This document shows, one piece after another, positions 1-64,000 of a stretch of DNA of 64,000 nt. Made by a program: the position numbers and the translations under genes. The stretch's first letter is position 1, and every line of letters starts with the position of its first letter. The notes under the pieces are model-generated. The model saw nothing but the letters and a program-made list of their open reading frames with translations, had not been told where the DNA came from and did not search any database. Source of the stretch: Thelephora terrestris. Its lineage: Eukaryota > Basidiomycota > Agaricomycetes > Thelephorales > Thelephoraceae. The stretch lies in the NCBI GenBank assembly GCA_015956445.1, contig WIUZ02000008.1, positions 1,116,001 through 1,180,000 on the forward strand, read 5' to 3'.

Positions 1-3000
1 TCCAACCGGAGAATGTATTTCTCCAGAAACCGACGTAAGGCCGGCAACGCATCCGAAACCAGGTGCTCCGTTACAACGGCTCGGAGGTGATTGTACCAGG
101 ACCTGCATGCACAGGCCATTGCATTGTCAACGCCGCTCTCGGAGCCAATCTTCGAAAAACCTTCCACATCGGAATTGAGGGCGAAGTCAGGGGTTGGGAA
201 CATGTTCTTCTTCAGTGACCCACACATTGGTCCAAGGCAGCGCAGAACGAGCTCCGAGGTTGTCTCAGCCTTCGGGGATATGTGGAAACGTAGGTTGCTG
301 CAACGCGATTGATTTGTCATGAAGCCAGGAAACGACTTATGGAACGGACTGACTCAAGGAGGGACGTTGGCACATCGCGTCGAACACCCGTTATGATGGT
401 AGCGATCGCGGACGGTGGGTGAGGCCGAGGGGTTTGTGGTGAGGAACGCGGCGCGGCTTGCGGCCACGTCGGTTCTCACGAGTTCAGCCTCGCACCCCAA
501 CAAGTCACTCCACTCTCCAGCACCCTTCAACTTCTCGTTCATTTCCCTGACAGCATCATGCCTCTACAACTCTACCAGATTACGGGAGCAGAAATGCAAA
601 TACCGTGACCGAACGTCGGGTCGTATTACCGACAAGTCCTCTCTTGGCAGTCCGAACATCGCCAACGCGGCGCTTGCATACCCAGCTGGTCCGTGATTAA
701 AATCGTTGCCTGACAGGTGGTACGGGTCTCAGATCCACGTCACTTGTTCACCGTCAGATTCTAGCACAGGCCCAATACTACGACTCGAGGTCCGACGGAA
801 TACCCGGTGGGGTGTACCCTCTATCTCGTCATAAGCACGTGGCGATTGAACTTTCTTGCCCGAGAATATTCCTTAGCGACACGACGTTGTGGAAAGAAAC
901 AGAAGTACATCGGATCCATGTCGGTGTAGAACCTCACGTTTCTCTACATGATTGTTCGCCGCTACTGAAGAGGAAAGGACTTGTGCAACTTCAGTGGATT
1001 CACCTCAGGCATCTAGTATAAAGAAAAAGTTTCTCTGGAACCGCAATTCTCTCCTTGAGGCTTGATTGGTTGCTACAACGGTTTCGTATGCGAGGTATGT
1101 GAACTGGTCCAGGCGAGTGCGGGCTCGTATGTCCAGCTATACCCGGCGGTATGTATACGCCAGATTCACCGCGGGCATTCGCAGTTGTGGCCTCTAGACT
1201 ACGATTGCTGGCCGCCTCCCACTCTACAATGACCCTACCGGCCCTGATGGGCACAACGCCGAAAGTAGAGGTAAACGCCTCCACTACTTAGTATCCTGGT
1301 ATGGACAACGTCTACCAGGGGTCAACGTAGGTGCGCCCTCTATCTGTTATAAACATCGAATGATGTCTCTGTTAGAAACCTATCCACATAATGGTTGGCC
1401 GAAGCTGAGCCCGCGAATATCGTGATGGATTTTGGTCGCATGGCCGTCCAACCTCCGGTGATAGAGGCGGAGGATGTTTCACTGCACATCATCGAAACAA
1501 ATTTCTTAATTTTGAAAGATTAGTGCCCCTATTCGAATATACCCGTTTGAGGATGTCTGGAAAACAGCCTCCAGCTTTTCTAGCCAGATCCCGTGCCAAA
1601 TGTTCTATAGGACGGCTATGCATGATCAACGTGGCTATCGCTGTGGGAGGCCTATGGGCATGACTACAGACCGCGGCCGAATGATTCCGGCGGGGACTGG
1701 AGCGTGTCCCTTGCTGTGGAACAGCCAGCTTTCGTATATGCACAAACGAGACACAAACACGCTCTTGGGTCATGCCTCAACAACCCCCTTCGACCGCGTC
1801 GGAAGATCGCTCAATGGTCCTGTCGAGAATACCTTCTTCGATAGCGAGACCTTCCAAGCTCTCGTCAACTCGAGGACAATCCGAGTGCCACCGAAACTCG
1901 CTTATGTTGGTCGGTGGATGGATCCAAACCTCACCAAACATCCGTTCAGCCATTTGGAAGCCTTCATTGAGGATCAGGAGGCTGGAGGGGAATGTCGCAC
2001 AAGGAGAGACATCCATATATAAAAAGAGGAATGGTTTGAACCGACTGACAGGAGGTTTCCAGCTGAGTCTGCCATCTATGAGTACCAATTTCGAACTCAC
2101 TGGAGGTTAGGTGTCAAGTAGAGGAAATTCTGGAGCGCTTACAAGAGACCCTTGGCCACTTGGGGCCTGGAGAACTCGGGAGGGTTATAATGCTCTTTGG
2201 ATGTAAGGTGCAGCAGAGCTTGAGGACCCAGGTCGTCCCTTGGCTTCGTCTGTGTCAAGTGTGACGAGGAATCGTCTTTGTCCACCTCAAGGTCAATAAA
2301 AGCGAAATCCAGCTGTATTTCAATGACCAATCGTCCGGAACTGCGGAAATTGGAACTGCGTTGACGACCGAAGTGCCGGCCAGGCGGACTGAAGGAAAAT
2401 CCGCGGGTGTAGATTGGTATTCCGTAGGTCGACGCTCTGGAGGAAGGGTCCGAATTTCTACGTGCCCTGTGGCTTATGAATGGCGTCTTTGAAGCACGTG
2501 TGTCAATACCGGTGCAACTCTGTCACGATAGATATTAGAAGCAACCGGTCGCTTGGTGAGCCAAGTTGAGCATCCCCAATGGCAAGCTTCTTTAGGCTCC
2601 TCTCGACCTCCGAGTCAGGATGAACGCCAGCATTCTCGAAGCGAACCTTCACAAGCCTCGCGTCGCACCCATTCCGTGGGTGAGGACCGCTCCTCGACGA
2701 TTCAACCACCGTCCTTGCAAAAAAAAAAAAAAAAAAAACCAAGCGACCGCTGCATTACAGAACTGCGCGCCTTCAAAAACGGCGAACCCGAACGCCGTAA
2801 AAGGGCCTTCGACGCCTCGAAGAGCCTTAGCGGCTTCAGGAACTCCAACCGCGAAGAACCTTCTTTACATCACGGTTGCCAGCGCGAAGATCGCGGCCTG
2901 CTAGGACATCCCCTGCCCCAGAACCGTCGCGGATGAACTCCACAGAGTGCTCGTGGTACCCTCTTGACGTGGAAGCCCTGAGTCCTCGTCGAGGATGCTG

Positions 3001-6000
3001 CTTCCGGTACCTAAATTCCACAGCCTCAAGACGACCACACGTCCACATTACGTTCCAGAACCGGGGTCGAGAGAACGTCGGAAACCAAGCACATCCCCCA
3101 GCTACCGCGCCGGAAGGACCGTGAACGGGCTTCTACCTTCTACCTCGGACTGAAGCCAAAAAGCCCAGGCTTCGGACGCTATCCCCATTAACATTCTGAA
3201 TCCTAGATGGAGAACTCACCCGCATCTCACACACTACTCGCAACTGCGGATACGTACATACGTCCCACAAGAACCAGGGAGAGAACCTTCAGTTCAAACA
3301 TCAGTCTCGCCTTGGGAGTTCAACAAGGAAGAAACAGCAATCTTACGTCAAATGGCTATCCTTGCGCCTAATCATAAGGTAAACGGGGCCACCTCGCTCG
3401 TCAATTTTGCGTCGTTCTAGCCTGGAAGAAGGAGGGGGGGAGGTGGATTCGGCCAATCGTTCGAGCGGCACGCAGAGAAAAACCTAGAGCACGGGGCGAA
3501 CATATTACCACTACAATGCAGGATAGAAAGAACCGTACGGAAGGCAAATAGGCGCCTTTTCGGACTTCAAGCACACCTCCGAGACCTCCCCAAACAGCCC
3601 AAAAAAACCCGTCGATTAGAGATCCGGGTAAGGCAAAATTTCCACAACAGAAATAAAAGCTTAGGAAAAAGAACCTTCCACCGGTTAGAATCAAAAAACA
3701 ACATCACTCTCGACCGCGTTGCATTCTAGATCGACCCTTCTCATCCGTGAAGAACGGGGTTCCCCCCCCGTTCGTTTTGGGGAACGTTCAGGACTTACGG
3801 GGGCAAAACCGATTCACGGTACATCCGAGAACCTCAGGCTCAAGCTATTCAACCACTTCCTCCCACTCCCTGCTTCTTCGTTCCGAAGCTGCCATACCAC
3901 CGAGAGATCCAATCGCGTAGGGCCTAGGGGGTGTATGGAACATGGCGATCGAAGGCCGCCACCCAGAGAGATAAAATTGTCTGGGGATGATGAGCAGAAT
4001 GGGGTTACCCAACACACGCTGAGAGATAAGACAGGACCATCCTCCAGTGGAACGAAGAGAGAGAAAAAAAACCAAAGGCTTCCCCGCACGGGATTCAATA
4101 CGACCAGCGAGGGGGGCAATCAGACGAGCCAATGGGCCCGCGTCACCCTTGATATCGACTCAATTGGTCACCCCACCTGGTGCGTAAGCGGTTTGAGGTA
4201 CCAGAGAGGACCCGCTGCTGCAGGGATAACGTGGGTCCGGCACTCGACTACGAGCGAAGCATCCAACCACGACCGTGGTTGGCGTTCTGGAGGTGTGATG
4301 TCGACTGGTACTTGCATCGAGATAGCCCTGAAAAGGAGGCGCTCACGGAATGAAGCCTCGAAAAAACTGTGGAGCGGCTTCCGACAACAGAACTACGGAC
4401 AGAAGGTGGCTCCAAAGAGGACTGTGTGGGAAGCGTCCGATTGATGATGTACACCTCCCACCATGCCTAGAACAGGCAGCACACCTTCCATAATCATCCG
4501 AGATCCAGGCTGACACCATACAGGGGCGAAATCAGCTTGCATCACGAAAATTGAATTCAATTATCACTTGAAAAAACGTGGCGCCAGAATCAGAAGAGTG
4601 GGTTATGTGTATACGTTCGTGATAAGGCCGAAAGTCAGCTTATCAAGTACGTACGCGCTCTGAGAGGGGGGTCTGGAACGCCAACGTCCCGACCTTTAAT
4701 CAATTGTACATCCAGGAAGGCTTCTTTGTGTACCGCGTAACTGAATGGGGAAGAGCGCCAGTTGGAGGATAAGTTGTTTCATGCCAGACATAACTGTTGA
4801 TGACAAAGCTAGAAGCCTCATTGACTAGTGATATTACGGGGAGACGCCCGAATCGAGGGTCCCCCATACGCACTAGTAGAGGATCGAAGGCGCAGCCCAT
4901 TGAATTGACTCCGGTGCCAACCTTTCCCGAGTTCGTAGATCGTCGAGAAATGAAAATAGTACAACGTCTTCTGACCACTTTCTTGCTGACGTATGCGAAT
5001 AAGGGGTCCTGATCCCTGTTCAACGGACGGGGTGTGCGGCGCAGGTCAAAACTTCATGCAACAAAAATGGAGTGCTGCTTACTTACGTCAATGGTGAGTC
5101 CCAGTTACGCCGAGAAGAGTGTTGCGGTGTTTGATGACAGCAAAGAAACAAAAGTCACACGTAGAGTGCGGAGAGATGATCCAGGTTTTGGCGGAGTACG
5201 ACAAACATGTGGCCGCCACGCAGTATCAAACCATGCACGACCCAACTAACGACCTCCGCCCGGTGCTCCCGGACCTTGGGATGCCCGAAGGAGAATCCTG
5301 CCCGGAGATTAGAGTCGGATGATAAGGATCTCGACCTACACCGGTCCACCTGATCACGAAAAAAAAATTGCAACAACTTAATGCCGGTGTAACGGTGTAC
5401 GTTTCCTCGGTCGGCGCCAGTGAAAGCGGGGAACAGGGAGCCGAGCTTTGCCAACAAACAGCGGACGGCGCGAATTCAGAGCGGCCAGAACCCGAGAGTT
5501 GTATTACGTCGTCGGAGAAAGTCTCAAACAGATCCTCAATCCTCATATCGGCGTAGTCGGTTCCCTCCAAACAATTAGTTCTGTGATTGACCTCATAAGC
5601 CAGGGTTAATGTCACATCCGTGGTGTGGATCAACTCACTTGACATATTCGCTCCCACTCAAAAGCAACTGACAGCGGACGCGAACTTTGACACCAAAAGT
5701 CATATGTCAGGCGAAAAAAGAACCTCAGAAAGCTGGTGGAGCCGGAGAAACGATGAATCACGCCGTTTGTGTGTGGGGGTCAATGGAAGAAAAATGGTGA
5801 ATTGATCCCAGGCTACTCGCAACACTTACGTTCAAAGACCGCCAGTCATCGCTCAATCAGACAAAAAGATTTTAGGGCGGTCGGATGAGTTCCTCGCGAG
5901 GCTTCTACCATATCGAAGCTCGGACGTGTCGCAGAACCGGGAGCCATGCTGGCTGTCAATCGACCGTACGGGTGAATAGAAAATTTTGTTAGGGGGATTC

Positions 6001-9000
6001 TCGTTTGCCACCCGCGTGTGTAAGGAGCGGGTTATCGCAGCGGTAGGGTTGTTGATGGTACAAGAGTAAGGTGTGAACTGGCGGAGTCTGATCGATTGAT
6101 CCTCCTTCCCAATAAGGCAAATGTTCAACCCTCACTCCAAGTCGCACAACCCGCCACGACGCCAACCCGACCTCTGCTCAGAAAAATCCAAATGTTAGAC
6201 GCAGACGAGGACGGACGTGACACAGTGACCATTGCACGAATGATTCCCGTCGCGTTTGGGAGTAGAACCTACAAGGCCGCCTCATGGGTTTCGACACGGC
6301 GAGGTGACTAAAACCAATGCCGCGATTTGTAAATTCATCTTTACCTCGAGTCTATTTTCCCGTATTTTCATGTCGTTTTTGACGAAATAGAACCGAGCGC
6401 AATTTCCTCGATCGATTGCCTGAGGGAGGAGGTGCGCGAGGGGATGGTTGTGTCGGCATTTCCCCGCCGGTCTCTAGAGAAGTAAACGAACACACACGGG
6501 TGGTACGGGAGCGCCAGACCTGTGGGTGCACACGCGCACAAACATTTCCTGTGCATGACCGCGTTCGGGTTCTGTTGAGCTTAATTCACGGAAACGGGCC
6601 GGGGAGAGGGGACTTCGAAAGGGCCCGTGCCACGTGAGCCGATATGTACATCATCAGGCGACGCCCCTTCTGATCCAGGCGCCAGAGGGTGGGGAACCGG
6701 GGACCTAACGGACTGATCTGGATATTAGCTTTTCTTCGTTCGTGACCTCGGCGTTTCGTCAATTTTTATGATGCCATGTATATGTTTCCAGCACACGTTA
6801 CCTAGCCCAATCTGTCCCATCAAATACAGCAGGTTGCGGGTCCTCCGTGGACCTCGTTGATCGCAGAACGGTCTTCCGTGGACTCGATCGATGTTGCGTG
6901 GATGCCTACTAGTTCCATCGGCATATTCCACAACAAAGAAAAAAGTTTTCTCTTATATCCTCCATCGAATCAAGTTCTGACGGCGGAGCACTGGTAGCGA
7001 TCAGAGTTTCGAGCTAGGGAACTTGTCATGTTGTCACCGCTCGCCAGACGATCAGTCAAATCCGCATGAATCATTCCGGACGTGCGAATCGGACTGAGAG
7101 AGAGAGAGAGGTATAGGTGTAATACAACTGAAGCTTGCGTTGTTACACAGGCTGGCCGAACCCCTCGCGAATTCTCATACTCGCTTCCAAACACCGGCCA
7201 GAGTTCCCCCCGCAATCAGCCGCCGAACAATCTTGGAACATTAGTTTTTCTTGGACACGAGGCGTGCTCGATGGTTTCCGACACGCGCCTTTCGTGTAAG
7301 CCCCGGACTCAGATCCGTCCGCAGTGGAAAGAATGGCGAGCAAACTCTGTATAACGGCATACTGATACGCGTCGCTCTAACGGCATAGGGACGATCCTAT
7401 TCGCTGATCGATAGGATTGGAGCACGTTCTCCCTCCCCGCCGCGCCTGTTGGACTCGAGGGTAGTTGTGCGAGGTACGGGCGAACCGGGAACTGTGGGAT
7501 ATCACGGTCACCTAGCAGATTCCGAAAGAAGGAAGTAGATCCTAAAAGACCGAGCGGGGAACCCAGGGATCATTCCGGTTGGCTCCAACCAACTGTACAG
7601 TTTTTCATTTCGGTCGGCCAGGCCGGCTTTAGCAAAACGGGTTGGCCGTCCCGATTTACGATTGTACCAGGGAAATGAGTTGGGTCACACATATGTGCAT
7701 GCAAACCTAGGACGCTCCACCCGCACGTTTTGCCAATTCCGTGTCCGAAATCAACATTCAGTGTGGGGATCGCAGACGACTCGTTGTCGGATTAGAAGTG
7801 TGGCGCAGGAATCACCTGAGACTTGGGGGGAAGGGAGTCGACAAAACGCATCTCGATAGCTTCGCCTCGTCGTCTACGCGTGCCCCCATAGAACCTATCA
7901 CGAGGGCAAGTCTACTGAATTGTCTAAAGGCGGAAACGAGATCCCCAAGCAAACTCCTCCCATTGTATCAATACAAGCCAAGGTCCTCACAATTACCGGC
8001 AACCGATTACAGTCTGTGAAATCGCCACAATGTTCCAGAGGCGAGTGAATAGAGGGGAAGGAAAGCCCACCCAAACAATGCAGCGGTAGTTATGACGCAG
8101 AGAACACGCGCCAACTCATTTTTGATCTAGTGAGGAGGACCGTCGTCCGTGAAACTTGTACGACGTCTCAAAAAAAAAGAAAAGAAAAACCATCGGGCGC
8201 TTGAAGTAATACACCAATCCAAATAAAAATATGGTATCTGTTGCACGACCGAGCGGTGCCGTTCGAAACTCGTATAAGTATCGGGCTGCTTACGATATAT
8301 CACAATCAAAGTATTTCAACTAAGGGTGGAGAGAGGGGGGGCAGTCGTTGGACGCACTGCCGGGAAGTGAGGACGAATATGGGAACCCTCTGCCCTACGT
8401 CCGGATCCTCTCCTTTATTTGATTCTGCGCCTCTCATCCGTCACGATTTTCCCTGTACTCCCGCGCGACCGGCAACGACCGTCCGTTCTCGATATTGAAA
8501 TAGACTTACAACAACATCCAGAAATCATCCTTTCTACGTAGGGGGGGAGCGGTATCCCGGACGACAACGGCCGGAGCGTTCGTTCGGGTTCTGAGTTCAA
8601 GGGATTCGTCCCAAACGGACTCGGTCAACGTTGTCATCTACCGCTTGGGTGCCCTAGAGCTCTCCATTGGGCATAACTTGGAAAGTACAGATACACCCAG
8701 ACGCGCGACTCCCGCACCACGTTCTCTTAGCATATTCAATCATACACACGCCGGTCTGAATCTCGAGATCCAAAGAGAGATCCTCGAACACACTGAAGCA
8801 ACCGAACAACGAATAGATGTATATCTACGCGAGAGCCACTCCGAGACGGATCACTTTCAGAAAATCCCCAAAGGCACTTGTCGGTGTTCCAAATAAATAT
8901 TTACGCTTCTAAAGAGAGAGAGGAAAAAAAGGAAATGTTTATCCGACCGGGCTCTAATTGCTACATTGTACGCGCTGAAATGGGGGGTGCACAAAACATC

Positions 9001-9484
9001 GTGTCAGGAGAGTACGGAGGAGCTGTGTGAGATTTTACAATGAAAATGAGGGCGGATGAATAATATGTATTTGGGGCTTGTGACGCGAAGCCCTTCGCGG
9101 TGTGTGAGCGGGGAAACGAGGTGATACAGCTGGGGGAGGGGGGCAGGGGAGAGAGAGAGAGTACAAACAACAATGGAAGAACAAGCAGGTGTTCATGAGC
9201 AGAGCAGAATGTGGTGGTGGAACCAAGTCGTGAAGAGAACGGAAAGGTACTCCCAAAACACAATCCAGAGGTATGCACCTGGAACAGCGAAGGAAAAGGG
9301 GTAATTTTCGAATGCAATATACCTGAAAACAATGCGACGACGATATCTAACAGGAAAAAAAAAACAATGCTTCGGGAGAGGACCGCATATTCGACCGCGA
9401 GAGTCGGTGAAGCACAGGGGAGGGGGGGCATAATCGAGCACAAGAAACATACAACCAAAGCATGCCATAAGACGCCGAAATGTT
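1..9484. other. gene-poor block, no supported gene
   Basis: I find no reading frame with recognisable protein motifs, no consistent chain of exons with matching splice phases, and no tRNA box pair on either strand. Open frames are short, rich in Ser, Arg and Thr, and overlap on both strands, as expected of non-coding DNA of mixed composition. The longest (3719-4444, 241 codons) resembles no family I know. The block contains an A20 run at 2719-2738 and a short GA repeat near 7098. By eye it is not AT-rich, so it does not look like a typical RIP-mutated block. Decayed transposons too diverged to recognise remain possible. Confidence 0.6.
2719..2738. repeat. A20 homopolymer
   Basis: An uninterrupted run of 20 A. 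It could be the poly-A tail of a retroposed sequence on the + strand, but no target duplication or upstream gene body was recognised. Confidence 0.8.
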
Positions 9485-12276
9485 CTAATATGTGTGCATG
9501 CTGTGGTGGTTCATCGACTCGTAAAAGTTGTGTTGCTGCTGCTCGTGCTTCGCGTACTCCATTCCGTTAGTCTGCCCCTGATGTTGAAGCTGGAGCGAGT
9601 TCAGCGAGACCGGAGGAGATTCGGGGAGCGCCATCGGCGGGTGAATGTACGCTGCGAACAGCGCCTCATCCTCGTGCGGGAGCGGAGGCGGGTGCAAAAA
9701 GTCCATCGGGCTTTCCTCCGGCAACGACATTGGCGGATGAACGATTTGTGGAGAGCCATCGGGGAGGAGCATCGGCGGGTGCCAGAGCGTACTCGTCGTT
9801 CCCCTCAGGTAGTTGAATGAAGAAGAGTAGGTGTTGTACGGGAAATCCATAGAGGATGCACGAGAACGATTCCCAGATGTTGTCCCTGTCGAGTACGATT
9901 CCGCGTATGAAGAATAACCAGATACAGCAGAGGAGGGGGGCTCAGATGCTGAATCCGTCGACATCCTTCGCCGCTTGCTGACCCGCGATTCCGCAGCTTC
10001 GTCGGCGTGATCCTCGTTCGGGAACGAGGGGGGATCAGATGGCGTCAGGTAATTTTGTGATAGATAATCGGGGTGATAAGGTCCGGGGAACGTGTTGAAG
10101 CCAAGGGATGATGAATAGCTGTTTTGGGGGAACTGGGGATCGTCGCCTAAAGCCCCCATGAGTTCCGACTGAGAGGAGGTTCTGAACTCGGCTTCATCGT
10201 AGCTCATCTGCGTAGTGGAATCGGGAGAGAGCGTTGGTTGGCCGCCTAACCCATCGCCGACGGGAGAGGTTCGGCAACTCGCACCCGGACTAGCAGAAGG
10301 TGTCTCCTCAACACCGTTGGCGCGTCGTGCGTCATGACGGGAACGTTTTCGGATGACATCCGACTTCATGGAGATCGGACGCGCGGATCCATGGAGCTTA
10401 TAGCTAGATAAGGGGTTAGCGGGTATAGAAGGGGTGGATCTGTTTGTTGCTTACTATAGGCCGCAACTGTTCAAGAAAGCATCAGAAATATATTCAATCC
10501 AAGGGAGAGAAGAAACGTACGCATTGCAAACAGTTTTACCCTCATCGTCCTTACGCCACAAGGGAGTCGCAGTCGTGTGGCAGTTGTAGCATTGAGCAGA
10601 CACCGTAACAGCTGGTGTTCGGGTTGATGCGGTTGGCTGACTGGTCGTAACTGACGTAGTTATCGACGTACCAACGGCTTCTGCGATCTCTTGTTGCTGT
10701 TGCTGTTGTTGCTGTTGTTGTTGTTGTTGTTGCTGCTGCTGCTGTTGACGCGAAGACGAACTGTGGGACCTGCCTTCACCCTGGGCGTTGCGCATGTTCT
10801 TGGGACGAGGACGCTTGTGCTGTGGCTGAAGGTTAGGGGAATGGAGACCGGCAGATCGCGAAATACGTACCAATTTGCAATAGAGGCCGCAAGCGTTACA
10901 ATTGAGCTCGTCGTTGAGACCACGGCGCCACAGAGGAGTGTGGGTTGCTCCACAGTTGGAGCACTCGGCCTTGACGCCCCCAGGAGCGGTATGGGGGGCA
11001 GATTGGTTACCGGTGAGGCTCGCGCCGGGGGTATTCGAGGATCGGGTGTTCTGCGTCTTCACGCTCAAGGTCGGCCTCTTGCTCGTCTTGGTATTGAGGC
11101 TGGGGAGGGGTGGGAGCTCGTCCATGGCAGGAGTGAGAGGAGTCAAGGGAGCCATGTTGGAAAGAGGAGAGGGTGTGGTCGAGGCTTCGGTTTGTTCGGG
11201 CAGGTAGGAGGTAGCAGGCTTCATTTCGATATCCTCAGATTGAAAGTCCTCGTGAAGACTAGTGGCTGAAGACCAGGGACCAGGGGATTCGATTGTCGTG
11301 AGGAGTTCGTCAAGGGGCAGTTCGATCGTGGGGCGGATGATGTCGAAGTGGTTGACATTGTTCAGCACCAGGCCTTCTCCAAAACTAACAGGATTGGCAC
11401 GGGAGGGCGTAGGATGGTAGAGGGCACGGGGATCAAAGTCGTTAGAGAAGAGTGTTGGGAAACGGAGGGATGCGGGAGACTGGTCGTTCTTGTGGATAGC
11501 TGGTTCAGCAGCGTTCGAACTTTTACGGTTGCGCTGGGAAGATGAGTGTTCTTTGTTGTCGTAATTCGTAACGTCGTTAACGATCGCGGCGGCAGTGCGA
11601 CGGGAAGGCTTGTTAAACTCGGCGGAAGGCTTCAAGTCCGGCTTCTGGACTGGGCTAGGCATCGCAACAGAAGTGGGTTGGTCGACGCTGAACGTGAACT
11701 GCATTCGTTGGATGGTGCCGGGTCCGCTGTTTTGGCTAGCCTCGCGGTTGCGCTCTTTCTCAGCTGCGCGCTGCTGGAGCAGATCAGTTGAGTGGTTCCT
11801 TCTGAATCCGGGAGCCTCAAGTTCGACGATGCTCCTGCAAAAGTTGTAAGTCAACAAAGTCGAGCGAAAGAGCCAAGAGATAATACATGCCTTCCTTTCT
11901 CTTTGTCGAGTTTGTCGCCCATGTGCTTGGAGAGCCGCTTGAACTCTCGCTTAGAACGGGCGTTGTCGGAATCAACCATGAGGTTTTGAAGGTGCCAGAG
12001 CCTCCAGCTGAGATTCTCAAGTCTCTGGCCTTGCTCGAGGAAACTAGCGACCTTTGTGCAGACCTGAAGCAAAGATCCCGATGAGCGGCGGAGGGGGGTG
12101 GATGTTGAACGCTAGTTGCTCAATTACCTTCCAAGTCTTGGTCAACGAGTCCACATCACTCAAGTTACTGAATGGAACGAAAGATTTGTTGCCCTAGCAG
12201 AGTGGTGAGATAACCGCATACAGCGATGAGTAAAAAGGTGACCGACTTTGAACTTGAGGTTGAGGATTGCTGGCAT
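9485..12276 (-). CDS. two-finger GATA-type transcription factor
   Basis: Seven exons (12276-12247, 12193-12128, 12063-11891, 11834-10871, 10819-10521, 10466-10455, 10403-9485) join in phase to 820 residues. The N-terminal part has the short conserved block seen in fungal nitrogen-type GATA factors (the RLENLSWRLW region, followed by LDKEKGR). Two zinc fingers follow, both C-X2-C-X17-C-X2-C: CSNCGATHTPLWRR...CNACGLYCKL with a KRPRPK tail, and CYNCHTTATPLWRK...CNACGLYYKL with a HGSARPISMKSDVIRKR basic tail. A polyglutamine run lies between them. The C-terminal third is rich in Pro, Ser and His. Introns interrupt both finger regions; one is GC-AG and one flanks a 12-nt exon. It presumably binds GATA sites in the nucleus. 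Two fingers recall siderophore repressors of the Urbs1/SreA type, but the N-terminal block and the second finger's tail fit the Gaf1/Asd4/AreA side better, so the regulated pathway is undecided. The start (MPAILNLKFK) and the first donor (GTCGGT) are the least certain parts. Confidence 0.88.
10691..10746 (-). repeat. CAG/CAA polyglutamine tract
   Basis: About 18 Gln codons, mixed CAG and CAA on the minus strand, inside the GATA factor between the two zinc fingers. The opposite strand reads as polyleucine and creates a spurious 192-codon open frame. Confidence 0.9.
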
Positions 12277-15200
12277 CTGAATCGCAATACGGCGAGGAGT
12301 GCCAGGAGGAACGTGGGGGTGGGAGGAAGAATGAGGAGGTGGACTCGGGGGGAAGGAGGGTTGAGGGCAAACGGACTAATCGAACTGTGTCTGCTAAAAT
12401 ACCCAACCACTTTTTTCTTTGATGTAATGCGAGGAATTTTAACAATTATTTTCTGCAAGGGCGCAAAAATTGAAACTCCGATAAGAAAATTCTAGCTTAT
12501 CCTTCTCGACAGCATACAACTCCAATGGGGATGTCGGCCCGGCTTTCTCTCCCACACGTGGAGGCCCACCCGTTCGCTCGAGATGACTTTTGGTCGGATG
12601 GCCTGGGCGTTCTTCGTCTCGCTAATCCATTCGGGGGAGGGGATCAGACCACGACCGCCCTAACTGCGCCTAAAAAAACAATGACGGCCGTTTTGCCATT
12701 CGGGAGCGTGTTTCGATGATGATAATAAGAGCAAGGCCGCGCCTTTGAGCAATGCCGAGCAAAGCGAGACGGGGAAGACCCCACCTTTCTTCTTCGTATA
12801 CAACAGCTCCGAATGGCTCCAGTACTCGACGCCTGGTTGGAAACGGGGGAAGAAGATTCGATCAACAAGAGGCAAAGAAAACATGATTACCTCTGCCCAA
12901 CGTGCTGGAAGTGTATACGGCTGTCTTCTTGGGCCGCGAGTTTTTAATTAACAGGTTTCCAAGCTCCGCTTATCTTCAAAGGGCAGCGTAGCCGTGGACG
13001 CTGATTGGCACAACCGTCACGAGACGGCCTTGTGGTGATGTGCCACTCGGCAGATCCATCTAGGACGCCGACTGCCGGTGTTGCGATGGAGCACATCGCC
13101 CGAGCCAACACGGCTCCCCTCTTCCATCACGGCAACGCGGGCGAGGAAGGAGGGAAAAAACGAGAGAGGTCGTCGCAAAAATTACCAAGATTACAGTTTG
13201 CATGATTCGCAGCGAGGGATCACAAAGACGTAAAGATTGGACGTTATGAACTCGAACGTTCCTACCCCAGGAAGTTTTCATTATGAGACCCTGGGGAATC
13301 ACCTTTCTTCACTCGGTTACGGACACACACACGCAGTCGCAGCTTGCATCTGTCCGTCCGAGACATCAAACAAAATGATTTCCAATAAGGTTACAACTCG
13401 AGGCGTGCTGAACGCACCTCAACTCCGCCCACCGAATTGTCGGCGAAGGACATCTCGACGTCTTGGTATCAGTTGGACCTTGAAGCAACGTTTGATGCGT
13501 GCGTTCGCGCTATCGAAACCGATGACTGGAACGGGTTCGGGCATACCCTACAAGCCCAGTGATGGTGGCGGTGGCAATGACGCGCTATCACCAAATATGG
13601 CATATCACCTGGCTTGAGGGATCTGCTGGGGGTTCGTCTATCTCCGGTCGAATTTGCTCCCGCGTGTGCGTGGTAGACGCGTTTCGCGAATCAGGAACTG
13701 CGAACGAAGGTACTTCGCCTGAGCTCACCCAATTCTCTTCGTCACAACGCACGTCCTCGTGCAGCGGACTTGCTGTTCTTTTCGGTTTCCGGGTGATCTG
13801 TCTGATGGCTCCCGGGATGCGGAAGCCAGGAGGATGATCGGTCGTGAGAATTTCTTAGTTTTCCTCCCACGTGGCTCCGAATACTTTATCTTACAGTTCC
13901 GATTGGAAAAGAACCGGCAAAACTGTCTTCAGTGTGTACACGCAAGCGATTTTCGACGACCGTGCCCTGCGCTCGCGTTCATTTCCGACTTCATTGGTAT
14001 CCGTGTCTCTTATCCCGCAAGGAGGTGGCTTGTGATGCTTACAAGTCTCATCTCATTAGGTTTACAGCTGAGACGCGATAACGTGTGCTGTAGAGCCCTC
14101 CCACAGTCGTGAGTATGTCGCGTGAGTCTTAAGCTCATCTAACCAATCGTCGTGCTCAATGCGCTTGTGTTGAAAAAGGGGACTTTCGACGCGTATATAT
14201 ACCATCGGCCAATGTGACCTCATTCTACACGTCGGCCCGTGCCGAACAGACGGTACAGTCCTCCGAATGAATGACTCCCTAAGGATAGCCCTGATCGTTA
14301 CCCTCCTTTGGGTCCTCATCACCAAAGGCAACGATAAAATATGCCGTTTGCTCTCTGGTTTCAACTCAACACTTGATTTCCAGGAAGCGCGCAGCCTTCC
14401 GGTTGGACCATACCATCCCGGGAAAGTCAGTAAATCTTCCACTTAACTTTATAGGGTCATGAGGCAGACGCCGTTTCTGGCATATCACCACCCCTTAAGT
14501 GGAACCACGGGATATGAGCAAAACAGAAGTTTACGTCTGTATAGCCCCAACTCTAACCTCATCTACGCCTCGGACTCAACAACCGAGAAGATGAGCTGAA
14601 AATTGCAGCGAAGATTTACGGCATCTTTTCGGTTTGGCTTCACCCTGGTCTGCTGCAGTGCCCAACTTCTGGTGCGCTCATACGTTCACAAGCGGAGGGG
14701 TCGATAACTAATGGCTAGACGTCAAAGACGCCGCGCTACCTCTTCCATCAGAGTCCCATCATATCTGCAAGCCACCGACGGTCGCTTCGCACTCAGAGAC
14801 GGCTATTTCCGATTATGGTCGACACTAGTGCGGTTAGCGTACCAGGAGTGAGTAACCAATGACCCATAACGTGATGGCTAACCAAGGACGAATCGACGCC
14901 CGTTTGATTGTAATTGGGTCACCCGCGGGCTCTTACGAGGGTCTCTACATGGCCAGAGCGATATGTTATGGAAGTCATGAGGGTATGACGCAATCCATTC
15001 ATACATCATTCTTTGAGCCAGACCTCGTTGACCAGACCTTCAACTTCATCATTGCACCTATTTCTATGGGTCTGCTCTGGATCCCCTCGATATCGCGTAG
15101 TTATCTCTTCCCCGCGATACGGTGTGGCGTCGGATTCATTGTCGACGGCGGCCTTCTTCTCTAGTCTCGATCACGTTTCCCCAGACGGGCCCCGAACTCG

Positions 15201-18200
15201 GTTACTTCCACTCGTTACGGCAGACAAGGAAATTTCAGTTCAAGGCGAGTTATGTGTGTCCGCCTTCGGCAAAGATATGTCAGGGTATGTCGGTTATAAC
15301 ATAATTAAATGCAGCGTTTATTCTTAGTCATCCCTGCGCCGCGTGTTCGGTCCCGACGCGCCTCTTCAGAAATAACCTGGGAGACACTGCGCAACCTGTA
15401 CGTTGACATTGAGGGTCACGTCCCTTGGCGAGGCCGATTTCGCCGTTCCGTTGAATTATTGCGGTGATATAAACTTACGTGAGTCGTGAATGGTAATACA
15501 GGAACTAGAAGCTTCCCGACGGCGACTTGTCCTGTAGGGCATAGAAGAAGCGCTGGATCTGATGATGACCGCTACCTTTTCACCAGTAGTTCATTTTTGG
15601 TATTCATTGCCGCTGTACGTTTATGAGGGGCTAATGAATTCTGTGGGGTAATCGGGATTACATTTGGTGAGCATCGCAGTCCATGCCATCACTGTCGCCG
15701 CCTCGACCGTCACAGGGGAGGGACACATCACCGTGAAGGGCAAAAGGTGTGCAGAGCGATTCGGTGACTTGTGGAAGGAGTACGTGATTCATTTCGAAAT
15801 CTAGACGTTGAAGTGGAATGCTCGTAAGAGAGTGAAGGGGGGTCCCAACGTTCCTGCGAGCCGACGGTCCAACCAATTCTGCGCCACCCGGCGTCCTCAG
15901 ATATCATTCTCTGACTCCTCCGGGTTTTTGTACACGCGCACCAAGTAGAGATAGCGTTGCATGATCCAGCGAACAGCCCCGTGCGGTACCGAAGTGTCTG
16001 AGGGTGGATCGGTGAGCTTGGAAGAACGGTGGGGTCACCTTGGCTCCGTTCTCCGACCGCACGATCTAGCCATAGGGCGCCGACATGATTAATCCTTATG
16101 TTCCTATTTTATAGCGCCCCTGTTCTGGGTGGAATGTATAGCCCGATCATGATCAAGGGAAGGGGCAAAGGGATGGATCAGGCAACGCCGTTAATTGTTG
16201 ATCTCAAACCTGACCTTTCCCCTTCAGGATACTTGGGCACTATGTGCCCACGGCGTTACTTCTTCCCTCTGTCGTTTCTTGGCTCCCTGAAGGGGTGCGG
16301 GACCGGACCAGCGTCTCCATGTGCCGGCTCACCCCCCGAGTTTCGAGACCAAAAAAAACTCATTTTGTACGTGTAACACCGACGCATTCGCGCCCTCTGC
16401 ACGTCCAGCTTTACTCGCCCAACTATTTGGGGCTCACGACGGGAAATTTCTGGGGTTCTCATTCTGTGTTCGGAATACATGCGAACCTTACACCCCTACT
16501 CCTCGCGCCCTTTCCACCAGGCTTCTGCGCTTTTGATACGCAGCCCCTGAACCGCGAGGCGCTTACCTGAGGAACCCTCAGCGTTGCAGGCGACACACCC
16601 GTCAGCCCTGGAACAGGGTCTCAAGGTGTATAATGATCCCAAGGACACATGAAATTACTCCCGCTTGCGGACCGCCCAAAACTCATGTGGAATGTTTGTT
16701 TCATGAGAGCTTGTCGGATTTTCAGTGTTCCAGGTGCTGATGGCTTAGTCGGTAAGCGAGTCTTTCGATGCTAGTGATACTTGGATACCGCGGCATTTCT
16801 CTGAACCCCTGCTTCGTGGTTCTGAGGGCCAAAGATTCGTGGGCATTTTTTCGGTCCGCTTGTGTTTACCGCTGATCACTCCTGCCAATCTCCCGTAACC
16901 CTACTATCCAGTCTGAAGGCTAGCGGTTCGTGCCTTCTCATGATCGAGACTGGTGGGATGGATTAGCGAGAAGAAAACTCGGGAGTACCCGTGGGACGAG
17001 AGGCAGGTTTTCCCACACTTCTTCACGTCAATGATACCGTCGGGAGGACGAGGGAGGGGTGGTTAATCTAGCCAACAATATCGGTTCGCGCCTCTCGACC
17101 TGGGTACACAGTATGACGAAGGTCTGGACTTTCTCGGGATTTCAAGAGATACCCGAGGCGGCGGCCGCCATTGTGGGTCCACAACCACCTTTATCGAGGT
17201 TGCGTGGGATCCGCGTTCCGACAGAGTCAGCAAGTCGATCCAGAGACCTCTCTGGGAAGGGGACGTCACCTGTGGCACAAATAGCCTCGGAGTCTATCAA
17301 GTGGTGGCAATGATTCCACAATGAATCCAACGATCTGCGGTGGAGACGTTGAGGAAACCGATGACTGAAGCTGAGGTGTCAAGTTGACTGTTTGTGCTTT
17401 TGGTGGTGATCTGCGGCGGATCGGATGAGGAAGTATCGGCGAGGTGAGTTTAGAGATATCAAGGATAGGATCCCGGCCCTTCGCTAATTCCTTGATCTTC
17501 AGACTTGGGAGATCATTAACATTAATTGACGATGTAGGGTCCTCCAAGGAAACGGCGTTCCCTTGAGAACAAAGTGTTTCTTATCTTAACGCCCAGTAAG
17601 TCAGTTGCTACGCCCGCATCAAGGCTGGTGTACTGACCTATTGATGTCATAGTATCCTCGTGAGCAGATGACAGTCGTTCAAAAGCCCAATGGATCTACA
17701 AACCCAACTTCGGAATTTGGAATCAGGCTATCTTGCTTGGCGCTGAACTTGTCGTGTGACCTCAGCTTCCCAGCAGGTCCATTTCGTCGATCTTCGAATA
17801 AGGTTTTCGATCTGTGATAGGGTTGTGAGAGCATTTACAAAATGTCTCAGTCTCACTGACACGCCCCACTCAGGACCGGAGGCCCGTTTTCCTCATATGT
17901 CCACGGATTCTTCGCCCAACAAAGATCCACTGAGCGCCGATGGTTAGGAAGGTGCGAGAACCTATTAATTAACCAATTGTAGGTCGCTGGGTCTCCACGC
18001 CGGTGCTACATGTACGTGAGTTGGAATGCGCTGGCATCTCGTAGTACTACGCCACGACTGCGCACTGAAAGATTCGTCAATCCATCGTCTTTGATGGGGA
18101 ATGTTCTTGCTTGCAGATATATTGCGCGAGTTACGTTCGGGTTCCGTTCGGGTGGCGTGTAACGGACTCATGGTGAGCAATCGGTGACAATCGATGCCTG

Positions 18201-21200
18201 TTTTACGAACACCCGGACCGGGTTGACCACCCTAGCGCTCGGCGTCGGTACCGCGGTCGCTTGTCAGCCCGCTGTCAACGCTAAAGGCTAGCGTCAACGT
18301 ATGTAACCCGTACAAACGTGTATGTAACCCCTTCTTCCTCCAAATGCCTGGACAGCTGATCAAGAACACGCGCTCTTCGGATAGTAGGGCAACTGCCGAT
18401 CCGTTGCCTCACCTATACCGCTCACAACTTGTATCAGGTACCGTTGCACTTTACACGTTCATATGGAAGGTTCTCGTTGCAACCCTACCGGATATGGCCA
18501 TCCGGGATGTACTATAAAGTCCCGGCAGGCGCCTCGACCTCAGTTGCTACTTACCTCTTCCCTACTACGCGGATTTTGTGTAACGAGGGGCGAAACGAGG
18601 GGCAAGTCACACTCCCGACGGATTCCTTGGTTCACGGTGTTCCTTCACGACTTCACACGGGACGGGTCGTTGGCCCCTCGGGTCAGAGGGTTTCGAAGCA
18701 TTCAGGGTTCTCGTCTGCTCCCAGGCGATGAAGCGGATCGCAACGACGAAGAGACCTGGGACGACTCGTTTGGATGCGCTCCGATGGGGATCGAACCACC
18801 CTTCCAGAACACATCTGTTGCCCCGCGATGGATTTTCGCCGCGAGGTCGTGCAGGGTCGTGCTCTGGAAGAGATCGAATCACCCTAGCATCGCCTTGTAT
18901 GATGCCCATTGGGCAATGGAGTTGGTACCAAAAAAGGTTGGTGAGGCTCATCCCGACCGTTATTCTCATCCCCCGAGATTGGCTGACGAATCCCCTCGGT
19001 ATTGAGATACAGCTGGAGGTCCAGGGTATCCACATCATCTGGACGTGGCTCATGGGTAAAGGGTTGCGCCATCAGCCAAAACTGACTTTGGATCATATTC
19101 CTTAGTTCAGAATGACGACTCAGCACTAATCGTTCACCGTTGTGCTCAGCAGGTCTTTGACAGTGACCCGTGAAGTTACCGGAGCGCGACCAACGTGCGC
19201 CCGACGTATTTTGATTCCGCAAGGACATCCGGGGGGCGGGTTTAGAGGTTAAAAATACCCGGGGCTGCTTCCGTTTGTCTGTTATTGGCTCTACTTAATA
19301 TTCCTCCCTTTGTTTTTATGTTCAAAAAACAGGTGCAAATGTTAAGCGTCATGATAGGATCGACAGTTTGTGGGCGACGGATAACCTCAGAATCTCGCTA
19401 CCATAATACCAAAAGCAGCCATGAATCTAGCCACTGCACGCCGGGGCTTGGTGTCACTGTCATCGGAACTAAGCCTAGAAGCAGAGGATCACAAGGAGAG
19501 CCGATTTTACGATACGCTTCAACCCGGATTTATTGAAGTGGGCCTTAGCCGTCCGTGCACCAATTCGTCTCTGAGGCCTTTAACGAGAGCCGTGCCCTCG
19601 CGAAGCTCACTTGCCAAAGGTTGGGGTTGGCAAGCCGACTACCCACCTTGGGCAGGAGCTTAGTCGGCGTGGTACCGGGTCAAGGCCTGAGATCGTTCTA
19701 TTTTACCACTTCTGCGATCATGGCTCGTGGCGGCCTAGGATCGGCGCCAGTGTTCAGACCTACAAGGATGTCGCACGTATCTGAGTCATTGGCGTCTTTC
19801 GCAGCGATTTCATAAATATCCTACCCTATAGCAACTGGCCATCGGACAATCGCTAAGACCGATCGTCAAAATGAAGTAGCACCCCCTTCAAGGGTCGGGA
19901 AGGTGCGGGCCTTCTGCGCATGTTTGTGGTGGATGCCATGACAGTTTTGTTCAGGCAACACAACAAGCACGCCAGGAGAAGGACCTTTCCCACAGGGATT
20001 GTGCCCGAAAAATTAACGGGAAGACCTCCGTATTGCAGGTTTATAAATTCGGAAAGGCCATTCAAAATATCCGGATCCTAACCAGACTGAGCTTGTCTTG
20101 GGTATAAAGCTCTAGGGTTCATTGGTGTTACTTGGTTTGTATCGCGCGATCTACCGCCATTTGCTACGTTCTCGTATTGGAAGTAATTAAAAGGATCAAC
20201 GAAGTTGCATACTTACATTCCTTCACGTGGAGAACTAAAGTACTCGCCACGGTAGGCTATGATAGTGGCGCTCATCGGGAAGTGTTATGGAGGACGCTGG
20301 TGTGAGAGCCACATCGATGACTAGAAACAAGGGTAGCGGTTGTGAGCGAACGGACCCCGCCAAAGGACAGTCTCACAGCACTGAAGCAGCCAGTTTTTCT
20401 GCCGGGGTATCACGTATGAACAGGAGTCAAACTAGAAAAGGCTGGGGGCATGACCATCAGCATCAGGAAAGAGGACTAGGTATTTTGGGTTACAGCTTCC
20501 GTAGCCCAGCACGTTTAAGCCTCGCGATTGGGGTGAGGGGACGCTTGAGACACATGGGTTGTGATGGAAGGCAGCTAATCTAAGCGATAGGGAGGCACCT
20601 GGAGGCACTCTCCAAATGATGGCCTGACGAGATTCAGCGGCGACGGACGGACTGCTGACGCAGCGAGAATTGGACAGGGGTCTAGGGAAAGGGACCCTGA
20701 GATGTAATGCACCACAACATTTTCGCTGGAAAGGGAGTGTGCACAATAGATCAGGCCGTGAGGATCCTGAAAATTTTCGGCACCGGTTGGATGCCGTTCA
20801 CATCGTATGAGAGACGCAGAGGAAAAGATTGGGGTGAGGACGGGGACAGACCGTCAAGAGAGAGGCCGGTAGATTCCGAGCTCATGCCTTCGCCTTTCGC
20901 GCAGTCCAAGTTTAGAGGTTTGAGCGAGGCAAACCGTGTGTTTCAGGAGACGCTACCGAAGTCATGATGAGAGAACAGCAGTCTCGCGAAGCGCATAAGC
21001 CGCGCACTTGCGAGGAGATTTTGCCCCTTAAAACCTGGCAAAAGATAATAGCATTAGGCTCAAGGATACCCCTCCCGTGTCCTCGCCGTCCTCACGGTTC
21101 ACAACAGCCTGCACCAGGGCCGGTCCCACGTCCATGCACCACTCCGGCGTGCTTTCCATCACACTCGGCGCGAGATTTTCACCCCAAATATGGCTTCCTC

Positions 21201-22146
21201 ACCCTCGAATCCTTTTGAGTCCACGGGCTGATCCGTTGATTGAAACCCTCCGCCACCTCCTTGACTGCCCTTACTGTAACCACACACGAAAGCGAGTAAT
21301 TTCTCGCGCAACTGGCCGGCTTTTGACGTCTACCGAAATAGGTGAAACGGTAGAATTTTGAGACGCCGGTCAATCCACGACATCGAAAGTGTTGAATTTT
21401 GTCAGCCATGTGCAGACTTGTACGCATGGAGGCGGGAAGGAGGGCATGTTGCAAATTATTCGAAGGGAGGCGACAAAGCTCGCACGTCATTTGGACGTAA
21501 GCAGGACAAGCCGCTAGTCTGCAGCTCGGACTGGATGTACAGTTGGGGTGAACTTGTCGAATGCTCCGCCTGGATGCGTAGGGAGTTGGTAGAGGCTCCG
21601 GAGGCGGGTGAGGGTGAGAACACCGCGGTGGCAAGTGATGATTTTGCAGTCTCATGCTGGGTAAGCACGGTGACTGGTGGCAGAAAGTCTGTGGGAGGGG
21701 GAGTGATGTGACAAGGATGTGGGATAGGTAGAGTGTGGGATCGCGAGCTCGCGAATGGCTGACACCTGCGTGGACGTACGTATATCTGGAAATCACTGTG
21801 ACTAAGCTCCTCCTTTGCAATTCTGCAGGGTGGGGTTCTATCCGACCCTGAGGTACAGGTTTTTCTACGCTTGAGTGGCTAGAAAAACATGATATGAGAT
21901 GCAGGGCGCCAAGACATCCCGCCCTTAGTCGTTGCCGATCCCAACTCAACCCGGTGCGCCCAGGGGTATGCGAGGTCGAGTGAATACAATCGTTCCGACG
22001 TTGGGGCACGGGGGAGCTCAAGGAGTCCTATATCGTGTGTTCATGGTGCGTACTAGCAGACGCGAAATTACAATTCCCGCGGTGCTAGAAAGGCCGCTTC
22101 CTTCCTATTTTGTAACCTCCCTCCGATCCTTTTTTTTGACGCGACG
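12277..22146. other. gene-poor block upstream of GATA factor and TFIIIC gene
   Basis: The block contains the upstream regions of two divergently transcribed genes and no gene I can support. Open frames are short and lack family motifs. Only the stretch at about 21050-21720 (-) has frames with somewhat protein-like composition, and no splice model tied them together. No tRNA, rRNA or transposon ends were recognised. Confidence 0.55.
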
Positions 22147-25100
22147 ATGGACTCAGGCGAGCTTGGTGTGTTGCGTTGAACTCTAACGCGAACAACTGTC
22201 TAACTGCTAAAAGACTACATTGACGAAGATGAGCCTATCGCTGGTCCCAGCGGTTTGCGACATGAATCTGCGGAGTCTGACGGAGCTTCGGAGTCAGAAC
22301 AGGAATCTCCATCGGACTCAGACGAAGGATCCGAGTGCAATGAGAGCGAAGAGGAGCAAGAGCAAACTCAACTGCAACCCGCGGAGAATGAGATTGAAGG
22401 GGATTTCGAGTGCGTTTGGTTCCCATGTTAATTTGATCAGCTCTAAACGCACACCGATGCTGCCTCATATAGCCGCCTCATTGATTCGATTAGGAAATCT
22501 GATGGTCAGCAGGGAGCCGGAGTGCTCAGTCAGGCTTGGGATCTCAGCGTGAACGACGAAGATGATTGGCGAGACGAGCTGAGGGAAGCGTCGGGAGTTG
22601 GTCGAAGGAAGAAGAAAACCGTCTGCACCCTTTCGTTACTTCACCTTGGTAACTTGAAGTACTAACATTGCTACTCAGCGAAAACGGACTGCTGGCCCGG
22701 TGCTCTCACACCAAGTAAAAGGCATGGTTGGCGAAGGAAATCAAGCGTACGTCGACGGGAGAGTTCAGGACGCCACTCGTATCATGCAAGAGGTCATTCG
22801 AATCGAACCGAAAGCTATTTCCGCCTGGGCTGTTTTGGCGAACTGTCAAGCCGATATGGGTCTCCACGACAAAGCACTCCAGTTACGCATAATGGCGGCT
22901 CATTTGAAACACGACCCCGAGTGGTGGTACGAACTCGCTCAGCAATCAAGGTAAGATTTATCCCCTCTCATCTTTGTCAAGGAGTACTGACGATCCGCCT
23001 TCATAAGGGATATGGGTTTCAGCAAGCAAGCTCTCTATTGTTATAGCAAAGCCTATGGTCTTGACCCAACCAACGTTGATGCGCTGTGGGATCGCGCGAT
23101 CCTTGCGAAAGAGATGGGGCAGATAAACACCGTACGCGTTGCACTATCCATTCAATCTCATCTCACTCAGGCAATGGGTTACAGGCGAGAATTGCGCTCA
23201 GCGCGATTTTGAAGCAGATTCCGCATGACTTGAACGTGCTCGAAGAGCTCCGGCCTATCCTAATCGAAGGAAACAAGATCGACGTCTGTGCCTCGCTCCA
23301 CCAGGACGCTTTCGAACACTATCAAAAACTCTACCCCACTGGAGCTGGGGTCGATCCGGAGACGGCCCGAGATATCCCCGGAGGAGGGTTCGACCTCATG
23401 CACATTCTTGTCCTAGCGGATTCGTACAATACCATCAAGAAGTATCATAACGCGGTCACGACCATCAGGCGAGGGAGCAGGTGGCTACAAGGAAGAGGTT
23501 CCCAGTCATATTGGGACGCCTGTGAGGATGACCGAGAGTTTGATATCATGGGAAGTGCGGTGATCAGGTCTGGAACCGTCGCACCAGGGATGTACGAACT
23601 CGATACGAACGCAAGGCACCGGCTGGCTGTCTCACGGATAAAGATGGGAGATATCGAGGAAGGACAGGTTCGGCATTTTTGTTCATATCTCCATCCATTA
23701 CTCATTACCACATCAGATGCACGCGAGCGTAATTTTGGCGCAAGATATACGGGAATACGCACCGTTGTTTTCTGAGATCGCGGACGCATACTACGACCAG
23801 AGGATGTACACCGCAGCTGTCGCCATTTATGAAGATCTTGGCCAGGATCCCTCTGTAAGCATGCTGATCCTCACTTCCAGGGTCCACTCACTTATCACCT
23901 GAACAGACGAGTAGTATCTATGTTCTGGAGCGAGCTGCAGCTTGTCGTAGGATGAACGGCGACCTTGAGAATTCAGCAGCAATTTACGAACAAGGTTCCG
24001 TGCTCATGTTCATATATATCACTTCGCATGCTGATAACTTGGGCAGTAATTGCCGCAGACCCTGACAACGACGATGCTAAGCGGGGTTTGGCAGAAGTAT
24101 ATGAGATACTCGGGGAGACGAGGAAGGCGCTGAATCTTGTGAATCAATGTGGGTGGTAATCAGTTCGTTCCGCTAAATGGATTTTTTCTCACTCTCCGAA
24201 TAGTGATCGATGCACGCGGAAAACGCAATGCAAGACACAACAAGCAGGACACGGTAGTCAGCCACTCGAGCGTGCAAGGGGTATCATTGTTCGAAGAAAC
24301 TCCATCCTCGAGGCCGAACAGAGGGAACAAGTCTTCAAAGTCCTCCCGCCCCGTTACCCGCGAGCTGGAAGTCGAGAAGGAGAGGGATGTTCTGAAAGGG
24401 TATCAGCGGTTGAAGGAACTCACGCCAGCAATGAAGGCCGGAAACGAAGTCGCCGTCAAGGAATGGCTGTTGGAGGCGGAGAAACTTATTGAGACCTTTC
24501 GTGAGACGCGTCGCCTTTTCTTATCGACAAGGGTAAGCGACGTTCCGTTTGAATCGGAGTCGTCGTCCTCACGCGGGATAAGTCTGTTGGGTTTCAAGGA
24601 ATGTTCAAAACTAAACGCAATACAGAAGAAAATGAGGACGATATGGCATCGCGGTTACAGATTGAGATGGGTAAGTCTTCGAGCACAAATCAGGTTTTTT
24701 TATAAATGTGGTTCCAGATCGCGAGAAGGGGACTAGTAGCAAGAGGTCCCAGAATCTTGTCGATGTCTTCCGCGGTGTCTCGTTTGACGACTGGTTGCAG
24801 TTAACGATGGAGGTGATCGTCCCGTTTTTGAACCTTTTCTTAGCCTCGCCTCATCTGACTTCGGGTTTCAGTACTCTTTTTTGTTGATTCGTCGTGATCA
24901 ACACTGTCTGGCGGACGAAATTCTGCGACACATGTTATTCTCGAACGCGTATCAGAATCAACGTGCTCAAGACACCCTTCGGTTTGCCTTGATTGGTGAG
25001 TATATGATTCTAATTTGGTCTACAGTTCAATTACTCACCCCCTCGAACAGCTTGCGCCATTCATGCACGGGACTACAGAGCGGTGGTTGAGCAAGGCCGA

Positions 25101-26083
25101 AAGGTCATCTTCACCTACCAGTTCAACAATGAGCCTATCCGAATACTCCTTGCCTCCCTGGCAAGCGGCCATCGTCAGCTCGACGCCTTCGTCGCGTCCG
25201 CATTCCAAAAAGCGATGCTCCGTGAAGTCCGATTCTCCGATCTGGCGTTCAATCACCCGGAACAGATCAGGTGGAACTCGTCGAAGCGCAGGTTCTTCAA
25301 CGCTACTGTGGCTCCGAAGAGTGAATACGATGATGAAGGGGAAGGCGAAGATGACGTTGGCGCTGATCCGAACCAGATGCAGGTCGATGCTCCCAGTTTA
25401 CCGAAGAAACTGAATCCACTCCTCGTGACGATGTACGGACAAAGCTGTACGAGTTATCAAAGCTCGATATGTAAGTTTCGTGGAGGCGAGACATCCGTGA
25501 TTTCGCTAACAGGGAACGCAGATTACCTGTTACAGGCGTACGAGAGTTGCCCTGAGGATCCTGTGACTTGTATGTCCTTGGCGATTGCTTCACTAGCTCG
25601 TGCGATGCAGAGGCAGGCAGACAACCGACACCACATGATTGCGCAGGTATAGTCCGTTCGTAGCTTGCGCAAGCTTGAGTCTGAACTTCTGCCAGGGTCT
25701 GGCATTCATGTCACAATACAGGAAGTTCCGTAGTCAGGACCCGGATGGCGCTCAAGAGGTGGAGTATAACTTTGGGCGGCTGTTCCATCAGATTGGTAAG
25801 ACTTTCTGGTTCTCTGGCGAGGCGGTAGACTGACAACCGGAAGGTCTGTTCTCACATGCTGCGCGTCACTACGAGAAGGCGCTGGAAATTGCGGAGAAAC
25901 GGACCGGAGATACTTTCAAGGTACATCATTGCGACGAGGCTGGGTTAGCAAAAAACAAACTAACACACTGTACAGGGGGGTGGGGTTGAAAAGGAAGCCG
26001 CGTACAATTTATCTATGATTTATGTTACTACAGGCGCGAACGCATTAGCACAGAGCCTGTACCGGCGGTGGCTTTCAATCTGA
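22147..26083 (+). CDS. TFIIIC TPR subunit (Tfc4/tau131, GTF3C3-like)
   Basis: General transcription factor subunit that recruits TFIIIB to tRNA and 5S genes for RNA polymerase III. Eighteen exons join in phase to 995 residues. The first are 22147-22165, 22214-22409, 22473-22620, 22679-22950 and 23008-23131; the last is 25976-26083. An acidic N terminus (MDSGELDYIDEDEP, then Ser/Glu-rich) precedes a first TPR array starting near VKGMVGEGNQAYVDGR, with typical blocks such as AVLANCQADMG and SKAYGLDPTNVDALWDRA. A lysine/arginine-rich linker and a second TPR array follow, ending in the conserved tail KEAAYNLSMIYV...LYRRWLSI. Phase requires the donor GTGAGA at 24501 rather than the in-frame GTAAGC at 24533. 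The second would shift the frame of the next exon. A tRNA gene begins 54 bp after the stop codon. Confidence 0.92.
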
Positions 26084-26137
26084 AGCGTCCACTCTTCGCG
26101 TAACGTCTATGGCGGATCTGCTGAGCGATCCTTGAAG

Positions 26138-26209
26138 TCGGATATGGTGTAACGGCTAACATTGCCGCCTCTCACGCGGCAGCTCGGGGTTCGACTCCCC
26201 GTATCCGAG
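26138..26209 (+). tRNA. tRNA-Glu (CUC)
   Basis: 72 nt, intronless. The acceptor stem pairs TCGGATA (26138-26144) with TATCCGA (26202-26208), leaving discriminator G. The A box is TGGTGTAACGG. The anticodon stem GCCGC/GCGGC closes the loop CTCTCAC, so the anticodon is CTC. The T arm is CGGGG-TTCGACT-CCCCG and contains the B box. Confidence 0.96.
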
Positions 26210-26218
26210 TTTCTTTTT
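26210..26218 (+). terminator. RNA polymerase III T-run terminator
   Basis: TTTCTTTTT follows directly on the tRNA discriminator base. The T5 run at 26214-26218 is sufficient as a fungal Pol III terminator. Confidence 0.85.
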
Positions 26219-26445
26219 GCCCGTCATTTATTTGAGGTTCTCATCAAGCCCATCATGATGAATACACGTATGTACCGACCACACTGTCCCGGGAACCTTT
26301 TATCGCTGTCGTAGTAGTCGAGGAGGGGTTTGCGCTTACGAGATAATCATGTCGATCAATACTCATCACCCCTGACGTCACTCCCACTACTCTCCCCACA
26401 CTCAATCACTGCCACAGCCAGCTCCGCTCGGACGCCCAAGGAGGG

Positions 26446-26453
26446 TATATAAG
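26446..26453 (+). promoter_or_regulatory. TATA box of the small membrane protein gene
   Basis: TATATAAG lies about 95 bp upstream of the ATG at 26545, a good distance for a core promoter with a short leader. It is followed by a C/A-rich stretch that would be the 5' UTR. Confidence 0.6.
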
Positions 26454-26544
26454 ACAGCATGGGGCGACTTTGAATATTTTATTCCTACAAACCCACCAAA
26501 CCCTCCACCCCTTGTACTTACGACCCGACCACAGCCTGTCCATA

Positions 26545-26859
26545 ATGGTGAGCATTCCCGGTTCTTTAGAGGATGATATACAAACGCTACTTCCAGGGCT
26601 CTGTTGTTTCTGCTATTGGCGGCATTATCGGTACTATCGTGTCCGCCATCACCAGTGTTATCCTTATCATCGTCAACTCTATCGTAGCGGTGAGTGACCC
26701 ATTGGTATCCATTCCTCGACTGCGCTGAAGCTTAGGCTTGTTCTGCAGGTTCTTGTGCTGATTTGGGACTTGATTGTTGACATCTTGTGTTGCCGCTGCT
26801 GCTCTGGGCGTAGGAGAGTTGGAACACGGAGTAGGTTTGGAAGATCCTCTCGGTACTGA
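26545..26859 (+). CDS. small hydrophobic membrane protein, 68 aa
   Basis: Three exons: 26545-26547 (the ATG alone), 26597-26689 and 26749-26859, joining in phase to 68 residues. The first 50 residues are a Gly/Ile/Val-rich hydrophobic stretch (GSVVSAIGGIIGTIVSAITS, then another hydrophobic segment) that would form one or two membrane passes. A CCRCC cluster and an Arg-rich tail (RRRVGTRSRFGRSSRY) follow, which should sit on the cytosolic side. Small proteins of this layout are common in mushroom genomes, but I know no function. A good TATA box lies upstream. The open frame running on from the ATG without splicing lacks this pattern and is rejected. Confidence 0.75.
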
Positions 26860-27645
26860 AGCTGAAACAGAACCAAAAACCCCTTGCGAACGATGTCACC
26901 GTTCCCGTTCTCTGTGTCTCGTCACCATGCCTTACGATACTTTGATGCCTCTATGACAACCCAGACCGATAACTAGTACCCCTTGTATTACTCAATGACT
27001 ACCTATAAGGTTAACCATACTCGTCAAGTTTATAGTCGCGATCGAGGCCTTTGCTTGGGCTGAGGGTTTTTCGAACCAATCGGATTGAATTCCGTAAATT
27101 CGATCTCCGATGAAGACCTGCGGAAATATCCCAAGTTTCCTTCCTCATCCCCATCATCAAGGTCTCGCTCGCACTAGCCAATCCTCGATTCCTCAGGACT
27201 CGGATACACAAACTTCTTTCCCTGTCTCTCTCCCCTCTGCATGTTCAAGTTCTTGGCGAGATAGGCTAGGTGGGAGCGTTGTACTCACGAATCCTATGCC
27301 TGACCTGCGCCCCGAAAATTCAAGACGCCGATACGACCAGGGTTGTGGCTCGATTTTCTATCTCCCCTCTGCTCGATTCTTTCCGGTCCTATGCCTCAGC
27401 TCTCTGAGTATAATCTTTTGACCACTGCACCGGGACCTTGACCTCTTTCCCCGCACGACGTATCCATTAGGCCCATAGCATTTCCAGCTTCGGGCGGTCA
27501 ATTCTGCCCTTGGCGTGATTCTCGGTCTCACTGACAGCGACACAGTCTTGGTCTCTTCTCCCCCAACACGTGACCCTGCTGCCTGCCCTCAACAAAGTTC
27601 CCACGCACGGTCGCTCCCGAGTCGCTCCTCTCCACAACGATCACG
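26860..27645. other. intergenic, upstream of copper transporter
   Basis: No gene seen. It contains the 3' region of the small membrane protein gene and the presumed promoter and leader of the Ctr gene. A GATA-type site (AGATAGG) occurs near 27259. A single short motif like this is weak evidence of regulation. Confidence 0.5.
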
Positions 27646-28280
27646 ATGGCTTTCCCGGTGTTACTCTATGCCTCGGTGATATGCCTCTTTCCATCATTAG
27701 TACTCGCCCACGATGGGATGAATATGGGGGATATGGGAAGCATGGATAGCATGGGGGGCGCAACGGGAGGTGGAACCACAAAAATGTACCTTCATTTCAC
27801 CCCAGGTGATAGCGTTCTCTTTGGACCTTGGATGCCGCAAACAGGTCAGGCGGTCTTCGGGACGTGTGTAGGATTGTTCATGCTGGCTATGGTCGATAGG
27901 TGGTTTTCGGCAACGTCAGCTGTCATGAATGCATATTGGAACAAGAGGTGAGCATAGATGCCAGGTTTGGCCTTGCTTTTAGCTGATCCTGCCTTTGCAG
28001 GGTTGCGAGGGCTCCGCCAAGCGAGCTCAAGGCAATTTTGTCGTCACTTCCTCCCTTCGTTCCCAGATACGATATACCTCGGGGGATTGCCTCGCTTGGG
28101 ACGCAGTCTGTGCATTTTACCCTGATGCTCATCGTCATGTGAGTATTGCGCGATTGTGTGGGAATTCGTATACCGATGAAAAAGAACAGGACACAGAACG
28201 CCTCGTTCATCATATCCATCATCCTGGGCCTTGGGTTTGGGGAGATGTTATTCGGCCGATATGCCACTCAAATCTCCTAA
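27646..28280 (+). CDS. Ctr-family high-affinity copper transporter
   Basis: Imports Cu(I) at a membrane. Exons 27646-27947, 28001-28138 and 28190-28280 join to 176 residues, a usual Ctr length. A signal-peptide-like N terminus (MAFPVLLYASVICLFPSLVLA) precedes a Met/His-rich segment (HDGMNMGDMGSMDSMGG) of the kind that binds copper outside the membrane. TM1 covers about GQAVFGTCVGLFMLAMV. TM2 carries the MXXXM filter (MLIVM) and TM3 the GXXXG packing motif (GLGFG), followed by EMLFGRY. The tail is short and lacks the Cys cluster of some Ctr proteins. The next gene downstream on the same strand is a ferric/cupric reductase, which would supply the reduced metal. Confidence 0.92.
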
Positions 28281-28938
28281 AATTGCCTCCAGCTCATGAA
28301 GTCTCGATTTCGTTAGTCCCACTTTTGCCGTCGTGTATCCAATTTTATCTGCACCAACCAAAGAACTGTACATACGGTAATAAACCGGCTGATGCCTCGC
28401 GGTGAAGGTATCAAGAAAAGAATAAGCCCGTCGCCCCTTTTACGGCTATTATACGCCTTCCCTCGAGTGCAGTTGCCTTCCTGCCCGCCCTCTGGAAACC
28501 CTTGAGGCTTGGAAAATCTCCAAGGAGAGCAGAAATCGATTCAAATGAGTGAATAGGCTCACGTCCGGGGACCTCATTGCTCAAGGTGTGATGGTAGTTG
28601 ATAGGGTTTGCATGTTATAAATAGGACTGGGGGGTTTTGTAGCACCGGCGACGCCTCACATCCTGAGGAAATTCCAAGTACACTGTCGCGGTCAGGTTGT
28701 CACGAGGTCACCAAGCATACTTAGCGTCAACGGTCAACGTAACGATCGCGGGCCGGTCAATGCGTGAAAAAACTTTTTCACCAATGTTTGCTCGGTCCAA
28801 ACACGCCAGGTTCCCTAGGCATGTCTCTCTTTTCGACCTTCCATCACATCCACAACGCTTCCCTCCGTCGCCTTCGCTAGACTCTAAGATCCTGCACTGA
28901 GTCGAAATCTCACGCGAAGCGATCATATTGCCTAAACC
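28281..28938. other. intergenic between Ctr and reductase
   Basis: No gene seen. It holds the Ctr 3' region and the reductase promoter. A TATA-like TATAAATA lies at 28616-28623, about 320 bp before the reductase ATG, and a GATA-type site (TGATAGG) lies just upstream of it near 28600. Confidence 0.5.
28616..28623 (+). promoter_or_regulatory. possible TATA box of the reductase gene
   Basis: TATAAATA with flanking G/C-rich sequence, about 320 bp upstream of the start codon. The long distance implies a long leader, so the assignment is tentative. Confidence 0.35.
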
Positions 28939-31018
28939 ATGGCTCAGATCCCTGCTTCCCTCCAGCAATACGAGTATGTAAATCTCTTCATTGCTCCATG
29001 GGATTCTTGTTTATCATCCTCCCACTCAGTTCGTATGTAACAGATCCGCAGTGGGCTCGGAAGTTCACCATTGCGTGGACCTCCGTTGTCGCGGCTGGCG
29101 TCATCGCCTCTCTCCCACACTTATACAGATCCGTGAGACAGGGAAGGGCATTAACCCACATGTTCGGTGTCACGGAGTCATGGGAGACAAGAGAATACGT
29201 CCCTGTCGAAGAAAGACAGCCGTCAAAGCGTGCAAAGTCGCGGAAATTCTGGATGGCCATCATGCGTGCGAGGGCCATCTTCGCTTGGACCTTGCCTGGA
29301 TTTGATATCAGTGTTGGTCAAAGTGAGCGAGATTTATTCAAAATTCTGGCCACATTCACACGCGTCACCCTAGTTCTATTGATAGCGGGGTACTTTGCCA
29401 CGCTAGTGTGTTGTATCTTGCTCGGCTCCGAGCTCTCCGTAAACTCCAATAGGGCTGGTCAGAAAATCCAACAGTTGTACACCAAATCACCCCATCTCAC
29501 TGAATCTTAGGCTTTCTGGGAGTCGCCCAACTCCCGGTTATATTCCTGTTCGCGTCAAAGAATTCAATCATCTCCTTTCTCTCTCCTGGTCATGGGTACG
29601 AGAAGCTGAACTTCGTTCACCGGTGGGCTGGACGTGGGCTGTTCCTTGCAATCGCCATCCACGGTAGCATATGGATCACCATAGATCTGAGGTACAACCT
29701 TCCCATAATCGGTCAACAAAAGGAGACCTCGGGTATCTCAGCGTTTGGGGTGCTTTGTATTATCGTCCTGACGAGCATCCTCCCAGTCAGGAGGTGGTTC
29801 TATCAAGGTTTCTTCTTCGTACAGTAAGTGGAGCTGGATGGCGGTTTCGCTTTGGGTTTTCTCACCAGTCGTGTAGCACGCTCGGATATGCTGCATTTTT
29901 TGTCGCGGCCTGCGTTCATACACCCTACGTGGTACCGTGGATCTTCCCGTGTCTTGCGTTTTACGGGTTAGATCTGCTCTTTAAGATGATCAGATCGAGG
30001 GTGAAGGATGCGGTACTTGTTCCTGTCGGGAACCAGATGACCTTGGTACGGATTGATGGTTTTTATTCCTTTGGAAGCCCTTAACCCGAAGATTAGATAA
30101 ACGTCCACGATTGTGACCAAGGTTGGCAAGCCGGCCAACATGTTCGTTTGAGGATATTTTTCGATGGAAGGATGTTTGAATCCCACCCTTTGACGATTCT
30201 CAACGCCCCTGCTCCTGTATCAAATATCTCTTCTCGAACCCTTGATTTGGGCTCAAGAGCGGTCGGAGATTGGTCAAGGGCGTTGCACGCATATGCGCAA
30301 CGCGAGGGGGATCTGATACTCGCCGCTACAGACAAGGAGAAATCGCAGGACGGCCAAACCATTGGAATTCCTGTTCAAGTCATGATCGATGGACCGTATG
30401 GCGGATGTAGCATTGATCTAGGGGAGTACGAAAGCGTGCTACTGTTCAGCGGAGGGTCAGGGGTCACGTTCACACTCGGGATGCTGGATGATATTGTTGG
30501 AAGAGTAGTAAAGCTTGGGAGGAGAGGTGGAGAGCGGACAAAAAGGATTGAGTTTGCGTGGTGCATTCGGTCATTCGGTGGGTACAGCCATCGGTGTGCT
30601 TGTAATCGATCCTTCGCTCAACAAAACGACCGCAGGCCATATCCAGTGGGTCGCACCAATGTTGATGGACATCGCTACCGTGGTTGCAGAGTCCTCCTCG
30701 CTCGACCTGCACATCACAATCTTTGTTACGTGTCTCTGTGACCCTGACGCGGTACCCCCAATCCCGAATTGCGATGTGACATTGGAATCGGAGAGACCTT
30801 CCGTTCGTCAACTGATCAACGACCTAATCGCTCCTCCTGTGGATGACGCAGCGGACCAGTTGAGATGGGTAGGCCTGGGAGGGGGGTTAGGTATATGCGC
30901 GAGTGGGCCAAGAGGATTGACGAGGGAAGTGTCGAACGTTGTGGCGAAGTTGAGCTTGAGCACGAGTGTTGATGAAATCGGAGGTATAGCATTGCACACT
31001 GAAACCTTTGTGCTGTAG
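28939..31018 (+). CDS. FRE-type ferric/cupric reductase
   Basis: Plasma-membrane flavocytochrome that passes electrons from NADPH through FAD and two hemes to Fe(III) or Cu(II) outside the cell. Exons 28939-28973, 29030-29457, 29511-29823, 29877-30045, 30097-30577 and 30636-31018 join in phase to 602 residues, typical of the family. The ferric-reductase membrane domain shows both heme histidine pairs with 13-residue spacing: HRWAGRGLFLAIAIH and, in the next helix, HTLGYAAFFVAACVH. The FAD-binding domain has the HPLT variant of HPFT. The NADPH domain has GGSGVTFTLGML and ends near GICASGPRGL. The first exon is only 35 nt; joining to the acceptor at 29029 gives QYDSYVTDPQWARKF, as in relatives. 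It follows the Ctr copper transporter in tandem. Confidence 0.93.
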
Positions 31019-31225
31019 TTGTCACGTATTAACGAAGGTTGTGCCGTTTACCCGTCCGCTATGTTGCGAAGGTATTTCCCTTGAGACACTCGCTCACCCG
31101 GGGCGACACAGGCTATCCCCATTGGTGTCCCTGCGACGCGTGTTTTGGGCGCCGAATATTAACGCCGCGATATTTAAATCTGTTTCGGGAAAGTCCGAAA
31201 GATAACCTTTCTTTCACAGCTCCCG

Positions 31226-33140
31226 ATGCAGGCTGAGCAGAGAGAACCGCAGGGTGCGTCGCAGGCCGACAACATCCCTGGGATTATGGTTGAGCTGCAG
31301 GCATGGACAAATTTTATGTGTTCACCTTCCGTACGTTGCTTCCAGACCAGAGCATATCATACCCGGAAACGCTGACATTGCCGCCACACTCTAGGCTGGG
31401 GGAACGCAAGGTCATGAGAAGGAGTACTCTGACAAGGTACGACTGAATGAGGAATTATTGTAGAGTTGTCTTCTCATAATGCTCTAGCTTCGACTCGCCG
31501 AAAGGACTCTTTCAGACGCCGCGCTCAGACTTCGAGCTGCAATAAATGACACCTGTCCCGTTCACAAGCTCCCTCCAGAAATTCTTACACGTTGCTTCAG
31601 CTACTTCACCCCCTTCTTCCCTCTCACCCTGGGCCCTGAGAAGCCCCAGCACAAGTGCATCCCCATCGTCCACGTTTGCAAACGCTGGAGAGAGGTCGCG
31701 ATCGGTTTCTCCGGACTATGGAATCGGTTCGAGTGCACACGACCAGAGATACTCGACATGTACCTCAAGCGGTCAGGGATTCTACAGTTGGAAATCTGCC
31801 TGCAGACCATTGGGCAGAGGTTTCGCCAGACGTTAAAGAGGCCCAATGAATCAAATCTGAAGATGTTTGATCTGCTGGCCCCTCTGAGCCCCCGGATTCG
31901 CAGTCTCGTAATCCACAAGCAATGGATTCCCTCCCACAATCAGTGCCGGTTTATAGAAGGGTCTCTGCCGGAGTTAGAAACCTTGTCGATCACATCTGAT
32001 ATTGGTTGGGAGACTTGCGGTACAGACGAACCTGGGAGGCGGCTAAAAGAATTATTCAATGGTGGACTGCCTCGCATGCGGCAATTATTTATTCCAGAGG
32101 CTACCCCTTGGCCCAACAACAACTTCAAGAATCTCACGCTCATCTGCCTTTACAACCAATCTGGGCTCGAGGAAGAACTCCCCGAACTGTTGCAAATGCT
32201 ACGGGAGAGCCGAGGCCTCGAGGAGCTATATCTCCGCCAACATGAGAACAGCGATTGGATACACGATCCTCCCTCAAATCCGGGCCCGGTGTTTGCCGCA
32301 TACACGCTTCGAAAGCTGCGGCTCCATAATTTCAGCGTTGAAGCAATGGAATGCATCCTCTCCACCATGCGTTTGCAACCGAACGGGGTTGCAGTCAACA
32401 TATCAGATACAGCGATATGGGAAGACACGTTGCCTCGGATCCTCCAACTGTTCCCCTCAGGATTTTCCCTGCACAACGCGGAAAAGCTCGAGGTCTACTA
32501 CCAAAGCAAAGAAGTCTTTGGGTTCATGTATTCTTGTTCCGGAGGTTCACTGAGGCTCGGCGGCGGCATAGTGATCTATGAGGACAAAGACCAAAGGACA
32601 GCGGCGATTGGCTCGTTTCGGTACATCTTCCAGGAATGTGCACAAACCATCAAGGAACTGTATATCCACGATTACAGCAACCGGGAGGAGGGATACATCT
32701 TCGACGATTTCTCTTGTTTCAACTTGGAGAAGCTCGTTCTCGGGGCCCCATACGCCAACATTCACGATCGTTTCTTTGAGGTCTTGAACCCAGAGAATCC
32801 GGAGATTCAGAACCTCCCTGCTCCACGGCTACAGTCACTCTCGATCCATGGACTCCATTTGCAATCTACGTTGGAACAACTCATTGGGTTGTGTGAAGCA
32901 CGATTCAAGATGGGTCATCCCCTGCAGGAGGTTTCGGTAAAATATGAGAGCACTGTGGCGGTGGATGTACCAGAGTGGATGACGAGGATGTGTGCTTCGT
33001 CGCCGATTCCTATCCACGTTGGCGTCGTGAGAGAGCTTGAAGACCAGGTAATGGAACTTCCGGTGGTTTGCACGAAGGATCCGGAAATTTGGTGGCCATC
33101 ATGGAAAGAAGCGATCGATGCCTACCAGTGGGAGAGCTAG
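31226..33140 (+). CDS. F-box domain protein (Agaricomycete expanded family)
   Basis: Putative substrate-recognition subunit of an SCF ubiquitin ligase. Exons 31226-31330, 31395-31436 and 31488-33140 join to 599 residues. The F-box lies near residues 75-125: HKLPPEILTRCFSYF, then CIPIVHVCKRWREVA and LWNRFECTRPEIL. The remaining 470 residues look leucine-rich-repeat-like (LPELETLSI, LRKLRLHNF, LQSLSIHGL) and would bind the substrate. A duplicated, broken copy follows directly, and 5' sequence of a third copy lies near 57.9 kb. The substrate cannot be told from sequence. Confidence 0.85.
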
Positions 33141-33553
33141 AATACACATACACATGTATCTTTTCTAGACACGTTGAACGCTTCACAATGGTAGCTACCA
33201 CGGGTCACTTCTCCTAGATTTTCACTTCGCTGCTTGCCCCCAGAGGTTACCCTGAAAAGTGTGGCAAGGCTGGAGGTACGCCATTGCTCCGGCGGGCTCT
33301 TCGGGAGCACCTTCCGTGAAGCCCGCTGGATTTTGTCGAGGGTTCACGTCTCTCGTGTTTTGACAATAAAAATACCGTTCTACTTCTCGGCCTAGTCTGT
33401 GGCGCATCTCCTGCGGGACTGTGCCTCGGGCGCCAAATGGAAGTGCCTTCGAAGCCGTGGGGTACGGAAGGATACGCAGAGAGTCACACGCGCCGGAAGT
33501 CACCGCTGGAGCATTCCGGGAAAGTCCGAGGATAACCCTACTTTCAACCCCCA
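33141..33553. other. intergenic between F-box duplicates
   Basis: No gene. The last 60 bases before 33554 resemble the region just upstream of the 31226 start (both contain GGAAAGTCCGA followed by a similar ACTTTC-containing stretch), so the duplication took in the proximal promoter. Confidence 0.6.
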
Positions 33554-35434
33554 ATGTGTTCTGGGCGGAACGGACTGCAGGACATGACACAGGCCGACAA
33601 CGATCTTAGGATCCCGGATGAGTTGCAGGTGTGGTCAAATTTCGTGTGTTCACCCGCCGTACGTTGCATCCAAATTTGAGCTTCCGACACCTGGCACACT
33701 GACATTGTTGCGTATATTCAGGGCCGGGAAAGGCAAGGTAGCGAGAAGGAGTACTCAGACAAGGTATGGCTGAATGTCGAACTTTTATTGAGCAACTTCT
33801 TACAATGTTCCAGCTTCGACTCGCCGAACGGACTCTTTTGGAGGTCGCGGTGACGGTCAGACTCCGACATGCCATGAATCGCACCTGTTCCGTCAAAAAC
33901 TCCCTCCAGAAGTTCTCGCACGTTGCTTCATCCCCCTCATCTCTGACCCCCCTCTCACCGCGGCCACTCGAGACCCTGACTACGGCTGCATCCCCGTCGC
34001 CCACGTTTGCAAACACTGGAGAGAGGTCGCGTTCGGTTTCTCCGAACTATGGAATCGAATCGAGTTCACGTGACCAGGGATGCTCGACATGCACCTCAGG
34101 CTTTCAGGGTCTCGACTGTTGGATATCCGCTTGCATGGCGTTGGACCCCGGTTTTTACAGTCGCTCCCGGAGCCATACGAATTGGATCTGAAGATGACCG
34201 GTTTACCGGCCAATATAAGCCCACGTGTTCGCACTCTTGTAATTCACCAGGCATGGATCTGTAGACAGTGCCAGTTTCCCGAGGGTTCTCTGCCGGAGCT
34301 CGAAACGTTGTCGATCACGTCCAACAACGGTTTGTGGGACGGGAGTTACCCATCTTCTGGGGAGCGGCTGGAAGACTTATTCAAGGGCGGGCTGCCTCGA
34401 CATCGTCGATTGTTTGTCGCAGAGCTCACCCCGTGGCCCAACGATGACTTCAAGAATCTCACGCTCATCTGCCTTTACAATCAATCTTCCCTGGAGGAAG
34501 AACTCCCTGAATTGCTGCACATGCTGCGGGGGAGCCGGGCTTGGAGGAACTGTTCCTGCGCCAACATGATAGAAGCGGTCATACGAAAGACCCTCCCCCG
34601 AACCCCGGCCCAGCGTTCTCTGGTACTCGCTTCGTTAATTGCGGCTATATAATTTCAGCGTCGTGGCCACAGAATGCATCCTCTCCACCATGCGTTTGCA
34701 ATCGAACGGGGCTGCGGTCAACATAGAAGATACAGCGATGCGGGAAGACACCTTGCCCCGGATCCTCCAACTGTTCCCACCGGAATCTTCCCTGGGCAGC
34801 GCGAAAAAGCTCGGGATCTATTACGATAGTCAAAAGTTCTTGGGATTCATATGTTCTTGCGCGGGAGGTTCGCTGAGGTTCGATGGTAGATTGACGCGGT
34901 TTGGGACTGAAGGCACAAGACCGTCGATGCTTCCTTCCTTCCGGTACATCTTCCAGGAATGCGCACAAAATCTCAGGGAACTATATATCCACAACTATCA
35001 CGGTGGGAAGGAGGGATCCCCCTCCGACAATCTCTCCCGCCTCAAATTGGAGAAGCTTTTTTTTAGTGGCAATGCATGCCCTTCCGCATCGTTTCCTTCA
35101 GGCGCTGAACCCAGAGGATCCAGAAATTGGGACGCCGCTGCTCCACGGAATGTACGCGCCAGGTGATCTGAAACAGCTCATTGAGTTGTGCGAAGCACGA
35201 TCCAAGACGGACCACCCCTTCCAGGAGATTTCAGTAGGGTACCACCGAGGCTTTGGAGTTTCAGATGTAAGAGAGTGGATAAAAATGTGTGCTTCGCCAC
35301 TTCCTATCCACGTCGAAAAGGCGGTCAGGTGGGAAAGGCATCTGATGGAGCTTCCTGCGGTTTGCACGGACGAGCGGGAAAGTTGGTGGCCATCATGGGA
35401 AACAGGGTTCGGCCTCTACTCAAGTGAAAGCTAA
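33554..35434 (+). pseudogene. frameshifted duplicate of the F-box gene
   Basis: Collinear with the gene at 31226-33140 over its full length, including both small introns (donor GTACGT after the first exon, GTATGG after DK). The frame breaks near 33890, where a base is missing relative to the intact copy just before the LPPEVL F-box motif. An in-frame TGA follows the LWNRIEFT block, near 34071. Another shift occurs near 34535 (after MLRGSR). Further breaks lie beyond 35050, where a run of T (CTTTTTTTT) interrupts the leucine-rich region. The C-terminal part from ICASPLPIHVEK-like sequence to the stop at 35434 is still readable. It is most simply a decaying tandem copy. Confidence 0.85.
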
Positions 35435-36588
35435 ATCCTCTACACTTGTATCTAATCCTGTTACGTTGAACGATTTGCGGTAGCATGTGAGGGGGCATGA
35501 ATACCGGTTTGTTTGAATTCTCTACGCAGAGGTTTTGCGAAACGCTGGAGCATCACCACGCCATAACTTGGAAGAACACTTGAATCTTGTCTCTGAACTG
35601 AAACGACTCACTGTGCTGTGCGGAGAACGACGGCTCTTCCCTCCGCAGATGGCGAGGTTGTGTAGTTCGTCCTCGATTCCCAGCCGCATGATCAGCAATC
35701 GGAAAGAATGGAGCGGACGGGCGGCGTTCAACGCCGATTCAGCGGTGGAGGTTGGAGGATACAGTTGCTACCTCAGGATCCGCCAACGCCTCTAATATAT
35801 AATACTACAGTTAACAGTCTCGAAACTATTCTAACTCCCATTACATGCTGCTTGCACGTTCAGAGCAATACTACTCCACGGTGCGTCATGATCGATATAT
35901 CCACCAGCCACCCACCTCTCTCTATTGCTTACAATTCACGCCGACTCTAAGTACTGTCTCTCGTCAGAATCCCCTTTGGTACCAAGGAAGTCTGCTAAGC
36001 TGCGCAAAAGCTTCCCTGGATCTTGGAATGCATGAGTCCAAGCCGTTCGCGTTGCTCCCTTCCGCTGAGGTACGCGGCAGGAAGGAGGTGGCTCTGGCGA
36101 TCGCCCTATTTTCTGGCAACTTCAAGTCCCAGAATCCGCCCAGCCTTCCACGGATGGTTGATCCGAGGTTCCAGCCAGAATACTGGGCGCTTTGCTTTTT
36201 TTAGCCAGACTGGACTCTATATGTGTCTCACACACCCTTCGTCGGGCGTGTGAAAGCGTCCCTGGTAAAGATTCCCATCTAAGCGACTTCACCATTCGAG
36301 AGATCCCAGCACTTCGTCCCATACTCGATCGCGTCTGTCCGCCCTCTCTTTCCGGTGCTACGTTGGCAGCTGTGGATTCTGGTTTCCCCATAAGCGAGTC
36401 TCTCTCCTTCCGTGCGCCAGTTGCGGTGAAACAATAAACCGAAACGCTTTCAAGGGAACCACCGTAAGTACTCTTCGCACTCCTTCACCATGTTTACAGG
36501 GCTCTGGCTGAAGGTCCGTTTCTGTTTCGGCAGGGAACCACAGATTATCACGATCACAACGCGAGGTACTGCCGATATTGAGTACACG
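35435..36588. other. intergenic with possible F-box C-terminal remnant
   Basis: No intact gene. At about 35520-35795 (+) a stretch reads LVSELKRLTVLCGERR then MARLCSSSSIPS. This resembles the LKQLIELCEAR and ICASPLPI blocks at the end of the two F-box copies just upstream, so it may be the worn end of a third tandem copy. Nothing is recognised between 35800 and the metacaspase start. Confidence 0.4.
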
Positions 36589-38600
36589 ATGGAACCGCAG
36601 GAGGATTACGAGCCACCGTACGCGACTTGACGACGCTTTTCCCTCACTGCGGCTCATCTTTTTGCAGACATTCCGCAGAGTACGCCCACTCCCGGTCGTG
36701 TATTGCGTCGGGGTCTAACCCAGCAGCTTCAGGTCAGGTTTATCGGACGAGGAATGGCAACCCGCAACACTTTTACAAATCACATCCACGCGCGCCCTCG
36801 AAGCGGACAATGTCGGGGATCAGAGGCCCAGCAGGGGGCAGAATAAACTCCGCAGTTCGTCGACCTTCTTGGACATAGACGCCTTACACTCAAAGAACAA
36901 TCGCTTTCAGAGAAGCCGCAAGCTCAACGCGCCGGCTCCGAGTCATCCGATGACGCGCAACAACATTACCAGACCCCACGGCAACATGCTCGACCTCTCA
37001 ACTCCCACGCCCCACAGCGGCATACTGGGCATCCCGGCTCCCACCCCCCGCAACAGCATGCTGGACATCCCAACGCGACACAACCACCTCCGAACCAGGG
37101 GCCAGCTCACACCATTCCCAATATATTCCACTACTCGAGATGTACGGGAAGGAAGAAGGCGGTGTGCGTACGTGTCTCCACATCACTCATCCGCCAAGCA
37201 AAGTTTGAGGAAAAATGGCGCATCCGTTCAGGTCGGAATCAACTATACAGGGTCGAGCAAACCATTGAACGGTTGCGTGAACGATGCCCATAACATTCGT
37301 CAATTCTTAATCAGTAGGTTCACGCTTTCTGCATAAATTCTGGTCCCCCTCCCACGAAGCATTCCACAGAGCATTGGAAGTTCAAATCGCAAGATATCAT
37401 GGTCTTGACGGACGATAGTCGAGATCCTAGGAGGCTTCCAACCAAGACAAATATGCTGAACGCTATGAAGTGGCTGGTAAAAGACGCTAAGGCGCATGAC
37501 TCGCTATTTTTTCATTGTGAGTAATTGACCTAGGTCCTCGCATCGGTTTGCTCATGTTTTTGGAGACTCTGGTCATGGCGGGCGGCTTCCCGACCAAAAA
37601 GGTGACGAAGTCGACGGGTACGACGATGGTGAGTAGATATTACACAGATCATGTTCCGATGTGGTAACAGCCCGTTAGTTATTTTCCCTGTCGACTATGA
37701 GCAAAAGGGTGTAGGGATAATCAACGACGACGTGAGTAAACGTGGTCGCGCTTTTTTCCTCCAATAACTTCAAATAACTCTTAGGTCTTGAACGAGTTGC
37801 TGGTGCACCCTATCCCTGACGGTTGTCGGCTAACTGTGAGTCACCCTGACCCGTCCACTTTTGAAAACGCGTCAATTGACTCGGCGTATAGGCCTTGTTC
37901 GACGTAAGCAACACAGCAACGCGTTCCGGTGATGCACCGCTAACACGTAGCTTCTAAACCAGTCGTGCCATTCAAGCTCTGTCCTTGGTATGGCGTTCCA
38001 CTCAAACGATGTCTATCGTGACTAATGTACAACGCTGTCTAGATCTCGTGTACCTTGTAAGCGCGATGGGATGCGTCGATTTCTAACCCTAATCTCATCC
38101 CTCTCCAGTATCACAGCAACGGGCTTCTCAAGAACAGCCCAGTGTCAGAGAGCTACCGCAAGTCAAAGGGATCTCCAGGGGATGTGGTACGTTCGTCCGT
38201 TGTTGTCGCTACAAGCGGGAGGCGGCCCATTCAATCCAGCTTTGTTAGATCTGCTTCAGCGGATGCGAGGACAACCAGACGAGCGCTGATACGGTAGAAG
38301 GCGGGCTAGCCGTGGGTGCCATGAGTTGGGCATTTATCCAGTGTCTCAGTGCGTTCCCAGTTGATTGTCACTTTCGTAGGGAGGGGGGTAAGCGAACGCT
38401 GAATCTGTCATAGATGCGAACCCAAAACAATCGTACCAGCAACTGCTGAAGAACATTCGGACGCTACTGCGGAAGCACTTCAGCCAGAGACCCCAGCTCT
38501 CAAGTTCACATAGGATTGTGCGAGTTTCGACGCATCACGCTTGTGTCCATCGCTTACAGTATTTTGTTTGCAGAATATCAGAAAGGGTTTCATACTCTAA
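36589..38600 (+). CDS. metacaspase (type I, clan CD cysteine peptidase)
   Basis: Arg/Lys-specific, calcium-dependent cysteine protease linked in fungi to stress response and proteostasis. Fifteen exons, all in phase, give 386 residues: 36589-36617, 36668-36737, 36856-37167, 37232-37313, 37370-37516, 37566-37628, 37679-37731, 37785-37835, 37892-37903, 37963-37987, 38043-38056, 38109-38186, 38249-38342, 38414-38517 and 38574-38600. A Pro/Gln/His-rich prodomain (HPGSHPPQQHAGHPN) precedes the peptidase core VGINYTGSSKPLNGCVNDAHN. The catalytic His is in YSGHGG (from 37566). The catalytic Cys is in DSCHS (Cys codon 37966-37968), with an intron between D and S. The p10-like part has CFSGCEDNQTSADT and GAMSWAFIQYANP. 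Two exons are only 12 and 14 nt. The first two exons, including the start and the GTTTAT donor, are the least certain. Confidence 0.85.
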
Positions 38601-38969
38601 TCGCAGCTCACGAATAACGACCCATATACCACCATGTCCGTCGGGACAGCGCGCTTTTCCTTTTTCTTGTTCTCTCTGTGTCAACGTTCTATGTGCTTGT
38701 AAGGATCCGATCCGCATGTATTTATCGTGCCTACACCATTAGGCTGTTAGATTTCACTGTAACTTTACAACGATAAATTTTCTTGAGGTCTTACTTCGAT
38801 GAAAAAGCACTGGCAGTCCACTCCTCAGAAGCAAATCGTCGTTCCCTTCGCAATGCATTCAATCAGTTGAGGCGCTTTTTGAGATTCAACTTCTGCGATT
38901 GGCTCGATTTGATTTTCTAACGCCCCCCCACATAACATCTCGTGAAACGTCCAACATTCTAATGTTGCC
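38601..38969. other. intergenic, nothing recognised
   Basis: No gene or repeat recognised between the metacaspase stop and the first 421-bp repeat unit. Confidence 0.5.
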
Positions 38970-40232
38970 GTTCGGACTTTGGGTTTCGCCCTTGCGAAGG
39001 GGCTCATCAGAGGGCTTACCCGCTGCCCTAACCCGTCCTCGAGATCTTTATGTACTACCCATTTTTGGATGTATCCTAGTGGATTCCACGCAGCGCCTAT
39101 CTGTCAGCGCGTTGATGCGTTTGACCACAGGAGATGGGTGCAGTGTGGGGGGTCAGACTCAATCAGGTGGGGCGCTCCCTGCCTCGGCACCTTCTTGACA
39201 TTGGACCATGTAGGCGTAGCTGACAGTGACGCAACCTACACAACCGACTGAATGCCTGCCATAGACAGGACTTTTCATACAAAGATCTGTCGATCCAATC
39301 TACCCCACACTTCATTCAGTCGGCCTTCTCCGAAGATAAGGTCGAAAAACAACAAAGTGCTGTGTCTTGGGTGAGATTGGAACCGAAGACGTTCGGACTT
39401 TGGGTTTCGCCCTTGCGAAGGGGCTCATCAGAGGGCTTACCCGCTGCCCTAACCCGTCCTCGAGATCTTTATGTACTACCCATTTTTGGATGTATCCTAG
39501 TGGATTCCACGCAGCGCCTATCTGTCAGCGCGTTGATGCGTTTGACCACAGGAGATGGGTGCAGTGTGGGGGGTCAGACTCAATCAGGTGGGGCGCTCCC
39601 TGCCTCGGCACCTTCTTGACATTGGACCATGTAGGCGTAGCTGACAGTGACGCAACCTACACAACCGACTGAATGCCTGCCATAGACAGGACTTTTCATA
39701 CAAAGATCTGTCGATCCAATCTACCCCACACTTCATTCAGTCGGCCTTCTCCGAAGATAAGGTCGAAAAACAACAAAGTGCTGTGTCTTGGGTGAGATTG
39801 GAACCGAAGACGTTCGGACTTTGGGTTTCGCCCTTGCGAAGGGGCTCATCAGAGGGCTTACCCGCTGCCCTAACCCGTCCTCGAGATCTTTATGTACTAC
39901 CCATTTTTGGATGTATCCTAGTGGATTCCACGCAGCGCCTATCTGTCAGCGCGTTGATGCGTTTGACCACAGGAGATGGGTGCAGTGTGGGGGGTCAGAC
40001 TCAATCAGGTGGGGCGCTCCCTGCCTCGGCACCTTCTTGACATTGGACCATGTAGGCGTAGCTGACAGTGACGCAACCTACACAACCGACTGAATGCCTG
40101 CCATAGACAGGACTTTTCATACAAAGATCTGTCGATCCAATCTACCCCACACTTCATTCAGTCGGCCTTCTCCGAAGATAAGGTCGAAAAACAACAAAGT
40201 GCTGTGTCTTGGGTGAGATTGGAACCGAAGAC
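38970..40232. repeat. tandem repeat, three units of 421 bp
   Basis: Three head-to-tail units begin with TTCGGACTTTGGG at 38971, 39392 and 39813, and the last ends with GGAACCGAAGAC at 40232. The copies look identical by eye, which points to recent amplification or homogenisation. The period is not a multiple of three, so it is not a coding repeat; the 85- and 101-codon frames in each unit simply recur. The right edge cuts into a copia-like gag frame on the minus strand. Confidence 0.93.
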
Positions 40233-40484
40233 ATATAGATCGAGTCGGGAATGACCCCGCACGGTGCAACTCTGGCCCATGGCTTCTATCTGCTCATTGT
40301 CGGTCTCTGGCTTCCCCTCGATTTCTTCGTAAGAATTGACAGGATAACTGATGGCGAGGAAGTGAGTGTCGAATCCTAAGCTTTCCATGTATTTTTTGAA
40401 TTTCCTCTTGAATATTGGCCAGTTGGCTCCGTCAACATCGAGCGTAGGGATGATGAAGAGAGATTGGAGTACAGAGGAGTCCAT
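40233..40484 (-). pseudogene. N-terminal fragment of a copia-like gag
   Basis: From an ATG at 40484 the frame reads MDSSVLQSL, then IPTLDVDGANWPIFKRKFKK and YMESLG, the start of the gag domain usual in fungal Ty1/copia polyproteins (a DGxNWxxFKxxF pattern). After about 84 residues it enters the 421-bp tandem repeat and the resemblance stops. No other retroelement part (protease, integrase, RT) is nearby, so this is a remnant. Confidence 0.6.
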
Positions 40485-40973
40485 GGCAGGTGCGAGTCTG
40501 AGAAAGAGAGGTCGTATGCTGATGGGGATGAATGGACTGTCTGAATGGTCTGATCGCCAGATCGCGGGGCTGGCACTCAACCCCAGTAAGAAGTTCCGAC
40601 GGCACTACCCGATTCCGCGCGATCGAGGGAGTAGGGATCGTTTGGGGTCCCTGACGGTCGCGAAATTGACCTAACGCACGACCGGGAACGACCAACTTAA
40701 AAATAAGTAGATGAATGCGATTTTGTTCGATGTATTATTGTCAAATGGAATGATTCCCAGCGACCTAACACGACTTAGAGTGACCGTGAGCGGCGTGCTG
40801 CGGCGTGTGGCGACCGGGTTTGGAATTAAGCGGCCTCGTTATAAAATCAGATCAGTCGATTCGTGGCGATTCGGGACGATTTGATACGATTCGGGGTGAT
40901 TTACAACGATGTACGACAACTTGTACAGAATGTCCGGTGCTATTATTACAATTGTCCTTTTTCCCTTTCTCTT
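40485..40973. other. intergenic; probable left flank of the Plavaka element
   Basis: No gene. Around 40850-40910 there are repeated GATTCGGG/CGATTTGATACGATTC motifs of the sort found subterminally in CACTA-like elements. Weakly similar sequence, inverted, occurs near 52100-52180. I could not fix a terminal inverted repeat. Confidence 0.35.
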
Positions 40974-43339
40974 CTACTTGTTCTGGGGGCGGGATTTCTG
41001 TGGAAAGACGTAAGCGAAATAGTATGACGTGATGTGATGGGAAGAGCGTACGAGTTCCTTGATTTTAGCCTGTGACGAGATTAGATTTGTCAATAGATAA
41101 GCAGAGTCCGGTATCGTACCTGCTTCATCTCGTCGGTTACTGTATCGCGAATATATCTATCGAATGCGGCCTTGGTGCGGTTTTCGCCGGGTGCCGACAT
41201 CCATTCAGCACACCATAATTTCCTGTAATGTATTTTGTGAGTCCCTTCTTTTTGCGTAATTTCAAAACACACATACCTCCATGGGAACCGCCCTTGGGAT
41301 CCTGTCTTCATCCTCTTGGCCGGAGGAGGCTTGGGGGAGCCAGGGGTAGCCGTCCCACTATCACTGTCGTTGCCATTCGACCCACTCGACGGAGTGAGGG
41401 TCGTGATGATTGGGCTGATGACGGGAGGGGTGGTGGCAGTGATCGGGGCCCTAACGGGAGGGGAGGGATCCACGGGAGCCGCCGAAGACTCTGAGTGTGT
41501 GGGGGAGCTCGGGAAATCATACCCCTCGAGCGCAGCCCTGATTTGAGTGAGTGCACCTGGACCTGGAGAGATAGAATTGTCAGTAATTTCCGCGTCAGAT
41601 GCTTGCGAAGGCGAAGGAGGGGGGGGAGAAGAAAGGCGGATTCTGCTCCCCGACGCAACGGGAGTGTTCTGTTTCTTCTGCAGGTTAGAATATTCAATAA
41701 TACCACCCTAAAACAGACTTACTTGAACCGGGGGAGCCGCTGGAATGACCTGCGCGATCTTCACATTTGCGCTAGGGGGGGGGGTCAGACTTCTCGACTG
41801 TCGGCACAGCGAGAGAACTTAGTACAATGGATCTGCCTGGATGTTTTCAGTAAGGTTCTGGCAAACAGAAGATAAGATAAGATAGGACTTACCTTTCCAA
41901 TTTTCGCGGTGATCTTCTTCTTGGGTGGTGCCTTGGCTGGATGGAAGTCAGACGCCACACCCTTCCCTTTGGATTTCTTGGGCGGCTCTGGGCCCGGAAT
42001 ATTGCCCGCATCTTGACGCCCACACTTTGACCCGGTCGAAGTGACAGCCGGGGTACTTGCGGGAGCGATAGGAGTGGTTGTAGGAGGGACGGGAGTGCTC
42101 GCGGGAGCCGCAATCTCTGTGTCCGACGAAATCACAATCAGGACTTTCTCTTTCGAGGAAGCCCGAGCACGTTTCCTTGGAGGTTGGGAGTCCTCACTGT
42201 CCGTAATGATCTCGACTACAATCGGCGCCAGGGGATGGTTTGCAAATTTGATCTTAAGCTCGGGGTCGTTGTCGATGATCGCGGCGATCCAGGTCTTCTT
42301 GTAGTGATTGACCCAAAGCTGGCGTACCTTCCAGTGCCCTTCGCAGAGCCGGAGCCAGGGATACTTGCCTTCCATCGTTAGGCGAAAGTCCTCCCGACGC
42401 TTGAGACCGAGGCCGGAATAATGGACCGGAACATGGCCTTCCTGGAGCATGTCAACCCAGTACGCAGCGAGATCGCCGCGGACTTCTTCTTTAACTTCGT
42501 CGGAGACCATTTTGCCGGACTCGTCTTCAAAAAACAGACTCAACACGGGCGCCTTGCAGTCTTTGGGTTTTGCTTTTCTACGGACCGCCAGCCATGCACT
42601 TTGGGGCCAATATTTGAGGTTTTTGTAGTGAATTTCCTTCGGATTGAGCGGGATGCCGAACGTCCCGATGCCGGGGATCTCCCCGGTAGAACTGACCGCG
42701 ATATGGCCAGCAATTTTCTGTATGTCGTCCTTAGTATCGTAGACAACATCTCGCAGGGCCTCAAACATTTGCTCGTATTCCCTGACGACCATGTAAGTGA
42801 TATATATATATTGTGAAACATGAAAATACATACAGAGAGGTCTTCTCACAAGCTTCGAGGTCTTGAATCTTTCGCATCAATTTTTCATTAACGGCGCGTA
42901 GCTCGAGAAGTTTGATGGTATCAGAGTCGGTGTTATTGTCGTCGGGAGAAGCAGGGGCCTTATCGTGATGGCCTTTGTAATGATTAAAAGAAACATGGGG
43001 ACGCCCAGAGCGAGAATCAGAGGGACGAGAAGGGCGAGAATCAGATGGCCGAGAAGGGCGAGAATCAGATGGCCGAGAAGAGCAATAATCAGAGGGCTGA
43101 GAAGGGCGAGAACGAGCAGAGATGGGATCAGGGTGAGAACGAGTGGAGGCAGAATCAGGGTGAGAACGAGTAGAGACGGAATCAGGGCGGTGCGCAACAC
43201 GAGGCTGACGCTCAGTAAAGTCAGCGAGACCCTCTTGACCGGAGTGCTCGTCATCGGGAGACGAAGCATAGAGTGACTTGTATTCGCCATTCTCAGGAGA
43301 AAAGGCATACGGCCGACGGTTTCTAGAGGAGCTGGACAT
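40974..43339 (-). CDS. second gene of the Plavaka element, unknown function
   Basis: Six exons (43339-42834, 42781-41893, 41797-41723, 41677-41277, 41222-41120, 41069-40974) join in phase to 689 residues. The N terminus is Ser/Arg/Asp-rich with short repeats (RPSDSRPSRPSDS). A short coiled-coil-like stretch follows (LLELRAVNEKLMRKIQDLEA, then EYEQMFEAL), and then a compact domain around YPWLRLCEGHWKVRQLWVNH. The middle is basic and low-complexity (PPRKRARASSKEK, PPKKSKGKG). A second compact block (KLWCAEWMSAPGENRTKAAF) precedes the C terminus. I recognise no family. Its fixed place downstream of the transposase suggests an accessory transposition protein, perhaps a DNA-binding partner like TnpA of plant CACTA elements. 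That role is inference. Confidence 0.7.
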
Positions 43340-45740
43340 GAGAATGAGATGGATGGAGAGAGAGAGAGATGGATGGAGAGGAAAAGAGAGATAAGATGAG
43401 CGAGTTTTTTTTGGGGATATGGGGATATGTCGTGTGGGATCGGATCGGGCTTCTTGTTCTTTGAGAATGTCGTCATATTAATTATACTGTGTCTATTCGT
43501 CTTCTATGGGGTCGTCTGCCTCTATAACGTCTAATCCTATCTTTTCTACCAAAAAATACTGATCACCAAGTCCATCAATCGAGAAGGGAAATGGAACCAT
43601 TGCAACAACGGAAAGAATCGACTTAGCGTCGATAACTACCAATGGCTGCCCTACAATATACCTACAGACAACAAGAGTGTTGTGAGTGCGCGTCAGCACA
43701 TGTTCGTTTGGCGGGGTATAGAGCAATGCGAATGCAAAAGCCCGTAACACGTCCCCGAAATTCTTGAAGAAGTAGAACTTAATCTCGGCAAAGTAAATGG
43801 CATCTTGATAGAAGATCTGCGGTACTTTTTGTCAATGACGTACAACTCTAAGTCAAATCAAGCGGGCGTACCTTAACATTGCGATCCATCCGTGACATAC
43901 CTGAGCACCGTTCGGATTCCTTCCACCGAGATCTCGCGATCTGTTTGGTGGGAAGCTTGAGCCGTCCCCATCGGTGGACAGTGTGCCGGTCGACGCCTTC
44001 AGAACCTGGATAGTTAGAGAGGAAGTCGTCGAGTACCAGCTGTTCGTCGTGGGGGAGGTGATACAGGCTTGTGTCTTTCGGCCCCAGTAGCAAATAGTCG
44101 TCGCCTAGATCTTTAGATCCCCGAGGGTCGTCAGTTTTTTTTTGTAACTCGGGCCACATCGCGACAAGTGTGTTGGTGTGTGCGACCCGCTTCGTTTGTG
44201 CCGCAAGGTTGCGGTAGATATTTGATGGTTGTCTAAGGAGGTTGCCAAGGTAGCCGATAGTTCGTTCCATCGTCCACTGAGAAGAGAGCCAGAGGGGTCC
44301 TAGCCGGTGTGTCTCCCGCGCGAGATGAGTGAGGGAATGAACACACTGACGTACAAAATGGAGCCGGTTTGGGTTCCGCTGGCAATAGATAATCTCGAAG
44401 TCGAGAACCCACTGGAGAAGGAGCTGATGTGCAGTTACCAACTGCTCCCGAGAGATGGCACGCTGGTGGATGATCCGGATCGCCCGAACGAGCCTGCAGA
44501 AGTGATAATAATAGAGATCGGGAAGAACACCGTAGAAAACGCCAGGTCCGAGGCCGTAGATATAATTGAGGAATTCCCAAGCCTTGTAACCGCTCGAGAC
44601 TTTCTCTTGCGGATTCCGGGGTGGACGGCCAAAAGAAGTTGGTAAATATTGCGTAGCCTCTGAGACGACCCTGCCGTGAGCTTTCCAGACGTTTCCTTTC
44701 AGTATGGCCCAGGGCCATCGCGTCGAGCGATCGTAATCACGAGCAGCAGGCCGAGCACACCAGAGATCGATGAACAGAGCGGCGAGGTTTATCAGGGGTT
44801 GGTGCATAAGATCGCCCGGGAAGCAGGTGGGAAGAGGAAGGGTGCGAGGTATCCCAGATACGATACTCGGCTTTCCTATACCTGTATTATAACGACGCCT
44901 CCTGTATTCGGTCTGGTTTCCCGAAGAGATTACGTCCAATAAGTCCTTCTTGTATTTCTCGGGGTCTGGAACCGGCAGGGAGTTGACGTCGATATCGGCA
45001 TGCGAGGAGGATCTGTGCGCCTCAAAGCCAGTGGGTCGCAGAAGGGCTGGATAGTAGTGAGATCCCCGGTCCTTATTTCGTCCTTTTAAGCCGCAGAGGA
45101 GTCTGCAGCCACACCGACCATGATGTCCAACAGATCCGCTGAGATGTGCCATAGCGAGTGAGTCCGCCAAGTCCAGAAAGAGGTAGATGTATGAGATGGC
45201 CTGCTTTCGATAGTAGGCGTCCCAAACGGGCAAACCTTCGCGCTGAAGCGCAGACACATGGGCCATACCAGGGAACAAGAACAAGTCAAAGTCTTTAGGT
45301 GGTTCTGGGCCGGGAATAATACCTCCAGGAAGAATGTTGCGTATCTTGTAACGCTTATCAGGCCCCAGATCCACGAGAATCCATAGGTAGATCCAGCAGT
45401 CGGATTGTTTGCTTTCGTGGAGTTGTGCGCCATCCATCGATAACATAAGGACCGTGTCGTATTCCCGGATAGTCCCATCGTCGACGAGGTCCAGATAAGG
45501 CGTACCACAGAGGATGTCGTCGTAAATCCCAGGGGGATTGCCAGATGCCGCACGTTCGCGCAGAAGTTCCTGAGTCTTCTCCCACCGGTAGTGCATGTCC
45601 TTTGCCGTCTGGAAGTGTTTCCGATGGGCCTGGATCTGGGGACCAACTGGAAAGGTCGTGAAAACCTTCACAGGCACCTTTCTGTCCCCACCAGATTTGT
45701 CCAGCTCCTTTTGATCATAGCGGGACTCTCCACAACGCGG

Positions 45741-46769
45741 TGACATGCCTCCATTCTCTGGAGTACTCGTCGGCGACATTCCCTACGTCCCTTTCCCTCG
45801 GGATGCTTCGCGACGTTTCTATACTCTCTATACCTTCCTACCCCCCCCCCCCCTATGCATCCCTATACTTCCCTACATACCCGTATATCTCCCTTTACCT
45901 CACTACTCCCTTCCCTATACTAACCTACTCGTCCCGATGCTTTGCGACCTTCCCGATGTTTTAGTATTCTCCCTATCTCTCACTACCCCCCCCCCCCCCG
46001 ACCTCCCTATATCCCTCCCAACACTACACCATTCGCGACCCCTCCTATATCTTCTCCCGACTTCCCTATACCTTCGCGATATCTCCCTACACCATTCCCC
46101 TCAATCTCTCGATCCCTATGCTCGATCATTCCCTTTTGGTTCATTTCTCAACCACATCTCTTTCCTTGGTTGTTCCCTTCGATCCCTCGCCCTCCCTATG
46201 TCATAGACTCGTCATTAGGTCTTTTGACATCATTTGGTTCATTCCCTCTTGCTTCCTACGTTCTCAGAGCCTCCTAGATTAGTATATAAGCCTCTGTATT
46301 CGATAGACTCACCAGAGACCAATCCAGGGGACTGATTCCCATGTTTTCCTCTCCCTATCGTTCTCCTCTCGTCGTCGTCGTCTCCCTATAGTCTCCTGCG
46401 TCTTCCCTATCGTTCTCGTCGTCATACCTGCGTCTCTGCATTCTCGTCGTCGTCTCTAGCGTCCTGTCGTCATCCCGAAGATCCCGACCTCCCGAAGTTC
46501 TCATCGTCGTCCCGAAGTTTTCCCTCGTCGTTCCTTTGTCTGTTTCATTGATTCCCTTCTGTTATCTTTAGTTATCTTTAATTCCCTCTTGATATCTACT
46601 TCTCCCTACACGTCCCGACGTTCCCGACGTTTCACTACATTTCCCTACAGTTCCCTACGTGTCCCTACGGAGCTAGGAGGCATCGTACGACTAAGGACCA
46701 CCTTCATCGACGTTGACAGGGCACCCCATCTTCTCCCCATCGGACTCTAGCCCACATAGCCCCTGTTCA
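45741..46769 (+). mobile_element. solo LTR, 1029 bp, inside the transposase
   Basis: Begins TG (TGACATGCCT) and ends CA (CCCTGTTCA), flanked by a 4-bp duplication GCGG (45737-45740 and 46770-46773). It is strongly C+T-rich on the + strand, with C runs near 45841 and 45988. It contains a TATA box about 540 bp in, as expected for a U3-R boundary. No internal retroelement sequence is present, so it is the product of LTR-LTR recombination. It splits the CPRC zinc motif of the transposase. Confidence 0.85.
46283..46290 (+). promoter_or_regulatory. TATA box of the solo LTR
   Basis: TATATAAG, followed at about 30 bp by CTCACCAGAGACC, a plausible start of the R region. It places LTR transcription on the + strand, antisense to the interrupted transposase. 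Confidence 0.65.
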
Positions 46770-48170
46770 GCGGACAGCGTTCTAGGCAAGTATATGGCCC
46801 AGTGAACCCGACACAAGATCTAGCACACATATGGTGCTCCCAGGTAATAACGCCAGAGAGGTTTTCGGCCCTTCGCTTGATCTGGTAGTACGAAAGGACC
46901 TCTATATCAGGGAAACATTGCTTGATGTTTTGGCGTGCGTCCTCATAGGCGTTCTGCGACTGATTCATAAAGGAGATATAATTCAGCAGAGAAAGACGAA
47001 GAACAGGGTCGTCTGGAGGCGTGGATACGTGTTCTTGAGGGTCAAGGAGTTCCGCGAGGTCATCGGGACCAAACTGAGTCTCGAGGGTGGCTTCCTCCAC
47101 CATGCGAATAAACTCAAGGGAGATGCGAATCTTCGGGATAATGGTGTGAGGAATTTTGACCCTAGGTGGCGGCGTTCGCACATAGTCATCGCGGTCAAAA
47201 TCCGATGGAGGAGGAGTGGGTGGGGGAGCTGGAGGAGGAGATGGAGGACGAGGGGAAGAGGGTTGAGAACGAGGTGGGGGTGACAGATTTCGAGGAGTAG
47301 GGGGCTGGGATATCTCACTGGGGGCAAGGGGTCAAATACCCGGTGGGTACATGCTGAACACATTGTGATCACAGTCAACAAGTAATCACAATGTGCCCAG
47401 TGGGGAAAATTTGAATACATTCAAAATGTGCCTGGCCATGTGGATCCAATGTGTCCAGTGGGCACATTTTGATTGCGATCACAATGTACCCATCAATTTG
47501 ATCTCAATGTACCCACTGGGGACATTTTGATTGCAATCACAATGTACACATCAATGTGATCTCAATGTGCCTGCTGTGCACATTTTAATTTCTTTCACAA
47601 TGTTCCCATCAATGTGTTCACAATGTGCCCAGCTCATTACATAATGGTTTCTTTCGCAATGTTGTCCACAATGTGTCCAGCATGTGGCTGAGCCACTCAT
47701 TCAAACTTCTTTCACAAAGTATCCAGTGATGTGTCTAGAATGTGTGCAGCCATATACATAGTGATTTCTTTGGAAGTTCATGGTGAAATTGAACAATATT
47801 GTGATTACATTGTGATTACTTCAAAAAGAACCCCCTAGGGACATTATGGACACATCACTGGATACTTTGTGAAAGAAGTTTGAATGAGTGGCTCAGCCAC
47901 ATGCTGGACACATTGTGGACAACATTGTGAAAGAAACCATTATGTAATGAGCTGGGCACATTCATCAGGAAACCTACAACGGCTTTAACGGCTTTGAGGC
48001 TTTCGGGGGCTTTCGAGACTCGATCATCGTCTGGTCTCGCGGGTTCGTCGATCGGCTTTCGGGTGGCTTTCGGATGGCTTTCGTGGCTTCCAGTCGGCCA
48101 TGTAGTTCCTGCACAGTGTTGTGCGCCCTTCCCATATCCTTCAATACAGCTACCATTACAAGGGTGTGTA

Positions 48171-48546
48171 CTAAAAAACTGTCTCAAATGCGTGATAATC
48201 TATGTACTTATTTACATAGAAATAACAGAAGTTGTCGAGAGTCGTCGAGTAGTGAAGTTCCCCAGGAACAAATTGGTCCCCGAAGTAAGGTAACAGATGA
48301 ATGCCCCGAAGCACGGTGTCAAGGTGAATGACCGACGCATGCTGCGTGTCGTTCGGGGTCAGTTCTGGCCGAACGAGCCACATGCCCGTTTCTTCTTCGG
48401 GTGAGTCAGCGACACATTCGAACCATTCGACGAGATCACATGGGTACTCAACGTCATCATGGTTGAAGGAGAAGAACAGTTTGACTTGTGCGACATGGGT
48501 CCCACTGTCAGGGTTGTAGGCCTGCTTACTGTTTGTGGGGCGCTAG
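48171..48546 (-). pseudogene. transposase-like C-terminal fragment
   Basis: Frame reading AQVKLFFSFNHDDVEYPCDL, then GMWLVRPEL, VIHLDTVLRGIHLLPYFG and YFYVNKYIDYHAFETVF to the stop at 48171. This matches my memory of the C-terminal end of one group of basidiomycete KDZ/Plavaka-like transposases, different from the tail of the Plavaka transposase outside. No catalytic part precedes it. The frame overlaps the end of the upstream gene by a few codons in another frame. Confidence 0.55.
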
Positions 48547-49149
48547 AGGATTAGCGGATGGATGGGGGGTGTCGGGTCTGGTTTTGAAGGGGGTTCCGGG
48601 CGTGGAGATGAGAGGAGGAGGGATATCAAGAGAGAGAGGAGACTCTGTCTGATAAGGGTGTACGGGTGAGTGGTAGTCTTGGCAGAACTGGTTGAGTTGC
48701 TGCACGAAGGGTTCGAAGTCTTGGTCGCTAAGGCGTTCGAAGCTGACGAGATATTCTATAACCGAATAAGGTAATTCAGTTGGGATTTCCCACCAAAGAA
48801 CGATGATAGCAGGAGAATGAGTATGGATGTTAGTGGTGAGATGAACTCGTGGGGAGGGAAAGTAAAAGGCTGGACTGATACTGAAGTAGACGGTGGCAAG
48901 GACGCTTTCAGTAAGATCTGAATTCCAAAGGAATTGATGATCGGCTCCTAGGAGAAAAGGGGGAGTAGTGACTCCGGCGTCGAGAGCTGCAAAGGGGCGG
49001 TAGTAAGGGAAATGGGTGAGTAAACCGTTGGTTCGGTTTACTTGAAGACTTCTGATGAGTTTATACTCCCAGATAGATCTCCTAGCGTCAGGGATGACTG
49101 GTCGCTGAACAGGGCTTGTAGAGAGGAAGGGGTTAGGAGCACTGAACAT
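48526..49149 (-). CDS. unrecognised protein in the CATCAGG element
   Basis: An uninterrupted 207-codon frame from ATG 49149 to TAA. The first 150 residues look like a folded domain with many aromatic residues (FPYYRPFAALDAG, YFSISPAFYFPSPR, AIIVLWWEIPTELPYS, FVQQLNQFCQDYHSPVHPY). A Pro/Ser/Thr-rich tail follows. I recognise no family. It runs into the transposase-like fragment at 48546-48171, which lies one base out of frame, so the two may once have been one gene. It diverges from the gene at 49805 across a 655-bp gap. Confidence 0.5.
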   Translation of the reverse strand: MFSAPNPFLSTSPVQRPVIPDARRSIWEYKLIRSLQVNRTNGLLTHFPYYRPFAALDAGVTTPPFLLGADHQFLWNSDLTESVLATVYFSISPAFYFPSPRVHLTTNIHTHSPAIIVLWWEIPTELPYSVIEYLVSFERLSDQDFEPFVQQLNQFCQDYHSPVHPYQTESPLSLDIPPPLISTPGTPFKTRPDTPHPSANPLAPHKQ

Positions 49150-49804
49150 ACACTAGCAGGAAGATTCCTGCTGAAATGAGTTAGAAAGGGGTAAGGCGTG
49201 AGGAGAATTCCTCAGCTTACTTTTATTCAGGTTGTGGATAGAGGAGTACAGAAGAGATTGAGAATGGGGAAAAGAAGGAGCGAACGCTCTTCCTTATATA
49301 CCCGATTCTCTACAGGAGTCAGTATTCTACAACGAGTCAAGCAGGAGTCAACATGGTCTGTGCGTAGTTTAGGGTAGGGTAGATGAGTCGGGGAAGTGGA
49401 ACTTAGAGCGACGAATGATGATATGAGCTAGGGGAACAATAGCGAATGATTCTTTAGAAGCGAAGTGGGGATTTCTCGTGTTTCATGGTAGTAGTAGAAG
49501 ACTGATGGGGATTTCCTATGATCGATGGGGATTTCTCTCGTTTCATGGTGGTAATAGAAGGCTGATGGGGATTTCTCATGATCGGTGGGGATTTCTTGGT
49601 TTTGATGGGATCGCGATTGGGACTGAGGGCTCGTTTGTCCTAATTGGGACTTTAATGGATAATAGGTTATTGTTTTCCCTTTTCGGTTCCCTTTTGAGTC
49701 AGGGTGTATTTAAGTCAGGGGGATTAATGATTGTTCCCCTCATCGTCTCTTTTCCACTCCCACCAAACACCAGTACCACCTTCTCCCAAATATCCAGTAC
49801 TACT
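49150..49804. other. divergent promoter region in the CATCAGG element
   Basis: No gene. It contains imperfect repeats of about 50 bp built on GATGGGGATTTC and GTTTCATGGTAG between about 49470 and 49600. They are readable as a frame from 49478 but too repetitive and atypical to be coding. TTATATACCC near 49297 could be a minus- or plus-strand TATA element. It separates the two divergent cargo genes. Confidence 0.5.
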
Positions 49805-50708
49805 ATGTCTTCCTTCGTTGCCAACAACGTCGTGCTCAACGCTGCCGCCACCCCCTTCACCCCGTCCTTCGAGACGGATGCTCCCTACGACATGGAGCAA
49901 CACTTGTATGACTCCCCTGCCAACATCGCTCACGACAACCAGGTTGCCGTTAACTTCCTCACCGCTCATAACGCCCCCGCCGAGTTCTGGGAACAGGCTG
50001 GTTACGAGGATCCCAGGCTTTCTGGGCCTCATGTTCAAGCTGCTCACCCTGGGGCCGTTCGTTTGTTAGACGTCATGGAGAGGGATCGGGAGGATAGGAT
50101 TGCGAAGTTGGAGAAGCGTGTGGACCTCATGTACGTCATCATGAACAGTTTAAATGATGACTTCTCTCACTTTGCTTTGGAACATTGGGGACCCTTCCAG
50201 GCATCTCTCTTCCGATATTTCGGACACCAATGTCACGGAACTTATTGCACCGACCCCCCTTGCAAGTCCCCAGTCATCCCTTCGCCACCGCCAGGATCAG
50301 GGCGTTCCTCTCCCTCCATCCCCTCCCTGGAGTCCTGCCCCAGTTCGCCAGATGGTGGAGAGGTCCCAGAAGAAGAAGACCCGCAAGAGTCCGATGACTC
50401 ATTCTGGTCAACGTTGTCGTCCCTCCGACAAGTCACGTCAGGTGAGGATGAAGTTGAAGGTGGAAGTGGCGGGTCTCCAAGACCGCTATGGGTTCTCCTT
50501 AGTGAGCGCAGCCTTGTTGGACGTGAAGCGGGAGATGTATGAGAGTTTATCTCATGATGTGTTGGGGTGTAGAGAGTGTTGGCAGGATCCGGTGACGCGA
50601 GAGTGGTCGTACTGTCCTGAGAGTGTTTATAACCCTCATCACTTTGCTCATCGCTGCCCTCTTCCTCAGAATTGTTTATGTGATATCGACCCGTTTGTTC
50701 TTGTCTGA
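49805..50708 (+). CDS. unrecognised cargo protein of the CATCAGG element
   Basis: Exons 49805-50441 and 50503-50708 join in phase to 280 residues; the 61-bp intron has GTGAGG and CTTAG ends. The N-terminal part is acidic and globular (MEQHLYDSPANIAHDNQVAV, AEFWEQAGYEDPRLSG), followed by a short coiled-coil-like helix (RDREDRIAKLEKRVDLMYVI). A Cys/His cluster follows (HQCHGTYCTDPPCKS) and a Ser/Pro/Glu-rich linker. The C-terminal exon contains a second Cys/His cluster (GCRECWQDPVTREWSYC, then HHFAHRCPLPQNCLCD) that could bind zinc. I know no family with this layout. The start at 49805 was chosen over the in-frame ATG at 49478, because the upstream part is repetitive DNA. Confidence 0.6.
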
Positions 50709-50979
50709 GTTTGTAGTTCTTTTTTGTCACCTTTGTACTTTTATTACTGCGAATGAGACCAATGTCTTGAATTACTTGCGAGATCTTGGCTACTATGTCA
50801 CGCGTTCGTGACACCCACCAAAAAAACCATCAGTGTCGTTGAATCGTCCTCCAGACGTCGAGAATGATCCCAAGCCGTGAGGGTGAATTGATTAATACTG
50901 CTTGTAATGTACTATCATGTAATCAAATGGCTGGTTGAACACAAAGATACCCCTCGTTGTTTTCTTGATAAGTCGTCCC

Positions 50980-51185
50980 GCGAATGGCTTTCGAACCGCT
51001 TTCACGTGGCTTTTGATCGGCTTTTGTGACTTTCGGGGGGCATCCGTTCGGTTAAGCCGTTCGTCAGTTTGACTGGCTTCCGTGGCTTTTGGCTTTGTGG
51101 CTTTTGGTGGCTTTGCCGGCTTTGAAAGCCATCAAAAGCCACGGCAAGCCATCAAAAGCCACGGCAAGCCATCAAAAGCCGATAT
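50980..51185. repeat. subterminal GGCTTT motif cluster
   Basis: More than ten GGCTTT or CGGCTTT motifs, turning into AAAGCC near the end. They include three tandem copies of about 20 bp (AAGCCATCAAAAGCCACGGC) at roughly 51126-51180. The opposite end (47980-48090) carries the same motif. Such arrays are usually transposase-binding sites. Confidence 0.75.
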
Positions 51186-51876
51186 GCAGGTTTCCTGATG
51201 TTGTGAACACATTGATGGGAACATTGTGAAAGAAATTAAAATGTGCACAGCAGGCACATTGGGGTCACATTGATGTGTACATTGTGATTGCAATCAAAAT
51301 GTCCCCAGTGGGTACATTGAGATCAAATTGATGGGTACATTGTGATTGCAATCAAAATGTGCCCACTGGGCACATTGGATTCACATGGCCAGGCACATTT
51401 TGAATGTATTCAAATTTTCCCCACTGGGCACATTGTGATTACTTTTTGACTGTGATCACAATGTATTCAGCATGTACCCACTGCGTATTTGACCCCTTGC
51501 CCCCAGTGTCTGCAGCGAAGTCAAATGTCCCTGATTATCTTCATTATCCTCATTATCCTGCACGGAAACCGTTCAGAATACACAGAGGGAACAGATTAGA
51601 TTAGCATATTACACTTACCGATCTAGGCGCTCGGCTAATGTTATCGAGGGGATCTACTTCTTCTGGCGGTTCTTTTACGTCCGTACGTCCAGAAGAGTTA
51701 GCCAAAGCCCTCAGAGGATTTCCTTGACTCCCGGTGCTGATGGAACTATCACGGGACACAACGGCACGTTGTCTCCGTTTCCGTTTCCGTTGCCGTTCCG
51801 GGTTATGAGTATTATAGGTCCCCCTGGATACAAGGCTTCCACAGCACTTCGGACAGTCGCAGAAATGGTCACCCAT

Positions 51877-53811
51877 CTCACAGAATTTAGAAAAATAGGT
51901 GGATCTTTGAAATACGGTGACGATATCAATGGGATTTGGATAAGATTGGGACTTGGAAATTTTTTTGATCGCGACGAGAGACTGTACAGACTCGTTCAAT
52001 AAAGATTTTATTGGGGTAAATGTAGAAATTATTGGGGTAGATGTAGAAACTATCTAAATGCCCCCATGGCCATGTCAGACGAAAATCGAACATCAACCAG
52101 ATTTAATCAACATCGATCTATTATTGAGTCGGTCCGAGTCGCCCCTGGTTGATCGCGTCGGGCTGAGTCGCGACCAATCCGTGCCGGTGGATGGACTTCT
52201 TACTGGGACTCAACACCTAAACCCGTGTGCAAATGGAATTAGAGGAAAATTATGCATTCATCGAGTTTCTGAGCATGTTCCTTATAAGCTCCGGTCCACG
52301 AGTGTCACTTTCGTCTTAGCGTCAGGCGCTGCCGTCAGATTCCCCTCGTAATTTATGCTCACGACCTCGTTGGCATTTCTCGCTCTGCTTGCCTCTCGAG
52401 CTAATAAAACAGTGGCAGGGGGAGATTCCCCGCCTTTTGTCAGGGCCACTCTACCCCAACAACTACCAGTTCACTGAGCCGACTCCGCAGAGTACTCACT
52501 AGTCCAACTAGCTTGTGAGAGAACGATCACGTCTCTATTCTTCCGGTAGGTTGTCCGAGGTCACTACAAGTCAGGTCGAAATCCTAAAGAGAAACCCAAC
52601 CTAAACCGTACTTCGTTCGGTTTAACAATCAAGGGTTGATCCCTACAACAGGATTGATGACTCCACCAGTTGATCGACTGGACGCTCGAGGTGTTCTAAT
52701 ATGACTGCGGGGAGTCTATAGTTACGAGGCGCAGTTGACGCGCAGAGCGGGAGGGAGAGCAGATGGGGATGTCTTGGATCAAACAAGAAACTCTGACTTG
52801 TCCTTAACGGCAACTGGGCTGAGAAGGGCAGAGGATTTCCTGAGGTAACAAAACTAAGGTACTACGATACAGCCACAGTTGCTACTTATACTAAAGGAGT
52901 GGCCATGACGTCAATACCCTAATATACCCTTATCAAGTCCAGAACAAAGGGAAATAAGGAGTGTGAGAACGCTAAGTAAGGGAAGCGAACAAAGGTGACG
53001 CGTGGGAGAATAAAGGACAAAGGGCCTTACTAGCGTGTGAAGGATTGCATAAAAGATAAGGAATGTCCGCATGAAACATAGGGGTACAGATAACACTAGT
53101 CCTAAAAGAAAGAGGGGCATTGGGTCATTAAAGTTCGTACCTGGGGATCACACCCAAGGGCTAGGTGAGAATCTTCTTGGATGCTTCCTTTGGAGAGGCC
53201 AAAGATAGAGACCATGCAGCATCCCTTGTTGTCTGTAGGCGGTAACAGCATCACGGACTAGTGGCAACCTTATCGTGCGTCCGAGCATGAGGAGCGTGGG
53301 CCTAGACTCATGGGACATAAGGGATTACAGATTCGCCGGCGTTTCACGCTAACGGCTACTCCACATGCGCTGAGCTAACCAGAAGGATCCTAAGGCGATG
53401 CTTCCGAATAGCGGCGAGTCCTTCCTCCGGTTAGGAGACTGTGATGTGACTGTCCACGTGTGTGATCAGGGTCCAGGGTTGATCGTAATCGTAAAGTCAT
53501 GAGGGGTCGTAAAAGGGGTTCGTGATGTCATAAAGGGGTCATCAGGGTCTTGAGACCTATTTTTAGTGCGCGCGCATTCTAGGCGTTCCGGAACGAAATT
53601 CTTCCAAGGCCGTCCCGCGGGCCGAGGTGTCAGCTTGATGTAGTAAGCCAACGATGATGGTACAGGGGCGGAAGTTGATGTGACCCGGACCAATGAGGTT
53701 CGTCGAGGTAGGTCACGTGAAGGATCACCAATCTAGGCTATAAGAAGGACGTCTTCTTGGAGCCATCCTTGATCAGCAACACCAGCAACTTCCCCATCAT
53801 CTTACCACAAC
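51877..53811. other. intergenic, possibly unrecognised LTR
   Basis: No gene found. Roughly the first 200 bp probably belong to the Plavaka 5' end. On the minus strand AGTATAAGTAG near 52885, followed by several hundred bases without open frames, looks like an LTR U3-R junction, but I could not find TG/CA ends or a target duplication. The last 60 bp are the leader of the gene at 53812. Confidence 0.4.
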
Positions 53812-55553
53812 ATGTCCTTCCCCAACAACCATACCTACAAAGTCGCCAACGGCATCTCCACCATCTCCCGTATCGACCGTCGTGCCGCTGCTCGCAAGAC
53901 CTATGCCTGCGCGACGGGGACTCCCTATACCACTGATGACCAGGTATGGGGGAGACCTAGAGCTTCGTGTGTTCGCACTAACGCCTTCCTCTAGGTAGAG
54001 GTTACGTTCTTTTGGGCGTTGATGTCCAGCTAACGGCTTCTAGATCTTGGAGGTTATCACGGAAGTGGACGCCGAACGTCTCAGGGAGACAATGCCTCAT
54101 TTGATGGGGTTGACCTGGGACGATGAGCTCTGGGTCCACACGATCATTGCCGAGAAGGTGGCCTTCCAGATGAGGGGTAGGTTCGGGGTGTTGGAGCATC
54201 CGATCAAGAAGGAGCTCTGGTACACCCTTCAGAGGGGAATCTGCGATCAAGACCTGTTGGAGCACGGAGCGACCGTTCCTCGGGCCGTCCGCCATGCCAC
54301 TGCTGCCACCTCGTTGTTGTGGTCGCTCGTTCGAGAGGGGGAGAGCAAGGTAGGTTCTCCGTTTGGATTATTCGAGTATGACTCTCGACTAACCAAACTG
54401 CCTAGGTTGAGTGTTTGGAGCGCGAGGTGAAGGAGGCGAAGGCAGACGTTCTACGTTTGTCGGCAGAGGGTCTTCAGATGAAGGAGACCTTGGCTGCCTT
54501 TCAACAGGGAACGAACGAGGCGTTGGAGGCAATGGTCGCCAACCATCAGGAGTTGATCGCCGGGTTGAAGGTTAGGGACAATAACATTAAGGGAGTGTTG
54601 GCCAGGAGGGATGAAAAGGTAATGCCGCTTTCATCATTTGCTTAGAATGATGGAAGCTGACATTTCCTAGACCGAAGAACTCGAGAACGTGGTGGCTGTG
54701 TTGACAGCGCAGGTTGAGACCTTGCAGGACAAGACCTGCAACTGCAAGGAGGGTCCCAAATTGGTTGGTCAGGGGACAGCAGACGTTCCGTTCGAGTTGG
54801 AATACGCCGATGAGGTGGTACTCCCATCGCCTAACCCGTTGTCCTATGCGACGCCTCCGATCGAGAACTCGGTTCCCGTTCCGACTCCGGCTCCGGCTTC
54901 CACGTTGGCCGAGTCCGACAAGGAGAACTGTCATCGCTGCCCTTTGCAGCTGATCAGTCAGCTGGTGAAGATCGAGGATGAGGTCATGGAGGTCGACCGG
55001 GCCGAAGATGTTCCGAGGGCCATTGAGGTACGTCCGGTGACAACAGGGCAGCGTTGTAAACGCTCTCGACGCCGTGTTGCTCATCGCATGGCTCCATCGG
55101 CTAACCCTTATCCACGTCCAGTTGAGTCGGATGGTGACCAGTCTGGTCGAGGTGGGGGACGAGAGTTCCACTATCGGGTCAACCGTCCCTACTGACAGGT
55201 CGAGTCGGAGGTCCAGCTTCGCCAGCAGCGTAGACTCGCAATACAGGATCCCACCCAGGGGTCCGACGAGGGAGACGGAGGGTCGCTTGCCGACTACGTC
55301 GATAGTACTGCCGAGCAGTCACCCGGTGATGGAGATGTGGGACCAGGTGTTCCAGAGTTCGGTGACATCTGGGAGGCTGATCGGTCCGTTCGAAGGCATC
55401 TCTTCCTATCGGCTTGAACTAGTCGTTCAGCTGAGTGCCGAAGATGGTGACGCCATGTTCGGGGAGATCCTCGCGAGGAGGGGCCAGCACTACGATCTCC
55501 GGGATGGACAGTTGATGACTTTTAGGCCTGCCGTAGATAGAGTCGACTTTTGA
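53812..55553 (+). CDS. unrecognised coiled-coil protein, 479 aa
   Basis: Exons 53812-53943, 54044-54349, 54406-54618, 54671-55027 and 55122-55553. Every intron lies in phase 0 and the sum is 480 codons. The N-terminal half looks globular (DAERLRETMPHLMGLTWDDE, IAEKVAFQMRGRFGVLEHP). Residues about 147-240 form a heptad-rich helix (CLEREVKEAKADVLRLSAEG, ELENVVAVLTAQVETLQ). CNCKEG, a Pro-rich stretch and KENCHRCPLQL follow. The C terminus (WDQVFQSSVTSGRLIG, YRLELVVQLSAEDGDAMFGE) again looks folded. I recognise no family. The last exon was chosen because GTACGT at 55028 and CCAG at 55121 keep phase 0 and open the long final frame; reading through instead stops at 55195. It sits among transposons and may itself be element cargo. 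Confidence 0.65.
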
Positions 55554-55922
55554 TGGGATTGGGATAGCACTTGTATAGCTCGTTGTGGATTCGCTGGGAA
55601 TAGTACGCGCATGTGTGTGTTTCGAATGATTGGTGTGAAGGATAAGGAGGGTGAAGCATTCAAAACATAAGAAGTGGTAAGAAGAGTTCGAAGAAAGAGC
55701 GTGTTATAAAAGTTCAAAAATACCATGTTCCTGACACCTTTGGAATAATGAACCTCCGGAGCCCACACTCGTCCATTTAAATAGCGGGCCTGCAAAAACG
55801 AATGGTCCAATGATCAAGAAAAGTTAGTGTTGTGGTTTCAGCATTTCCCGGGGGAACCGTAAGCACATACATGCGAATATCAACTGCACCCTTCAGATAC
55901 ACGATTACAGACCCTCCCGCGC
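55554..55922. other. intergenic, nothing recognised
   Basis: A convergent 3' region between the coiled-coil gene and the F-box gene. No motif or repeat was recognised. Confidence 0.5.
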
Positions 55923-57552
55923 TTAATCTCCCATCTTCACCTCAACAAGTGGCACAAGTTTCCTTAGCCTGTGGATTGAGGCAACGCTTGGAAAGACCCC
56001 ATTCAAATTGACGATCTTGACCTGATGCAACCACGCGGAGGTTGTACCCCTGCGATCCGACGCATATCGCGTCAGTTGCTCCATAAACTCCTCGTCGAGA
56101 TCACAGTCCACGAAAATCAGGGTTGTGAGGGAATGGGGGGATGAAGGATTGGAAAACAGAGCGGAAAGGAGGTGGGATACACTGGTTTCGCAGTCGACGG
56201 CAAGAGTTTCAAGGGCGGGGAAGGGTGACTGATCAAAAACTATGAGGTTGAGAGTGTGGCGCACATTCTCCGGCACGCGGTGAAGAAGGTGAAAGCTCTG
56301 AACGTGTGTGAGAGAGAGGAAGGGGAACTCTTCAAAGGGATCGCCTCCGGTTAGGCCACGCTTGTCACACAATGAGAGTTTTCCATTTGGACCGGTTACT
56401 CCGATCGTCCTCGGATAGGATCGATACAGCATGTGAGTTGGGGAGCGCGCGTTTAAGAGGTGTGTAGGGGAGACGCCAGACAGGATATCATTCAATTTAG
56501 CGTCACTGTAAGCGCACATAGCTAAGTCAGCACCTCTTTGGAGTGCTATGCCGGAGATTAGTGCGTGGGCGTCCATTGCGTGCCGACAGAAGATCGACAG
56601 ACGTTGGAGCTGGTTCCTGGCTGGGGTTTGACGTCGCGAACAACGGAGGGAATCTGTTCTGAAAACGATGTTCAGAATCACGTGTTTAAGCGAATGATTC
56701 CCCTCCAAAAAATCTAAAAGGGTATCCAGGGGTAGGTCGAACCCGGGATTGCTATAGACCAACTCCGTGAGCGATCTGAGTTGGAGAATTGCTGGGTAGA
56801 GAGGGATTTCCGACAATTGGAGGCATCTCAAAGTGGGGGTTAGTGATTCGAATGGATCGACAGATCGATCCCAAACGGCCCCAACGGCTGAGTTGAGTCT
56901 AAGTAATCGGAGATTGGGCGTTGACCGAGGAAACCCCGGAACTGCCTGCCTGAGTTTTTCCATGGTTACCAGTTTTATATATCGCAGAGTGTCAATGCTT
57001 TGGATATATGGTGTCGGAACGCAGCAGGGCGAGGGAGTTTGGAGGGTCACTTGCAAGGGGGCCGTCTTGGCGCGCTCGAGAGTCAACTCCGTCAACCCCT
57101 CGTCGAGGTCGGAAATTAGCGTCCAATTGGCGGAGTCTGATGTGATGGAGCTGCGCCAGTACCGGCATACGTGGGTCAACGGAATAATTGGTCTCGTGTC
57201 CACGGCGGTACCGTCGTGCAGGAGACATTGGGCGATGCGCGAAAGGATCTCCGGTGGTAATCTGTTGACTGGTTGTAGCAAGTTCCGCAAAGAGGGAATG
57301 AGACTCAGAACTTCTTGTGCTCTGGTTTCGAGACTTCTGATCTAGAGGATTCCGGGTAAGATGTAAGATTTCGCTACCACAATCGTTGAGATGGGTAAAT
57401 CTAGATGGACTCACTTCAGTCTCTAGAGAGGCGGTTGAAACGGCAGGAGGAGGACGGTATTCTCGTAGTCTGTTACATTCCAAGTAGAGTTTCTCGTTCA
57501 GCACACAGAGGAGCTCTGGGATGGATAGATCGCGGGCGGCGTCCGACGACAT
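55923..57552 (-). CDS. F-box protein, intact paralogue
   Basis: Exons 57552-57415 and 57341-55923 (donor GTGAGT, acceptor CTCTAG) join to 518 residues. Layout is usual for Agaricomycete F-box proteins: a short N-terminal helix (EIRSLETRAQEVLSLI), the F-box at about residues 72-115 (NRLPPEILSRIAQCLL, then IPLTHVCRYWRSSI), and leucine-rich segments to the C terminus (LRCLQLSEIPLYPAILQLRS, LDTLLDFLEGNHSLKHVIL). Splicing is needed: reading through the intron gives a different, non-F-box frame. It would serve as substrate receptor of an SCF ubiquitin ligase; the substrate is unknown. A close paralogue lies upstream at 58990-60139 in the same orientation. Confidence 0.87.
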
Positions 57553-58989
57553 GGTGGCAGGACACACACAACCGCCACAGTGTGGCTGGTATTATAATGT
57601 GACCCAAGTCGGTCAGGTGACCACCCGCCAATTACTTAGTAATAGTAAAGTTTAATTACTGGCCAGGTCGAAGAGCGTCCCAAGGGCAGATTCGAGTGGC
57701 AGCAAAACTCCAGTGTATCTTCCCCACTCTCAGCCAAGTCTGTAGACGTGTTCGCATGACGCGACGCGTACAGTAGTGCGTCCAATATTGGTGTTGGGTA
57801 TTTGAGCATGCTTCGGAAAAGTCCATAAGACAATTTCTTTCACCGTTCCAAATGATACCTGGGCAGAACGAAGCGCAGGCCCACAACATCCTCAGCATAT
57901 GATGAGCTGCAGGGCTGGACAGATTTGTGTGTTCACCTTCTGCACGTTGTATCCGAACTCAATTGTATGATACCCGCACGCTGGTACTTTCGCCCACCTT
58001 CAGATGGATCGTCGTATGGAGAAGCGATTGATACCAACCAATATACGATGGCTAAAAGACACAAGTGTGTTTCCCTGGCCTAGATTTTTTTTTTGAAGAG
58101 TTTGGCGTAGAGCGTGAAGTCGTTTGGATGTAAAAAATACACTTGACATTGATTTGGTGATAGAGATGGTGTGGGGGCCACGTTATCGACCACACTCCTG
58201 TGGGGTAGCTACGTCCATCCTTTTGGATGCCGTCCTCAACTACCCCAGGCATTGAGCGAAAGCTCTCCCCGAAATGCGCAGGTGTGCGAGAAGTTCATCT
58301 CCTCTCTGGTGTTGTGTTTGTCACTGCCCTGAAATCTGTGGTAAGTCATCAGCAAATCATGGAAAGTCCAGCAATTTGATATATCGGTCTACAAAAGTGG
58401 TAGGGTGATTTATAGCCTTATAACGCATTACGTAGATCGGCGCAAAAGTTCACATAACGGGTTACAACGGGTTATAATGCGTTGTAAGCCCTTGTAGGGG
58501 AAATGCCTCAATCACCAGACTTTCCACGACTTGCTGTTGGTGTCCCTCGAGTGGTGGTAAGATCTGGTGGCCAGTCAATTAGATTGAATGTTTCGAATCC
58601 AGAGTGCACAAAACCTTCAGGCTCATTCTCTCGCCGGAGAACTTGTTCTAGCCATTCAACTGGTCGCCACCGGAGGTCCTCTCTCACATTGCTTGACACG
58701 TTCCAGGCAAGATTGTCTCGAGACACAAGGGCAATTGACGGATGTTAGTCCCCGATACAGAAGCATACTACTAATAGACCTCTTTGTGTATCGTCTGGGA
58801 GGCATTATAGAATGAGCTCTTGTGCGTTCCATGATGACCGCCCTCAAGGATTTGTTGGCCACATTGTGGATAGCGGGAAGACAAAAATGGACAATCTGAG
58901 GACCAACAAAAGGAAAAAGTCTTCCTCTGGGTTTCAGCATTCCGGGGTAGGAAACGTATGTAGATACACGCGTCGGAAACATCAAGGTC
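57553..58989. other. intergenic between F-box paralogues
   Basis: Contains the F-box 5' remnant annotated at 57852-58060. Elsewhere no gene was seen; the frames at 58500-58820 on both strands have no family motifs. Confidence 0.5.
57852..58060 (+). pseudogene. 5' fragment of the 31-kb F-box family
   Basis: On the + strand ATGATACCTGGGCAGAACG, then GCAGGCCCACAACATCCT and GTGTGTTCACCTTC, lines up with the start, first exon and first intron of the genes at 31226 and 33554. The sequence just upstream (GAAAAGTCC, then CTTTCACCG) lines up with their promoters. A TGA after 16 codons breaks the frame, and similarity ends near the position of the second exon. It is the relic of a third dispersed copy. 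Confidence 0.65.
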
Positions 58990-60139
58990 TTATATTAAGT
59001 CCCTCAGCAACTCAACGCCCACCCTCACGTCAACGACTGGAACGTGTTCCTCCAGTTTTCGGATCGAAGCCACGCTTGGGAAGATCCCATCCGCGTTGAT
59101 GATCACGACCTGATGCAACCATGCGGAGGTTGTACCCTTGCGGTCCAATGCATATCGTGCCAGTTTCTCCATAGATTCCTCATCGAGGTCACAGTTCAAG
59201 AAGGCGAGGGTCTTGAGTGAAGGCGGAGAGGAGGGATTTGAGAACAGCTTGGAAAGGAGGTGAGACACGCTGGTTTGGCAGTCGACAGCAAGAATTTGGA
59301 GAGCGGGGAAGGATGACTGGTCAAAAACTACGGGGTTAAGAGTATGATGCTCATCCTTCGGCATACAGTGAACAAGGTGAAACCTCTGGATGAGGGAGAG
59401 GGAGAGCAGGGGGAACTCTACAAAGGGATCACCCTCGCAAAGGATATGTGCGCTCTGCAACGAGAACTCTCTATTTGGGCCGATCAGCAGGATTTTTCTC
59501 CGATAAGTCCGATATCGCATGAGAGTCAGGGAGTGCAGGTTTAAGAGGTGTTGAGAGGAGAGACCGGACAGGATAGCGTTTAATGCACCCGCGGTACTTG
59601 TGATGTCTAAGCAAGCACCTCTCTGGAGAGCTATGCCGGACACCAGTGCTTGGGTGTCTATTGCGTGCAGTGAAAAGATGGGCAGGCATTGGAGTTGGTT
59701 CCTGGCCGGGGTTCGACCTTGCGAATTACGGAGAGAATCATCTCCTAAAGCGATCCCCAGAGCCACCGATTTAAGCGATTGGTTCTCCTCCAAAAAATCC
59801 AAAAGGGTGTCCAAGGGCAGGTCAAACACGATATGGCGGTAGTCCAACTCAGCGAGTGATCTGAGTTGCAGGATTGAGGGGTAGAGGGGGATGCCCAACA
59901 ACTGGAGGCATCTCAGTTTGGGGGTTAGCGATTCAAACGGATCGACAGATTGATCCCAACTCTTTCCACTGGGCAAGCAGAGCTTCAGTGATCGGAGATT
60001 GTGTGTCGACTGAGGAAACCCTGGAAGTGTCTGCCTGAGTTCCTCTATGGTCGCGAGACCGATGAACCGTAGAGTACCAATGTTTTGGATATATGCTGTC
60101 GGAAAGTGGCAGGGCGCGTCATCTTCACTGGCCACAAGA
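58990..60139 (-). pseudogene. F-box paralogue truncated by transposon insertion
   Basis: An open frame close to the gene at 55923-57552 throughout: YIQNIGTLRFIGLATIEELR, DPFESLTPKLRCLQL, LPLDTLLDFLEENQSLKS and GTTSAWLHQVVI. Reading upstream, the similarity stops exactly at the CACTG element beginning at 60140. The F-box itself and the first exon are therefore missing here and should lie beyond the transposon stack, outside the window. AGA at 60137-60139 is the presumed target-duplication copy. A protein could only start inside transposon sequence, so the gene is considered inactivated. Confidence 0.8.
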
Positions 60140-60895
60140 CACTGGGGACAAGGGGTCAAATACCCGGTGGGTACATGCTGAACACATTGTGATCACAGTC
60201 AAAAAGTGATCACAATGTGCCCAGTGGGGGGAATTTAAATACATTCAAAATGTGCCTGGCCATGTGAGTCCAATGTGCCCAGCAGGCACATTTTGATTGT
60301 GATCACAATGTACCCATCAATGTGATCTCAATGTGCCCACTGGGGACATTTTGATTGCAATCACAATGTACACATCAATGTAAACTCAATGTGCCTGCTG
60401 TGCACATTTTGATTGTGATCACAATGTTCCCATCAATGTGTTCTCAATGTACCCAGCTCATTACATAATAGTTTCTTTCACAATGTTGTCCACAATGTGT
60501 CCTGCATGTGGCTGAGCCACTCATTCAAACTTCTTTCACAAAGTATCCAGTGATGTGTCTAGAATGTGTACAGCCATACACATAGTGATTTCTTTGAAAG
60601 TTCATGATGAAATTGAACAATATTGAGATTACATTGTGATTACTTCAAAAAGAACCCCCTGGGGACATTATGGACACATCACTGGATAATCTTTGGAAGA
60701 ATTTTGAATGAGTGGCTCAGCCACATGCTGGACACATTGTGGACAACATTGTGAAAGAAACTATTATGTAATGAGCTGGGTACATTGAGAACACATTGAT
60801 GGGAACATTGTGATCACAATCAAAATGTGCACAGCAGGCACATTGAGATCACATTGATGTGTACATTGTGATTGCAATCAAAATGTCCCCAGTGG
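60140..60895. mobile_element. CACTG foldback element, left part
   Basis: Starts CACTGGGGACAAGGGGTCAA and follows the element at 47316 almost base by base for over 700 bp, including the central palindrome. It is cut after CCCCAGTGG by a retrotransposon LTR; the corresponding sequence in the other copy continues for about 200 bp to its right end. The remainder should lie on the far side of the retrotransposon. It interrupts an F-box gene. Confidence 0.85.
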
Positions 60896-61035
60896 TGTAA
60901 GGATCTGTACTTAGTCTGGCCCGCGCGCCGTTATCAATCAATCATGTGATCGTTTCCTTTTTCGTCGAGCTGTGCTCAAGTTTGAACGCGAGGTATAGTG
61001 ATTAGAAATCACTCGTAAAATCCTATTATTTTCTG

Positions 61036-61044
61036 TATATAAAG
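61036..61044 (+). promoter_or_regulatory. TATA box of the 5' LTR
   Basis: TATATAAAG, 140 bp after the LTR start and about 390 bp before the gag ATG. Confidence 0.65.
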
Positions 61045-61698
61045 ACTTTTATCTAGTAGGTAGATAGCTAGGGATCGCAACAGAGCTACGTCTACTTCTG
61101 CTGCGTGAATATTCTACTTAAATTTCTGTGTGCCGCCACCTCTACCGCGATCACGAGATCGATTCGGAATCACCCGACTTCGTTCTCTAATCCGGGAAAG
61201 CTGACGACTTCACATTTTTTTGAAGTACCCTCTGGCAACTCTGCCTACTTCGTTCTAAACTTCTAACTCGGCGACAAACCTCTTTTCTCAACCTCTTTTC
61301 TCTACCTCTTTTTTCTCTCTCTTCTTATCTCGCTTATCTCGCTTCTTATCTAATCTCTTATCAACACTCGGCCTGATCAACCGGGTGATCTCTTCAAGTT
61401 ACTGTTGACATCTCAAATTTTTCTATCTATCAAGAATGGCGCCTATGCCTGGTGAACTGGTGAGTACTCCTATTAAGAAAACTAAAAACAAGAACAATAA
61501 GCCCACCTTGGGGCGAGACGCGCCCAAGGATGGAAAGTACTGGACATGGGAAACTTGTGAGGAGGACCCACAGGATCCAGTCGAGGTGGCTTGGGGATCG
61601 GGTAAAGATCCCATCGAAGACGGAAAGCACCTTCGGAACCGGGCGGTGCGTGGAGCGCCGTCCGAGAGCGCGCCAAAGAGTTTGGCGGATCGCTATCT

Positions 61699-62199
61699 CA
61701 CTGGGGGCAGGGGCACCTGGAATCGGTGATTACATCTTGATTACATGGTGAGTTCATGTGCACTGTTCAATGATTGTAATTGCCAATTCCAGGTTGATTA
61801 CATTTCAAATGTTACCTTGACATGTAATTCAACTGTTGCCACCAACTCCATTTGAAATTGCCTCAGGATGTTTCCAAGCAATGTTTCCTGAATGTGCCCA
61901 GTGGGTACATTGTGAAAACATCTCATGTTTTTGAGCGCATTTAGATTACATCTCGGACGATTGAAGAACATGCTGATTACATTGCAGTATCATTTTTGCC
62001 GACAGGTCAAAAGCATCCCAGAAACATTTTTTGAGAACATTTCAAATGGAATTGGTGGACATTGGTTGGATTACATGTCAAGGTAACATTTGAAATGTAA
62101 TCAACCTGGAATTGGCGATTACAATCATTGAAAAGTGCACATGAACTCACCATGTAATCAAGATGTAATCACCGATCCCAGGTGCCCTTGCCCCCAGTG
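61699..62199. mobile_element. 501-bp MITE with CACTG ends
   Basis: Ends CACTGGGGGCAGGGGCACC and GGTGCCCTTGCCCCCAGTG, flanked by TCT (61696-61698 and 62200-62202). The inverted arms stay nearly identical for well over 120 bp (GGTGATTACATCTTGATTAC and onwards) around a short centre. It has no coding capacity. It belongs with the elements at 47316 and 60140 by ends and target duplication, but its interior differs, so it is a separate family. Confidence 0.92.
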
Positions 62200-62990
62200 T
62201 CTACAGCCGTCCCAGAGGAGCGCCTCTCGGGACGAGGACCAGGGTCAAGAAAACCGGTCTCAGTTTTCCCCTGACGTCGGGATGCCGTCCGCGAAGGGCG
62301 AGGAGTTTGGTCGGCCCAACAACGAGTCGGGCGACGACGACGAATTTATTAATAATAAAATAAATCCTACAATTTCGCCCAGTAGGGACGAGGTCGAAAC
62401 TAAAGTCCCAGGGACTGACCTATCCGAACGTGGGGATGAGTCTGAGAGCGAGGTCGAAAACGCCTTGAACCCAGAGGAACCCGCACAAACTAAGGACGAA
62501 ATTGATTTTGATGGGGATGACGAAGGTGACACCGAAGATGATGGCGACGTAAGCGACGCCAGGAACTCAATGAAGGGATCCGAGAATGGAAATGGGTCCG
62601 AAAGCGATGGTTGGAAAACCGTCCCCAGGAGTAAGAGTGTCTCGCCGGTTAATAAATTGTCCCCTGTCAGACGTTTCGAAGGAAATGAACGATATTTCCC
62701 TAAAGATACTCCGGTCGAAGAAACGGAGGGTGAGGAAGACGATTCTATGTTAGTCTCCTCGGCTAGATTACCTGCAGCCCGTAAGATGAACTACGATAAA
62801 TCTAGGAGCTTGGACACCATCGCGCAAAATTACGGTGTGTCCGAGAAATCGAATTTATTGCACGAAAGGGGACAGGAATTATTGTCTTTACTAAATGCTG
62901 GTGATACCGAGACGTCCGTACCGCGAAACAAACGAGCAAAATTACCTACGACTATGTTCAACAATTTGGGAGACTCGGCTCCACCGCCAT

Positions 62991-63053
62991 CGATAAGCAG
63001 CGTGATGGCTACGATAAGCAGCGTGATGGCTACGATAAGCAGCGTGATGGCTA
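62991..63053 (+). repeat. three 21-bp units coding ISSVMAT in gag
   Basis: The unit CGATAAGCAGCGTGATGGCTA starts at 62991, 63012 and 63033, in frame with gag. A polyglycine/proline-coding stretch follows at about 63260-63380. Confidence 0.9.
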
Positions 63054-64000
63054 CGGTAACCAGAACCTTTACCGGGATATCGACCGCGCTAGGAATAAAC
63101 CCTGGAAACAACAAAGGGAATTCGGTTAGATCGGAATCAGGATCAGAAGGCGGCGGCAATACCCCCGGCAAAGGACAAGGAGGATCCGGTTCAGGAAACA
63201 ACCCAGGCGGCTCGGGAGCAAACCCACCTACGCCAACCCAGGGAAGGGGAGGAACGAATCCACCACCCCCACCTCCACAAGGAGGCGGAGGCGGGGGAGG
63301 AGGCGGAGGTGGAGGCGGAGGTGGACCGGGAGGCGGACCGGGAGGAGGAGGAGGACCAAACCCCCCGCCGCCACCGGCAGCAGGAAACCAACCGGTACCC
63401 GGTCACGTACCCGGAAATAATTTTAAACTTACCTTACCCGATCCGTATGATGGGAAGGAGGATATGGACGCTTTCGACATCTGGAAATACGAGGTCAAAT
63501 ATTTTGCAGAATATTACAGCCTTACCGATGAAACGCTCGTTAAGACGTTCTCTAAATTTGTGTCTGGGAGGGCAAAAACTTGGTATCTTCGCTTCGTTGT
63601 TGACGACCCGACGCAATGGACGCCCAAAGACGTATTCAATGGGATCTTTAATCATTGCTTCCCGGCCAACTATCAGATGAAGTTGAGGGAACGGCTGATG
63701 AAGATGAGGCAAGGATCCAAAAGCGTCAGGGACTACGCTAAGGAAATTGAGACGTTGGGACGCCGATTCCGGGACGTCAACGAACGAGCAATAATCGATA
63801 TATTTTGGAACGGAATTCATAAACACTTGCAAGTCGCATTATTGCGAAGGGGTCTGAACCCGGAAAAAGATGATTTATTGCGGCTATTAAAATACGCTAT
63901 ACTAGAGGAAGAGGCGGATGACCGAGCTAATAGAAACGCCGCCTCGAACTCCAGTAAACCTCGAGCGGAGGGCGAGAGACAGCTGAATAAACCCGAACGA

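Follow-up and report, generated by a model that had tools for sequence, protein, structure and literature searches.

In a 64,000-nucleotide stretch of the Thelephora terrestris genome (the window), divergently oriented genes of an unrecognised family lie between the perfect inverted ends of a CATCAGG element. The first-pass annotation proposed that they form a cargo module of this transposon. The locus raises the question of whether the genes belong to the element that encloses them and, if not, what kind of mobile DNA carries them. Features of the locus are summarized in Table 1.

Table 1. Features distinguished in the nested locus (window coordinates)
Feature	Position	Strand	Remarks
Repeat with 308-nt inverted arms (47316-47623 / 51201-51508)	47316..51508		outermost layer of the nest; hosts the CATCAGG insertion
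CATCAGG element	47963..51200		flanked by TT; no own gene seen
Target-site duplication CCCAC, left	48501..48505
2308-bp mobile unit, TGTCAGGG...CGTGACA	48506..50813		probable solo LTR with genes
Gene A, 207 codons	48526..49149	-	dN/dS 0.062
A-side TATA box GGTATATAAG	49294..49303	-	identical in 30/30 aligned rows
Five copies of GGGGATTTC, shared putative promoter region	49465..49608	+	3-6 per copy in 26 copies
B-side TATA-like box GTATTTAAG	49706..49715	+	in 30/30 aligned rows
Frame B1, 245 codons, Cys/His cluster (GHQCHGTYCTDPPC)	49805..50542	+	dN/dS 0.106, unique part
Frame B2, 184 codons, +1 to B1, second Cys/His cluster C-terminal	50154..50708	+	dN/dS 0.130, unique part
61-nt stretch removed under the intron model	50442..50502	+	frame-2 codon-position pattern kept, dN/dS 0.12 over 20 codons
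Target-site duplication CCCAC, right	50814..50818
Second gene-bearing repeat, 3299 bp, duplication CCTTT	52438..55736		belongs to the LTR family of the C4 retrotransposon

The CATCAGG element and the unit nested in it

The CATCAGG element is real but short and gene-less. Its termini (CATCAGGAAACCT, at 47963 and 51200), its GGCTTT-rich subterminal repeats and the TT on either side are as initially described, and the reported uninterrupted homologous site is a second copy of the 308-nt-arm repeat, at about 60140-60899 of the same window. A domain search of the contents of the element gave no transposase domain, in agreement with the earlier statement that no whole transposase is present. Subtraction of the nested unit and one CCCAC leaves an element of 925 bp.

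The genes reside on a separate mobile repeat of 2.3 kb, which is not part of the CATCAGG element and is present in at least 150 places of the 40.6-Mb genome. All 27 full copies have TG...CA ends of the form typical of long terminal repeats (LTRs), which constitute an inverted repeat of 5 bp (TGTCA/TGACA), and 5-bp duplications accompany 25 of the 27 full-length matches and 26 of 29 end pairs spaced 2.2-2.4 kb. The boundaries of the unit are sharp (query base 540-544 to 2851-2857 in 35 of the 58 matches listed), and none of 45 end pairs is spaced by less than 2.2 kb (an exact partner was missing for 54 of the 99 5′ ends). Wherever a longer form was examined in sequence, it contained nested insertions. 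Larger forms were considered as candidate autonomous partners, but two of 5.6 kb proved to be 2.3-kb units with a nested 3.3-kb repeat, the 13.9-kb C4 form a unit with the full C4 retrotransposon (see below) inside it, and a 3.3-kb form contains another repeat; forms of 4.7 and 10.2 kb were judged to be nests from their coordinates alone. One further longer form, of 6.4 kb, is located at C5:577236.

Apart from the position of the genes between the CATCAGG inverted ends, the evidence contradicts the cargo interpretation. Two complete CATCAGG copies from elsewhere in the genome were compared (C4:1318579-1319483 and C60:829223-830127), each 905 bp long and matching the window at 98.5% in the left flank and 98-100% in the right flank; both lack the gene pair and contain the CCCAC target site once. 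The cargo reading is wrong, because the frames are absent from both copies compared and are carried by a different repeat, which has duplications of its own at many places. These empty sites rule it out, leaving it practically no probability. What stands of the original proposal is that mobile DNA carries a small and intact set of divergently transcribed genes whose family is unrecognised; the carrier is a high-copy repeat with LTR-type ends and not the CATCAGG transposon.

Protein frames and promoter motifs of the 2.3-kb unit

Three protein frames are under strong selection across many copies of the unit. The predicted 207-codon gene was recovered as a minus-strand ORF (gene A), with no stops in 141 of the 150 places scored. 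The dN/dS values of A, B1 and B2, calculated for 26 copies, compare with 1.47-2.04 for wrong frames and 0.74-0.82 for intergenic sequence, and on the terminal branches of the 2.3-kb copies the ratio is 0.107. Where B1 and B2 overlap, silent change collapses (pS 0.07 versus about 0.36 outside the overlap).

The first-pass annotation had combined the B frames into one spliced gene of 280 residues, with a 61-nt intron between a frame-1 exon and a frame-2 exon, and no separate B2. Removal of the 61 nt does restore the frame, and GTGAGG...AG with this spacing is present in 17 of 25 copies, with the donor GTGAAG in two more. However, the donor reads GTTCGG in six of the 25, and the frame-2 codon-position pattern persists through the proposed intron, which looks coding. 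Moreover, B1 keeps its 245 codons in 24 of 26 copies and B2 its 184 codons from ATG in 25 of 26, and silent change is suppressed throughout the overlap. Two overlapping frames fit better than the spliced gene, which we regard as improbable. A candidate intronless copy (C59:446181-447062) contains one frame of 882 bp; this exceeds the spliced frame by 42 nt, and the copy may equally well have lost only part of the intron stretch.

The promoter test for LTR status revealed, at the level of sequence motifs alone, two invariant divergent TATA motifs within the unit. The products remain unrecognised, as reported initially, since searches of Pfam, PHROG and PDB gave nothing significant for A, B1 or B2, and no recombinase or other domain was detected in them with these three resources. 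Pfam gave no match at E 10 for A and B1, and two matches for B2, both below their cut-offs (E 0.08 and 0.11). The best PDB E-values were 0.07 for B1 and 0.48 for B2, with nothing for A, while searches of PHROGs, Rfam and two IMG/VR scans yielded no match. Structure prediction was uninformative (mean pLDDT 37.5 for B1 and 32.7 for A).

The 3.3-kb repeat and the nature of the 2.3-kb unit

The second gene-bearing repeat of the window belongs to a family that is the true LTR of an integrase-bearing retrotransposon elsewhere in the genome. At C4:70595-82281 two copies of this family, 3301 bp each and on the same strand, surround a 5085-bp core, and the duplication GTGAT is found on either side of the whole element. 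The core encodes an integrase of the H2C2 type that marks Ty3/Gypsy elements (Integrase_H2C2, 66.5 bits, C4:77518-77697) within an open frame of 1367 aa. A stretch of 287 bp is identical between both LTRs, and the 3′ LTR is preceded by a purine-rich tract; no TGG primer site was found directly after the 5′ LTR. The 3′ end of the core occurs eight times at 96-100%, and an LTR start follows it each time. Most copies of the 3.3-kb family are solo.

This family resembles the 2.3-kb unit in its TGTCAGGG start, TGACA end and 5-bp duplications, in frame-periodic diversity on the strand read from the TGTCAGGG end, and in the overlap of its last frames (four copies). The termini of both families are alike, with TGTCA-S-GAAC at one end and CCCTGACA at the other. 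They differ in that the core is known for the 3.3-kb family, and blastn detected nothing shared between the two past 15 bases, only the ends being alike.

A solo LTR is the best reading of the 2.3-kb unit, by analogy with the 3.3-kb repeat, which is an LTR elsewhere. Together with the TG...CA ends, short inverted repeat and constant 5-bp duplication of the 2.3-kb unit, this makes it, on balance, probable that the unit derives from a Ty3/Gypsy-type retrotransposon and carries accessory genes. Such an element would lose its core through recombination between its two LTRs, one of which would remain. The LTR would be giant and coding: in the presumed sense of pol, B2 and B1 would be antisense within the first kilobase, followed by the divergent promoter with two TATA boxes and then by gene A. 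Gene A ends about 20 bp short of the LTR end, and thus genomic RNA would begin with A. The three products may be accessory proteins, on which selection would act while the element is full-length and replicating; the insertion would then usually collapse to a solo LTR that retains the whole gene set.

Against this reading, a full-length element with 2.3-kb LTRs was not encountered among the matches listed, the direct pair being that of the 3.3-kb unit at C4. Inspection by eye of the sequences beside 100 listed unit 3′ ends (out of 132) and 100 listed 5′ ends (out of 201) revealed no recurrent sequence; one inverted duplication was the exception. The 2.3-type LTR start occurs at none of the eight C4-type cores. 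A listed 2.3-kb unit lies within 9 kb, on one side or the other, of 14 among 90 integrase loci. A single locus (C23:2470877) is flanked on both sides by same-strand units; it is part of a cluster, and its pol orientation differs from that of C4. At C59:692426 a unit begins about 1.3 kb beyond an integrase match. The C4 polypurine tract joined to the 2.3-type LTR start gave seven matches with 2-3 mismatches, while the reversed control gave none; none of these matches is at the eight cores, and near some 200 unit ends their number is, by rough estimate, about that expected by chance.

That a core was never seen adjoining the unit among the matches listed would also be explained if the unit itself were mobile, as a compact three-gene element with LTR-type ends that encodes an unrecognised recombinase among A, B1 and B2 or uses the integrase of the 3.3-kb family in trans. 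The terminal-branch dN/dS is odd for dead solo LTRs unless all of them are recent, and together with a gene set intact in most scored copies it has the appearance of self-replication; the likeness of the termini to those of the 3.3-kb family is also in keeping with this. However, no recombinase or other domain was found, and no recognisable transposase that would indicate an autonomous DNA transposon (Pfam, PHROG and PDB). It would be unusual for a cut-and-paste element to have an inverted repeat of only 5 bp at its ends, and the 3.3-kb repeat, which carries genes in a comparable arrangement, is a real LTR found mostly as solo copies. We consider independent movement unlikely, though worth keeping in mind, and slightly less likely still a distinct class of mobile DNA that resembles an LTR yet moves alone, by self-encoded integrase-like activity or a borrowed integrase. 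The low terminal-branch dN/dS, the overlapping frames and the high silent-site diversity could also be expected of a selfish killer-type driver of its own transmission, or of a gene set held in place by the host. However, with at least 150 redundant copies in-place selection on each is unlikely, no domain provides a link to such a function, and the probability of this explanation is very low.

Genes within long terminal repeats

LTRs are ordinarily non-coding. An exception, and the closest precedent that we can offer for the solo-LTR reading of the 2.3-kb unit, is sag of MMTV and MMTV-like betaretroviruses, a protein gene located within the LTR (PMC4667437). In that study, 490 of 527 sag contigs contain no other retroviral gene, most copies persist as solo LTRs, and functional sag copies show signs of purifying selection. 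The comparison with the 2.3-kb unit is one of layout, a protein gene inside what is probably an LTR, with survival mainly as solo copies and purifying selection as further points in common. As there described, sag is a single gene of a mammalian retrovirus, located mostly in U3, whereas the unit belongs to a fungal genome and has three frames, divergent promoter motifs and overlapping +1 frames. HBZ of HTLV-1 is read antisense to pol, with its coding sequence mostly outside the LTR. This and other retroviral antisense genes would resemble the B frames, as pol-antisense genes in LTR-linked sequence, if the presumed orientation of the unit holds. Captured ORFs beyond gag-pol are described for LTR retrotransposons of bdelloid rotifers (PMC5408684), the accessible text of which does not state their placement relative to the LTRs. 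A search of the open-access literature with narrow terms yielded no description of conserved genes in fungal LTRs, an absence that is weak evidence.

The 2.3-kb repeat is unusual because it carries three strongly selected protein frames in many copies. One genome appears to harbor two giant LTR-type families, unrelated in sequence and each with constrained protein frames, of which the 2.3-kb one adds a dual-coding overlap and a putative divergent promoter. If this is true, a large store of accessory genes would survive intact in solo LTRs, which are commonly written off as dead scars, and such genes would have been concealed by repeat masking. What benefit an element draws from having its accessory genes in duplicate, once in each LTR, where they persist after the core is lost, is a question that can now be tested.

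Insertion of a 2.3-kb unit into the CATCAGG element

The genome containing the window comprises 40.6 Mb in 60 contigs, and the style of its genes and its repeats looks fungal. The first-pass annotation had described an element with CATCAGG inverted ends, a TT duplication and an uninterrupted homologous site, and this description was borne out: the inverted CATCAGGAAACCT ends are perfect, the element is bordered by TT, and an intact copy of the older host repeat around it is present in the window (see the table). When the element was compared with the genome, 58 matches were obtained (40 scored of 385 candidates), 35 of which span query bases 540-544 to 2851-2857, i.e. the 2308-bp unit (hereafter 2.3-kb unit) within a few bases. 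Two other complete CATCAGG elements (C4:1318579-1319483 and C60:829223-830127) are each 905 bp long; over bases 1-543 their match to the left flank in the window is 98.5%, and from base 539 onward that to the right flank is 98-100%. CCCAC occurs once in these copies and twice in the window, so the 905-bp copies correspond to the empty site. The earlier proposal that the gene pair is CATCAGG cargo is thus refuted, since both of the other complete copies compared lack the genes. Judged from these alignments, the 2308-bp unit inserted later, into a CATCAGG element without genes.

Features of the window discussed in the text
Feature	Window positions	Strand	Remarks
Repeated stretch	38969-40110		300-nt stretch three times, identical, spacing 421 bp
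Repeat	45735-46772		95% alike copy inside another 2.3-kb unit (L064)
Older host repeat	47316-51508		308-nt inverted arms, 97% identity
CATCAGG element	47963-51200
2.3-kb unit	48506-50813		duplication CCCAC
Gene A	48526-49149	-
B1	49805-50542	+
B2	50154-50708	+
Proposed intron of gene B	50442-50502	+	61 nt
3.3-kb repeat	52438-55736		second gene-bearing repeat, a solo copy; duplication CCTTT; family of the C4 LTRs
Long frames	55926-57341, 58993-60192	-	related, DNA 75% alike over 1.07 kb; rich in leucine by eye
Uninterrupted copy of host repeat	~60140-60899
Open frame	62132-64000		Retrotrans_gag match (E 3.6e-10); runs past window end

A perfect 5-bp duplication was found at 25 of the 27 full-length matches of the unit. 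These 27 matches represent 26 distinct copies, as L049 and L050 are identical and belong to a single inverted duplication. The 5′ and 3′ end motifs gave 201 and 132 exact genome matches (vs 2 and 4 in the control), counts that are too low because each pattern held one base excluding T. A same-strand 3′ end lies within 20 kb of 45 of 99 5′ ends, and none was found for the other 54. With a partner choice that favoured matching duplications, 39 of the 45 pairs showed a perfect duplication; 29 pairs were 2.2-2.4 kb long (26 with a perfect duplication) and none of the 45 was shorter than 2.2 kb. Gene A has 150 scored places in the genome, while merging of A and B places by implied start gave 188; the former number was taken as a floor, because nested insertions split units, which can then be counted twice.

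Conserved frames of the unit

The 207-codon frame of gene A is unbroken in 25 of the 26 distinct copies, and 141 of its 150 scored places (413 candidates) contain no stop. For exon 1 of the spliced 280-residue gene B of the first-pass annotation, 138 places were scored (696 candidates), and 122 of these lack stops. Across 30 aligned rows, site diversity of gene A is 0.12-0.41 at third codon positions and does not exceed 0.08 at first and second positions. The dN/dS ratios (Nei-Gojobori) were calculated from the 26 copies that match the window best at the DNA level, a choice favouring intact ones; they are 0.062 (A), 0.106 (B1, unique part) and 0.130 (B2, unique part), vs 1.47-2.04 in wrong frames and 0.74-0.82 in the intergenic stretch. 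The putative promoter region between the genes contains GGTATATAAG towards A and GTATTTAAG towards B, each present in 30 of 30 rows, and each of the 26 copies contains 3-6 copies of GGGGATTTC.

Of the divergent pair described earlier, gene A stands, while the sequence data fit two overlapping frames better than the single spliced gene B. B1 (frame 1) has 245 codons in 24 of 26 copies, and B2 (frame 2), whose ATG lies just past a stop, has 184 codons in 25. Diversity is low at every codon position of 50160-50430, and silent change amounts to 0.07 in the overlap vs ~0.36 outside; the overlap dN/dS of 0.51 (frame 1) and 0.45 (frame 2) arises because silent change itself is held back. The frame-2 codon-position pattern continues across the proposed intron, and the donor letters of 25 copies are GTGAGG (17), GTGAAG (2) and GTTCGG (6). 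The divergent copy L062 (76-83% alike) retains the frame-2 protein across this stretch, but its B2 ATG is missing and its frame 1 is longer; frame 2 of copy L063 is broken. Splicing or +1 frameshifting may occur in some copies. At C59:446181-447062 the 280-aa spliced model is matched in one open frame, 42 nt above the spliced length.

The gene products had been described as belonging to no recognised family, and this held: A, B1 and B2 gave no domain above curated cut-offs (nor did the frames of the 3.3-kb repeat), no PHROG match and no convincing match to PDB, and the predicted structures of A and B1 yielded no usable fold. By eye, one Cys/His cluster lies in B1 and another in B2.

The 3.3-kb repeat and a retrotransposon on contig C4

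Frame-periodic diversity was observed over ~54044-55500 of the 3.3-kb repeat (four copies, one partial); its constrained frames are several plus-strand segments in different frames, the last two overlapping. On C4, two same-strand 3301-bp copies enclose a 5085-bp core. An open frame of 1367 aa in this core, on the strand opposite to the repeats, contains an Integrase_H2C2 match. The outer duplication GTGAT is found on both sides, and CCAGGAAGAGGATAA precedes the 3′ LTR; a 287-bp stretch from both copies is identical, whereas other listed full-length copies are 90-95% like that of the window. We read the C4 structure as an LTR retrotransposon of full length whose giant LTRs are coding.

The 3′ end of the C4 core occurs at 8 places (96-100% alike) and is followed in all 8 by an LTR start; the two LTR starts that were read are both of the 3.3 type. 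Of 634 candidates, 40 copies were scored, and among these the C4-type pair geometry was found on C4 only. Further same-strand pairs with shorter spacing are present on C12 and C14, and on C16 an integrase match of another class lies 2 kb from a 3.3-kb copy, in the C4 orientation. Solo copies seem to dominate this family. Gene A is the site of all three 3.3-kb-family insertions that were read inside 2.3-kb units (L062, L063 and C4:68486-82439), with 22 bp between two of the insertions; a target preference is possible.

Nature and significance of the 2.3-kb unit

The ends, duplication and constant size of the 2.3-kb unit, together with the 3.3-kb family of like build, argue for its being a solo LTR, which we consider probable. 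Longer LTRs generally give rise to more solo LTRs. LTR length is reported to correlate with the solo-to-complete ratio of elements (Du et al. 2012, cited in PMC7251063). The MMTV sag precedent shows an outcome like that of the 2.3-kb unit, as 490 of 527 sag contigs are taken as solo LTRs (PMC4667437).

Against the solo LTR reading, no core was found beside a 2.3-kb unit among the matches listed; that the unit is instead a self-contained mobile one is rather unlikely. A listed unit lies within 9 kb of 14 of 90 integrase loci. At one of these, C59:692426, the unit starts ~1.3 kb downstream, a distance near that on C4; it lies on the pol strand, however, and an upstream partner is absent among the matches listed. 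At another, C23:2470877, units of one strand are present on either side, but inside a cluster. The N/S ratio of terminal branches is 0.107 (806 silent and 279 replacement changes, 1 stop) vs 0.074 inside the tree, and mixing of 0.074 and 1 leads to an estimate of only ~4% at most for the unselected share of terminal branch time. Either all units sampled died recently and stem from many live lineages, or it is the units that replicate; the argument is softened because sparse sampling (26 of at least 150) lengthens terminal branches. Unit ends were also noted ~360 bp (C7:910427) and 108 bp (C17:231331) from Integrase_H2C2 matches, on the gene A strand, in open frames of 444 and 450 aa, respectively.

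With the solo LTR reading, we infer that A, B1 and B2 are accessory or regulatory retrotransposon proteins. LTR-borne accessory genes are already known as a kind, and the 2.3-kb unit is a variant of it unless the units move alone. LTRs carrying a conserved, compact gene set are more interesting than a cargo pair.
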